DNA of 64,000 nt from Peribolospora baueri (lineage: Eukaryota; Basidiomycota; Peribolosporomycetes; Peribolosporales; Peribolosporaceae), in assembly GCA_029717555.1 (NCBI GenBank), contig JAMDHS010000021.1:62001-126000 (forward strand), read 5' to 3'. Below, one piece after another: positions 1 to 64,000 of the stretch. Every line of letters starts with the position of its first letter. The stretch's first letter is position 1. The position numbers and the translations under genes are program-made. Under the pieces are notes generated by a model that was not told the DNA's origin, ran no database searches, and worked only from the letters and a program-made list of their open reading frames with translations.

Positions 1-2281
1 GCCGGAGCGTGTCCATTCTCGCCCCCTTCGGAGGGTGCCGATGTTGAATCGCCCGCCACCGGTGGTGGCGCCCGAGATTCTTTCCTCCTCCGCTCCCCCT
101 CCAACTCATCGATCCATTCGTCGATGCCCAAAGACTTTCTCCAATTCTTCCTCAGCCCGCTGCCCTTTTTACCACGTGCGATGCCGTTAACGACATCATT
201 CACCAGTTCCCTCGCTCGGAAGACCTTCGCGATGTTGCCAGCCACGCGGACGCGAACGGCTTCGCCGGGCTTGGTGGATGAGTAGATCCAACCGCCGCGA
301 GTGATGGAGGAGCGAGCCAGCTGGAGCAGCTCCGTCGGTAAGGGGCCGCCTGGGGCGTGCTGGTACACATCTGCAGAGTCAGGGAAGAGTCCCTCGTATG
401 GCGACTGTGCTCCGTCTGTGTTGTCGGCTTGCGCCTTCGTTGAAGAAGGTGCCTCCTCCGTCGTCGTATCAGTAGATAGCCTTGCCTTTTTCGACGGGCG
501 ATCTTCGCCAGACGCGGGATCCTCGTCGAGTTTGTCGAAATCGGGATGTCCGACGTACGTCAATCGAACGTCTTGCTCCTCGGGCTCATACACGCCCGCG
601 AGCTCGAAGGCCAGCAAGTCGCGCTTGCGAGAGGGGCGGACGGATCCCTTGAAAGCGAGATAGCCCTGATGCCACCAGGTCTTGCATCCCGGCCGAGGGC
701 AGTAAACCATGCGGTCTTGCAGAGGGTCGTAGAAGCCTGTGGGGTGAGGCGGTTGATTGCGCTGTGTCGAGAAAGGGCTTAAGTCAGGCTCGCTTCACGA
801 AAGCGACATCGACCGCCGTGGATGGATCGCTCACGTCGTATCTCCTGCCGACGGCGTTGTACGTGTAGCGCCACCAGTAGCTCGGATTAGGCTCTTCGGC
901 GTCTTCCGACATTTCGTCGAATTGTACCACATCGGCGACCCCTGTCGTGCGACCGGGTCAGCGAAAAACGAGTGGACGAAGGGAATCGGATGTGAGCGGC
1001 CCGAGGGAGGACGACGAACGCGGCGACTTGCGACACATCAACCTCACCGTCAAAGGTGCGAACGTCGACAATCTGCTCATGGTTCGAATATGCGACCTCC
1101 TTCGCCTCCCGACAGACGCGCACGGCGCTGTCCGAAGCAAACGAACGGCCAGGGTCAGCGAATCCACCTGCCCGGGGAGCACCTTGCGGGTCGAAGAGTT
1201 GTGCAACGACGCTCACTTCTGACCAGACATATCGTCATACTTGTAGTAATACGCAACCTTAAGCCAGCTAGACAATTGAAAAAACGTCGGATGTGCGCTG
1301 AATCCGATTTTCCTCCACCGACGTGCGAAGGGTGGATGCCACGGTCTACTCACACGTAGTCTGACCCTTTGGCGCGGATCTCCCTGACCTTGGCAAGGTA
1401 CAAATCATCTTCGGGGATCTTCACATCTACATCGACGTCCTCGCTGTCCCCTTCTGCGGGCCGGAGAAAAATGTCCTCTCCCACTGTGGACACGTGGCAA
1501 AAGTCAGCGGAGTCGGGTGTTCAAACGAGCGCGTCAGAGGCACCAGCGCTCCGCCGTTTCTCGTCCGGAACGTGGCGCACCCGTGGCCGTGCTCTTCCCG
1601 CAAGTCGACGCGGGTTAGGGGCAAGCGCCGTGGCCGCCGTACGCTGCAGTCGAGGCGCCTTCGGGAAACGCGAGCGGAGTGAAGACTCACGGTGGACCTT
1701 AATGTTGTTATCGGGGACTGTCAAACGCGTGGTCGCCAAGCCATGCATGCGCCGCAAAGTCGTCAGATGGCGATTCATCCGGCTGCGCCAAGGACAGAGA
1801 AAGAGCTAAAGGCGAGCTCGGGCTCACGCATAAAGCTCTTGAATTTGGTCAGTTTCGCAAATTCTTCGGGCGACGGCTTTGGCCGTTCGTCTATTCCTTT
1901 TTCGTCCGCTTGTTCAGCCACCTCGTCGGTGCTCTGGGGGTCCGGATGGCCATTAGTAGAGGCGTGTGGGGCGTTTCCGAGATCCTCGGGGGCGACCATT
2001 CCGGTGGCGATATGCTTCGGGCCTTCTTCTTCTTCTTCGTCTGCGTCATTGTCTTCTTCTTCTTCTTCTTCTTCTTCTTCTTCGTCGTCGTCTTCTTCTT
2101 GTCCTCCTCCTTCTCCTTCTTCTCCGTCTTGTCCATCATCCCGGCGCGTCCGTGAGGACATCTCGTCACGGACGCTGCTCTCGCTGCTCTGAGGCGTGTC
2201 TTCGCTGAGCGCCACAGCCTGGTTGAGGGGAGGGCCTCGGTTGCGCCGTTTGTGCATTAGGGCGCCTATGAAGAAGGACAT
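1..2281 (-). CDS. BAH-domain chromatin protein (3' end outside the window)
   Basis: Seven exons can be joined in phase: 2281-1828, 1717-1691, 1483-1356, 1257-1217, 1127-1048, 941-835 and 761-1. The frame is still open at base 1, so the C-terminus is missing. The start at 2281 gives MSFFIGALMHKRRNRG. Residues about 45-95 are a long Glu/Asp run, followed by a BAH domain spread over five short exons. The clearest segments are LYLAKVREIRAKGSDY, the YYYKYDDMSGQ strand and EVAYSNHEQIVDVRTFDG, then the YWWRYTYN region. Directly after the BAH domain comes a half PHD-like zinc motif, CPRPGCKTWWHQGYL. BAH-PHD proteins bind nucleosomes or modified histone tails, so a nuclear chromatin role is inferred. 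The partner complex cannot be told. The second exon is only 27 nt. Family assignment is by pattern recognition. Confidence 0.75.
2023..2102. repeat. CTT/TTC trinucleotide tract inside the BAH gene
   Basis: A nearly pure CTT run, interrupted by a few CGT units, lies in the first exon of the BAH-domain gene. Read on the minus strand it encodes the Glu-rich stretch with Asp interruptions. Such tracts vary in length between strains. Confidence 0.85.
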
Positions 2282-3765
2282 GTCCGACGGCGGGTGGTGT
2301 GCGTGGATGAAGCGGGAGCGACGGGCGTAGCAGGAGCAGAAGAGCAGGGAGGGAAGGAGGAGGAAGGGGAAGCAAGCCGGGTCGGTCGGTGTGCCGAGGG
2401 CGGGTCGGGGTCGAGGTAAGGCGGAAGGAGCTTCGCGACGACGACGCCGGAGTGACGACGAGTTCAGTCACGTCGCGCGGATTTCATTAAGAAGCGTTTG
2501 TGCGAACAAGGTGGGCAAGTAAGTACATACGTATACCTACTATACATCCGTACCATACATACATGCATACACACATTGCATAGAGTATGTACTACGTGCT
2601 CGTCCATCCCCCGCTCCGCCCGTGGCTGCGTGCAACGCCCTACGTAGCCGCGCAGGGCCGTATGCAGGCGGGGGTGGCGACGTACCTGGACGCAGGCAGC
2701 GCGCATGGACGACGAAGGGATAAAGTTTTTTTTCCGAGTCACTCTTCCACGCCCCGAGCCGCCCTTGGACGATGAGGGGGCCATGAGAGCTCCCCGTTCG
2801 CCACACCGGAAGGGGCGAAGAGGACAGGACAGGACAGAGGACGGCCGACGACGACAGCGGCGCGCCTCGTTTCACCTTCTCGCGCCTGTCTCATATCCTC
2901 ACAACCGTAATCTCCTATGGCTGGCCTTTGGGCGGACGTGCTCAACGAGATATAGTATTCGAGTCATAGGGGTTGGCCTGAGAGAGACGTGCCCTTTTTT
3001 TGACTCACAACTACCACCTCTTTCCTCCCCCTTTTCTCGTTTGGGACGCTCGTCGCCGTCCTCGTTGGACAGACGACACTGGAGGACAGGGCGTACAGGA
3101 GACAGCGAGCGAGCTGACAGAACGAACGAGTCCTCGCTGCTCTTCTTCCAACCTCTCCTTTAGCTGCACGCTACATCCGGTTCGACGAAGGCGACCGCGA
3201 GCGCGACATCAGCGGACGGACCGGATTGAGATCCCCCATCTCCTCCGTCCTCTTTTATTAAATTCTGCGACTCAGGCCGGACGTAGTCGAGGTGGAGGGA
3301 GAGCGGGCCGCCATGGCCATGGCCAGGGCCAGGGCCAGGGACGGGGACGGGCTGGCCGGTTTGTCTCGTCCCTCGAGAGGAATTCGAGGTCCACCGGCAG
3401 TCCTTGGATCACGATCGCCTGTGGGAGCCGCGTCTTCAACAGAACACGCCCCAGCGTCAAGGCCAACGCAGCCCCAGCAAAGGGTTTTACGCTCAGTCAG
3501 ATGCTGGTCAATGCCCTCCTCCTCCCCCAACCTGCACGGCTCTTCCACAGAGCCTCTCCGCCGCCCTTCGCTCCCTCTCTTTCTCTTCGTGTCTCCAAGT
3601 CACTTCGACCCGCTCCTTGTAGTCTTTTAATCCATTTAAAGCGTTTCATTCCATTATGCCGACCAGGTCTATTATTAAAGTTTAGAGGATTACGTTTGAG
3701 GAGGAGGAAGGGCTTGTCCGTCCTCGCGCCGGCCTAGGAATGACGTATAAACAAGAAAACGGCGC
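2282..3765. other. Intergenic, no supported gene
   Basis: This holds the upstream region of the BAH gene and the 3' flank of the phosphoesterase gene, both on the minus strand. Short frames on both strands lack splice-consistent extension or recognisable motifs. An imprecise ATAC/ATGC-rich patch lies at about 2520-2580, and a CCAGGG-type repeat at about 3310-3345 creates an artificial Arg-Ala frame. I see no RNA gene. Confidence 0.6.
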
Positions 3766-5257
3766 TTAGGGGAAGTCGACGGGGTTAGGAAGCGTGGCGG
3801 GCTTGTCCATCGGCTTCTCCTGGAAGAGGTGCTCGAAGGTGGCGGCGTACGCGGTTCGGGGGGTCAGGTTCTCCCAGCCCCAGAGGTTTCGGAGGAAGGC
3901 GGGGATGGAGGAGTGGGAGTACTCGTTGCGCGACGGCTTGCTCTCAATCACTTCGTTCTTGACGTAGGGGCTCATGAGGATGGTGGGGACGCGGACGCCG
4001 AGACGCTTGAAGTCAAAGGTGTACGGCTTGCCGTCGGGGGCGACGGAGGTGTAGGTCTTGTCGTCGCCGGCAGGGACGCCAACGGGGGTGGCGACGTGGT
4101 CACCGAAGCCGCCGTGCTCATCGAAGGAGAGGATGAAGAGGGTCTGCTCCCACTGCGGCGAGCCGCGGATGGCCTCGTAGATCTTCTTGACAAAGGCCTC
4201 GCCGGTGGTGATGGGGCTGGGCGGGTGGAACGAGTCGTAGCTGCAGCACTCAGGGTTGATGTACGTGAGCTGGGGAAGCTTGCCGGCCTTGGCGTCGGAG
4301 AAGAACTGAGCGATGGGAAGGACGTGGTCCTTGGTTTGGTTGTTGGTGATGGTCCACTCGTAGAACATGGAGTCGGGGGAGAAGGAGGAGTTGTAGTAGT
4401 TGATCCAGGTCACATTGTGCTCCGAGGCCTGCTGGAAGATGCTCTTCTGGGGCATGGCGCCGTCGGCGTTGTTGTTCTCGCCGTAGCCGTGCGAGGTACC
4501 GCTGGTGATGTAAGCGCGGTTGGGGTTGGTGGGGCCGGGCACGTCGGCGAACCACCTGTCGAAGAGGACACCGGAGCGGGCCATGGCCTCCAGCACGGGG
4601 ATGTTCTCCTGCTTGTAGTAGTTGATGGACTCTGCGGCGCGGCTGACGTTGCTGGTCTGGTACGTCGTGGCCTGCTCCGTCACGAAGCCATTCATGACGG
4701 GCTTCACCTTGCCAGCGTCGACGGTGGCCTCGTCGGGGTGGTAGGTGTCGAAGATCGAGTAAGAGACGCCGGAAACGCCGTGATTCCTGAGAGAAGGAAG
4801 GAGAGGGATGTGAGAGATGTGGTGAGAGTCTAAAAAAAGCTCCAGATTTGGACTTGTTCACTCACGGGTCGTCGGGGGCAACGTTGCGAGCAATGTCGGC
4901 CGAGCACACCTGCTGCGAGTTGGACTGCGAGGCGTTGACGGGGTTGCAGTACGGCTGCTTGAGCTGCGCCAAGCCGTCCATCTCGGCGTACCTGTGGCAG
5001 TTCCGAAGGGGACTTTAGTGCCCTGAAGGCCAGGCCGCGCCAGCGACAAGTGGACGAGTAGAAATCCCCGGCGGGGGGGAGGGGCAAGCTCACGTCATAC
5101 CGCCGAACAAGGTGTCGAAGCTGCGATTCTCCTGGATCAGGATCACAACGTTCTTGATCTTGTCCGAGAGGCGGTTGTCCCGCTGGGGAGCCGCGTGGAC
5201 GGCGGTGCCAGCGAGGGCGAGAGAAACAACAGCGGCGGCGCCAGTGGTGAACTTCAT
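3766..5257 (-). CDS. Secreted phosphoesterase, phospholipase C / acid phosphatase family
   Basis: Three exons, 5257-5094, 4991-4866 and 4786-3766, give 436 residues with phases matching at both introns. Residues 1-22 form a signal peptide (MKFTTGAAAVVSLALAGTAVHA). The mature protein opens with the family signature IQENRSFDTLFGG. It continues with YCNPVNASQSNSQQVC, a PTNPNR segment, the INPECCSYDSFHPP stretch and a late metal-site motif FILSFDEHGGFGDH. These belong to the fungal phosphoesterase family (Pfam PF04185 type) that includes phosphate-repressible acid phosphatases and non-specific phospholipase C. These enzymes hydrolyse phosphomonoesters or phospholipid head groups outside the cell. 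Several NxS/T sites fit a secreted glycoprotein. Which substrate it prefers cannot be told. A TATA-like box lies about 75 bp upstream. Confidence 0.92.
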
Positions 5258-5328
5258 GGCGAGGAGGTGGGACAGGTGGGGTGTCTGTCTGTACGAGAGG
5301 ACGACTCGATTGGCCCGACGCCCTGCTT

Positions 5329-5337
5329 GTTTTTATA
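5329..5337 (-). promoter_or_regulatory. TATA-like box of the phosphoesterase gene
   Basis: The minus strand reads GCTATAAAAAC about 75 bp before the ATG at 5257. Position and sequence fit a TATA element. Such boxes are commoner in regulated fungal genes, which agrees with a nutrient-responsive secreted enzyme. Regulation itself is inferred. Confidence 0.5.
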
Positions 5338-8300
5338 GCAAAGACATGGACGGCGAAATGAGGGCACGGAGGAGCCGACGAAAGAGCATGGCTTTGTTTC
5401 TGAGGTGGAGGGCGGAAGGATCGGACGAAGCAGAATAGCGACCGCGTTCCTGCAGTGAAGCTATGGGAAAAGATGAGCGCCGTTCCTGCTTGGCGAGACT
5501 GCACTGGGCCCGGCCGCTTGACCATGAGACGTAGACCGGAGCGGCGGACGAAACGGCGGCTGTCGGGTGACGCTTAGACGGGAATCGCCGCCGTTTCTGA
5601 AAATCACGCCCACTTCACCGCCAACCCCGACCGGACGTCCGCCGGACGTACGACGGCGGCGGCGACAACGACGGCGAGCAGTCGTCAGTCAGTGCGGCCG
5701 AGGTGGAAGCGATGCGGGGCGAGTTTCGAAGAACGGCATGTGTGTGGATCTGGGGTCTCACCTGACTGCGGCCGACGTCTGGCGGCGCTTGGCGCGAATA
5801 AACGTTCGTAAATGACAGAACGTTCTGAACGTGATGAGTGAAGCGCCGGGGAACGTGCGCGGCTCATGTCGTCCTACACGGTCGAGACCGAAGCTGGCAA
5901 GCTCGACGGACGCTCTCTCTCCTCGGCCCCGTCAGATCGCCAAACGGACGTCCGTTAGTCGCAGTTGGACGGGGTTTGCTGATCAACCGGAGAACGTCCA
6001 TGGTAATATCCGCCCGGCCCCCGGCCCGACGCCAGACGCCGCACGGACCACCCCTGTTTGCAACAAACAACCCGGCCTTACCGACGCCCGACCCAGCCCG
6101 AACAAAACGCCGTTGACCATTTACATCTCGTCGCCACCACCTCCGTTCCGGGCACCGCCGCCGAGCCTCGAGCGGATCGCCTTGTTGATGCTGGCGATGA
6201 AGGCCGCTCGTCCGGAATGGGCAGCTCCAGCGAACCGTGCCATCGAGTCACCGGAGGAAATAGCCCAGACGCTCCAGAAGCCAGCCAGTCGCTCCTGACG
6301 AAGGCACGCCCCTCCCACGCCCACGCCGCTACCACTGCCGCCAACGCAAGGGGTCATGGACAATCGGAGACGTCGTGAAAAAGGGCGGCCAATCCACCCG
6401 TTGGTGGCCCGAGAACCTAAGCCAAAGCGGCGACCATCAACGAAGAAAGAAAGGGAGCAGACGACAGGCCTCGAGGACGCTTCCCTCGAACGACCCCGGT
6501 ACACTCGGTCTCATACGCCTTTACCGAATCGACATCACCTGGACGGCCGTATGCGAAGGAGGGGAAAGAAATCTGGTGAATCGCAGTTCTTTTTTTTTCC
6601 TTCACAAAGCAAGGTCGATGGAGAGCGTTCAGCGAGCCGACGGGCCCGTAGTTGCCCGGCCGACCTCGGTCTTTGGCTATGTAAAGGAAGCAGATGCGAG
6701 CCTCTTTTCGGAAGGGAAAAGACGATGGAGCGGACGGGCGTGGCACAGCTGTGGTGTTAACGAGCGGAGGAGGCGGTCAGCGCACTTGCTGCGACGGTGG
6801 CTCGTCGGCGACGATAAAACAGGAGCTATGAACGTTGATGCGCGCAAAGCGAAAGGGAGGACGGACGAGCTCGACGGTGAGCCTGCGCCTGAGCAAGCAC
6901 CGTCCTTTCTCCACCAGGTCCAAGAGGAGGCTGGCAGGTGGCGCCGTTGTTGGTACGAGGGAAATCATCGATGCGCAGGCCGAGCACCGTGCCGAAAGGA
7001 GCGACCGAACGTTTGTCGGATCGTCTCTTCGCTGCCCAGACCGGCGTCGACATTGGACGAACGGGTTTGCTGACAGCCGAGACGTCCTCCATGCCCATGG
7101 AAAGAGCTCATGAAAACGGAGGGTACGCTCACTCAGACGGGATCCGGGCGGAGGGTGGCTGGAAGAGCGTAACGTCGTGGGTGAGCGAATGGGCGACGAG
7201 GTGACTGACCTGGAGCATGTCGTGGATCGCCGGTGGTTCGGTTCGCTCTTTGCCGACGAATGGCATGGGAGGCTTCACAGTTTGGTGAGAAGAGAGTGTC
7301 TCAGAGGCGCGTACGGGCCTCGTTAAGCCGATATGCTTTCACCGACGACCTCTGACGCACCATCCCTCCTCCCTGCCGATGTTATCGCTCGGCATTCAGG
7401 TGGGCCTCGACGCGACATAGACAGAATCATTCGTTCCTCGTGGCCAGAGACCCCGACCGTTCCGCGTCGACTCCTCGACTCCTTCACCCCCCTCCCCACC
7501 CTGCTCCGATTTGTAAGTGACCATCGGGATGCACGTCTCCTCTGTGCGCCAGCGCCGCCTAGCGTTCTTGACGATCATCGTCTCTTAGAAGAAAAAGGCT
7601 CGGCTCGATGTATGCAGTCTCAAAGGCGGGCGGGGGCAATGGACGGGATGGGACGATAAGAGACTCAGACGTGCGTCAGCTGAAAGAGCTTCTCTCGAGG
7701 ACGGTCATCGCGCCTTTACGAAGCGGATACGAGAGCGGCTGGAGTATTGGACGAAGGACGGGTTTGCGTGGACGCTTTCCGTCCGGCCAGGAGAAATTCC
7801 GACCGACGACGTCTCAGCGCGGACCCCGTCGCCGACCAGTAGGATCCACATCCACTCCCTCCCATCCCACGAGCTCGCGTGGGCAGGGAAGTAACCAGCG
7901 AAGAAGCGCCCGGGTGCCCGCGCGGACATGTCTGCCCATCGACGGCCGCGCCCCGATCCGGCTGACGGCTAGGCCATCCCCAGCGCGCGGCCAAACCGAT
8001 GCGAGTCGTAGATCGTCGCTTTCTCGGCAGAGTGTGAGGAGGATTGGGCTCGGTCAGAAAGTCGTGACGACTCGCACGGTCGGTCGCTCTCGTCCGGGCG
8101 CCCAGTCGCGTGCACTTCGGTCTCGAGCGAGCACGGCCGTCCGGGACGGGATGGGGACGTCGGTCGGGCGGGGGTGGTCGTCGTCTTCGAGATGGCGCCC
8201 GTCCGTCCGCGGAGGTGGTCGCAGTCGTTTCCACCGCCCTGTCCTTCCCACCCAGCGCCGACGAAGACGTTCGCCCATCAGGCTGGGGGGGTGGGGGTCC

Positions 8301-10265
8301 GAAGGAGGACAGCCGCTGTCGAGGTGGCCGGGTCTGCTTCGTTATGCTCAGTTCTACTCAGTTCTGCTATGTTCCACTCCTCCAGAGGCTACTCTGCTCC
8401 CCTCTTCACAGCTCACGTCCGCCCTGTGATCCAGAGCGACATTGTGATAGCGTCACCATCATCGTCATCATCATCACCAACATCAACGTCGCCTCGCTCG
8501 CTCGCACTGACGCCGGCGGCCGACCGACAGACGCTGACTGGGGCTCGCCCCGTCCAGCCGTTTGACTCCGTCAAGACCTCCTCTTCGGCGTCTACGTCCT
8601 GCGCGTAAGGGCCGCCCACCCACCTACCCACTCACCGACATTTTCGCCGCCCCTGGCAAGCACAAACTCAGCAGCAGCAGCAGCGCACTTGGGCGGCCAA
8701 CCCAAGAGGCGATGTCACATGAGACGCGGCGGTACGCGCAGAGACCGAGTGCGGAGCACCAGACGGGACGAGACAAGATGGGACGGACGAGCGACCGGAG
8801 TTTTCCTTCGCCCTAATTCCTTCCTTCCATCCAAGACATCGACCGGCCCATGGCTGGCGCCAGAGGGAGGCCGGGTGGGGCAGAGACAACGGCCACGGCA
8901 CGAACTGCCCTACTCGAAATTGTGGGACGGGAAGAAGCGATTCGCGTGAGAGAGTTTCGGGTCGAGTGAAGAGAGAGCAGGAGGAGGTCGATTGTTAACT
9001 CGGCCGATGGCGCAGAGCCCACAGCGAGCCATGGAAAAGACCGCAAGATTTTAATTTCCCGTGCATGTTTGACGTCTCTCGCCCCGTCCGTCTCTCGCCT
9101 GGACCATCCACTCTCGAACGGGACATTCGGCGGCGCGGGTAAAAGGGGGCCGGTGTCGAGCTCACACCAGTTTCAGCTCTCTTCACTTCGCAACGGGTCC
9201 TGCCACTTCCGTCATCCTCCGTGACGTCCGCCGCGGCCCCCTAAAAACGTCGTTCTCGGTCCCCACCCCAGGTTTCGTGACCGGCGCGGACACGGGGCTC
9301 CGTGCGACGGGACGCTGAGGAAGAGAAAGGCACACTTCGTTCGAGTCGAGGTCCGTGTGGTAGACGCACCCCCGCAGTGCCGCAAAGGACTTCGGAGCTG
9401 TGGCGCGAGAAGGGGCGCGGACCGAGTCGAGCCATGCGGCGAGAATAAGGCCCATGCGGGGCCCACTGGAGCGTACACGACGTGGGCTACCGCCGGACAA
9501 ACAAAACGACGCGGAGCCGCGAACGCGACCAGTCGTCGAGCCCGGAGGAGACGTCTCAGCCGGCTGCTGCTCTGAGCGGACGGTCGGGCGGAGATGGGCA
9601 GATAGATGGGCCAGTCCCACTCTCTCGGCGCTGCCACTCGTCTTCAACGACGACAGTAGGTGCCTCGGCCAGGGTGGTCGTTCCTCGGTTCAGCAGACTC
9701 CAGAGCGTGGAGAACACCAGAAAGAGCAGCGCCAGACCAAGAGCAACAGTAGCACCGGCAGCACCAGCAGCCCCAGCAACACCACCACCAAAGAACGACA
9801 TGAGGCCCACCACGCCTCGTCGACCTTGGCCTCTCGCTGCCCAGACCAGAAAGACTTCGCTCAAAAGGGCAGCTTTCAAGACCTGCGCCAGGTCAGTTTC
9901 CGACCGGCCGCCCCGCCTCGTCCTATCTTTCTTCGCCGCCGGGCGACTTTCGCTCGCCTTTCGTCTGGCGTCCCCCTATAGAGTCGCCTGCGTTTAAAAA
10001 TCTTGTCCCGCCCAGCGCGGACATGGGTCGGTTAGACTTGGTTCGCGGTGGGGTGCGGTAAGGATATGCAGATACGCTATGCCTTCGCAGGCCCTTCGCG
10101 CCAAGTAGGGTTGTCGCCGCAGCACTATACGCGCGCCCTCCGCCAGCTGACCGGCTCTACCACAAATCTTCGGATTCGACGTCGACCACTGGAAGAGCTC
10201 AGCTCCACACCGCTCCTGCCCCCCTTTCAACGTCGGCCAGCTCGTCCGAAACCATCTTGCCCGAC
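5338..10265. other. About 4.9 kb with no secure gene
   Basis: No frame longer than about 270 codons exists, and none of the longer frames shows a known motif. Some pieces look coding on the minus strand and join with correct splice phase. A segment near 7270-7214 ends PPAIHDMLQ, then 7162-7137 reads PPSARIPS, then an exon from about 7073 reads KPVRPMSTPVWAAKRR. A frame at about 6320-6121 ends in a plausible C-terminus (GFWSVWAISSGD...INKAIRSRL). These may belong to one or more intron-rich genes I cannot identify. Another candidate is listed at 9183-9801. Microsatellites are few. The alternative is a decayed region. Confidence 0.35.
9183..9801 (-). CDS. Possible small membrane-anchored protein (tentative)
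   Basis: The minus-strand ATG at 9801 opens MSFFGGGVAGAAGAAGA followed by a hydrophobic stretch (VALGLALLFLVFSTLW). That would be one transmembrane segment close to the N-terminus. A GTGGGA donor after 9621 and a CTCAG acceptor before 9571 remove 49 nt and keep the frame open to a stop at 9183, giving 189 residues. The downstream part contains SFAALRGCVYHTDLDSNEVC. No family is recognised. The second exon is weakly supported and the gene may extend further through unseen introns. Confidence 0.25.
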
Positions 10266-13200
10266 ATGGCAGCACCGGGACAGACACCCGTGTTCGTCAT
10301 GAGTGAGTGTCGTTCGGCGTCCACCACACATCCAGCCGTCCGTGCATCATGGCATCCCAGCTCTCGTCCAGGCACCCACGACTGTAGCAGAGCCATGGCT
10401 CTTGACCTCGGCCGAGGTAGCACGCTCTCTCCAAGGCTCACGGCGGCTGACCCCTCTTCTTCCCCTTCCTATCATAGACACCGGCCCAGAGCGCACCTCC
10501 GGCCGCAAGGCTCAGGTCTCCAACATCACCGCCGCCAAGGTGAGCCAGCCGCTCCGAGCCAAGCGAGCTAGCGAGCGACTCAGACGTCTACTTCGTCCGA
10601 TACCGGCCCTGTTGCACGCCCCTAATGCTTCCTTTGTCGCCTGTCATATTGCTCGCTTCAGACCGTTGCAGATGTCATTCGCACCTGTCTCGGCCCAAAA
10701 GCTATGCTCAAGATGATCTTGGACCCCATGGGCGGTATCCTGTGAGCCCCCCGACGCATACCTTCCGCCCTCGGTCTGCGCCAATGCCTGAAAATAAATG
10801 AACTGATAGGTGATTTACCTTTGACTCCCCATAAGTCTTACGAATGACGGCAACGCCATTCTCCGTGAGATCGAGGTCGCCCACCCCGCCGCCAAGAGCA
10901 TGATTGAGCTCGCCCGGACCCAGGACGAGGAGGTGGGTGATGGCACGACGAGCGTCATCATCTTGGGTGAGTGCGATCCACGCCTTCTCCCCGCTTGTCC
11001 CGATCACATTCCGCCTTCAACGTCTCGTATCGTCATGGCCGCATCGGATCCCAAGTCGCTCACTCTCTCTCCTTCCCATCGTCCACCCATTCTCCTTGCC
11101 CACGCACCGACCAGCTGGAGAGATCATGGCGCAGTCGCTTCCCCAGCTCGAGCGCGGCATCCACCCGGTGATCATCATTCGCGCCTTCACCAAAGCGCTG
11201 CAAGAGGCTCTCTCCATCATCGACCGTATCTCCGTTCCCGTAAACGTGGATGACGAACAGGAGATGCTCGCTCTCGTCAAGACCTCCATCGGGACCAAAT
11301 TCGTCAGCCGCTGGAGCGACCTCATGTGCAGGCTCGCCCTCAAAGCCGTTCGCACCGTCGCCACCATTGACGAGACTGCCTCTTCCGCCCCTGCTTCTGC
11401 CGTCGCCGCCGTCGCTTCTTCGTCGGCCAATTCGACGCTGACGAGCGGTGCTGGTGCGGGAGCAGGAACGACGGCTAGTAGTCATAACTTGTTGAGCGCG
11501 GGGTCGGAAGGGACCCGAACGGTGGACATCAAGCGGTACGCGAGAGTGGAGAAGGTCCCCGGTGGAGAGATTGAGGACAGCAGGGTGTTGGACGGCGTCA
11601 TGCTCAACAAGGACGTCACGCATCCCAAGATGAGGAGGAGGATCGAGAACCCGAGGATCGTGTTGCTTGTGAGTTTGCGGCCAGTGATCTCGTCTGTCGC
11701 ATCTTGTCACGTCGTGTTGCCTCTCCTTGTCATGGCACCGGGACCCGTTTTCTGATCCTATCTCGCCACGTCTCGCCGCCTCGTCGTCTCAACCTTTCAT
11801 CGTCTCAAGGACTGCCCGCTGGAGTACAAGAAGGGCGAGAGCCAGACGAACATCGAGATCACCAAGGAGGAGGACTGGAACAAGATCCTGCAGGTGAGCG
11901 TCGCTTCGCTTTGCAAGTGTTTGCTCTTTTTCAACCGTCCCTTGGCGCGGCCGGCTGATTCGTTGTTCGGACCGAATATACCGCATAGATCGAGGAGAAT
12001 CAGATCAAGGCCATGTGCGATCGGTTGCTCGAGTTCAAGCCCGACCTCGTCTTCACCGAAAAGGGTGTCAGCGGTGCGTTCGTTGGCGCGGCCACGATCC
12101 GACTATCGGTCATCATCGACGTCTCACCGCCTTTGCCCTTGTCTCTTTCCTTCCCCTCGTTTCGTACCGTACCGCTCTGCAGACCTCGCGCAGCACTACC
12201 TGCTCAAGGCGAACGTGACGGCCATCCGCCGCGTGCGCAAGTCGGACAACAACCGCATCGCCCGCGCCGTCGGTGCCACGATCGTGAACCGGGTCGAGGA
12301 CCTTCGCGAATCCGACGTCGGCACCGGGTGTGGGCTGTTCCACGTCGAGAAGTTGGGCGACGAGTTGAGTGACCGCCGGCTCGGTTTTCCCGTCTTCCGG
12401 GCCATGGACGGACGTCGGTCGGGCAAAGGCATCTCGGCTGACCGTTTGATGGACTCGCACGTTCTCTCGCTCCCTTTCTCTCTCGTCTCTATCGCATCGC
12501 CTCTTCCTCCCGTGCATAGGTACTTCACCTTCCTCGAAAAGTGCCGTAACCCCAAGGCGTGCACCATCCTCCTCCGTGGTCCATCGAAGGATATCCTGAA
12601 TGAGATCGACCGCAACCTCGCGGACGCCATGTCTGTCGCTCGCAACGTCGTCTTCAACCCCAAGTTGGCGCCAGGAGGCGGCGCGACGGAGATGGCGGTC
12701 GCCGTCGGCTTGAGCGAAAAGGCGCGCAGCATCGAGGGCATCGAGGGGTGGCCGTTCAGGGCCGTCGCGGACGCCATGGAGGTCATCCCGCGCACGCTCA
12801 TCCAAAACTGCGGCGGGAACGCCATCAAGGTGCTCACACAGCTCAGGGTGAGTTGTCACGTGTCGTTTGGTGGCTGGAAGAGAGAGAGACGGATTGGGGG
12901 GGGGGAGCGGTCTCGCTTTCGATTCCACGACCGAGCCAGACTGACTCGATTCGCGCTCCTTGATACGATCGTCGCGTGTCCGCCATGATGCCGCAAAGGC
13001 CAAGCATGCCCAGAAAGAAAATTCGTATGGCGTCGACGGAGAGACGGGTAAGGTGGTGGACATGAAGGAGTACGGCCTGTACGAGAGCGCGAGCGTAAAG
13101 ATCCAGACGATCAAGACGGCCATTGAGGTGCGTCGTCTTCCTTCACTTCGTTCGCTTCGGACGGCTCTGCAGATAGATGGGCTGACCGACGGTCCGACGA

Positions 13201-13403
13201 TTGGCTTCTTCTGTTTTTCCTTTCCACCGACCCTTCCTCCACTTCTTTTCGTTCCTTTTTTTCAGTCCGCTTCTCTCCTTCTCCGAGTAGACGACGTCGT
13301 CTCCGCCCGCCGTGCCCGCGGCGATGGCGGCGGAGGCGGTGGGCCTCAGGTGCAGAACATGGCTGCGGCGGGCATGGAGGAGGGAGCGCCCGAGATGCCC
13401 TAA
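10266..13403 (+). CDS. CCT3: T-complex protein 1 subunit gamma (chaperonin CCT3)
   Basis: Eleven exons: 10266-10302, 10478-10539, 10662-10741, 10836-10966, 11115-11668, 11810-11893, 11989-12073, 12183-12363, 12520-12847, 12999-13127 and 13266-13403. They give 602 residues with all phases matching. CCT3 is one of eight subunits of the cytosolic TRiC ring that folds actin and tubulin with ATP. The nucleotide-binding signature is clear ([54 protein letters not shown]). The apical domain ([15 protein letters not shown]) and the closing [12 protein letters not shown] and [10 protein letters not shown] motifs are also present. The usual length is about 530-560, and the excess is mostly an Ala/Ser/Gly insert at about residues 188-238, in front of [11 protein letters not shown]. 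The donor ending exon 8 is a weak GTTGAG, but the joined residues (GDE|YFTF) are the family sequence. Confidence 0.96.
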
Positions 13404-14535
13404 GTGCGCGGTGAAGGTCCAGCCGGGCCGGTTTCGGTCGGTGGCGTCGGTCGTGGTGTGGAGCCGGCGGACCTGTCGGCGGGCCAGTGGTTCCACGTAG
13501 ACACAATCAATACAGCACGTGGGTGATACGTGGCGATGGCGAGTCAGTTTTCCATCGCGTCCGTTCGTGCTCCTCCTCGTCGTGTCGCGCGTGCCTCGCC
13601 GGCCCACTCCCTCTTCCTCCGCGCTCGAGCACTCGCAGCGAGAGCTCGCGACTTGTACCCCACAATTGAATACTCCATCTAATCCACCATCGAAACGACC
13701 GACCTCACCTGTGCGCCGTCTCGTCCACCGAGACGAGACGAATCGGCGGCTCTAGAGCGGAGCGGCGACGGGAGTGACGCTCAGTCATGTTGGAGAGAGC
13801 GCGGTGGACGTGCCGGGAGCGGTTTTTTCTTTCTCAGACCAAGCTCTGTATGTAGCATGGAGGTACGGTTTGGGACGTGTGTCACGTGATGAAGGGCGCC
13901 TAGCTTTGACCGGGCGTTATGGGCGGATCGTCGGCCGGCGACGGTTTTTCCCGTCGCTCCCTCCGCCACTTAGCCGGCTGTACGGCATGTAGAGCGCTCG
14001 CTCAGCCCTCGCTTGCCGCCCCACCCGACGAGCTCATCCGCCCCCTGCCCGCTTCCTCGTCAGCGCTTGTGAGCTCGCGTCCGACGGAGCCGCCGGCATC
14101 GCGTCCTGGCTGTGGAGAGAGAGAAGAGGTCGCTGTCCATTTGTGTCCTGTGCTCTGCCGTGTTGATCATAATCAAATAGCTGGCCATATCGAGTCGTCT
14201 GCGATGGGCACCGCCCTGGTCGCTCTTCGTGCCGGTCCTTCGTTCCTCCTCCGCGCCTCTCTGCCTTAGTGGCGCATAGGACCACATACCGTACCTCGTT
14301 CCTGCGATCGTTTGCTCGCCGTCGCTCGCTCGCTCGATCCCATCGCTCTCCTTCCTATAACACCACTCGACCTCCTTCTTACAACGGCGTTCGCCCCCAT
14401 GCTTTATTTCTAACTCGCCCTTCTTTTAGTTCCCCTAATACCTTCTCTCCACCCACCATCACAGTTTATCTCTGTTTTCTCGCTTACGCTCTTTTATGCG
14501 CCTCGCTCCTTTTCGAACACGGGTCCTCACACAGC
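13404..14535. other. Intergenic, no supported gene
   Basis: This lies between the CCT3 stop and the secreted esterase start, both on the plus strand. It holds the CCT3 3' flank and a CT-rich 5' region before the esterase. Short frames here carry no motif and no splice support. Confidence 0.6.
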
Positions 14536-16342
14536 ATGCGCTCCTCTCTCTCCGCCGCGTTGACCGCTGGCGCCGTCCTCGCCGCCGTTGCCGGCTCGCC
14601 CGCTGAGGCGAAGAGCGGCAGCGGCACGGTCGGCCTCCAGAAGCGCTATGAACGCATGATCACATTCGGCGCCAGGTGAGCGTGAGCCGGCCACCTACAA
14701 CTCGTCGCGTTCTCTTCTCTTCTCATCTCATCTCCTTTCTTTCTCCTTTATCTGCTCGACTTGTTCTGTAGCTACGTGGACGATGCCCACTCGGCTCCGG
14801 TCAGTCTCATGGCGGCATGTGACACGATAAAGAATATTGTTCCCAAGGTGGCCCGCTGACCCCAGAGATCTTGTGTTGGAACGTTAGATCGAATTCGACT
14901 ATCGTTTCGCAAAGACGCCCTACTATCAAGGTCGCTTCAGCAACGGGCCCGTGATCTCTGAGTACCTCGCTCATCTCCTTTCGCCCGCCCTGACCGTCAA
15001 CCTGACCAACGCGGGCGAGGACGACGGGAACTCTACGTTCCACTACATCAACCGCGCCTACGCCGGCGCGGTCACGTCCAACAACGTGACCAACGCCGAG
15101 GTCCCCGACGTCGGCCAGCAGATCGCCAACTTTGAGCTCGGCATCCGCAACGCCAACTTCCCCACCACCGTCTCGCCGTTGACTTCCAAGAAGCGCGCAC
15201 ATGGCGTCAGCTACCACGAAAGGAAGAGGAGGAGCCACGGCCACAAGCGCAAGAGGCGCTCTTCGTGTCCCAATCAGTCCGCCCCTCCCACGTCGTCCCA
15301 GGGCCAGTCCGCCGGCGGTTTGAACGACAACCCCGCCCCCATCTCGAGCTCGGGCTCCGGCGAGCCCGCGTCGCTCATTCTCATCGAGATTGGGCTCAAC
15401 TCGCTCAAGTACATCTTTGCGGACCCTTTGGACGTGAAATCCACTTCGTCCATGGCCGAGCGCGACGCCAACATCACCGCCTCGACCAAGGCGCTGAGTT
15501 CGGCGTTGTGGAACCTTACTTACTCGGACGAATTCCGCCGCTTTTCGAGCTCCAAGAGCTACGACGTGATGGTCTTCGACATGTTCCCCCTCGATCTCAT
15601 CCCCAACTGGTCCGAAAACCCAGGCAACATGACCGAGCTCCGGCGCGAGATCGACATGTGGAACGGCCAGGTGCAAGCCATGCTAGGCTCCCTCCAGGCC
15701 AACGCCGAGCAGCGCAGTACGGGAGATCGGTTCTTCACCTGGGTAAGTGAACGTCGATGAGTTTTGCGCTCTTGGGTCAGGCCGGTAAGGTAAGGACGGA
15801 GAGATGGCCGGACTGACTTGCGGTCGAGCTCTGCCCGTCGCCTTGACCTCCGGTTTACCCCAGGACTCCCAAGCGTTCTGGAATGCGACGATGACGAACC
15901 CCTCTCAGTCTGGCCTCAACCTCACCCACGTCAAGGTTGGCTGTGTGACACAAGAGAAGAATGGGACCAACGTGGTGTGCAACGACCCTCAGAACTACTT
16001 TTATTGGTGCGTCGGCGAGCCTTTTGTCGTCGTTCTCTTCCTTGCTTTTGTCCTTCCCTCCACGTCGACTTGGACGCTCATCTTCCCTCTCTTGCGACCC
16101 TTCATTGTGACACTCGCCCACAGGGACTCGGTCCACCCGACGACGACGATCCACAAGGCCATAGCTGCGTCGGTGCTTAAAGACGCCTACCAGGGTGAGC
16201 CTGTCGTTCTCTCTCCTCATTCGTCCCCCTTTCCGATAGCCTCTTTCCGACGGCTTTTTTTCTTCCCAACGCGCTCACCCTCACCCATCGCTTCTCTCTC
16301 TCACACACACACACACACCCACACACAAACCCAATAGTTTAA
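14536..16342 (+). CDS. Secreted GDSL / SGNH esterase (CE16-like)
   Basis: Six exons (14536-14675, 14772-14799, 14888-15742, 15864-16006, 16124-16194, 16338-16342) encode 413 residues. Residues 1-25 are a signal peptide. The catalytic Ser block is FGASYVDD, in place of GDSL, and sits across the first intron. The C-terminal Asp-His block is WDSVHPTT. A central FELGIRNANFP to LILIEIGLNSLKYI stretch fits the fold. This matches fungal carbohydrate esterase 16/GDSL enzymes that remove acetyl groups from plant polysaccharides or act on lipids; the substrate is inferred only from family. Many NxT/S sites suggest glycosylation. A basic Lys/Arg/His-rich insert (about residues 155-180) is odd for a secreted enzyme. 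Exon 2 is 28 nt, and the last exon supplies only the last two bases of Val and the stop. That last exon follows an intron with a CA repeat and needs transcript proof. Confidence 0.85.
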
Positions 16343-16970
16343 CCCCGTCCGCCGGTCCGAACCATCTTTACTTTACCCCTTACTCTCGTCACGTCTTCCG
16401 AGGACTTTCGGAAGCCGCTCATCGCCTTCGCTCCACTGCACAACCACCGCGCCGTCTTGGGCCCCTCCGCCTCGAAGCACGCGCAGCCGTTCGGAGCTTT
16501 GGTTTGTATTTTACCCGTTCTACGTATTTTTTATTTTTATTTTTAAATGTTCCGGTCGGTGTGCGCGTCGTCCAAGCATGGCGCTCAAAGTTGAAGTTGC
16601 CGCGAAGAGGCCCCCTCCTCTCATTACTAACCCAGACAGAAGCGGCGGCAGCGATGGACAGACAGATGGTGAACCTCAGAAGAGAGATCAGATCGTTTAA
16701 AATGAACAGCACAAACAGAAATACAGACGGGCCGACAAACATACCAATCGGTAGACGTGTCGGAAATGGAGTAGAGGAAAACCGGCAAATGGGTAAAACG
16801 AGGGTGAGGATCGAAAAGGTGGGCGAATCTGAAGAGATGGATGGATGGCTGAGAGATGGAGACGAGGAAGCGCGGCTACGGCAGATGGGAAGACGTGTTG
16901 GACTGAGGGGCTCCGTTCGGATCAAGCGAGGGGGCTTGCGCAGAGGATATAACATGTATTACCGGTCCTT
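16343..16970. other. Convergent intergenic, no supported gene
   Basis: This is the 3' flank shared by the esterase (+) and ACR3 (-). A plus-strand frame from 16504 to 16974 is open for 156 codons but is low complexity and lacks motifs. I see no RNA gene. Confidence 0.6.
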
Positions 16971-18761
16971 CTAGGCTACATCTTTACTGATCTCGGCCGA
17001 CCGCTCTTTCTTCGTCGCGACCGTGCCATCATCGACTTCCGTGTGACTGGGTATCTTACCGTTCGTGCCTGCCTTTGTACGACCGAGATGACATCGTTCG
17101 ACGCTCTCGTCCCATTTCACGTCCCACCTCAGCCTCCTGCCGACGAACAGTGAAACCCAAGTCAGAATGAGAAGGACGGGTACCTCAACTAACGGGCCGA
17201 TGGTCGCGGCAAGGGCTTGATCTGATTGGGGCCCGTAGACGGCGATGCAGACGGCAATAGCGAGCTCGAAATTGTTGGAGCCGGCAGTGAAAGACTGAAC
17301 GACGGCCATCTGGTAGCCCCAAGTTTCCTTCCCTCTTTTAACGCTGAGGTACCAGATGAGCACAAATGTACTCGTCCACATGATGACGAAGTAGATGATT
17401 AGGGGCACAAAAGTCCGGAAAACCGGGCCGAGGTTGTGAAGAATGTGTCGCGCTTGCTCTGCGAAGATGATGATAATGGTGTAGAGGAGGCCGATGAGGG
17501 AGAGCGGACTGAAGAAGGGCAGAAACTTCTTCTCAAAAACATGGCGACCGAACGTCCAAATGACGGCGAAACGAGTTGTGATGCCGGCAGCCAGAGGAAT
17601 ACCGAGATACTGGCGATGTACCAAACAAGAACAAGAAAAAATGAGATTCAGCTTGACGTCAAAGGTACAGATCGAGCAGCCTATAATACCAGAAGTAAAC
17701 GAGTGAAGAACGGAAGAACTTACGATAGCCACGGCGATAGCAGTGTCAGAATAGTTGAGACCGAATTCTTTCGAACCGGAGATTACGTTGACGAACCATA
17801 CGCTATAAGGGGCGTAGAGGAGGATTTGCAGCAGCGAGTTGATGATGACGATGATGGCGCAAATATTGATATCGCCGCGGGCGATCTGGTTCCAGATCAT
17901 GACCATGGCGATGCACCTAGCCAGGCCTACCATGATGATTCCGATCCGATAGCCCTCGAGGTCGGGCAACGTCGCCCAGGCTAGAGCGAGCATGACGAAC
18001 GGGCCGACAATCCAATTAAGGAAGAGAGAGACGGCAATTTGAGCCCAGAGCCGGCGCGTTCGAGAGAATTCTGGTAGGCGTTCATATTGAACCTTGGTGA
18101 GGATCGGCCACATCATGACGATGAGCCCGACTACGAGGGGGCCCGACACGCCTTTCAACCCGCCTCTGTTAAGGTTACGATCCACGTTGACGGCGAATTC
18201 ACCAATGATGACCCCGAGGATCATGGCGAGAATGATAAAAATGGACTAATACCATGGGAACATCAGTGTCATCCTATCCGATGCTGCGCAAACAAGGAGA
18301 CCATGCTCACCAGCAAACGGTCCAACCAGCCGAGTCCGATGAGCACATCTGGATAGCAAGCGGCGATGGTACGATGACACGACAAAAGCTGGTTCAGTAC
18401 GTGGCGACACTGCACACTGGTTAAAGACGGAGGAAGGACAACAGTGTCAAAGAAAGGGCAACTCACTTTTCGCAGTCGAGGATGCCACTTGCGCGTCATC
18501 GGCCGCCGACCTTGCCTCGGGCACTCCCCCTGCCACAGAAAGGAGAAGAGAGAAAGGAGGATGACCGTCGAGAGCCGTGACGAAAGAAGAAGGGGGGCCG
18601 CAGGAGCGAGACAGACAAAGTCAACTTTGGACGTCAGTGGGCGATGGAGGGACTGTGGTGCGAAAGCGCCCCATCTCACCGTCGTACGTCTCGCTGCCGG
18701 GGATGTTGCGCCGGTCGCGCGTGGACAGAGAAGCACTGACGCCAGCCGGTGGTTGTTTCAT
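16971..18761 (-). CDS. ACR3: Arsenite efflux transporter ACR3
   Basis: Five exons (18761-18680, 18529-18467, 18348-18311, 18245-17724, 17609-16971) give 447 residues with all phases matching. ACR3 carriers expel As(OH)3 and sometimes antimonite across the plasma membrane. The family core is plain: LGWLDRLL at the N-terminus, GPLVVGLIVMMWPI, the essential-cysteine helix VGLARCIAMVMIWN, the ARGDIN loop and LLYAPYSVWFV. A later helix reads QSFTAGSNNFELAIAV, followed by ATIGPLVEVPVLL. About ten membrane segments are visible, and length is normal for fungal members (400-450). Introns cluster in the N-terminal 60 residues. The intron at 17723-17610 happens to stay open in frame, so read-through would add residues, but removing it restores the family sequence. 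No arsenate reductase gene is next to it. Confidence 0.95.
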
Positions 18762-19875
18762 GTCGCTACCGGACGGACGTTCGGTGGCGCACTTAGACAT
18801 GAGAAAAGGGAGGAAGTAAGTGGACCGTGCGTCGCCACAAGGGTGTCTTCCGCCCGGGCAGCATACTTATACCGAAGGACAAGAAACGCTGCGGCGGACG
18901 AAGCGCGTTTTGAATTTGCAAGTCGAAATGAAAGGAAAGATGGAAAGCGGGCGTCTCTTTCCGAGTCGTAAGAGCCATACGCGCTTCGAGAGAGGATAAT
19001 CAGGTACGCGAGGCGGACTATCGCTCGTGAAGAAGAGGACGAGCAAGGCGAGCAAATCTCAACGCGTGACGGTAGAGTTGAATTTCAAATTCGATCGAAG
19101 AACGCCCTTTCTCCGTCCTATGTTATCACAGTGTGCGCGAAGACGTTCCGAACGTCCTCCAAACGTCCACCTTGGCCGGTCGCCATCCAGGTAATCTGGG
19201 GGAGGGGACTGTGGATGAGAGATTAGAGGTGGAGACGCTCCCCTAATAGACGTCACCATTGATGTTACCGCGCTCGCATCCTCATAGTGGCCTGAAAAGC
19301 TGGCCGCTTTGATGTATCCCTTCTCCCGGCGACGGGGTTCGGCACGTGACTGATGGAGTATGTGAGCGAAGCACACACACCCCTCCTACTTCCATCGCTC
19401 CTCTCGGGCTCGGCCTGGCTGGCTGGCTGGCGCGACATCGGCTCCCAACACCCACGCTGGCTGAGTCCGCCCGCCCGACGTTGGGGCGAAGGGCTGGTTC
19501 GCGGAGACGATGAAGACGGCGCAGGGGTTTAAGGAGGCGTTGGGGAGACTGGAAAGGGGATTCGACGAGACGGGAGACGGGAGACGGGAGGCCACATGGA
19601 ACGGCCAAGTCAATGAGGATCGTCCGGCCTTCATGCACGGCGTGGCGTCGTTTTTTTCCCTTAAATTAAACGCTTTCCGTCAGGCCAAGTCCTATCAACT
19701 CGTGAATACAATGCGCAAAGGTAAGGTGATCGGATCGAGGGTATCAACGGAATCTCGCCTTCCGAGCGCGAGCTACGTAGAACCGAGGCTGAAAAGGGAA
19801 GAACGAAAGAGGAAGCGAACGAATACGAGGGACGAAAAATAAGAGAGAGAAGTGGGACGGCCGCCGGTCGTCTCC
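18762..19875. other. Intergenic, no supported gene
   Basis: This is the upstream region of ACR3 and the 3' flank of the broken MFS gene. Short overlapping frames on both strands at 19280-19640 lack motifs. Nothing else is seen. Confidence 0.6.
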
Positions 19876-21257
19876 CTATTTCTCCCTCTTGGGGAGGCAG
19901 TACATCGCGACGGACTGGACGGAAAAGATGACGGCAGAGGCGAGGAGTGTACCTCCGGTGAACCAGGCCGCGGAATCGAAGAGGTGTCCGCTTAGGAAGG
20001 TGTGGGCCGAGTTGGAGGAGAGGTTGATGAGGTGGCCCGTGATGGGCTCTCCGGCCAAGCAACCGAAGGCGGACCAGGTGTACACGATGCCGAGGTAGAG
20101 GGGCGCGAGGTTAAAGCGTGGGGCGAGCTTGATGATGGCCGGCGTGGCGGAGCCGATAGTGACGCCCGACATCAAACCGTAAAGGAGGGTCCAGACGATG
20201 ATGGCTGCGGTGGACTTTGCCTGGGTCCAGACGAATGCGAGGATGGCGGAAGAGAGAATGGCGATCGCTAAGACGACCAACGGTGGGCAGAAGACGGAGA
20301 AGACGCCGGCCGCGGCACGACCGGGGAATGCGCCGGCGTTCAAAATGGAAAGCATGTAAAAAGAGAGACTAGGGTCGACGCCCCGGTAGTGAGAGTATTG
20401 GGGGATGAAGAAGAAGGGAGTGTAGAGGCCCAGGAAACCGACCAAGGCAGGACGCTTGGGTCGGTAAAAGCTACCTTGGATTTCTGGTCGCTCGGAGGAG
20501 CGGCCGCCACCAGTGTGGGAGGGACGCGCGATCGGCCTAGGGCGATGCCGACGGCTAGGACGACGAGTTGCACGAAGCCGATGGTCCGAACGGTCCAGCC
20601 AAAGCTCAGGCCGTCGTGGTTGAGCATCCGGTCGATCATGATCGGCCAGATGATGCCGCCACAGGCCGAGCCGCTGATAGCCACGCTCAGTGCCACATTG
20701 CGCTGGACGCCCTCGGCAAACCATTGGGAAGGAAGGGCGGTGCCGGGGGTGAACAATAGTCCGAATCCGATGGCGGAGAGAACGCCCTGGGCGAGGAAAA
20801 ACTGGTAATACTGCTTGCAGGCCGATGTGAACATGATGCTCAAGAACACGGCGATCGCGCCCATCGGGGTGGGCACCTGGGTGGAGTGGGGGCAGACGAT
20901 GGGGTAAGCCAAAGGCGTTTCGTGCCTACTACGTCCGTTGCGCTCCCTCCCTTCGACCAGGCGACCGCGTGCCCACCCTGGCGTTGTACCTTTTCATGAG
21001 CGCGCCTGCGGGAATCCCCAAGAAGAAGGTACCGAACAGCTGCACCGATCCGATCCAAGCAATGGGACTGACTCTGGTCGGCGAGCTGATTGGCCTTGTA
21101 GTACGTCTGGTAGGTTCCAAAGGCGTTCATGTCCAAAGGAGCAGAATACGAGCATGAAGGCTCCCAAGGTGACCAGCCAAGGTTCGGAGCCGCTGGGATA
21201 AGCGGGCGCGTCGGCGCGGACGAGTCCGTCCTCAAGGGGTGTGTCCGAGTGTGGCAT
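19876..21257 (-). pseudogene. MFS monocarboxylate-type transporter with frame breaks
   Basis: The family is clear from ordered segments: SEPWLVTLGAFMLVFCSFG, then MNAFGTYQTYYKANQ, then AWIGSVQLFGTFFLGIPAG. Next comes QYYQFFLAQGVLSAIGFG with RNVALSVAISGSACGG, then ALVGFLGLYTPFFFIPQ and the C-terminal half to residue K at 19876. This is the fungal MCT (SLC16-like) family, which moves monocarboxylates or related solutes. One good intron joins ARV to PTPMG (about 20960-20870). The segments lie in different frames with no usable intron between them. Frame changes fall near 21130, near 21068 and near 20470. The middle also lacks the usual GR-x-x-P-G-x-x-A-D-R-x-G loop in full. Either this is a recent pseudogene or the assembly has small indels here; the neighbouring genes show none. 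Confidence 0.75.
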
Positions 21258-22402
21258 AGATGGAGGAGGGAGAGAGGACTGAGATGGGGATCGGGAGACG
21301 GGATGGAAGGCGGACAAGGTGGGAAGACGGAGGAAGGGACGAGGTGAAGGGGAGGCGGAGGAGGGTGACCGGGAGAGGAGGAGGGGATCGAGAAAAGTGG
21401 AACGGGGATCAGAAGACGGGACGAGAGGATGAGAAGGGAAGATAGCGAATCGTTGACAGACGCTAACAGGAGGATAGATAGAGTGGGGAAGGAGGAGGAC
21501 GGGCTGGAGGTCGATCTGTAGGGGTTAGGGAGGCGATGGGAGAAGTGGAAAAAGGGGGGGGCGGCTAATGGAAGTAAGGATGGCTCGGGAAGGATTGCTG
21601 GAACGTACGGGCGTGTCCACGATGGGAGAGCCATTGTCGGCCCAGGAGACTGGCTCTGTGCCCTTGCCCTCGGCTTCGATCATCCTTCCTTCTGACGACA
21701 TGGCGTGCCTGCTTAGTCGACAGGTCCGGTCCTTGCCTTTGACTCGTCGCCGGCACAAAGGGTGTCGGCGGGCGATGCTCGGTAGGTGCGAGTCTCGCAG
21801 TGGGCGAAGCGGTACACAGAAGGGGTGGAAGGCAGAAAAGGAGGGGAGAGGATGAGCGATGGTCCGAGCTGTCGCTCCTCACCGACGATTCATGCACCAT
21901 GCACCTCTCAAAGGGAAGAAGAGAGAGGGAGGAGGGAGGGGCGCATCGATGGACTGTTCTTATCGCCTCCAGCATTGGGCGGGGAAACGTAGCGGGAGAA
22001 AGGGGGGCCGAAAAGCGCTGCGCTTGCGAGTGATGCGAGAAATGTTCAACCGAGCGGCGGTCCGAGTTGGGGGTTAGGGGGAGGGCGACGTCTAGGAGCC
22101 GCGAAGCCGAACGCTAACGTCTCGACACGGAAGTGTGTGAATGAGCTCGTGACTGCCGCTTGCACCTTCTGTCCTCTCCGCCCAGTGTCCACCTGATCGT
22201 TACCTGCACCTGTGCGGTAGCACTCCTTCATCTATATCTTGTCGACTTGCATCCGAAGGCACCGTCGGATGATTCCTATTCCCCATGACGTACGCATGCG
22301 TCGACATCCGACGTCTTCCTTCGCCATGCCATGGCCTTCCCCACGGCCGCCGGTCATCCTTTCATCGCTCAAGATGCGTAATCGTAGGACATACGAGATA
22401 TT
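21258..22402. other. Intergenic, no supported gene
   Basis: This is the upstream side of the broken transporter. The stretch 21260-21560 is strongly purine-biased (GA-rich) on the plus strand. Frames at 21565-22080 show no motif. No element ends are recognised. Confidence 0.55.
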
Positions 22403-22521
22403 CCGGCCCCGCCGTGGCAGCGTCGATCCCCCGGGAAGGCAGAAAGCAAGAACTGGAAGAGACAAGACACCGACCCTCCGGCCCCGCCGTGTAGAAGCGT
22501 CGATCCCCCGGGAAGGCAGAG
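22403..22521 (+). repeat. Two direct copies of a roughly 40-bp unit
   Basis: The string CCGGCCCCGCCGTG followed by GCGTCGATCCCCCGGGAAGG and CAGA occurs at about 22403-22443. It occurs again at about 22481-22521 with only small differences. The copies start about 78 bp apart, just left of the retroelement fossil. They could be part of that element's decayed flank or an independent local duplication. Confidence 0.7.
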
Positions 22522-22529
22522 ACAAAGGC

Positions 22530-24010
22530 GACCTAAACAGGCAGCAAGAAAAGAGGTCTGCTCCCCAGCATGGAAGACCTTCGCGATACCGGAAGCGCGC
22601 AACAGCAGCAACGCCCAATAGATGAAGGCCATATACCGACTGGACGGTAGCAAGAGCAATTCCAGCGCGATCAGCCAACGTCGCACGCACGCGATCTCCT
22701 CCTCGACATTGTCAGAGACTATGGGAAGCCAGCCGAGCTACTCACCGACAATGGGCCTGAATTTGTGGGACACGACTTCGAGACACTCCTCCGCCGGCTT
22801 GATATTCGCCACCTCCGAACGGCACCCTACCACTCACTTTCTCCTGGCCCCATTTCCAGCCATCGGGCACCTTAAGCCCAGAAAGCTTTTCAGCCTCGTC
22901 CTTGCCCTTCTTCGGTCGGCGCGCACATCCTCCTGCCCTGCTTCTCGTCGTTTATCGCCCCAGCCGAGCACTTTTTCAAATCGCTCCCCATTCTCCTTGC
23001 CACCCTTCTGAGACACCCTCTTCCTCGCAGCCTCCATCCACCCGCACCATTCGATGACCTTCTCGTCGTGGTTACCTCGCACGCCCTTGGCGCCCACTTC
23101 TTGCGCGAGACAACGTCTTCAAAGACGGCCCAACGCCACCTTCAGCCACGAGGTCACCCGCGAGGAGGAGCGTATCGTGCTGAGAGTCGAACACAATGTG
23201 CGAGAGAATTCCTTCACGCTCCTATGCAAATCCCCAACAACGATCAATCGTCTCGCACGCGGACCTTTACCCTCACCTTCAAGCCCGAGATCCTCCTCCT
23301 TGATCTGCCGTAGTGAATGTAGTGAACGTAGTCGTGATCCTTCGCCTTGGACTGTTTGCTCTGCATGAACGCCTCGTCGGAAGAGATGACGGCAAAGTTG
23401 GACGAAGTGAGATCGACGTTGAGCTGGCCGACCGAGCCGTCCTCCTTAGACGAATGGGTGCCTGGAGAAATTAACGGTATCCTGGTCGACATGCTTTCAA
23501 AGCGGGGACCAGCGTCAGTGGGACGACTTTCTGTACGATGCCCTGCTCGCGCATCGTGTCCAAGTCGTACGGAACGCACGGCTACTCACCATTCTACCTG
23601 GTATACGGACGCTACCCACGCCTCCCTCAAGAGCCAGTGTTCCCTCTCGCAACTGCACCGCAAACTTATGACGAGCGCATCGCTATCGCCGAGGTTCCGC
23701 TCAGCGGTATGTGCACGATCTGGAAGCCCATAGGAAAGGTGCAAATGAACGAGCACTCCGGCCGCATGTAAGAAGAGGCACGACGACGGTACAATACTTA
23801 CGTCGAAAAAGGCCTCAACATCGGCGACTGGGTTCTGCGGTTAAGGAAGACAAGACGACACAAGTTAGAACCTCGGTGGGACGGCCCCGTTCATCATACG
23901 GTCGACAAGCAGTGCGGGTGCTCACCAGTTAGGGGCACCAAGCCGTCATATCTTGCGACTCCTCGTCAATGCAGACCGATTGAAGCTCGCAAGTGGACAT
24001 GGTCCTCACT
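22530..24010 (+). mobile_element. Ty3/gypsy-type LTR retroelement fossil (integrase region only)
   Basis: The integrase core is recognisable at about 22680-22830 (ELLTDNGPEFVGHDFETL). A later integrase segment lies at about 23580-23720 (SPFYLVYGRYPRLP), and a C-terminal integrase portion at about 23800-23980 (KLEPRWDGPF). No gag, protease, reverse transcriptase, RNase H or LTR was found, so only the end of pol survives. It is broken in several places and looks old. A stretch resembling a host gene in antisense orientation separates the two integrase pieces (listed separately). Confidence 0.8.
22834..23265 (-). pseudogene. Metallophosphoesterase fragment inside the retroelement fossil
   Basis: Read on the minus strand, three blocks appear in the right order for a calcineurin-like metallophosphoesterase (PrpE/Ppn2-like group). 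They are RLIVVGDLHRSVKEF at about 23260-23215, DTLLLAGDLVAEGG at about 23185-23140 and GAKGVRGNHDEKVIEW at about 23097-23050. GDLH, GDLV and GNHD are the metal-binding motifs; the usual GDxHG glycine is Arg here. The blocks are not in one frame and there is no start, so it is a decayed piece. It continues for about 60 codons past GNHD. More of the same gene may lie up to about 23500. It sits between two pieces of the retroelement's integrase, on the opposite strand. Confidence 0.65.
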
Positions 24011-24428
24011 CTGCAGAATGGTAATGGGCCCGACGCCGCGACCAAGCGAGGCAACGATATGCGACGGTAGAGGCAAGATGATCGCGGACGATCAACTCAA
24101 ACGAAGGGATGATGTTTCGTGTGTTGCAGTCACCGCCTACCTCCGACGGCTCCCGCCTCCCAAGTCACCCCCGCGATATATGCGCCGTGGCTCTCGTTTA
24201 CTCTGTTCAGTTACTTCGTTTCGAAATGCCTCTCCTAGCATCCTTTTGCTCTCGCTCTCAAGCCACACTTCATACGGGGTTTGGATGGGGGGAAGGGTGT
24301 TGGTTATAAAAAAATGTCCCGAGTTGTAACCCAAATGAACGGGCCCACCGTACTACTAACTACAATCGCCTAAGATAAGGGGCGCAAGGGGACGCTCCAG
24401 CGGTGCGAAAGGATCGGGGAGAAGGGAC
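24011..24428. other. Intergenic, no supported gene
   Basis: This lies between the retroelement fossil and the stop of the first secreted-protein gene. No gene, LTR or target-site duplication is evident. Confidence 0.55.
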
Positions 24429-25043
24429 TTAGATCTCGAAGCCGAGATCGCGAGCGTGCTCGAGGATGAGCTGCTCAGTCGCGTCGATGGAGCGCTTGCG
24501 GGAGGATCCGGTGAGGTAACGCCTTGAGACGACGGCGACGTCGCGAGCCGCGATCTCGCGGCTACGACGGCATTTGACGCCGTTGTTGGAGTTGTTGGCG
24601 TTGCCTCCGATGTTGAAGTCACGGCGGCAGTGGAAGTTAGGGCCATTAATGACACCGGAGTTGGCCTGGGAGTTGTCGTGCGTGTTGGTGTTCGTCTCGG
24701 TGTTGGTGTTCGTGCTGTCGAGGAAACGCCTGAGGATAGCCTCGCCCTGCTCGATCTCGCGACGCTCCATCTCCTCCTCGAGCCACTCCTCGCGCCTGCA
24801 TTTGACGCCGTTGTTGGAGTTGTTGGCGTTACCGCCGATGTTGAAGTCACGGCCGAAGTGGCGGCAGTGCAAGTTGGGGCCATTAATTTGACCTGAGTTG
24901 GCCTGGGACTTGTCAACGGTGTTGGTGGTCGTCTCGGTGTGCGTGTTGGTCGTGTCGGCGAAGCGGGGCTCGAGAAAGCGGGGCTCGAGAGCGACCGCGG
25001 CGGTGGCGGCGACGGCGAAGACGGCGAGGGTGGTGAACTGCAT
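24429..25043 (-). CDS. Small secreted protein with two tandem cysteine-motif repeats
   Basis: A single-exon gene of 204 residues. Residues 1-19 are a signal peptide (MQFTTLAVFAVAATAAVAL). A short doubled LEPRF follows. The body holds two similar units of about 54 residues. Each is a Thr/Asn-rich lead (TNTxTxTNT), then SQANSG-x-INGPN-x-HC, then RDFNIGGNANNSNNGVKC and RR. Each unit has two cysteines, and dibasic sites (RR, KR) separate and follow the units. This arrangement suggests Golgi Kex2-type cleavage into peptides, as in Kex2-processed fungal repeat proteins. That is inference. No known domain is recognised. The two genes downstream share the cysteine motif. A TATA-like box lies about 190 bp upstream. 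Confidence 0.85.
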   Translation of the reverse strand: MQFTTLAVFAVAATAAVALEPRFLEPRFADTTNTHTETTTNTVDKSQANSGQINGPNLHCRHFGRDFNIGGNANNSNNGVKCRREEWLEEEMERREIEQGEAILRRFLDSTNTNTETNTNTHDNSQANSGVINGPNFHCRRDFNIGGNANNSNNGVKCRRSREIAARDVAVVSRRYLTGSSRKRSIDATEQLILEHARDLGFEI

Positions 25044-26430
25044 CTTGATTGATTGTATTAGGAGGGTGGTAGATCAACTACGAGGGACGTTTGTGAAAGA
25101 GGGAAGAACCTGCTTCGAAAGAAGATGAAGAGCGTGGCGTGGGGCGTTGGGGCGAAGACCGGCTTCGAGTTGGTTGGATGTAGAGAGTGTTGGAGAGGTG
25201 AGGGGAGGACCAGCAGGGGGGTTGGCCAGGCCCTTTTATGTGTTCGCAGACGTGGGCGTCGCACTCGTGTGTCTCGCCCACGAGCCTAAGCGTGTGCGAG
25301 GTCGCTGGACGAGCGAGGGCGCCCTAGTGTGGTACGGAGCAGATCGTCGGACGGAACGACCGGCTTCCGACGGCCTTGAGCGCCCTGCCTTGAGCCTAGC
25401 GCCGGCCGCCTTTGGACTAGTTCCCTGCGGGCGGTCTCCCGCAGCCATCGGATCGGTATCGCGAGTCGGGCGAAGAAAAGCGTCCTGGCAGGCCGACAGG
25501 ATGTCACGTTCGCTCAGCCGGACGATGGCGATGGCGAGGGCGTTGGACGGCTAATGTGCGAGACACATGCGGTGAAGTACGAGGCATGATCCGCCACAAG
25601 GAAGCATGCATGCAAGCGAGTTGAATATGCAACGCCACGTTGACCGGCCTGACGAGGACGCCACCGAGCATCGCCTCGGCGCCATAGGCGCTCTGAATCC
25701 GCGTCTTGTCCCTCCGCCATTCCGCGGGCCGGCGGCCGCAGCAGGATCAGACTTGCATGGGACGGATATCGGGTGAGTGGAAAACCGACGCGACGCTCAC
25801 GTCTATCCTCACACGCCCCCAAGCTCATCGCGTACCGACACCGCCCCGCAACGCCCCGCGATGCCCCGAGCGGGCGAGGCGGTGAGACACCTGGCCTGGG
25901 TCGTCCGTCGTCGAGCGAGGGACCGCAGGAAGCCCAGGACGGACGGAGGAGGACGCATGGTCGGTGTAAACTGCTCGCCGCCGACACCAGCCCCCCCTCC
26001 GTCGCTTGTGGCTCTCTCTGTCGCCATCTGTCATGTGGGCGTCGTCCGCACCGCCCTCTCCGCCAGCCAAGCACCGGCATCAACCGGGAGGAAGTTTCGT
26101 CCCATCCTCTCCACGTCCTTCGCCGTGTCGGTGCGGCAATGAGGACATACTCGTGGCGTCCGGCCGGTGGCCACCAACGCCGCCCGCGTCTGGCCTCCAA
26201 GCCCGTGACCCGCATTCCTACTACTTAAGCAGCTCATCCCCCTCGCGCTCCCTTCTTTTCCCCTCCATCCCGGAGATCCCCTTTGTTTCTTACCCCTAAC
26301 CTCTTTGCCTTCGCCTTCTTTTTGCACGGTAGCCGGTCTGCTGTAGCCCCCTTTGCCCAAACATTCCTTCAGATCTTTCAACTTCACGTTCTACCCTCAG
26401 CCTTATCTTCTTCTCCCCTCCCCCGTCACA
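25044..26430. other. Divergent promoter region of two secreted-protein genes
   Basis: About 1.4 kb separates the starts of the divergent genes at 25043 (-) and 26431 (+). Frames on both strands overlap and lack motifs. The last 200 bp before 26431 are strongly CT-rich, as is usual for fungal 5' leaders. Confidence 0.55.
25231..25240 (-). promoter_or_regulatory. TATA-like box of the 24429-25043 gene
   Basis: The minus strand reads CATAAAAGGG about 190 bp before the ATG at 25043. The same CATAAAAG core occurs about 150 bp before the secreted-protein gene at 28677. Confidence 0.4.
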
Positions 26431-27360
26431 ATGGTCACCTCTTCGCTCCTCAAGATCGCCCTCGTCGCCTTCGCGGCTCACGCCATGGCCACTCCCCTCG
26501 CTGAGCGGGACTACACCCGCCGTACCGACATCACTGGCCAGTGCAACTACCAGAACGACGGCTCGACGGTCAAGTGCGTCAACGCTCCCTTGATCGGCGG
26601 CTCGGCAGGCAACACGGTCATCAACGGCCCCAAGCCCGGGCCGGCGATCTACGAGCGGGAAATTGTCTACAACATGAGGGACATTGACGAGGCGGCCGTG
26701 TTCATGCGCCGCGCCGACGCGGAGGAGTTTTTGATCCGCGACAACTTGGCGGTCCGCGACACGACCATCACCGGTAATGCCAACGGCGCGAACAACGGTA
26801 ACAGCTGCAGCTTGACCCTTCGCCGCCGCGGCAACCCCAACTACACGTGCAACAACGACCCGAAGGTGGGCTCGATCGGTGGCAACACGGTGATCAACGG
26901 CCGCCGTGACGCCAACAACGGGAACAACGCCAACAAGTGCTCCATCCACGTCCGCGACGGTCACGGTACGACGTTCATTTGCGACAACGAGCCGACTGTC
27001 GGTGCGATCGGCGGCAACACGGTCGAGAACGGTCCCAACCCTGGACCGGTGACGATCGGTAAGCGCCTCAACCTCGAGGGCTCTCACACGGCGTACAACA
27101 TGGCTTCCGTTCGTGACGTTGTTGCGTACCACGACCGACGAGCTCTTCTCGAGGGCACTGAGCCGCTGTACCGCCGCGAGGACCTCTGCCCCGGCGTCCC
27201 TGTGGGCCCGAGCGGCGGCCACACGACGCTGAATGGCCCGGTGGGCCAGTCCGTTTACTACAAGAACGCGAAGCGGTGCTCGAACCAGCCGGTGCCTCCC
27301 ACCGCTCCCACCGTCACCATGAACCCTCCCGTAGCCGGCCAGGTCTACTACGGCCACTGA
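26431..27360 (+). CDS. Secreted protein with four diverged IGGNTVxNG repeats
   Basis: A single exon of 309 residues. The ATG at 26431 is chosen over an in-frame ATG at 26353 because it starts a good signal peptide (MVTSSLLKIALVAFAAHAMA). Four diverged units follow, each built as a cysteine segment then a Gly/Asn core. They are CNYQNDGSTVKC with AGNTVINGPKPGP; CSLTLRRRGNPNYTC with SIGGNTVINGRRD; CSIHVRDGHGTTFIC with AIGGNTVENGPNPGP; and a last unit with GGHTTLNGPVG. GNANGANNGNSC resembles the motif of the neighbouring genes. RR and KR sites lie between units, so proteolytic processing is possible. No domain of known function is seen. It may be a cell-wall or apoplastic protein, but this is not shown by the sequence. 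Confidence 0.85.
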   Translation: MVTSSLLKIALVAFAAHAMATPLAERDYTRRTDITGQCNYQNDGSTVKCVNAPLIGGSAGNTVINGPKPGPAIYEREIVYNMRDIDEAAVFMRRADAEEFLIRDNLAVRDTTITGNANGANNGNSCSLTLRRRGNPNYTCNNDPKVGSIGGNTVINGRRDANNGNNANKCSIHVRDGHGTTFICDNEPTVGAIGGNTVENGPNPGPVTIGKRLNLEGSHTAYNMASVRDVVAYHDRRALLEGTEPLYRREDLCPGVPVGPSGGHTTLNGPVGQSVYYKNAKRCSNQPVPPTAPTVTMNPPVAGQVYYGH

Positions 27361-27812
27361 ACGCGGACGTACGGATGGATGTGTGACTTCGTTGGGAACT
27401 GTTCCCGGGGAAAAAAGCCTGTACTCTAATTTAGTTAAAACCTCGTGCTGTCGGGGTGGGCTTTTTTTTCCGCTACCTCCGGCGACGGCTAATGGAAGAC
27501 GAGGTTTTTGAACGTGAATTTCTTTTGTGCACGTTTGCCAAACAAACATGAACCTGGGGAAGACGGGACGGGCGGGCAGGGCAGGTCTCCGAGAGAGAGA
27601 GAGCGTAGTGTAGTGTCGTGCCTCGCTCGCGGTTGGGATGGATTGCGTCTGACGAGACGGGAATGACGGAGATGGTGCGGGGCGGCGAGGAGGAAAAGGA
27701 AGGACGTGTTCCAGTACAGTAAATAGTACGTTCCCGGCCCGGCCCAAGCCAAGCCAAGCCAAGCCACCCGGTGGCCGGCTGCGAGGGTCGCCAACAGTAT
27801 CCATTCGCCGAC

Positions 27813-27852
<40 letters not shown>

Positions 27853-27868
27853 TTCTTTCTTTCTTTCC
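27813..27868. repeat. GTCT then TTTC microsatellite
   Basis: About nine perfect GTCT units run directly into a short TTTC tract. Confidence 0.95.
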
Positions 27869-28524
27869 TTCTGTATGTGTGTGTGAGAAGACCAGGTAGA
27901 AGAGAAAGAACGTGCTTGCTGAACGACGAGGACGGGCGTATCTATCCGAAGGTTGCTCTCCGCGCGCATGCGGGATGCGATGCGAGGAGTGCATACATAC
28001 ATGCGTTCGTTCACACGACGTGCGTTCGGTCGTTGGCGTGAGCGTATTCGGAAGCGGATGGAGCGCCCGCCTTGTGCGAGTGTCGGTTGTGTCGCCGGGT
28101 CGCCGCTCGGAGACGGACACGGAGGCAGCTAACGGCGAACCCGCGCGGACGCCTCTGTCACTACTACCACTGCCTTCTCCTCGCTAGCGATATTGGCGCA
28201 GCCCTTCCATTCATTGGCTGGCACCGACCGTCCCTCCGCCCACTCGAGGCTCCGGCTCCGCTTGGGCAGCCGCCGATGGCGCCGATGGCGCCGCCCGTCG
28301 ACGGTGGTGGTCTGACCTGACTCCGCCTTTTGCCTTTTGTCCTTCGGGCCCATCTAACAGACAGAGACACAGAGGACAATGCGCGACGACATGCGGTCCG
28401 TGCGGTGCTCATCCGGATCATTTGACAGGGCCCGTGTGACTGACTGATGACAGACTGACGCCATGCATTCTGCCCGACCGAGGCCGTTCGTGAGCGGACA
28501 CAGAAAGAGAGGGAGCGGACAACG

Positions 28525-28532
28525 CATAAAAG
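28525..28532 (+). promoter_or_regulatory. TATA-like box of the 28677 gene
   Basis: CATAAAAG lies about 150 bp before the ATG at 28677, matching the core seen upstream of the 24429-25043 gene. Confidence 0.4.
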
Positions 28533-28676
28533 TCAACAACGGTCCGCCGACGGTTCGTCCAAAACGCACACGTTCGCAATCCATCACTTTCTTGCCTTTT
28601 TTCCTTTTTTTTCCTCCCTTCGACACATACACACACACACCGTTGCCGTTGCCCTTTCCCCAATACCATCTTGAAG

Positions 28677-29313
28677 ATGAAGTTTGCTTTCCCCGTCGTT
28701 CTCGCCCTCTCCGCCGTCGCCGGTTGCGTGGCTGCCGACGCGGCCGCTACGCCTGTGAGTGCCTGGCTTGGCTTTGCTGCATAAGGTATGGATGGATGGA
28801 TGGACGGGTAGACTGACCGAATCCACGTCGCTTCTCTTCCACGCCTCGCTCCCAGGTCGCCGTCGCTGCCCGCCAAGCGACGTTCTCGTGCGGCAGCAAA
28901 CGAGATTTCACCGTCGGAGGCACGTGAGTGGGGGTCGTAAGAAGGAGAAGAGGCGAAGAAGGTGGGAGCGAAGGCATCTGACGAACAAGTCTCTCCCTCT
29001 CTCTCATCTCGTTTCTAGCACCACCGGCAGCAACAACAACATAACGTGCCCGGACAGCGGGTCTGGCTCCGGCACGTCCGTCCACTCGGTGTCCAGCTCG
29101 GACGGCACGACGACCATCGTATCCGTCTCGAGCTCTGGGCCGTCCGGCACGACCGTCAGCGTCAGCGGCGGTTCGAGCACTAGCACCATCATCCCTTCCC
29201 AGGCTTCGAGCGGCAGCAGCAGCGGTAAGAACGATGCACCGATGACGGCGCAGGCGCCCATTGTCGCTATCTCCCTCGCCATGCTCGCTGGCGCTGGTGC
29301 GGTGTTGCTGTGA
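28677..29313 (+). CDS. Small secreted, probably GPI-anchored Ser-rich protein
   Basis: Three exons (28677-28754, 28856-28923, 29019-29313) give 146 residues with matching phases. Residues 1-20 form a signal peptide (MKFAFPVVLALSAVAGCVAA). A short cysteine-bounded segment follows, FSCGSKRDF then TVGGTTTGSNNNITC. It matches the C-x-RDF-x-IGG-NN-C motif of the 24429 gene. The middle is Ser/Thr/Gly rich (SVSSSGPSGTTVSVSGGSS), likely O-mannosylated. The C-terminus SSGKNDAP then a hydrophobic tail (IVAISLAMLAGAGAVLL) fits a GPI-anchor signal. So it may be the surface-bound member of the local family. The introns set it apart from the two single-exon neighbours. Function is unknown. Confidence 0.8.
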
Positions 29314-30688
29314 AGGAAGGAGGAGCGATACGGACGGTTGGGGAGGCGTCAAGTAGTCACCTAATTAACCTTCGAAGCGCTACCTACCGCTCGTGATGAA
29401 TTGTAACGAACGACATTGTATCGACATCGTCATCATCGTCGTTGTCGTCATCATCACGCACAGAAGACAGAGAAACCCGGGGAGAGGCTGGGTCGTCGAG
29501 AAGGAGTCAAACAGCCGGCATTCGTCTGTCGTCTTCCTTTCGTTTTTCTTATTTCCCCCGTTTTTCCGTTTTCCGTTCTGACCGGACGAGCGGTCAAAGG
29601 CCGTGTCCGTATTCGGTCTCGAAGAGAGGGAAATGTGCAGATGGGCCGGGAGGGCAAGGATGGGCGGATGTATGGTATGGCCTGGGCGAGCGCTTTCCCG
29701 CACCCATCCATTCATTCATCTATTTATCCAGCCATCCGTTCATCCTTCCATCCGTCCATCCATCCATCCGCCCAGCCGCGTTCCTCCGGCGGGGCTCGCG
29801 AGACGGGCGAGACGGGCGAGTTAGGATGGATGGATGGCTTGGGCTTGGGCTTGGGGCTTGGCGCGGAGGCGTACGCAGTGGACACGGTTAGCTTACGCCT
29901 ATAATGCAGTCGGTCAGTCGGTCGGCTACATACATGCGTCCGCCCGCGGCGTCCATTAGCAAAGATGAAGTGCAGCGGGCGCTCGCTCGGACGGACATGG
30001 GCAACGAGGAGGGGAGGGGGAGCGCGCCGCTGGCTGGCGTCCCTCCCTCGGCGGCCTGCTTACGACGCCTCGGCGTCGCCTTGCCTCGCCTTTCCCTGGG
30101 TGGAGGGCGACGACGGGAGCGAGTGAGAGAAAGAAAGTGGCGCACGGTGACATGGAGGCGGCGTATGGGTCTGCGTCGCGGTCGACGGGGGGAAGGAGGC
30201 AAGGGAGGACGTCGACGGCGGCGGTGGGACGGGACGACGGCCGTCGTCGGTTGTTCATTTGATATCGTGGCGGTGGCGCTGGTGTTGGCGGCGGCGGTGT
30301 TAGTGGTCGTCGGCTTTTGGGCGTCGTCTCGTGGTCATCTCGTGGTCAGGTCGGTGGCCCGCGGTCCAACCCATATCCATAATCATATTCATATCTTTCC
30401 TTCTTCGGCCCATCGCCGCCGCTTCCGGCCACCCCGCACAGACAGACTGAGACAAAAGACAAACGGACGACGTCGTCGTCGATCACCGTCGATCGATCGC
30501 CGCCGCATACAGTCGCGGTCAGTGACGGTCACGGTCAGTCGTCGTCATCTTCGTCGTCAGTCAGTCAGAGCGCATTCATCCATCCATCCATCCTCGTCGC
30601 CGCTCCTCACCATTCTCCTCACCATCATCACCTCCTCCCCATTCTCATCCTCCTCCTCCCCATCCTCCATCCCCCCTCCACCCACCTC
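29314..30688. other. Intergenic with tetranucleotide repeats
   Basis: CATC/CATT-type repeats lie at about 29700-29775 and a GGAT/GGGCTT patch at about 29824-29862. Further CATC repeats at about 30575-30595 precede the next gene. A plus-strand frame at 29904-30692 is Arg-rich and repetitive, without motif, and is not called. Confidence 0.6.
29700..29775. repeat. Imperfect CATC/CATT tract
   Basis: A run of CATCCATTCATTCATC and CCATCCATCCATCC type units, imperfect in the middle. Confidence 0.8.
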
Positions 30689-32366
30689 ATGATCGCCTCC
30701 ATGTCCCTCTCCGCCCCCTCGACCAGCCGCCTCCAGCCACCCAGCCCCGCCCTCTCTCTTAATAGCCCCGGAGGAGGCATTCTCCTCAACCGCCATCGAC
30801 CACCCTGCCTCGCCGCCGCCCAAGACCAGCAGCCGCCGCCCATCCACTCCTCCGCCCCGCCCGCCTCGGACGCTGCTGAGCCCCACGCCCACGCGCCCAC
30901 TTTCACCACCACCTCCTTCCTCCCTTCCACCTCTGCCGTCCCCTTCGGCACCCCGCCCAGAAGACACGCGGAAATAGCGAACGAAGACGGCGACGGCGCC
31001 ACCGTCGACGCTGCCGACCAAGGTGAGCAAGCGAGCCAGCGAGCCAGCGGACATGGGCACAACTTCTTCAACAACTCCGAGCTCACATCCCCGGTCCTCT
31101 TTCTCTTCCTTCCCCTTCTTCTGCTTTTCTCGCCATATATTCCTGCTTCCCCCTTCACGGCCATCGGCTTAGATCCATTGACCGCGCCGACGATGACGCG
31201 GCCGACGTCGATCATGATGACAACGACCACGATAGGCGTCGCCAAGACCGATCCCCAACCAGCTCCTCCGCCTTCCGACGTCGACGCCGACCTGTCCCGC
31301 GGCCGCACGGATGCCGGCGACCGAGCGACCGCCAGTGGGTCTGTCCCCACCTCGCGCTCCGCCTCCCAGACCGTCAAGATCCGCTTCGCGCCCTTGCCCG
31401 ACCCTTCGCGCTACGACGATGACTCCTCCTCCTTCGACGACAGTGAAATCTCGGACGAGTACGACATCGTGCACATCAACGACACCAACGCCCCTTCATC
31501 CGGCGCCCTCCTCTCTGCTTCTGCGCCCAACGACGCCGCCGGCCGCGCCTGGGCCGAGGGGCAGGAGATCGTCTTGGCCGACGCCGAGGGCAAGACGCTA
31601 CGGGGTACCCTCGGCGGCATGGTCAAAAGGCCTGCCAGGTCGCGCAAAGAGGCTGGCGCCGCGGGCGCGCGAATCGGGGATGAAATCGAGGAGCGCATCG
31701 TCCAGCTCGATGGCTCGCCGTGGGCGGCGGCCGTCGCGCCAGCGGGAGAAGACGGTGGCGTCCGTCATCCCGCCGCCAAGGATCGCCCCGGCGGGGGCCA
31801 ATCCTCTGCCTCTGTGGCAACCAAGTCGGCCGGATGGGGCAAGAGGCTCCTCCGACCGCTGAGGATCGTCGGCAGCAGCGGCGGCGGCGCCTTCTCCTCC
31901 GACGCCCTCTCTCTCTCCCGCTCTCACTCTCGCGACGAAGGCAACGGTGCTGGCGCTACCGCCGACCGACGCGACGCGTCTGCACCGACGACCACCCTTG
32001 TCAGAGGACAGCTGGCGCGCCGGAGCAGCACGGGCCAGCTGATGGGCGAGAACCCGCACCGATCGCAGGCGGAGAAGGAAAGGATGAAGAGCATGCACGG
32101 TCGCAAGATCTCTCTCTTTGGCGGCGTTGGCGGCGGTGGTGGTGGTGGCGGCTCGGAGAGTCATTTCCCCCGCATAGACTCGTTGCCGGAGAAGAGCAGC
32201 AGCCGCCGGAGGTCGTCGTGCGATAAGGACAAGGACAAGGACGGCGGGAGGGGACGGAGGCTGTTCGGTTTCGGCAGCGGCTCCGTCACCTCGGTCACCC
32301 CGGATAACGACCTCTCCCTCTCGCGTACTCGCTCCGGCGGCACATCTGGCTCGACGTCGACCGTCT

Positions 32367-32398
<32 letters not shown>

Positions 32399-33250
32399 GG
32401 CGGTGAGCGAAGGAGGAAGAGATCCCGCTCCCGCGAAGGCCAGACGCCGCGAGAACGGGTGCCACTTGGTTCGGTGGGTTCTCGAAACCGCCAACTGCGC
32501 GAGCTCCGGCCGGGCGGAGCGGCAGGCGCGCCTCCGCCGTCATTCCGACCCTGGTCGTCCTCCTCCCTCCTCTCTTCCAACCCCAGCGTCGCCGGTCCCG
32601 GTCCCGCCGGCGCGCTCAATAAGCCCACCACCGTCGTGGACGAGCCCAAGTTTGATGAGTGGGGCCCACTCGCCTCGCCATCGTCCCGTCCGATCAACCT
32701 CACCGCCACGCCAGCCGTGGGGTCGTCCTCCGCCGACAAAACCGCAGTCACCGCCAAGGCGGGTTCATCAGGCGAAGGAGGCGACGCGGAGGACGACGAG
32801 GACGACGGGAGCGGGATGGCATGGGTACGACGAAGGCGAAAGCAGAGGGAGGAGAAGGAGAGGAGGGAGAAGGAGGCCAAGGAGGCCGCAGCTGCCGCGG
32901 CCGCTGCGATGAAGGGCGGCGCATCCGCCGACGACGCCGATGACAATTCAACCAAGCCGACTCCCGCTCGGGCGGCGGGCGACGGGATGGGCAACTCGGA
33001 TGAGCAGGTCATTGCCAGCTTTTCATCTTCGTCTTCCTCCACGCCATCCTCGTCTTCTTCGTCCCGGACTTCTTGCGATGAAGAAGGTCGACGGGATGAT
33101 GGGCTGGCTGTCCGTAGCGATGAGGAGGAGGACGAGGACGAGGAGGAAGAGGAAGAGGTGCTGCAGAAGGAGGAAGAAGAGGCGGAGAAGGCTCGACGAA
33201 CGACAAAGGCCGCCGGCGCCGAGGTCGTCCACGTTCACAAGCGCGAGTGA
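30689..33250 (+). CDS. Large disordered Ser/Gly/acidic protein of unknown function
   Basis: Two exons (30689-31022 and 31173-33250) give about 803 residues; the intron is open in frame but has good GTGAGC and TTAG ends. The second ATG at 30701 is an alternative start. The protein is mostly low complexity: Pro/Ala-rich at the start, several Gly runs, and poly-Ser and Glu-rich tracts at the end. More conserved-looking islands are SQTVKIRFAPLPDPSRYD, a basic patch KRLLRPLRIVG, HGRKISLFGG and EEKERREKEAKEAAAAAA near residue 690. No catalytic domain is seen. Codon use is strongly G/C at third positions, as in its neighbours. A cytoplasmic scaffold or regulatory role is possible but not shown. Confidence 0.65.
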
Positions 33251-34026
33251 TGGGAGCGTTGGCCTTGGGGGTGGTGGTATGGAGGGGGGGCGGGGGCGAA
33301 TCTCACCACTGAGCCTTCTTATGGTCGTTATACCGTCTTGGCCCCGGTTCTGCCAAGCGTAGCAGGGGACGGACGAAGGGGGTGGTGTGGGGTTGATGTC
33401 TTCCAGCCTCACGGTACGACGTGCGTACAATTCGCACTCGCACATACCGACCGTGCCTGCCAAGGTGCGATCATATCTGCGTTGGGAAGCCTTGGCAAGC
33501 GGACCGCCAAGAACCTGAGGTGGTCGGTCGAACAACAAGCCTTCCCTTGCATGCTCCGATCGCGTCGCGCCACGGGCCCGCTTGTCGCCGTCCATCTCCT
33601 CCACCACCATCGTTCTCCGTCCTCCTCCTCCTCCTCCTCACCCACAACTACGACCACGGAAAACTGTTGTACAAAAATATTTGGCTACATAGCTACTTAC
33701 AGCACGAGCACGCACGCAGCTGGGCGCCATTCCTCCACTCTTTCTTTTCCTCTAATCTCCCTTTTCGTTGCCTCCATCCGTCCGTTCCGTCTGTCCGTGA
33801 CCCGACCCCCGCATCCCCAACATGGCTCCCGTCTTCTTCACCACTCCTTTTTTTGTTTTCTCCATCGTCTCTCCTTCTCCTTAGCCTGGAAATGTCAACT
33901 ACGTGCGCCGAGATCTTTCTAGTCCAGCCTTTACTGCTTGTCTCTGGTCGCACGAGCGCTTCTTCTTTCCTTCTTTGTGTCGCTATCGCCCCCGTCCTAC
34001 CCTTTGTTTTTTTTTGTTTTGTTTTG

Positions 34027-34057
<31 letters not shown>

Positions 34058-34869
34058 TTTCCCTTTCCTTCCGTCCCTTTGCCGCCCGCCGGGTGCTGGC
34101 GGCGTTCTTCTCTTCAGTCTGTCTCTACACGCCACGCCGCGCCGCACCGGCCTTGTTGTACTTGTACCATACATACGTCTTTAATCCTATCCGACACGTG
34201 GCCTCGGACGCGGACAGGCGCAGGCGTGAGAAGGAAGGAAGGGACGTTGGGCGGTTGACGCTGATGCCGACGCGGGAGATGAAAATGATTGGGGCCAACG
34301 GCGTGTCTCTCTCTCTCTCTCTCGGCCCCGTGCACTGTCATCCGCTTCACAGACGCTCCTGCTGGACGGCACGTCGTCCGAACCAGCGGACGACGCCGGA
34401 CGAGCGAGCGCCCGAGCCGAGCCGACCGGAGGGAGAAAAAGAAGTCGAACGGAGTAGTGACGACACGACACGACGCCTCGCTTGCTTGGCTGGGACACGG
34501 GCGGGGGCACGGACCGCATTGCATTCTGACTGACTGACTGACTGACCGACAGGATAGGGCAAAGAATGATTATTAGAGCTAGGCCGTCGATATCGTACAC
34601 CGCTTCTCCATCATCCCGTACTCGTACATGGGCCAGGGCGCTCGGAGCAATGTGCAACCATATGAAACGATGCAAGATTACGGACGGCCGGCATCTGCCC
34701 CTCCTCCTCCTCCTCTTGCTCCCCTTGCTCCCCTTTCTTCTTCTTCCTCTTCCCCCCGGGCAGAAGGTTGATTAAAAAATGCGGTACGAGAGATGCGACG
34801 TCAGACGACGGCGGGCCAAACTAGGGATAGTCGGATGAACACGGCATGTATGTGGACAAGGCCTTTAAA
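33251..34869. other. Convergent intergenic with simple repeats
   Basis: Three-prime flanks of the 30689 gene (+) and Kog1 (-). It contains a GTTTT microsatellite, a CT run at about 34303-34322 and a CTGA run at about 34527-34544. The 370-codon plus frame at 33421-34533 runs through these repeats, so I do not accept it as a gene. Confidence 0.6.
34013..34056. repeat. GTTTT pentanucleotide microsatellite
   Basis: About eight GTTTT units are flanked by longer T runs. Confidence 0.95.
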
Positions 34870-37800
34870 CTACGTGGCCGACGGCGCCTCGAACCATTCG
34901 TCGTCCGGCCGTCTTGGGGGGGGACATCGTCTCAGCTCGATGAGACTGTCAGGTCCGCCGTACGCCATGATCATCTGATGAGGATGGAAGGCCAGGGCGG
35001 ACACGGATGGAGAGAAGGCTGTCGACGGTCGGTAGGTGGCCGGCGTGGGCGCATTGGGAGCACCCGGAAGTCCTGCAGACGTCGTTGGCGGGAAGGCCCT
35101 CACGATGGGAGCGCCTATCAATGAAGGCCCGCCTGAGACGTTGAAGAGGCCGATGTTCTGAGGTAGCAGACCTGCTCGAGAGACGCGCGGGACAGAGGCA
35201 CTAGAAGCGTGGAGACCGAAATGCGAAATTCACGGCGATCAGTACAAACACACTCTCACCATCCACTCCTCGTCCCTGCCAAAAGGACAGCTCACACAGC
35301 AAATACGGGAGCCTGCTCGTGGACGGCCATGGCGGACAGATTGCCACCGAGAATTTGGGAAGTGCGGTAATGAGACAGAGACATATCTGATCGGATGTCC
35401 CATATTCGCACATCGCCATCCACGCTGTCAGGGAAGAAGACAAAAAAAAAGATGAAGCCTACTCCGGTTATCTTCCCGACAGATGAAGCCGAGCATGCTC
35501 GCTCACCTAGCGGACACTAGCTCCCTGTTTCCCCTCCTCTGAAGGTGAACCGACTGGAGCCAGCTCTGGTGCTCTTCCCACAGGCGCACCAAGGCCTCCC
35601 CCGGTCGCAGCCGACGGTCGTAGACGCCGATACCGCCGTCTCCGAAGCCGGCCACAAAGACATGCCCGAGTTCGACCTCGGATGTGATCGAGGTGACGCA
35701 GCTCCCAGCGCGCGTGGGAATGTCCTGTAGGGAAGAAAAGGAAGCGACGCAGGTTGAGCACAAAGCCGGCGGCTACAGCTGCAGCGGACGCACTCACGCT
35801 GACGCAAAGCTCTCTATGAGCATCCCACACTCGTATCACCTTGCTGTCGCCGCCGACGAGCAAGTGTCCGCGAACCTGCTGCCAATTTGCGATCAGACCG
35901 CTCGGATGCTTGCTCTTGACGAGATCAGGCAACGCGCGGAAGCTCGTGGCGAGCTCGAGCGAATCGGCCTGCTCGTAATTTCGGTAGATCCGAACGTCGC
36001 CCTCCGCAGAGCCGACGAGCAACATGCCCTCCACGTCTTCGTTCACGAACAAGGCCGTGGTGATAGCCGTGTTTGGCGGGTTGCCGTTCTTAAAGCGGTT
36101 CGTACACGTCTTTGTTTCCCAGTCCCATACGCTGAAGGGGAGACGGTATCGCAAATCAATCAAGAGACCAAAGCCACGCCTTCTTCCCCGACAGTCTCCC
36201 ACACGTACCTGATCGTATCCGACTCGGTAATCGAAACGAGATGAGGTTCGAACTGATGGAACAACAGCTTCGATGGTTGCGCGCTTAGATGTAGCGTGCC
36301 CATGTGTTGATTCCAGCGTCGCTTGCCTGGGCACGCGGTCCGCCGAAAGGGGAGGGAAGGTGAGCAAACGAACACACGTACATGAGTCGTCGCACCGATA
36401 GCTTGTCAGCCCTCGTGACAAAGACGCTCACCGGCTCCCTCGGCCATTGCCGAAGCCTCCAAAACCATCTTTTCGTTCCTCTGCCTCTTCCAGCTCTGCG
36501 CGTTATACCTCAAACTGCCCGGCTCTTCCGCCTCTGCGCTCCTCATCTGCGGCTCAGTGTAATACTCGCTGCTCCACTCAAACAGCCGGCTCTGTAGAGG
36601 CAAGACTTCCCTGACGATGGTATCTTGCGACGCCCTCCCGGCACCGGCCGGAGCCGGAGTCTGCGTTTGTGCACGCATGCGAAAACGGGTAGTATCCGAC
36701 TGCAACAGGATCAGCAGGACGTCGGCGACTCGCGGGCTGTCCGCTGCCTGGGACTGCTGCTTCGATGAGGTACCACCCTTCCTTCGGTAGTCACCGGCAC
36801 CTTCGGCGCGCGCGCGGATATGTTGGAGGCTCTCGGCAGACAAGGATCGAGAGGGAGCGGAGTTCGCGGGAGTGACCGGCAGCGACAACGAGGGTTGTGA
36901 GTAAGGGCTCTGATACTGGGCCGGACTCGTCGGTACCGCCGGCGTCGAGGTACGATTGGACGGGCCATGCGTCAGGCCGTCCGCGCCATGGCCGGATCCG
37001 TCGGAAAATCCTGTCGGCGAAGGCGGTCGCGAGTATCCGAGCGTGGCGATCGACTTTACCGTCGCCGCAAAACTGGAAGAACGTTTAGGGTTGAGTTGGC
37101 GAGCGTTCGAGTGGGCGCCGTTCTCGATCGGCGCGCCGTCCGACCGGGGCGTCGAGGGGCGGAGCTGCTGAACCTGCTGGCCAAAGTATTCATGGCCGCC
37201 AAAGTGGAAAGCGGGCGTCGCAGGCCGACCCTTGACGACTGCTTCCAAGCTTGGCAAGCTCGCATCCGCCGCTCGAGTCAGATCGCTCTCCATCATCAGC
37301 GCGTTGATGAAATCGAGCGTCGTACTAGCCAGACTCGCCACCTCTCCGTGGCTGTCGACAGAGAGGTCAAGCAGGGCATCGTACATGACTTGCACGGCGG
37401 TGAAGTCTGCGAAATCCACGCCATCGCAGCCGGTGGCGGTCGCCAGCTGCAGCAGGAGCTCGGCCGCGCGTCTCTCGCCGGCGGCTTCCGACTCGACCAC
37501 ATGGTATAGGTAGGCGGCCACCACGAAAGCACCCCTGTACTCGTAGACAAGTGCGGACAGAGCGATGACAAACTCCTTGCGCACCAGTGGACTCGAATCG
37601 CTCTTCGTCGTCAATGCGGCCAGACCGATTCCAATCTCCATCTTCCTCTGCGCCCCTTCTGAAAGGTTGGTGGCGATGCCCGTTCCTCGCTCTCTTTTCC
37701 GCGGCGTCGCTCCCTCCGAGTCCGCCTCCGACTGAGAGCCGGAGGCGCCAAGTAGCGTGCCAAGGGCGTACAGGGCCGCTGCCCGCACTTCTGGAGAGAC

Positions 37801-40071
37801 GTCACTGAGCATGGCGCACACCTTGACGTGGGCATCAATGCGAATCGCGCGGCCTTTGGCTTGGTCGTAGTCGTTCCAAAGTTCGGCGATACAGAGGCAA
37901 CTCCACTGGCGGAGGAGGTAGTCCTCGTCGGAGAGGTGCTCGAGACAAGCTTCTAACGCGTCCGTCTCGAAGCAAAGCGCCTGTCCCCGGGAGAAGCCTT
38001 TGCAGAAAACGGCGACGATGAAAGCGCACATGGCGCGGTGCTCGCTGACGTTTGGGATGAGCAACTCGCCGCTGTTCCGGAACGGACTGAGAACATTGGT
38101 GAAGTAGGAGTAACCGGATTCGCGGATGAGGTCGTTCTGGCACGACCGATCCACCGCCAAGATCCGCGCCCAGACGTAGATCAACACGGGCTTAAGGTCA
38201 GCTGCGGGAGATTGAAGCAGTCGCAAGACGTAAGGGAAGATGCCTATGCTGAGCGCAAGGTTCACCGCCCACGGCCCGAGGTCGAGGAACTGGGATAGGA
38301 GGATCAACGCCCGGAGTCGGTGCATCTGGCTCAGGAGCACTTGGAGCACGGTGGGCAGCTGCTCTGGAGGATCCCGGTGACGTCGGCCCGGTTCCCTGCC
38401 CTGGGCGTCCGCGGCAACGGTTACCCCGGTGGGGACTTTGCCGGGGATGGCCCCGCGGGCGAGCCATACCTCGAATGCCTTGAGCTGATCCGAGAAGAAG
38501 GTGCTGTATTTGTAGTCGAATTGTGGGACGGAGGCCGGTGGGATCGTCGGCGTTTGGCCCGGCACAACGGCCACTTGCGAAGCGGCAGCAGCCGCTGCTG
38601 CTTCTGACGCTTTTTCGCGCGCCAGCAGCGTCGGCAGCTGAGCGAGACACTGGTCAACAATGAGGTCCCACGTGTCCCAGAGAGGGTGCTCATGCGTCGG
38701 TGGGAGCGCAGGATGACTCATAGGGTGACAATGGTAAAACCGCATGATGCGTTCGGCGAGGAGGAAATTTCTGCACAACGCGGCGACCATGAGGTCGTCG
38801 CGGTAGAGCCGACGGAAGATCTCACGGGGAAAGACGGTCCAGGCAATCGTGTCGGTGATGGCGGTGAAGATCCAGTTAAGCTCTCCTAACGGTGTTCGTC
38901 GGTCTGAAAGCCGTCCCGGGATCTTCATCACGTCATCCATCTTGATTGTCTGCGGGAGCGGATTGCGAATGACGAACCAACGAAGGGAGATCTCGATGGG
39001 CGACGTAAGGCAGGAAGTAAAAAGGTCGGCTGGAAGATCAGGGTTCATCGGCAGCGTCTCATCAGGGCCGCAGGCCGCGAGATGGATGGACTCGCGGGCG
39101 GGAAAGGAGGTTGGTAGGGGGGCGGGGGATCCTGTCGGTGCGCGTGGGGCCTGCTTCGAGTCGCTTGCGCCGGTCTTACTTTCTTCCTCTCTTCGTCTCT
39201 CGGAGAAGAGTCGAAAGTTGACGATAACGTTACCAGCAGCACTGGCGTCCCAGATAAAAATGCACGGAGAGCCGAGCCAGAGCTGTAGGTCATAGAGGGT
39301 AATGGGGATATACTGCGAGTATCCCTTGTTGAATACCCAGATCTCGCCGCCGGGAGTGGGCTTCGGAACGCCAAAGCCACTGTAGTAGAAGAGCACGCGG
39401 TCGTCCTTTGCTGTACGGCGGAGGTTGGTGCAAAATCGCTTGGTCTCCTCGACGATGGGATCGAGGTACTGCTTGTACCGCATCTTCGAGCTGAGGGTCT
39501 CGAACTGGGCTTGCAAGTTCTTCCCGATCGCCGGAAGCGCCTTGGACGGTTCGAGGACGGTGGGGTCCATCCAGCAGAGCAGCTTGGAGCATGGTTTCGT
39601 CTTGCACACGTCCGGCGGGTCGATCCCGAGGTTGAGGCACATGACCAGCGCACCGGTGACGGTCTTTACTCGTTCCCGAATCCTCCAGTTGGGCTTGTCG
39701 CGCGGGTCCATGGGCTTGGGGTTTCCGGATGAAAGGTGACGTTTGTGGCACCAGTGGGGCATATAGGGTGTCTTCAAATGAGAGCGACGCACGTGAGCGC
39801 GCGAACGGGACGGAACAGATGTTAACGATAGCACCGCACGCACCTCGAGCAGTATCGCGTATTCGTCCATGTCAGGTTGGAGTAAGAGGCCGTGCCTGGG
39901 ACCGCGTGTCAAGTCGTCATCCCCATTGTCGTCCGCGTCCGTCGTCGTCTCCGCCTCTGCCTCATCAAAAGATCCGGAGCCTGGACGCGGGGGGAAGGGA
40001 AGATGATCAGGAGTTGTGAGGCGACCGTTGGTGCGAGGAACGAGGGCGCTTGCTGCAGGCAGAACGGACAT
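34870..40071 (-). CDS. KOG1: TORC1 subunit Kog1 (Raptor homologue)
   Basis: Seven exons (40071-39844, 39771-36432, 36326-36209, 36131-35798, 35724-35507, 35424-35296, 35200-34870) give 1565 residues, all in phase. Raptor recruits substrates to TORC1 on the vacuolar membrane. The N-terminal caspase-like RNC region is unmistakable: KTVTGALVMCLNLGIDPPDV, then the KPCSKLLCWMDP segment, VLFYYSGFGVPKPT and SPCIFIWDASAAGN. HEAT-like helices cover about residues 560-1080 (LILLSQFLDLGPWAVNLALS, SPEVRAAALYALGTLLG). A Ser/Pro-rich linker follows at about 1090-1220. The C-terminal WD40 propeller includes GMLLVGSAEGDVRIYRNYE, GHVFVAGFGDGGIGVYDRR and SVDGDVRIWDIR, closing with SALAFHPHQMIMA. Length fits fungal Raptor. 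The start at 40071 is chosen because upstream in-frame sequence is not conserved. It is divergent from the 40629 gene. Confidence 0.96.
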
Positions 40072-40628
40072 GGCGTGCACCGACGAGCGTCGTTCAGCGT
40101 AAAGACGAAGGCGCCGCCGACGCTGTAGCGATGCAGCGAGAAGGGGGGGATGGGCGACGGGGACAAGGGGTTGATGAGATGTGTAAAATGCTGATCGCGT
40201 GTAGGTCGAGTAAAGCGGCTCAACTGTCAAGCGCGGGGAACGGCGGTGGAGGAGCCACGGCCGCGGCGATAGGCGGAGATGGCAGCATGCGGCCTTTGTG
40301 CGATGCGGATGATCAAGGAACGACAAACATTGAGGCAGCTTGCACGTGACAAGCCCAAGTACGTACATGTCCTTCACGCAGCGTAGCGATTCAGATCGCT
40401 GCTCGACTCAAGAGCGCGTTGCAGGTCGCAAGACAGATCTCGCTGCTGTAGCACGAGCGCGAGCGAATTGACGACTGCTCTGACCAAGGCCAGAGTCGCG
40501 CCGTCGGTGCGCGCCACGTGGCCTCGCGTGGCTCTGGACGCGGCATCCGACCGGCCGCAGTATTTCGTCGGTCACTTCAGTTCGTCTCCCGCCCGCCTTG
40601 CCTCTTCTTACTCGCCCAACAGTCCGCC
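40072..40628. other. Divergent promoter region KOG1 / NOP15-like
   Basis: 557 bp between two divergent starts. An in-frame extension of the KOG1 frame runs to 40377 but looks non-conserved. No distinct regulatory site is identified. Confidence 0.5.
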
Positions 40629-40690
40629 ATGCCCAAACGATCAGCCGTTCCTGCGGCTACGGCGCCCTCCGCAAAACCCAAAAAGCCCAA

Positions 40691-40721
<31 letters not shown>

Positions 40722-42069
40722 GCAGCCACAGAGCCAACGACAGCGGCGGACAAAAAGAAGAAGAAGGCGGACGGCGGAGCGTCCGCGCCAACTCGTTCGC
40801 GCGGCGCCCGCTCGGAGCGGAAGCCGTCCATGAGGGCGCAAAAGAAGTCTGTGGAGACGAGTGACGACAAGGAGGAGGAAGAGGCGGGGGCGACACAAGA
40901 AATCGAAGAGGCTCAGGCCGATGCAGAGGAAGCGAAGGCTGGAACGCTCAATGCGGAGTCCGATGCTTCGGCTGAGGAGGCGTCGGAGGACGACGACGAA
41001 GAGTCGTTGCTACAGGGACTCGACTCGGACCTGGAAGGCGAGGACGAGGAAGACAGCTCGGACGATGACGACATTTCCATCGCTAAGGACAAGGCATCCG
41101 TCATGGCGGACAAGCTGCCGACGATAGCGAAGGATGATAAGGCCGTTAAAGAGAAGTTGGACAAGGCCAAGAAGAAGCAGGTGAGCCGCCGAGCACGTCA
41201 AGTTGCCGCTAAGTTTTCATGTCTTCTATGTACAAGCATCTGCGCCCCTCATTTACATTTTCATCTCACGCCCGTTCACAGGGACAACCTCCAGGCGTCT
41301 TGTACATCGGGCGCATCCCGCACGGCTTCTACGAGAAGGAGATGCGGTCGTACTTTGAGCAGTTTGGGAACGTCACTCGATTGCGGTTGAGTAGGAATAA
41401 GAAGGTGAGAGACCTCGTATTTGCACCATCCGCCGCGGCCATCCTTCCCAGTTTCTTCCGCTGACATCCTGCTCACCGTCTCACTGCCACGAACCGCTTG
41501 CAATGCATCCCGCTCCCAGACCGGTCGATCAAAGCACTACGCTTTCATCGAGTTTTCCTCAGCTGCGGTGGCAGAGATTGTACAGGAGACGATGGACAAC
41601 TACCTTCTTATCGGTCACATCCTCCGCGTCAAGGTCGTCCCTCCCGAAAAGGTCCACCCTTCGCTTTGGATCGGCGCCAACCGACGGTACCGCGCCGTCC
41701 CTCATGATCTTCGCGTTCGCAAGATGCATAATGCAGTGAGCTTTTCTTCTTGTATCCTGAGCAAGGATTGTGCTGCTTTCGAGGATGTCGTCATGCCCTG
41801 CGCGAGACCAGAGGCGCTGACCCACACATCCTTCTGGCCCATCCGTCCCTTCTGTAGCCAAAAACGCCGGCTCAGGTGGAGCGCGTGGAGAAAAAGCTCG
41901 TCGATCGGCAGGAGAAAAAACGTCAGGAGTTAGCCAAGCTTGGCATAGATTACAAGTTCGAGGGTTACGTGAGTCTGTCCGCGTGCTTCTTTCGTTCGAC
42001 CCATATGTCCAGGTCGTTCCTGACAAGTCGGCCAATTTTGATGGTCCGTCGCCGTCGCAGACTGCGTGA
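40629..42069 (+). CDS. NOP15: Nop15-like nucleolar RRM protein for 60S ribosome assembly
   Basis: Five exons (40629-41180, 41282-41404, 41520-41735, 41858-41968, 42013-42069) give 352 residues with matching phases. The first 180 residues are Lys/Ala-rich then strongly acidic with Ser ([18 protein letters not shown]), typical of nucleolar proteins. A single RRM follows: [17 protein letters not shown] (RNP2), [14 protein letters not shown], then [15 protein letters not shown] (RNP1), and [14 protein letters not shown]. The RNP order and the PHGF-x-EKE motif match the Nop15/NIFK group, which binds ITS2 pre-rRNA in pre-60S particles. The end (YKFEGY then [18 protein letters not shown]) is also family-like. 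The acidic N-terminus makes it longer than yeast Nop15 (about 220). Confidence 0.93.
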
Positions 42070-43307
42070 TTGCGGCGTACCCTCCTTTCCCGTACCGCCA
42101 GCCCTCCTATTTTTGTCCCTCCATTCACCGACGTCATGTGCTCAACTTTGGGTTGCAATTTAGGATGTTTTTTTTCTCGGTCGCACTTGGCCCAGTGCAA
42201 AAGCTTTCTACGACAAACTTAACGAGGCGTTGAAACCCTTATTACACCTCTTGGGCCCATCCATCATTGCCGGATTGCGCGTCTCTTTCCCCTTTGGTGA
42301 TCACATTTCTCAAGGGCCTCAAGGTCCTTCGAACAGAATCTAACCTCGCTCTTCGCTTCATCGATAGGAGCATCTGTGGGGGAGGACATGCCTCGACATA
42401 GCGGATTGACCCCGCTATTGGCTGACTAAGTAGATCACGTGCAACTCCACTGCTGTACAGGATCATGGACTTGTAACCCTAACTGTTGAACGGCTGATCA
42501 TACTGAGGGCTCGAACGAGTGGGCGACTTCCGGATTGAAACCACCAACAGCTCTCCTCTGCTCACTCTGGTGAGTCGCCTCGTCCCCAGCGTACAAGTTC
42601 CGACGTGAGCCGTCGGCGTGACGTCGGCGAGTGGCGGCGACTGATCGTTCCCGCCCTCCTCGCCGCATTCCCCTGTAGACACAAGATGAGAGACAAGTGG
42701 AGAAAGAAGCGCATGCGCCGTCTCAGGAGGAAGCGCAGAAAGATGCGCGCGCGCTCGAGTGAGTTCGTTTTTTGTCGATAGCCCCTTCGAAGTTATTTGC
42801 ACGTTTGGCACGTCCGAGGGCTGCTTCGTGCCGCGCCTCTGATGGCTTGTTAACCACCTGTGTTCTTGCCGCACCGCGCTGTCGTCTTATTTGTTTCGCC
42901 ACAGAGTAATCGAGCCACACCTCCAGGCTTTGTCATCCTCTCCACCTAACCCACTTAAAAGACATGCCAACCCTCCCCACTTCACCTCGGATATGGAGGC
43001 GCACGGCGTGTTGATGGAGGATTTGGGAGCAGGACTCGGGTGCTTGGTCGCTCGACTCGGGAAGGATTTGGGCTCGATCATAGGCGGTCTTTCTAGCCTG
43101 TCTGCGTTCTTGCCTTTTCCCACCCTTGGATATATCTCTGCGTTTTCCAGCCTCCGCGATCGTCGCTCGTCCTCGGGTGTCCGTTGCATGCCGCAATCCA
43201 AAATTATGCCCTCACCCTCTATACTATCTGGCTTTCGGAAAGCCGATGTGGTGTGCGTCTGAAATGTCCGTACGACAGAACGGGTGATACGGATGACACG
43301 ATCACGC
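42070..43307. other. Convergent intergenic, no supported gene
   Basis: Three-prime flanks of the Nop15-like gene (+) and the acetyltransferase (-). A 123-codon plus frame at 42891-43262 and an overlapping minus frame lack motifs. A box-B-like string at about 42505-42520 was checked for a tRNA fold and failed. Confidence 0.55.
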
Positions 43308-44556
43308 TCATACCTCGTCCTCCGCCGGCCTCCGTTCTTTCGGAGGGACTGTCTTGATCTTACGAGCTGGGTTACCCTGCCGTGGCACAACAGTCGTCCG
43401 TCAGAGAGTTGGGATGGGTGACGAGGCAGCGTGGAAGAGCTGACACTCACCACCATTACCGAGAATGGCTCGACATCTTTTGTGACAACGCTGCCTGGAT
43501 GATCGAAAGACCGATTTCGGGTCAGCAAACTACGTCTCAAAAGCGCTGCGCGGGACTGCTCACCGGCTCCGATAGTGCTGCCTTCGCCGATGGTTACGCC
43601 AGCAAGGATGGTCACTGCAAGCCATGGAGAGAGAAAATCGAGGGACGTCGCGTTGAGAGACTGGGTCTTGGCTAAAGATCGCCACTTCTCCATGAACCGC
43701 TCGCTCACCGTTCCCGCCACACCAGACGTCACGGCCGATCTTGACCGGCAGCGCACGCTCTGCACCCGTGCACCGCTCTCTCAACGAAGTCGAGTGGGTA
43801 CCACCGTAAATCTGGTGTGACGCGGAAAAAAAAAACTCAGTGAGCGAGGGCGTCGAACGAACGCAATGAGATGCTTCCTGCTTGCTGTTGCCAGTCTCAC
43901 GCTGACGCTAGGCCCGAAGAACACGTTGGTGCCGATGGTGACGCCGGCGCAGTCCAGAATGGTACAGTAGGCGTTAGCATAGAAGGTGCCTTCAAGGTGG
44001 ATGTTCGTGCCCTTGTAGGACGGGGCGTTGGAAAGCAGGACGAACAAAGACTTAGCGGGCAGAGAAGGAGAGAGAAGGAGCACGATGGGGGCGGCGGACG
44101 TACATAGTCACAGAAGAAGGGCGGTTCGACCTCGACGCCCCTCATCTTCTCCCACCCATCTCCCCGCCTTCCTCCCTCTTGCTCGCTCATGTCCAACCCC
44201 AGCACCTGGCCAAACAGCCTCCTCCTCTCCTTCCCCATCACGTCCCCCGTCAGCCCGGCGTCGGGATCGTTGGCGGCGTCGAAGAACCCTACACCCTGGG
44301 CCCTCTCACCCTCGCGCAGGTCCTCCGGATCCGGGCCGGGGTCCGACTGGTTGAAGAGCTTGAGGAGTCTGCGCACTCGCACGCGCGCTCGGACCATGAA
44401 GGGCGAGTTGGCCAAGTACGGGAGGCCCATGGCTGCCTTTTCTTCCTCGGTGAGCGTCGAGACGTCCACCCCCGCAGGGGTGGTGGGCAAGTCGGATGAC
44501 CAGGAGTTGGGATCCTGGTGCGAAGTGGCCGGTGCGATAGGCTCAGAGTCGGGCAT
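43308..44556 (-). CDS. Maltose/galactoside O-acetyltransferase-like protein
   Basis: Six exons (44556-44104, 44011-43901, 43811-43709, 43614-43564, 43494-43451, 43376-43308) give 276 residues, all in phase. An N-terminal Mac (maltose acetyltransferase) region is visible (MGLPYLANSPFMVRARVRV, LLKLFNQSDP). It is followed by left-handed beta-helix hexapeptide repeats: GTFYANAYCTILDCA, VTIGTNVFFGPSVS and IYGGTHSTSL. Then come VKIGRDVWCGGNVTILAG, VTIGEGSTIGAGSVVTKDV and GNPARKIK. This is the LacA/NodL/Maa family, which moves acetyl from acetyl-CoA to a sugar hydroxyl, as a trimer. The catalytic His is in YGGTH. The physiological substrate in fungi is not known. The N-terminal about 45 residues and an insert near residues 95-130 are longer than in bacterial members (about 190 residues). 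Confidence 0.9.
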
Positions 44557-45448
44557 CGCACCAGAGTAGATCTATCTAGAACGAAGCAAGCCTCGATGAA
44601 TATGACGCGTTTGGAAGGTGTTTGGAAGGGGAACAAGTCGTCGTTGGTGGTTGGTGGGGAAGAGGGCGCCACTCTGTCGGACGTGATTACGGACTCGCTA
44701 TTTCGACTTGCCAAGAGGAGCCGCTCTAGTACGCCCACGCTTCTGCCACTTTTTGCTTTTCCCACCGTTTTCCACTTGCATCGCCTTGCTCTGTGTCTCT
44801 CCATGCGCTCTCTCTTCGTCAGGAGGCTCCTTACGATACATGGACGAAAGGGCTTGAACGAGCGCCTTTGCATCATTCGTCATGTGCAGACTATTCTACG
44901 AGAGGAAAAGTTGTGCCCGAACCTAATCCCTCACACGGTCCCATGTACCCTCCAGGCGTCCGTCGACCGCTTTCATACACCTTGGAATTTCCGAAACGCC
45001 TAGCGGAAGCCGTTCAGGATGTGGGCGGGCGACCGAACCGACCTTCAAGCCTTGTACACTTTCAAGCGTGCGTCTCCCGTGACCCGTCGGTCAACGTCAG
45101 GCTTCCCAAAGAGCACCACTCCTACTTCCGATGCAACTTTGACCTGTGGGGCACAGCTTGCAGGGAACAAGGATCAGGACCCTCTCGCTACCTTTGCCCA
45201 GACGACAGGCTCTATCATACTCTGCCCCGCACAGAGACGAAGCGTAGCGACGATCGACAGTATTTGCAGCAGCAACGACTGCGGCCGGCTGGTGGTTAAC
45301 GTCTTGCTGCGGCCAAAATTTTGGATGTGAGTCGAGGGGCGGCATTCTTTGCTCGAGCTGGAAGGAAAGGCGTGAAGACGTTGAGCCACACCTCGACTTT
45401 GACACCACCAGCGTCTTACTCGAGTCCCCCAGAGACCATCGCACCAAG
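44557..45448. other. Divergent region, no recognised gene
   Basis: It lies between the acetyltransferase start (-) and the arginyl-tRNA synthetase start (+). A plus frame at 44793-45299 is open for 168 codons and a second overlaps at 45019-45330. Neither has a known motif or clear splice extension. A short unrecognised gene cannot be excluded. Confidence 0.45.
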
Positions 45449-48041
45449 GTGGCGCTTCGAGCTCTTTTTCCATACATTGCCGTCTCCTGCCGCGCCGCGT
45501 CCCTGCCTTCGAGCTTCCGCGCACAGCGAGCAGCAGCGAGCTTCATCCTCCCCCAATACGCACCTTCCCGCCGCCGCCGACCTTTCTCCACCAACCCCAT
45601 AGCCCTTGCTCTTGCTCCCTCAGCGTCTCCTACCAGCATGTCTTCGTTGCCCACCCTTCCTCCCGTACCAGGCGCAGAGCCTGATCGCGTGGCGCTCGAC
45701 GGCTTTCGCATCGACATCGCCGACAAGGTGGCCAAGATTGTCGGTTTGGACATCGACAAGGTCTACGAGGGCGTTCAATTCGGTCAGAAGGGTGCCGATT
45801 TCACTCTCCCCATCCCTAGGCTTCGACTGAAGGAGAAGGCACAAGAGACAGCTGAGAGGATTGCCAAGGACGTGAGTATCTGTCTGTGAAACAGGCCGTC
45901 GTCGGGCGCCCATTAGCTGACACACCTCTCCCACTCTCTTTCACTCTCGCCTTCCCACCATGCAGTTCCAGACCGATGCCTACATTTCCGCTGTCACCGC
46001 GAGCGGAGTTTTTGTGCACTTTAACGTCAACCATTCCACTCTCGCCCGTTTGACCCTCCACCAGATTCGCAACCTCACCCACAACTCCCCCTCTGGCAAG
46101 CCCGAGTACGGCTCCAACACGACTGGAAAGGGCAAGAAGATCGTCGTCGAGTTCTCTAGCCCCAACATTGCTAAGCCGTTCCACGCTGGCCACCTTAGGA
46201 GTACGATCATCGGGGCGTACATCAGCAACTTGTACGAGGCCAACGGCTGGTCTGTGCATCGGTTGAACTACCTTGGCGATTGGGGCAAGCAATTCGGTGA
46301 GCGATCTTGCGCCGCTGATATTGCTTTCGATCCAAAGAATAATCCGGATTCATTGCTCACTAGAGTCATCGCTTGGCGTACGAAATTGACTTTGTCTCCC
46401 GCAGGCTTGCTCGCCGTCGGATGGGAGCGCTACGGTGACGAGGCCGCGCTCAAAGAGGACGCCATTAAACATCTCTACGACGTCTATGTCAAGGTCAACA
46501 GGGACGGAGAAGACAAGGAGGAAGGAGAGGCGATTCACGACAAGGCTCGCGCATATTTCAAAGATATGGAGGAAGGTGGGTTCCGCAGCTTGTTGATCCT
46601 TCTTTGTCTTACGGACCCTTCGGTCGTTGCCACCTATCTTCTGGTCAACTCATCGCTTCTTTGGCTTTGTGCGATAGGCAAGGAGGACGCCCTGGCGCTG
46701 TGGCGCAAGTTCCGAGATCTGTCGATCGAAAAATACAAGCAAACGTACGCGCGCCTGAATATCCACTTCGACGAGTACTCTGGCGAGTCGCAAGTCTCGA
46801 AGGAAGGCATGGACGCTGCGATGGAACGGCTCCAAACGACGGGCGTCCTGGTGGAGGACAAGGGCGCGTTGTTGGTCGACCTGACCAAGTTCAAGTTGGA
46901 CAAGGCCGTCGTGCGCAAGCGGGACGGCACCAACCTGTACATCACCCGCGACATCGGAGGGGCGGTGCAGAGGTGGGAGCGACACAAGTTCGACAAGATG
47001 ATTTACGTCGTCGCCAGTCAGCAGGACTTGCACCTCGCCCAGTTCTTTAAGGTGCTCGAGCTCATGGGCTACGAGTGGGCCAATCGGCTTCAGCACGTTA
47101 ACTTTGGCATGGTGCAGGGAATGAGCACTCGGAAAGGTGCGTCGGTGGAGGAGTTAACTGATATTCCCTTGCTCCGATATTTGACCGCTGGAATCTGTGC
47201 TCTTCCATTGGCTTCTCTCTTCGTGTGGCTTACATCCTTCCAGGCACGGCCGTCTTCCTTGAGCACAGTGAGTCGAATTCAGAGAGATTGCGGGCGTGAC
47301 CGCGCGTAAGCGTTCGTTTTGGAATCAATCCATCTCATTTTCCCTTTCCGTCCACAGTCCTGGAGGAGGCAAAAGACAACATGCACGAGGTGATGAAGAA
47401 GAATGAGGTCAAGTACAGTGCCGTCGAGAACCCTGAGGCGACTGCGGACGTCGTGGGCATGTCCGCCGTCAAGATCCAGGATATGTCTGGCAAGCGGTAC
47501 GTCCTCCGTCTTCACCCTTCGGCAGGTTCGAGCCCGGCTCGAGAGCGCTGGCCCGATGAGTGCGCCGGCTGATTGCGATCCTTTACGATTGGACAGCATC
47601 AACAACTACACCTTCGATTGGTCGCGCATGCTTTCCTTCGAGGGCGACACGGGTCCATACCTCCAGTACACCCACGCTCGTCTCGCCTCTGTGGAGCGCA
47701 AGAACGCCTCGGTGCAGATGCCTTCAGACCCCACCAAGCCGAAGGAGGAGGGCGGAATCGACACGGACCTTCTCAGCGAGCCCAAGGCCAAGGAAGTCAT
47801 CTTCCTCCTCGCCTCGTACCCGGACGTCGTGCGCACGGCCACAAAGGACCTCCAACCGTCGACGGTGGTAACGTGGTGCATGAAGTGCGCCCATGCGGTC
47901 TCTTCCGCTTGGGAGCAGCTCATCGTCAAGGGGAGCGAGGAGGAGACGGCCAAGGCGAGGCTCTATCTGTATGTCTGCGCGCGCGACGTGCTCGGCTCGG
48001 CGATGCGCCTTCTGTCGTTGACACCGTTGGAGCGCATGTAG
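45449..48041 (+). CDS. Arginyl-tRNA synthetase, probably dual cytosolic/mitochondrial
   Basis: Seven exons (45449-45871, 45966-46296, 46405-46575, 46678-47136, 47244-47267, 47358-47496, 47597-48041) give 663 residues, all in phase. The enzyme charges tRNA-Arg with arginine. Class I signatures are present: the HIGH-type motif SSPNIAKPFHAGHLRST and the KMSKS counterpart GMSTRKG. NLYITRDIGGAVQRWE and FSWEGDTGPYLQYTHARL-type sequence (LSFEGDTGPYLQYTHARL) also fit, and the C-terminal anticodon domain ends LSLTPLERM. Starting at 45449 adds 63 residues rich in Arg/Ser/Ala without acidic residues, ending RRRRPFST, a likely mitochondrial leader. The second ATG at 45638 (MSSLPTLPPVPG) would give a 600-residue cytosolic form. 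Exon 5 is only 24 nt. Confidence 0.95.
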
Positions 48042-48492
48042 AGCCTGTGTCTTCCTACTCCCTTTTTTTTGCCGTTTCATGTACCCGTCGTCTGGATGCG
48101 GGGGATGTCTAATGCAAGTACTTTGGAGAAGCCGAATGGTACGGTGGGTTTATGGTCGGCACCCGCGCTTCCCACTTCTCTCCACGCAAGGACTCGGGAT
48201 GGACGCTCTTGTTACATTACGGCAGAGACAGACGGACGGGGAATGATCTACAATCCGAGTGCTCGGACGAGGATGCCTTATTACTGCTTGTCCTTGATAC
48301 TGCATCGCGGAAACGAGGCGGAAAGGAAAGGGGGTGGGGTACGAGGGCATGGGATCGGTGAGCTCGGCGTCCACGACAAAGTCAAACACCCGCCCACTCG
48401 TCGTCTTGGCGCCTCGATCCTCGATCCTCGATCTTAACGTTGTCTGCCCCCTTCCGCTTTCTCCATGGCGTTGACCACTGGGACACGGGCAC
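48042..48492. other. Convergent intergenic, no supported gene
   Basis: Three-prime flanks of the synthetase gene (+) and the small gene at 48493 (-). Nothing further is seen. Confidence 0.55.
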
Positions 48493-48773
48493 TCACGGAA
48501 TGTCCTTGCCCGTCGCCTTGTGGAAAACGGAGCGGATGCCGTCCGAGATCTTCTCTGTCGTGCTCGCGTCCGTCGCGTGGCCGGCCTTGTTTGCGCCCCA
48601 CTGCACGGCCTTATCGAGCATGTCCTGCGGGGGGGCACCGCCCGGGGCGCCGCCGGCGGGGGGCGCGTTGCTATTGGGCTGGGACTGTCTTGGCGGCGAA
48701 GGGAGGTATGAGCGCACGTTCATGTGACGAGGACCGTCGCGAGCGGGAAGGATACGAAACTCACATCGGCCAT
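48493..48773 (-). CDS. Tiny conserved-looking fungal protein (66 aa)
   Basis: Two exons (48773-48765 and 48684-48493). The first codes only Met-Ala-Asp before a GTGAGT donor. The joined protein starts MADSQPNSNAPPAGG and has a Gly/Pro/Ala lead. A probable amphipathic helix follows (DMLDKAVQWGANKAGHATDA). It ends TEKISDGIRSVFHKATGKDIP. The TEKI-x-D-x-x-R-x-x-F-x-KATG-x-x-IP ending resembles a group of small uncharacterised fungal proteins. Function is unknown. The frame at 48723 gives an alternative in-frame start within the intron, but the spliced form better matches that family. A TATA-like box lies about 100 bp upstream. Confidence 0.65.
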
Positions 48774-49334
48774 GGCGAGGTAGTTAGAGTAAATATACGG
48801 CGGGTGCAGGGGGTAGGAGACGAGAGCGGTGTGTGTACAGTTGGCGGTGAGCCGTCGTGGGATGGACGTTGACCTTCTATTTATGCGGTCGCCGTTCGCC
48901 TCGATGGGTTCTCCGTTCATCGTCCATCTCGCGTTCGTTCAACAACCTCCGTCCATCTGTTTCGGCACGCACGCGCGTCTTATAGCACCGTCATACAGTC
49001 GTCGTCGCTTGTCTCACTCGCTCGCGGTCGCCGTCCGTCTCGTCCTACTTGCGGACACGGCGCGGCTTGCTCTTCTCCCTCCTTCCTGCCCCATCCGTCG
49101 TCCGACATTCACCGGCAGTATACGCGGGGGTTTTTGAGACATTCATCGTCGACGTCCATCACTTTCAAACCCGTTCTTCTTCTACGACCGCACGCGCATT
49201 TCCTCCTTCTTCCATACCCGCCTTCAGGCGCGGGTTTGCCGCCTTCGTTGGCTCGTCGAGGTAATGCAATGAACCGGGTTATATAAAGGTCGGGACCGAC
49301 AACATTAATTCCAATCGAGTTTGCACCACCACTC
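48774..49334. other. Upstream region of the 66-aa gene
   Basis: This is the 5' flank of the small gene and the 3' flank of VPS33, both minus. Besides the CATAAATAG box, a TATATAA string occurs at about 49280-49286. No gene is seen. Confidence 0.55.
48877..48885 (-). promoter_or_regulatory. TATA-like box of the 66-aa gene
   Basis: The minus strand reads GCATAAATAG about 100 bp before the ATG at 48773, a usual distance for a fungal TATA element. Confidence 0.4.
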
Positions 49335-52248
49335 TCACCCAAACGGCCGCTGGTTCCCCGCCTTCTCAGCGTCCTCGAACGAAGGGAAGATGGTACGCCC
49401 GTTGATCATGGACGTTGTGGCGACGAGGAAGCGCCTCCCTTTCGTCTGTGTGCTCATGAACCGCAGGGCGGCCACCTCGGTGTAGGTGCATCCGCCCAGG
49501 AAGAAAATGAGCGTCGTCGTCGTTCGCTCTTGCGGCATGCCTGCCGGACGACAGACGACAAAGAATGAGTGTGGCTCTTCCATGCCTGTCTTACCGCAAA
49601 CAATTTGACCATACTCACGTTTGGAGTTGGCCACCTCCACCTTCTGAACCTCATCAAATGTCGCGCCGGGCAAGCCGCGAACCACGTCCTCAAAGCCCCT
49701 CCAACCGACGATAGGATGCGCCATCGGTCGCCCATCTCCTCTCGCCTTAGGTCCCTCCTCTCCCGCCGACCCGCTGCCCACTAACGCCTCTTTCTGAGCG
49801 ACAGCTTGCACGAGCCTGATGCTCAGGGGCGCGTAGCCGGAATAGACATATGCGATGTCCGTAGGTTCTCGCTCATCCACCTCGTCGTTGATCAGACGCA
49901 GGGGACGTCGCACGGAAGAGAAGGGGGACCGAGTCAGCGTGGTCGGCGTGAGGAGGTTGAGACGTGACAGCGCGAGAAGAAGGGGGATGTGTCCATAACC
50001 GTATGTCTGCACGATACCAAGCGTAGAGAAGAGCAAGTCAGCCAATGGTCACGAGGCTTTCCGTCGAAGCTTACGACATGCCAACACGCGCCTGAAGTAG
50101 CTCCCGTTTCATGAAGTCGAGGTCCTTCGGTTTCAAGCCGCCGTTCACGACGCTGTAGAGGCACAGCAACCTGAGCACGACATTGAGCGGGGCCTCCTGG
50201 GTCACCAACTCTTCGATCGTTGTCAGTTGCTTTGAGACATCCACACCGGCCACCAGATCTGTGCATCATACCGGGGGGGGGGGGGGACCCGATGTCAACG
50301 CTCGTTGAAAGTCAGACGAACATGTAGCAAGCCGCCCGAGTTGCTCACTTTGCTGTATCTCGAGCGCCTTGTTGAATTCGTCGGTATTCGTCAAGGCCAT
50401 GATCTGCTCGGTCAAATTCGTGTCTGCTCGGACGAGGAGATTCGAATTATAGCTCAATCTCCATACGATATATCGACGGGCCAATGGCGCCTCTCACTCA
50501 CGCAAACGAAGGCCCTGGTGTTCGCCTTGCAAAACGCCTAACCGACCTACGAATTCTCTGATCTGCTGCACTGTCTGCGCTTGATGCCGTCCCTCATAGT
50601 CTTGGTTGATTCGCACGGCCACCTTGTGCAGTCGCTCACCCACGACCGCAAAGTTTCGGTCGCGAATGTCGCTGAGCACCGTATCAGTTCGTGCGTCGAG
50701 GCGGTGCTTTTTCTTCTTGGGCCCGGATGAGGAGCTGGTGGCGGAGGAGGAACGCTGCGGGGAGGACAGGAGGGCGGAATCGACCTCGAGGTGGGCTGGG
50801 AGGCAGAGACGGACGTAAGAAGATTTGCGACAGGAGGTGACGAGGTGCAACCAAGGGCTCACAATTTCGAATCCCCATGACTTCATCCAGTAAACCCTGA
50901 TACGTCAACTGCGTACACAGAGGAGTGACCAAATCAACGCTTCGGTCAATGATTATGCAGCTGTCGATGGTCGTCGAATGGGCCGTTAACGCCGGGTTTG
51001 ACGGATCCGAAACCAAAGCTTGCTTTCTTTGTCGTAGGAGCAGATCACATAGACGTTTGGCAAGATCCCCTTTTCCAACGATGCGTGGGAAGAGGCCGTA
51101 CGCCTGTTGTACCGTCATTAGGGCTTGGGCCGCATAGAAGACGGGGGTATGGTCACCATCCTGAAAAATGGCAAAGAAACGCGGAAGAAGATGTTCAGAT
51201 TGGACGCCCTGAGCATTCCACAAGCAGTCGAGCTCGTCACAAGCGGCGAGCGGCTCACCAAAAAGCACTCTCTCCAAGCGTCCTCCCTTTCCAGACTGAG
51301 AAGATCATCCTCGAGAGGAATAAACTCGAGCCCGTAGCTTCCAAGTGTGACGTTGCCCAGCACGCCCTCTTCCTCGAGAATACGCGTGCAGAGGGTCGTC
51401 ACTCGAGGAACGAGGAACAGATTGTATGCGTAGGTGGAGCCGGAAGCTCGATGAGACTTGATCTGCTCTGTCAAGACATAAGCATCCTTATAATCAGCGC
51501 ACTGGATGCATCTCTCAACGGGGCCCCAATAACAAGGCTACAGCCAGCGTCGCCCGAGCAAGGATCCTTTCGTCCCACGGAAAAAAAGGGCAGAAGAAAA
51601 ACCAAAAATAAAAGGAAAAGACAAGTAACGAGAGGAAAGAAAATGACACAAGAAGAACAAGCTTGACAGTCCGCCCGCTCACTCACCGGCCACGACCTTC
51701 ATCCATCGGATCTCGGGACGACAAAGGTAGACGACACTCCGAGTGGGCGAGGACATGGGACCTGTCTCCAGCCAGAACATCTTCTCCACGCCATGGTGCT
51801 GCGCGTTCGTTCAATCAAATGTTCCAAAATGTAAGTAAGGGCAGGCCGGAATTAGAATAAAGAATACATGGCGAGCGCCGAACCACGAGTTTGGATCGAC
51901 TTGGAAGCCGCCCGGCCCAGCATCGTTCGGAAGACGGGTACGTATGCTTACGTACCTTGAGCAGCGAGACATCGGTAATTAGACCCAGCGGACCAGCGAG
52001 CGAGGGATCGAGGACGAGCGTCTTGGCCTCCGGCACCTACACGAAGACGTCGCGAAAGGAAGGAAGACCCACGAGGTCAGGCGCGAAGCTCGCTTCGACA
52101 TTTGCCGTCTCTTCTCGTTCCGAACGTCCGCCTCCATTCCCCGGTGGGGAGGAGCCGCGCGAGTGATCCAAAGACGTACCGAGTCCAAGGCGTCCAAAAG
52201 CCCTTGCTTCGCAATTTCCTTCAGCAAGCCCGTGTCGATCTCAGGCAT
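49335..52248 (-). CDS. VPS33: Vacuolar sorting protein Vps33 (Sec1/Munc18 family)
   Basis: Ten exons (52248-52180, 52036-51956, 51798-51687, 51467-51259, 51160-50863, 50795-50502, 50423-50349, 50258-50092, 50006-49619, 49540-49335) give 632 residues, all in phase. Vps33 is the SM subunit of the HOPS and CORVET tethering complexes and guides SNARE assembly at endosome and vacuole. Diagnostic segments are LGLITDVSLLK, the YLCRPEIRWMK strand and FIPLEDDLLSLERED. TIDSCIIIDRSVDLVTPLCT and LTYQGLLDEVMGI follow, then LEVDSALL and VVLRLLCLYSVVNGGL. The late FFLGGCTYTEVAALRF is the classical SM C-terminal motif. The boundary after exon 8 (ELLQ|TYGYGHI) needs a CAG|GCGCGT donor, a GC-AG intron. A Ser-rich loop with KKKKHR sits at about residue 300. 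Confidence 0.94.
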
Positions 52249-52541
52249 GGCGGGTAGATGATGGTAACCGTCATGAGGCGACCAGAGTGCAGGCACATAC
52301 ATACATTCACGCCGAGGCCACTAACGTCACGTGACACAATAGCCCGCGAGTTGAAGTATTATAACTGTTCTCTCAGCCGATCGCCGCTCGTCGTTTCCGC
52401 AGTTCACGATCATGATTGCTGGAAAGGATGAACTAGTCTACAAAGACGGAATCACGTCGGTGTGGGGCATCTCCGCGTTTGCATGACAATATCTGCCCAC
52501 GATGCAACGCAGAGACGAGGCGTAACCAAAAGGGAGAGACA

Positions 52542-55500
52542 TCACTTTTTCTTCTTATTACTACGGCCGCCAGTCGACCCTGGCGTCGATGCGCGCGAAG
52601 TGCCCGTACTCTCCTTGACCTCGTCGATGGGGCGTTTCTGCCGAAGTCGATCATCGAGCGAACCGGGAGATGAGCGAGCGTCTAGTGGGTTATAACTCAA
52701 CTTCGCCCCTTGCCAGCTCACCTTTTGCGTCTTCTTAATCGGCGCGGCTGCGCTGCCGCCCTTCTTCTTGGTGTCCACGTCCTCTTCCTCATCGTCGCCG
52801 CCACCTTCAGCTTCCTTGGTGACGAGTAAGACGAGGGTGTGACATCTCCGGGCGATCTCCTGAGGCGTCCGGCTCTTGATGAACCAGTCGAACCGAAAGG
52901 CGGGCCACTCGAGCACACTCTTCTTGATCGTCTCATAGACGTCGTCGGCTCCCAGGCCGTACTTGGACAGCTGGACGATCAGGAACCGGTCCTCCTCCTC
53001 CGTGTAGCTCTTGCCCTTGGCCTGATTGTATTGGATCTTCATCTGCTGCAGAGGGTACTTGTAGGATGCCACCTTTGCCCGCAAAAGTTGTTCCGCGTGC
53101 CTTTGCTTCTTCAGCTTGGCTTCGCCTTCATCTATCCGAGTCAGAATCCTCTCGTGATCTAGAGACGTAGAACGCGGTTCGGGTTCCGTCAGATTGTGCA
53201 CCTAGACCGCTTTGCGACCTGGGCAGGAAAAACCTCACCGGCAATCTCCAGATAGCGATCCCAGAAAACGGAAGCATATCGTTTGACGTCGGCCACCGTC
53301 TTGCCGTCAATCTCAGCAGCAATGCCTTCGAAGTTTTTCCTGTGATTTTCAACCAACGCGAGCCAAGAGGTGTGAACGGGAGCACCGTCCACCACCAAGA
53401 CATGATGATCGCCGCATGCTCACCTGCCATACTTCTCGCAGCCCTTGACAAACTGTTGAAACTCTCGCTTGGACCAATCACCAAAGCCCTCCTGTTCGAG
53501 TTCCTCCTTCTCCGCTTGCTCTTCCTCCGTCAGCGGCTCCGCATTGTCAATGATGGCCTGTTCCCGCACACGCTCCTCTTCCACTTGCTCTTCCGTCTCG
53601 TCCTCCTTCGGTGCTCGCAAAGGCACCTGGAAGGCCTGGGCGCGTCGGAAGGCGGCCGTTTCCCGCTCCTGCAGCTCAATAAGCCGACGAGGATAAAACT
53701 GGAAGTCTTGCCTGATGATCGGATCGTCCAAGCAAAGCAAGTAAAACTGACGTCAGCAGCAGACAGGTGGCTGACCACATGTGAAGGGGAGCGCGCTCAC
53801 GTGTTAATCTGCTTCGGAGGGCGCGGAGCTTTCGGAACTGCCGGCTTGCTCGGCCCGCCCTTCATCGCCTCACGGTAGTAGCTGTCGACAGAGTAGTTCT
53901 GCTTGCGCTCTCGCTTTGCGAGTTCGATCCATGGCATACCGCCGATCATCCTCTTCTGCCCTCCGCCATACTGCACTCCTTCCCACTCGCCAATCGTCTC
54001 CGACTTGAAGTTGTTCAGATCGTCCAGGTTCAGGCCCTCATACTTCTCCTTGAGTTGAGCGGTGCGTTCCTCTCCGCGCCGGATGATGTCTTCGATGTCC
54101 AAGTTCATCGTGACGCTGAGGTCGGAAGCCAAAGGGATACGGACACGGACGTTAGACTGGACTTTCGTCTAGCCTCGAACACAGCGACGACTCACTCGTC
54201 GATCTTGTTGTTGATAATTTTCTCCGCACCGTGCTGGATCATGTCGACAAGCTCATCCTTGGACGCGCCTTTCAAAGGATGAGAAATGTATCGTGAACAT
54301 CCGAACAAACGCGACCGTACCATACATCCACAACCCCTTACCTTTCTGCGCCTGCTGTTGCGCTCGACCTTGCTGGATGACGAGTTGATCGAGTCGCAGC
54401 TTCTGCGCAGCGCGGTCCAGAATGCGCTCCTCCACGGCGTTCTCGGTGACGAAGCGGAAGACGTACACCTGCTTCTTTTGACCGATGCGATGCGCCCGGT
54501 CCATGGCCTGAAGGTCCGCTTGCGGGTTCCAATCCGAGTCGAACAGGACAACGATGTCTGCCGTCGTCAGGTTAATACCCAGACCGCCGGCGCGAGTGGT
54601 CAAAAGAAAGATAAACTTGTCACTGTCGGGCGCATTGTAATCGTCGATCGAGGCGATTCGGTCTTCGTGGGCCGTGCTTCCGTCTATCCTGTTATACCCT
54701 GTCGAACGAGCGCAGGACAAACAGGAGGGAGAGAAGTGCATGCGACATGGTAAGCCGAAAACCAAACTAACGGCCACTTTGACGGCTTTGCAAGACACAG
54801 CCGTCCTAATTACTCACTGTACCCTCGGAACATGCAATAGTCTTCCAGGATGTCCAGTACGCGGCTCATCTGCGAAAAGATGAGGACCCTCGAGCCCTTC
54901 TCCTTCATATTCTTGAGAAGTTTGTCGAGGATGACCATCTTGCCAGAGTTGTTGATCAGGTGTACGTCAGTCGTGTACGGAGGACCAGGCTCGGCGCCGT
55001 CGAACAGGTAGGGGTGGTTGCAGCATTTTCGCAGTTGCATGACGATGTTGAGAAGTCGGGTCTTGCCCTCTTTCTTGCCACCGGCTCCGTTGACGGCGTC
55101 GATGTCCTTTTCGATGATCATCCTAAAGTCACCGAGGCGCAAATTAGTGGCGGTGGGCGATGGACCGACAAGGGGACTGAGAAATCGACTCACCTGTACC
55201 ATTTCTTCTGCATCTCCGTCAAACCGACGAAAACGTTGATTTCTTTTTCTGAAAACGGTACAAGCGGTTAAGGCGTCAGCTCCAGGTGGAGGCGATCCAC
55301 TACTCGTCACGATCCGACTTTGAGAAAACCGCAAGAAGACCCACTCGGCAACAGGCTCTTCTCTACGTCCGCTTTGACACGACGGAGTAAGAACGGCCTC
55401 AGGACCTTGTGCAGTTGCTTGACAACCATGTCCTGGTCCTCGTTGCCGTGCTTTTGGAACCAGCTGTCAAAGTCTTCCGAGCTCGAAAAGACATCAGGCT

Positions 55501-57788
55501 GGTTCAAAGTCAAAGAAAGGAGCGAATGTAGAGAACACAGATAGATATGCGCGCGTGAGTTCCGGTGAAATTCCAAAGAAAAAAAGGGCATAAACGGCCG
55601 GAATTCGCGTTCTCCCACAGACGAAGACGCACCAGCAAAAAGTTAAGCAAGCTCCACAACTCGGTCAAATTGTTCTGCAGCGGAGTGCCGGTGATGAGGA
55701 GCCGGGCGCGCGAGTTGAAGACGCGCACGATCTGGGAGAGCATCGAGTCGACGTTCTTGATGCGGTGCGCCTCGTCGATAATAATGTACTCCCAGCTGAA
55801 CTTTTTCAGGTGCGACTTTTCGCGGAGACACATCTCGTAGGACGTGACCAAAACTTCAAACTGGTGGGAGAGGACCGACTGTTGAATGATGTGAGCCTAA
55901 ATTATCAGACGGTCGTTGTCGGATGACCCAGGAGGAGAAAAAATAGTTAGCGTGCAAAATCGACGAGCGCCGATCCCCGATCCCTCAAGATGACTAACTC
56001 TCTCTTCCTTGGTGCCCTGCAAGACGACCACACTGAAACTGGGCACCCATTTATGGAACTCGCGGTACCAATTGTCCAACGTGGACTTGGGGACAACCAC
56101 GAGATGAGGACCGTAGATGTCGCGATGGTGCTTCAGATAGCCTAGGAAAGAGATCGTCTGCAAGGTCTTACCAAGACCCTGCGGTTCGACGACGACGACA
56201 ATGGGGTGGTCGGCTTCAGCGATACGGCGGAAGGCTGACGAGCGCATCTTCGAAGCTCACCATCTCGTCGGCGAGGATGCCATTGATACCGTTATGATGC
56301 AGTGATACCATCCAGTTCAGACCCTGGACCTGATAGTCGCGCATCTGACCGCCCTTGACGTCTACATGAGGAGCAACATCGAGTTAGGCCGGATCGACTG
56401 ACAACTGAGAAGCATGGCGGAAAAGCTGGACTTACATCCCGGTGATTCGGTGAACACATGAGGCTCGTCTTCCTCTTCTTCTTCCTTGAGTAGCTCTTCA
56501 TCTTCCTCCTTTTCGCTCTTTCGACGCCTGTTGCCTTCGTCCCTGTGGTCACACCACCGCCAAAAAAATCCCGAATGTTAGGAAACGGCAAGAAAAAGCG
56601 GAGGCAAATTTCATCTCAAAGATCAAGATTGGAATTTCGTCAACACACCCGCCGGCCCTCTTTTTTCCCTTCTTGGCCTTCTGCTTCTCCTCCGATTCTG
56701 CAAGCAGCCTTGCGAATTCAGGGTCTCGGTTCTTCTTAATGTCCACGAAATGCTGGAAGAGCTCTGTTTGGCCAAGGAGGTACGAGAAGCGCTTCATGGA
56801 GTCCGCGAGCTACATGGGGAAAGCCGAGATGGGACGAAAAAGTCAGAAACAAGTTGCAAGGGCGAGGGAGCTTGCTGCGCAAAGGTCGGTCAGCAGGAAG
56901 AAGGAGCGAGATGCCCACCTTGGCTTTATCCATCTCCTTCCGCTTCGTCTCGAAGCCCTTCTTCTGCTCCGCCTGTTGAGCGGCGCGAATGGACCTCTTG
57001 GATGGAGACTGAGACGACGAGGTGTTGAAGGAGTGACGAAAGTCAGCCTCGTGGAACGCGAGATAGTGGCAAGTTTTCGTCTGGCCCTTCCTCAGAACCG
57101 TCCAAGACGGGCCTTTCCACGCTCGTCTCCTCCTTTCCAACCCGTCGCCATCGTCGTCAACGCGACTAGGGGAACTCACCTCATGCGCGTCGTCCATCTC
57201 ACCGTCCTCCCCGTGCCCTTCATCCTCGCTCTCCTCCCTGCCACTACCTACCGGGCTGCCGCCCTGGGGCGTCGGCGCGGCGCTAGTCCCCGCGGCAGAC
57301 ACGGACACGCTCACTGCGCGGGAAATGTCGTTGCTGTCCGGGACGTAATCGGAGAGTTTGTCGACGTCCATCGCGCTTCCATTCGCGTTGGCGTTGGCGG
57401 AGGAGGGTTTGGAAGCTGAGAGGAGGGCGGAGACGGGGCCTGAAGGCGCCGGAGGATCTGTGGGTGACTGTTTGTTACGGACGGAGGGGAGACGTGGGCA
57501 AGCGCGATGTGGCGGCGGAAAGGAGGTGCGTGAGCGTGAGGGAGAAGCGAGATGGCCTGAGCGGCGATCGACGATAGGCAACTCACCACCATGCCGGCGG
57601 TCGTCCGAGGGCGGATGGCGAAGTGGAGTTTGAGAGTCAAGGACGAGGTCGAGGCCGACGTTGGCGGCGCCCGAGGACGGATGCGAGATGGCGAACGCGG
57701 GCCAAGTCGAGTCCGGACGAGTTGGTCGATCTCGCCTCGTCTTCTCTTTCTGTAAGGCCTCCTGTCTGTCTGTCTGTTGTCTGTTCAC
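52542..57788 (-). CDS. ISW2: ISWI-family chromatin remodelling ATPase
   Basis: Eighteen exons, every phase checked: 57788-57587, 57457-57180, 57008-56919, 56809-56649, 56542-56436, 56361-56261, 56178-55999, 55896-55633, 55498-55345, 55248-55197, 55122-54818, 54698-54342, 54268-54196, 54115-53801, 53711-53424, 53339-53239, 53158-52722, 52637-52542. Product 1186 residues. ISWI slides nucleosomes to space them. The Snf2 motor has Walker A (GILADEMGLGKTLQ), the DEAH box ([11 protein letters not shown]), [29 protein letters not shown]-type sequence ([15 protein letters not shown]), the [11 protein letters not shown] motif and [11 protein letters not shown]. The ISWI-specific HAND-SANT-SLIDE end follows ([27 protein letters not shown]). 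The tail is basic and Ser/Thr-rich. Isw1 versus Isw2 type is not settled. The N-terminal about 180 residues are disordered; a downstream ATG (MDVDKL, about 57371) is an alternative start. Confidence 0.95.
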
Positions 57789-58339
57789 GCGTCGAGCGTT
57801 CTTCGCGCCGCGGAAATGGACGGGTCAAAGCGGGCGAAGGGCGAGGGAGGGGGATGACGGCGGCAGCGGTGCGAGGCCGAGGCGGGTTGGATGTGGTAGT
57901 GAGAGGGAAGAGGAGGGAAGAAGCGGGTGGCGAGACTATTGGCGTGGTGGGATGGAGGTGAGCGTCGAGGACGATGGATGCAAGCAGGAAAACCCAAACA
58001 CGATCCCGCCCGGCCCAGCCAGCGCGCGTCGAGCCCACTCCCTCCGCCAACGTCGTCGCCTTGGCCCGGGCAGCGGCAGCGAACGGAGGTCAGACGGACG
58101 GACGGATCGGCGAGCGTGGTCAAGGCGTGCGAATTTTTTCCAGCCTCGGTCCATCATGCCACCTATCTATGTACATCATCGACGACCTCGCAGCTGCTCT
58201 CAAACATACACTTCCAAAGTATCTTTCGCCCAGACTCGAATCTACCGTCCGCCGCCGAGCGACGCCGGAGAAAAAAAGGCATATTGCTTGGCGTCACGTC
58301 TCTAGCAAGCAGTGTGTGCCCCTCTCTCTTCGCCGTGTC
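57789..58339. other. Intergenic, no supported gene
   Basis: This is the upstream side of the ISWI gene and 3' flank of the EI24-like gene, both minus. Overlapping frames on both strands have no motif. Confidence 0.55.
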
Positions 58340-60576
58340 TCATCGCTTCTCTTGCCACTTCGGCGGCACTCGGTGTCGAGCCTGACCATCCCCTCCCGCG
58401 CCCAATCCAGCGCTCTGCGGACCGAGGCCGAGCGTGCCGGACGGGCCGGCAGAGTCCTCGATGCCCTCGGCCGCCGAATTGTACGGCGGAGGCGGGCCTT
58501 GACGTCCGCTGTTCGAGACGCTCGGTGACACACCCGCAGAAATGGACGCTCCTGTCGGTGCCGACGATGAAGGCATCATACCGCCCGGGATGGCGAAGCC
58601 TGGCTCCGGTTGCTCCGCGAATGGCAGCTTGCCAGCTTGTGATGAGGTCGGAGACGAGGGTCGGAACGGGTTCGAGTAGCTGTAAGGCATCCGAGAGGAA
58701 TGAGAATTGAAATCGACAGACTCAGCAGACCGTGGACGGAAGCCGGGCCCGACGGAGAAGGGGCAAAGTGGTGGCCGACGTACCTATAAGTCTCGGAAGG
58801 GGGGAGCGGCTTGACCTGACCCGCTCGGAATCGAGCCTGACGCTTCTCCAAGTCTATGGATCGCCAACAAACAAGGAGTGCATTTCATGATAAGCGAGAT
58901 GAACCAAACAAGCTAAACGCAAATAGCTCGACCGTCTCCACTCGAGTTCTCACCGTGAGCCCACATCGCCGCTCCAATGCGGTTGGAGATGGAGAACACA
59001 ATGCCAACGATGGGAATGTGTTCCAGAAGAGCTGCCACGAATCCGAAGGCTGTTCCAAAGTACGTTCGTTTCAGTCAGCACTTCCGACTTCCTGGGGCCA
59101 TTCCCTACCCTCGTTTCCAGCTCACCTCGGTAGGGCCATTGCCGCTCGGTGATGAACAGCTCGACCTGCTGCGGGCTACAAAGGGCAGCCAGTGATAGCG
59201 ATCAGCACCCTTGGTCGCATCCGACTTTGGTAAGCACACCGGCACTCACGTCATGCCTTTGGCGGCGAAGTACTGGCAAAACGTGGGCGCAAAGGTCAAT
59301 GAAATGAGCCGTCTACGCAGGGTTGACTCTGGCACTATGTCTCATACTCACAGGCTGATGGAGCACCCTGGCCATCGTCAGGGACCGCAGGGCGGCAGAG
59401 ACGGTGAGACCGAGGAAAGGGACAAAATCCAACGGCAGGAGAAGGACTGATGGCAGGCAGTAAGCGGGGAAAGGACGAGAGCAGGTGAATGAGCATGGCT
59501 CTCGTCCATCACGTCTAGTTGTGGTGCAAGCAAAGAAGCTGTGGCTCTCGTCTGTCGCGAGGAAACGCGCTCACCTTTAAGCAGGAAAATCCGAACGAGA
59601 GGATTGGCGAGTTTGAGATAAAAGTTTGCCTTTTCGGAGTTCTTGATCGCTTTTGCTGTCGGTGGCTGCGCCCATTCCTCTTTAGAAGGACAGAATAAAC
59701 ATCAGAGACAGACAGGCGAAGAGAGAGCCTATCCGATGAAGATGACTGACCGGCGTATGGGCCCCAGAACTCCCTCTCTTTGCCCCTGCTCTTCACAGTC
59801 TCTTCATAAGCCTTCTTCCTGGCCGCTCTGAGCGCCTTGTTCATCCAAAGCTCGATGATAGTAGAGCATTGTCCTAGGATAAAGATGAACGCGGCGAGCG
59901 TGGTGAGAGAGGGCAACGGCAGGCGGATGGACGTGGCGGACTGCAGGCTGGCGGCTTCGTTCGTCAGCTTGCCATATAAGCCGGCGAAGCCTGTCACCGA
60001 GGCGGCTGGAGCACGTTGGGACGACGGAGTTGGGCGAAGAGAACAAGAGAGAGAGTATGGGTCAAACGCTCGGTCGGTGATGTGGTCCAGCCGGATGGCG
60101 ACGAGGCGAAGAGAGAAAGGTCAGGCCCCGCACCCCCTTTCATGAAGTAGCGCACGAAGCGCTTCTGGATCGGCCAGGTGATCAGGCCCTGCAAGTGGGA
60201 CAAACGGAAAGAAACGGCTTTATCATTTGTTTTTGACTTGGCAGGAGACGCTGGCCAACACCCACCCAAGCAGCAGCAACAACGGCGCTCTTCTGGGCCG
60301 CTCTTCTGCAGTTTTCCCTGTCGAAACCGCACGGCGTCGCATGAGCCGCGCGTGCCCACCAGTTAAGCCGTCCCAATCCCACGGAAACCGTGGAAAAGAT
60401 GTGGGACGCACCAGAGCGGCTGCCACAGCTTCTTGTCGCTCAACAGCCTGTAGGCGCCCACTAGTTCATTCGGCCAGAGAGTAAGCGTCGTCCGCGGCGC
60501 TCATCCGTCCACGTCGCTGCGCTCGTTGCTCACCAACGCAGTAAGACGTGGGGAAGTGGAGCAGCTCTTGAGGCAT
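58340..60576 (-). CDS. EI24/RRT8-like multi-pass membrane protein
   Basis: Twelve exons: 60576-60534, 60460-60412, 60317-60266, 60188-60134, 60005-59751, 59679-59575, 59446-59352, 59272-59250, 59175-59126, 59049-58954, 58853-58784, 58679-58340. All are in phase and give 410 residues. The start MPQELLHFPTSYCV joins in phase to VGAYRLLSDKKLWQPLW and later to GLITWPIQKRFVRYF. Hydrophobic helices include LTTLAAFIFILGQCSTII, VLLLPLDFVPFLGLTVSAA and GFVAALLEHIPIVGIVFSIS, followed by NRIGAAMWAHDLEKR. This order matches the fungal EI24-domain group that includes yeast Rrt8 and Lds1/Lds2, linked to spore-wall lipid droplets; the role outside spores is unclear. The cytosolic C-terminus is Pro/Ser/Gly-rich with PPPPYNSA. 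Eight introns bound exons under 100 nt, the shortest 23 nt. It diverges from UBA3, starts 233 bp apart. Confidence 0.85.
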
Positions 60577-60808
60577 CTCGGAGATCTCTCAATTGACGGT
60601 GTTGGTGGGAGAGCGAGAGCCAGTTGTCCGGCCAGGCGGGCCATGTCGAGCTCGCCCTCTCGCCGGCCATGTTTGAAGTCGCCTCCGCTTCTGGGCAGGC
60701 ACGCGCGATCGGGCAGCTGCGGCGATGGGTCAGACGTGAGACCCGGCTACTCAGCTCACCGGCACGTCATCCTTCTCTTCCTCGCGGACAAGACACATCC
60801 AGACGGCA

Positions 60809-63131
60809 ATGGCAGCAGCGGCAGGAGTAGCGGCCAACGGCTCGGCGCCGCACCTAGACGGCAACGGCGACGCCAACATGAGTGCGCCAGCGGGCTCGAG
60901 TGCGAGTGCGCGGGGCTGGAAGGGGAGGTGGAGGCACGTCGATACCGTGCTCGAGCGGCCAGGTCGTGAGTTGTAGCTTGTTCTGCGTCCCAAGCGTGGC
61001 CGTCTTTCGCGGTCGAGTCGGAGAGGCAAGGATCGAAAAACGACATCCCTGCCTCCTTCTTGCTTGCTACCAAGGAGTGGCGTAGTAGCAGCAGCAGACT
61101 CATTCGCCTTGGCCTTGCATGCGCGTTGCCCATCATGGACCAGCTTACACCGACGAGTCGTTCTCCCCCGGAGACCGTGTAAGCACTTCATTCCTTTGGT
61201 CCGCCAACCCTGCGACTCTCCTTTCTGGGCCCGTCTCTGACCTTTCGCCGCTGTCATCCCTTTGCTGGCAGACAAAGTCCTTCCTCCGCAACGACACTCG
61301 CGTGCTCGTCATTGGTGCTGGGGGTCTAGGCTGCGAGATCCTCGCAAACCTCGCTTTGAGCGGGTTTCGGAACATTGACGTCATTGACATGGACACCATC
61401 GATGTCAGCAACCTCAACCGACAATTCCTGTTCAGGTGAGCCTGATTCCGTGCTATCGTGCGAATAAGTCATCGCGGACGGGAGGAGGGCTATGGTTGAC
61501 GGAGAAAAAGACAGCAAAGGGCAAGGATTTCTTCTCCGGATTGTATCGCTGCTCTCATGGAAGGGATCGGCGTTCGTGTCGATCTATTGGCTGTTACGGT
61601 ACGAAAAATGGGCGCGACTTCTTTGTCCCTCTGATCACCCTCAGGCCTAAAGACGTAGGACGACCAAAAGCCATTGTCGCGGCCGAGTTCATCCAGAAAC
61701 GAGTGAAAGGCACCAATGTGACCCCGTACGTTTGTTCCGCTCTGGTTCGATATTTGAACGAACGCACAGATGGCCTGATCCGCTCCGTCGTGCTCGGTGC
61801 CTCTACGATTTCAAGTCACCACTGTAGGATACAGGACAAAGACGACTACTTCTATCTTCAATTTCATATCATCATCTGCGGTCTTGATAGTGTCGAAGCT
61901 CGTCGTTGGATCAACGCCACCCTTGTCAACCTCGTAGAACCAGGGGATCCGGAGACTATCAAGCCTCTGATTGACGGCGGCACGGAAGGTGAGTCTTGTC
62001 TTATCGAGCGTGGGATGGCGTCGCGGACCTTGGCTCCCGTCCTGGCAACCGTGGCTTATCACAGCGTTTCGATACACCACCAGGCTTCAAAGGTCAAGCC
62101 CGCGTCATCCTCCCTACCGTGAACTCTTGTTATGAGTGCTCTCTCGACATGCTCAACAAGCCGACTACCTACCCGATCTGTACTATCGCCAACACTCCTC
62201 GACTGCCAGAGCACTGCATCGAGTGGGCGAGCGTGCTCGAGTGGCCAAGAGTTTTCAAGGGTGGGTGGACACATACGCGGTCTTTCTGTTAGAATCCCCG
62301 CCATGTTCCCCGTCTCATCGCTATCTTTGAACGGTGCGCTTTCGCTTTCTCCTGGTCGACCGACAGATAAGAAGATGGACACGGACGACCCGGACGACAT
62401 CCAGTGGATTTACGACACTGCCCTCGCCCGGGCGAAGGAGTTCAATATCTCCGGCGTCACCTGGCCGCTCACACAGGGAGTGGTTAAGAACATCATCCCT
62501 GCCATAGCTAGCACGAACGCCATCATCGCTGGTTAGTATCGTTTCCGCATGCCGTCTCTCCAGGTACAATTTGACTGACGGGAACGTTGGATCCATTTGT
62601 TGTCCGCCGATTGCAGCCGCGTGCACGAACGAAGCCTTTAAACTAGCAACCAGTTCGGGGCCTTACGTGGACAATTACATGATGTACATCGGCAACGAAG
62701 GGGTCTACACCTATACCTTCCATCACGAGAAGCGGCCTGACTGTCCAGTCTGCGGCGGAGAGTGCATTGACGTGGAGGTGGGGAAGGAGTGGACGCTGGA
62801 GAGGCTCATGGAGTGGTTGTTGGAGAGGCCGGATTTGTGAGTGGCCTCGCATCACATCACGCCGCGCTCGCCTATACTAGAGTAGATCGTCGTTAACGCC
62901 TTCTCTTCTCCCTCATTTGCTTCGTCCCAAAGCCAAATCAAACGACCCTCCCTCTCCAACGGCGCCAAGCCACTCTACCTCCAGGCGCCACCGCAGCTCG
63001 AAAAGGCAACGCGGTCGAACCTGGAAAAGCCCCTCTCGGAGCTGGCAGAGGAGGGAGACGAGATCTCCGTCACCGACGCCAACCTTCCGTTCACCCTCAG
63101 CCTGCGCATCAAATTTGGGGGAGAGGCGTGA
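60809..63131 (+). CDS. UBA3: NEDD8-activating enzyme E1 catalytic subunit UBA3
   Basis: Nine exons (60809-60965, 61144-61178, 61272-61435, 61645-61725, 61816-61988, 62084-62260, 62367-62531, 62617-62836, 62933-63131) give 456 residues, all in phase. With Ula1/NAE1, Uba3 adenylates NEDD8/Rub1 and passes it to Ubc12, driving cullin neddylation. The ATP site is clear: [20 protein letters not shown], then [19 protein letters not shown] and [26 protein letters not shown] is the crossover region. The catalytic cysteine lies in [21 protein letters not shown] zinc site is formed by CPVCGGEC with SCYEC. The ubiquitin-fold domain closes the protein ([15 protein letters not shown]). Length is normal (yeast about 300, human 463). 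The first about 35 residues are Ala/Gly/Ser-rich. Confidence 0.96.
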
Positions 63132-63660
63132 GGGCGGGCCGGGTTGGACTGGGACTGGCCTCGAGGGATGTACGATAGCGGAAGTCAGAAAGCGCACGCT
63201 ATGGGCTGCGCACGCTATGGGCCTGTAGAACTTCCCCGCTCGGAGTTGCCTCTGTGTGAAGAGAGGGAAAGCCGAGGATACGTTGTACAATGCGACCTCT
63301 GTGGGCACCCTACAGTCCGGTGTGAAGGACGCGGCCGTTGTTAAGGAGGGCAACTGATCAGCGATGTGGCGCGCTCTTACCCGTCTGATTCATTCCCCTC
63401 CCGTAGATGTCTGGTTTTCTAGTCTCTTGTTGGCTCCTGGGCTGCTGCACGACCATTCCGTGGACAGACGGCGGAATGCCTTAGAGAACGTCCCAAATGT
63501 GGTAGGGCAATTTGCCCCCTCAGACGAGTCAGCTCATTTGTTTGGTGACGGGCGTATTCCTAAGCGGTGTGCGATCGGTCTGCTGATCTGACCGTTTATA
63601 TACGTTTATTTGGGCGGATTCTTTGCATAAAGTCCGGCCGTTCTGGTCGAAAAGCAACCT
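63132..63660. other. Intergenic, no supported gene
   Basis: This lies between the UBA3 stop and the tRNA. A plus frame at 63144-63344 and others are short and without motif. Confidence 0.55.
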
Positions 63661-63732
63661 GTGGTCATCGATTAGTGGTGAGATCGTTTCGTTGTGGCCG
63701 AAGAGACCTGGGTTCGATTCCCAGTGACCACA
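63661..63732 (+). tRNA. tRNA-His (anticodon GTG)
   Basis: A 72-nt cloverleaf. The acceptor stem GTGGTCA pairs fully with TGACCAC, with discriminator A. The D arm contains TAGTGGTGAG. The anticodon stem TTTCG/CGAAG encloses TTGTGGC, anticodon GTG. The T arm is CTGGG-TTCGATT-CCCAG (box B GGTTCGATTCC). There is no intron. As in other eukaryotes the extra 5' G at position -1 would be added after transcription. It is followed directly by a T run. Confidence 0.95.
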
Positions 63733-63733
63733 C

Positions 63734-63739
63734 TTTTTT
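63734..63739 (+). terminator. RNA polymerase III terminator of tRNA-His
   Basis: A run of six T residues begins 2 nt after the mature tRNA end, the standard Pol III stop. Confidence 0.85.
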
Positions 63740-63836
63740 GTTTTGCATGGCGCGTGTTTCGCCGTGCCCATGCTTATGACGGGACGGGACTTGCATCCGG
63801 AACGGTCGATCACCATACGTTGTCATTCTTGCGTGG

Positions 63837-64000
63837 ATGGAACACGCTTACACGACCATGCCTCCGCGTACAATGTCCTCCCAAGACCGGATCAAGGTCC
63901 TCACCCTCAACTGCTGGTAAGCTCCTGCCCATTTCTCCGCCCATCTCCTGTTCCTTCCACTGCGCGTCTTTCTCTTCGTCTACTCGCGCGAACTCTGCCG
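63837..64000 (+). CDS. First exon of a likely ISC1-type sphingolipid phospholipase C (partial)
   Basis: The ATG at 63837 opens MEHAYTTMPPRTMSSQDR followed by IKVLTLNCW, with a GTAAGC donor after 63916 in the Trp codon. The remaining bases are intron, running off the window. KVLTLNCWGL is the usual start of the endonuclease/exonuclease/phosphatase fold in neutral sphingomyelinases and yeast Isc1. That makes inositol phosphosphingolipid phospholipase C the best guess. Only 26 residues are visible. In-frame ATGs at 63858 and 63873 are alternatives. Confidence 0.5.

What the first reader, a model, noticed from the sequence alone, without database searches (positions are those of the whole stretch)
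24429..29313. Cluster of three secreted-protein genes sharing an undescribed cysteine-bounded motif
Seen directly: three neighbouring genes (24429-25043, 26431-27360, 28677-29313) each encode a signal peptide followed by segments bounded by two cysteines. The first has HC-RRDFNIGGNANNSNNGVKC. The third has SCGSKRDFTVGGTTTGSNNNITC split over two exons. The second has GNANGANNGNSC and three IGGNTVxNG-type cores. The RDF-x-[IV]GG ... NN ... C pattern in first and third is too specific to be compositional. One copy is tandemly repeated and soluble, one is repeated with a related core, and one looks GPI-anchored. Inference: a local family made by duplication, perhaps giving peptides plus a surface-bound partner. 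I recognise no named domain.
Basis: partly seen in the sequence, partly recalled or inferred. Interest (0 to 1): 0.75.

Follow-up and report, generated by a model that had tools for sequence, protein, structure and literature searches.

The report
Fungal secreted proteins sharing cysteine motif
Three neighbouring genes in what looks like a fungal genome make probably secreted or surface proteins that share a short, order-specific asparagine- and cysteine-containing segment matching no domain we could search, perhaps a small extracellular building block whose job is still unproven.

Summary
The three genes are present as stated: gene 1 (24429-25043, minus), gene 2 (26431-27360, plus), gene 3 (28677-29313, plus, three exons). 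With gene 1's segment as query, genes 3 and 2 score 59 and 58, the next of 1732 six-frame ORFs 24, and 0 of 100,000 letter permutations reach either score. Composition-adjusted searches are mixed: gene 1 finds gene 3 (E about 0.006), but gene 3 as BLAST query does not list gene 1, and gene 2 is not supported. Gene 2's IGGNTVxNG cores are a separate repeat. No family match in Pfam, NCBIfam, PHROGs or PDB sequences; no fungal proteomes could be searched, so 'new family' is untested. Best explanation: a small disulphide-closed module made in soluble, repeated, probably Kex2-cut precursors (genes 1, 2) and also carried on a GPI-type wall protein (gene 3), organising the cell surface. The shared segment is well supported; processing and function are inference. 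Gene 1 has two repeats, fewer than the three required of Kex2-processed repeat proteins.

The parts
24429..25043 (-). Gene 1, 204 aa, single exon: hydrophobic leader, two repeats each ending in a cysteine-bounded copy of the motif, an acidic dibasic-rich spacer between them and a charged tail
   Evidence: ORF; repeat pairs at 81% over 106 bases and 91% over 69 bases; KR/RR ending at residues 84, 95, 106, 141, 160, 175, 184
24798..24866 (-). Gene 1 copy 1, Cys60-Cys82 loop: C-RHFG-RDFNIGGNANNSNNGVKC
24570..24629 (-). Gene 1 copy 2, Cys139-Cys158 loop: C-R-RDFNIGGNANNSNNGVKC
   Evidence: 5 base differences from copy 1 over the 20 codons from RDF to the closing RR, all silent
26431..27360 (+). 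Gene 2, 309 aa, single exon, 8 cysteines after the leader: one copy of the shared motif plus about 3.5 modules C-x10-13-C-x-N-x-P-...-GNTVxNG
   Evidence: ORF; internal repeat score 118 against a maximum of 53 in 300 shuffles
26755..26808 (+). Gene 2 copy of the shared motif RDTTITGNANGANNGNSC (residues 109-126)
   Evidence: gapless best match to gene 1; 0 of 100,000 letter permutations reach its score
28677..28754 (+). Gene 3 exon 1: leader
   Evidence: GT at 28755
28856..28923 (+). Gene 3 exon 2: first cysteine of the loop and RDFTVGG
   Evidence: AG before 28856, GT at 28924
29019..29313 (+). Gene 3 exon 3: rest of the motif (TTGSNNNITC), Ser/Gly/Thr-rich stalk, hydrophobic C-terminal tail (GPI-type)
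   Evidence: C-terminal hydropathy 2.39
25044..26430 (.). 1387-bp intergenic region between the divergently transcribed genes 1 and 2

Best explanation
The three genes encode extracellular proteins that carry one short module, RDxx[IV]xGx4[SA]NNx3C. In genes 1 and 3 the module is closed by two cysteines with 18 to 21 residues between them, probably a disulphide-closed, Asn/Gly-rich loop that carries an N-glycosylation sequon. Genes 1 and 2 are soluble precursors whose modules are separated by charged spacers rich in dibasic sites. I think a Kex2-type protease trims gene 1 into two peptides of about 50 residues or somewhat more, and gene 2 perhaps into larger module-bearing pieces. Gene 3 displays the same loop at the tip of a Ser/Thr/Gly-rich stalk attached to the wall by a GPI-type tail. 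The most likely role is at the producing fungus's own surface: the loops assemble with each other or bind wall glycans to form or organise a coat, in the manner of Rep1-type peptides. Shown: gene structures, shared segment, repeats, even cysteine numbers, dibasic excess. Inferred: secretion, disulphides, cleavage, GPI anchoring, surface function.
For: The best gapless segment in each of the three pairwise comparisons is the same register. Three-way score 164 against 64.2 +/- 7.4, 0 of 400 local shuffles. Gene 1's 18 residues alone score 59 with gene 3 and 58 with gene 2, the next best of 1732 six-frame ORFs 24; permuting the letters of either segment reaches its score in 0 of 100,000. A matrix from genes 1 and 3 scores gene 2's segment 52.5 against 25.0 for the best ORF outside the three genes. 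Gene 1 copies differ at 5 bases over 20 codons, all silent; 54 of 200,000 random placements do that. Even cysteine counts after the leader, and sequons at residues 74 and 150 (gene 1) and 56 (gene 3) inside the loops. KR/RR: gene 1 has 7 against 2.7 expected (52 of 5000 shuffles reach it), gene 2 has 9 against 2.1 (0 of 5000); copy 1 is followed by RR, copy 2 has RR on both sides, and the spacer between is 41% acidic. A GPI-like tail is seen in gene 3 only. Passages of PMC6339444 say that U. maydis Rep1 is cut into 37-aa peptides that control hyphal wall properties, and that yeast-like basidiomycetes make longer Kex2-repeat peptides than other Dikarya.
Against: Composition-adjusted BLAST gives genes 1 and 2 E 0.95 and 2.9 with gene 1 as query and lists no family partner with gene 2 or gene 3 as query (E up to 5); HMMER with its bias correction does not report gene 2 from gene 1 or gene 1+3 models. 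Dibasic sites also fall inside the loops (gene 1 copy 2 C-RR-DF, gene 3 K-R-DF) and between gene 2's cysteines, where cleavage would cut the module. Gene 1 has only two repeats. Structure predictions are uninformative (mean pLDDT 29.8 and 45.6). No homologue outside the window, no expression data, species and lifestyle unknown (so it is not shown to be a yeast-like basidiomycete).
Confidence: 0.4

Rival explanations
1. The proteins are unprocessed structural cell-wall or matrix proteins: the Asn/Gly/Thr-rich repeats are spacers held by disulphides, and the dibasic sites are incidental.
For: Dibasic sites lie inside cysteine-bounded stretches as well as between them; gene 3 has a stalk and a GPI-like tail.
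Against: KR/RR excess in genes 1 and 2 (52 of 5000 and 0 of 5000 shuffles); RR on both sides of gene 1 copy 2; the gene 1 spacer differs sharply in composition from the repeats.
Confidence: 0.25
2. They are secreted small proteins acting on another organism (host effector or antagonist of competing microbes), with gene 3 as a wall-retained relative.
For: Fungal secreted proteins with repeats or Kex2 processing include effectors (search listing and start of abstract of PMC5923269 and PMC8528282).
Against: No Pfam match; the lifestyle of the fungus is unknown; a wall-anchored member with the same loop points to the fungus's own surface (inference).
Confidence: 0.15
3. The three-way similarity is local convergence of Asn/Gly-rich, low-complexity sequence, and gene 2 at least is not related.
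For: Composition-adjusted BLAST and HMMER do not support genes 1 and 2, and BLAST supports genes 1 and 3 in one direction only; only about 18 residues are shared.
Against: Permuting the letters of gene 2's or gene 3's own segment never reaches its score against gene 1 (0 of 100,000 each); local shuffles of gene 2 never do against the gene 1+3 matrix (0 of 3000 at each of three block sizes); all three pairs pick the same register; among 177,635 PDB sequences the gene 1+3 profile has one hit up to E 10, at 3.3.
Confidence: 0.13

Closest known systems
Kex2-processed repeat proteins (KEPs; PMC6339444, PMC7329392)
   Same: Leader peptide, internal repeats, KR/RR sites beside or between repeats; repeat size of about 50 aa falls in or near the paper's 25-50 aa class
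   Different: Gene 1 has two repeats, not three or more; gene 2 repeats are imperfect with sites inside the modules; gene 3 has one copy and is GPI-like
Rep1 repellent precursor of Ustilago maydis
   Same: Secreted precursor with Kex2-separated repeats; its peptides are 37 aa long and stay attached to hyphae (passages of PMC6339444)
   Different: No sequence comparison was made here; that Rep1 peptides lack a Cys-closed loop is recalled, not tested
Hydrophobins
   Same: Small secreted fungal surface proteins; gene 2 also has 8 cysteines after the leader
   Different: No adjacent Cys pairs (positions 38, 49, 126, 140, 170, 184, 253, 283) and no Pfam match
GPI-anchored Ser/Thr-rich wall proteins of fungi (layout recalled)
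   Same: Gene 3: leader, short N-terminal part, Ser/Thr/Gly-rich stalk, hydrophobic tail
   Different: The N-terminal 22-residue loop matches no Pfam domain

Membership tests
Kex2-processed repeat protein (KEP) | ER signal peptide | tested here: inconclusive
   Hydrophobic leader by hydropathy; no signal-peptide predictor available
Kex2-processed repeat protein (KEP) | At least three repeats between Kex2 sites (three fragments in PMC6339444; three repeats of 8 aa or more in PMC7329392) - gene 1 | tested here: not met
   Two repeats
Kex2-processed repeat protein (KEP) | At least three repeats between Kex2 sites - gene 2 | tested here: inconclusive
   NTVxNG-type cores lie in 4 of 9 in-silico KR/RR fragments (one degenerate) but are imperfect and unevenly spaced; the published pipelines were not run
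Kex2-processed repeat protein (KEP) | Cleavage in the secretory pathway | not testable with these tools
   Needs peptidomics
Hydrophobin | Eight cysteines including two adjacent Cys-Cys pairs (pattern recalled) | tested here: not met
   Gene 2 has 8 Cys, none adjacent; genes 1 and 3 have 4 and 2 after the leader; no hydrophobin among the Pfam matches at E up to 10 (HMMER filters drop most weak matches)
GPI-anchored wall protein (gene 3) | C-terminal hydrophobic tail after a small-residue, Ser-rich region | tested here: met
   12-residue hydropathy 2.39 at residue 130, 2.31 at the end; Ser/Gly-rich region before it
GPI-anchored wall protein (gene 3) | Attached GPI and wall linkage | not testable with these tools
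   No GPI predictor, no experiment
Any named family in Pfam, NCBIfam or PHROGs | Score at or above the family cut-off (PHROGs: low E-value) | tested here: not met
   Best Pfam E 0.14, best NCBIfam E 0.064, best PHROG E 0.58; the Pfam and NCBIfam matches listed are below their curated cut-offs

The most novel reading that the evidence does not exclude
An undescribed extracellular module is made in two forms side by side: soluble repeated precursors (genes 1 and 2) and a wall-tethered single copy (gene 3). The tethered loop acts as template or receptor on which the released loops assemble, a two-part surface coat different from hydrophobins and from Rep1-type repellents.
Probability: 0.12. Interest if true: 0.65.

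Novelty: new variant of a known kind. Interest (0 to 1): 0.38.

Why it matters
If the module is real beyond this window, it gives a searchable signature for a class of fungal secreted proteins that the domain libraries tried here miss, and it joins two kinds of protein usually treated apart: repeat precursors of soluble peptides and GPI-anchored wall proteins. It would give a concrete test of how some fungi build a surface coat. If it is only a lineage-specific orphan family, it is one of very many; PMC7329392 (abstract and passages) counts 2560 repeat precursors without homologues.

Tried and rejected
Shared promoter element: an 11-mer, GTCCCTCCGCC, appeared upstream of all three genes, where 200 shuffles reached at most 9. 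It occurs only twice in the window (25708 and 28230), because genes 1 and 2 share one intergenic region and the same site was counted twice. Among 3000 random triples of other 800-base stretches, 10 shared a word of 11 or more. Rejected.

IGGNTVxNG as the shared core: rejected, no better than shuffles in gene 1 (633 of 3000 local, 476 of 3000 global).

Structure: gene 2 alone (pLDDT 29.8) and a gene 1 repeat with two further rows (45.6) are too poor for a fold search, which I did not run.

Relatives: gene 1, gene 2 and the four-row motif alignment in viral contigs, and genes 2 and 1 in prokaryote genome contigs, gave no relative. The viral collection is the wrong place: a conserved stretch of the window's own Raptor gene found nothing there either, so the absence says nothing about fungi. 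No such control was run in genome contigs, which holds bacteria and archaea.

Literature: (Rhodotorula, Pucciniomycotina and asparagine-rich secreted proteins) found 0 papers; two searches found 223 and 386 papers, of which I saw 12 listings each, none describing this motif in title or abstract start. Searches gave the Kex2 papers. Motif letters were not searched for in papers.

A recalled resemblance of NIGG...N...C to cerato-platanin was dropped because Pfam lists no such match for any of the three proteins at E up to 10.

In one search the phmmer lines headed '--nonull2 --nobias' repeat one old output file (probably an option clash), and the gene 1 motif HMM lines under that heading are identical to the default run, so neither is used; one search reruns the HMM test with --nonull2.

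The two roughly balance, so the main odds stay; the convergence rival went from 0.15 to 0.13.
Full report
What is there. The window is eukaryotic and most likely fungal nuclear DNA by its gene content: a Raptor/KOG1 gene (36406-40407, Pfam Raptor_N E 4.9e-61), and an arginyl-tRNA synthetase (45921-47309) whose best solved relative, 1bs2, stands far above the others (E 7.1e-107 against 5.4e-30; that 1bs2 is the Saccharomyces cerevisiae enzyme is recalled). GC is 0.53 to 0.66 per 2 kb. The species is not identified, and no whole genome is held. Three genes lie at the reported places. Gene 1 (24429-25043, minus, 204 aa) and gene 2 (26431-27360, plus, 309 aa) are single open frames transcribed away from each other across 1387 bases. 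Gene 3 (28677-29313, plus) has exons 28677-28754, 28856-28923 and 29019-29313 with GT..AG introns and gives 146 aa. The gene models rest on sequence alone; no transcript data were available.

The shared segment. The highest-scoring gapless alignment between each pair of mature proteins falls in the same register: RDFNIGGNANNSNNGVKC (gene 1, both copies), RDTTITGNANGANNGNSC (gene 2) and RDFTVGGTTTGSNNNITC (gene 3). For genes 1-2 and 1-3, 0 of 300 full shuffles reach the observed score; for 2-3, 2 of 300 do. With shuffles inside 20-residue blocks, which keep the local Asn/Gly richness, 0, 0 and 4 of 2000 reach the 18-mer score for 1-2, 1-3 and 2-3. The best three-way 18-mer scores 164 against 64.2 +/- 7.4, maximum 90, in 400 such shuffles. 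Gene 1's segment slid along the 1732 six-frame ORFs of 18 aa or more (of 1873 records) finds gene 3 at 59 and gene 2 at 58; the next is 24. Permuting the letters of the gene 3 or gene 2 segment reaches its score in 0 of 100,000 each, with maxima 38 and 51. A matrix made from genes 1 and 3 scores gene 2's segment 52.5, the best stretch outside the three genes 25.0, and 0 of 100,000 permutations reach 52.5. The order of residues, not composition alone, carries the match.

Results against it. BLASTP with composition adjustment and gene 1 as query keeps gene 3 (E 0.006 and 0.007 in two modes, best non-self hit) but not gene 2 (E 0.95 and 2.9). With gene 3 as query it does not list gene 1 at E up to 5, and with gene 2 as query it lists neither partner. 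Without adjustment genes 1 and 2 stand at 2.9e-4 and genes 1 and 3 at 0.008 (gene 1 as query); with gene 3 as query gene 1 is at 0.005, below a Ser/Thr-rich frame read in another phase of the same gene 1 DNA at 0.002 and close to another ORF at 0.012. phmmer gives genes 1 and 3 at 0.0067 (gene 1 as query) and 0.0021 (gene 3 as query; best single domain 0.026) and does not list gene 2. An HMM of gene 1 alone finds gene 3 at 0.0059 and not gene 2. An HMM of genes 1+3 finds gene 2 only when the bias correction is off (whole-protein E 3.9e-8, best domain 3.9e-4). The segment is short and the rows are few. I take genes 1 and 3 as related with fair confidence and gene 2 as probably related.

Anatomy of gene 1. 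A hydrophobic leader is followed by two repeats whose DNA is 81% identical over one 106-base stretch and 91% over another of 69 bases. Each repeat is a Thr/Asn-rich stretch, then SQANSGxINGPNxHC, then the loop ending in KCRR. After three residues (HFG) of copy 1 are left out, 50 codons align: 35 identical, 9 silent, 6 changed. Over 20 codons from RDF to the closing RR there are 5 base differences, all silent; random placement of 5 changes does that in 54 of 200,000 trials. That fits selection on the protein, although gene conversion could also keep the copies alike. Between the repeats lies EEWLEEEMERREIEQGEAILRR, 41% acidic. KR/RR sites number 7 against 2.7 expected (52 of 5000 shuffles), and copy 2 is preceded and followed by RR. 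One RR also sits inside copy 2 between C and DF; the Arg before Asp is invariant in all four copies, so I read it as part of the motif rather than as a cleavage site.

Anatomy of gene 2. It has eight cysteines after the leader and an internal repeat (42-residue gapless score 118 against a maximum of 53 in 300 shuffles): CSLTLRRRGNPNYTCNNDPKVGSIGGNTVING and CSIHVRDGHGTTFICDNEPTVGAIGGNTVENG, with a shorter copy before (CNYQNDGSTVKCVNAPLIGGSAGNTVINGPKPGP) and a degenerate one after. This repeat was not found in genes 1 or 3. KR/RR sites number 9 against 2.1 (0 of 5000 shuffles), some between modules and some between cysteines of a module.

Anatomy of gene 3. One loop (C38-C59) lies just behind the leader, then a Ser/Gly/Thr-rich stalk and a hydrophobic tail, the layout of a GPI-anchored wall protein (layout recalled). 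Each loop in genes 1 and 3 contains one N-glycosylation sequon.

Searches for relatives. Pfam, NCBIfam and PHROGs give nothing near cut-off. PDB sequences give no match to gene 2 at E up to 10, two chance-level matches to gene 1 (E 4 and 4.4), one at E 3.3 to the gene 1+3 profile and none to the four-row profile. Viral and prokaryote collections give nothing, which by the Raptor control in the viral contigs was to be expected. Fungal proteomes were not searchable here, so 'no relatives known' is not a claim of this report.

How it probably works. Precursors with a leader, repeats and Kex2 sites are common in fungi; two surveys count 1193 and 7878 of them and ask for at least three repeats (PMC6339444: abstract, passages and one section; PMC7329392: passages). 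Gene 1 has two and so is not a member by that rule, though it looks built to work in the same way. U. maydis Rep1, a Kex2-cut precursor whose peptides control wall properties according to those passages, is the nearest model for function. I propose that loops released from genes 1 and 2 and the loop tethered by gene 3 act at the producing cell's surface. Probability about 0.4; unprocessed wall proteins and secreted effectors are the main rivals.

Verdict. Interesting as a lead; function open.

Noticed in passing
23538-24023 (+): Degenerate retroelement integrase remnant beside gene 1: weak match to MLVIN_C (E 5.8e-4, below the Pfam cut-off) in the piece after an in-frame stop; the piece before the stop has no Pfam match at E up to 0.001.
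   Followed up: partly
26296-28128 (-): A 610-aa stop-to-stop open frame runs antisense across gene 2, probably a shadow of its codon usage in GC-rich DNA.
   Followed up: no
27813-27884: GTCT/TTCT microsatellite tract between genes 2 and 3.
   Followed up: no
16971-18245 (-): Membrane transporter of the SBF family (Pfam E 8.9e-38); ACR3-type arsenite transporter by recall only.
   Followed up: no
3766-4857 (-): Phosphoesterase-family protein (Pfam E 3.9e-58).
   Followed up: no
63661-63732 (+): tRNA gene, the only Rfam match in the window at gathering threshold.
   Followed up: no
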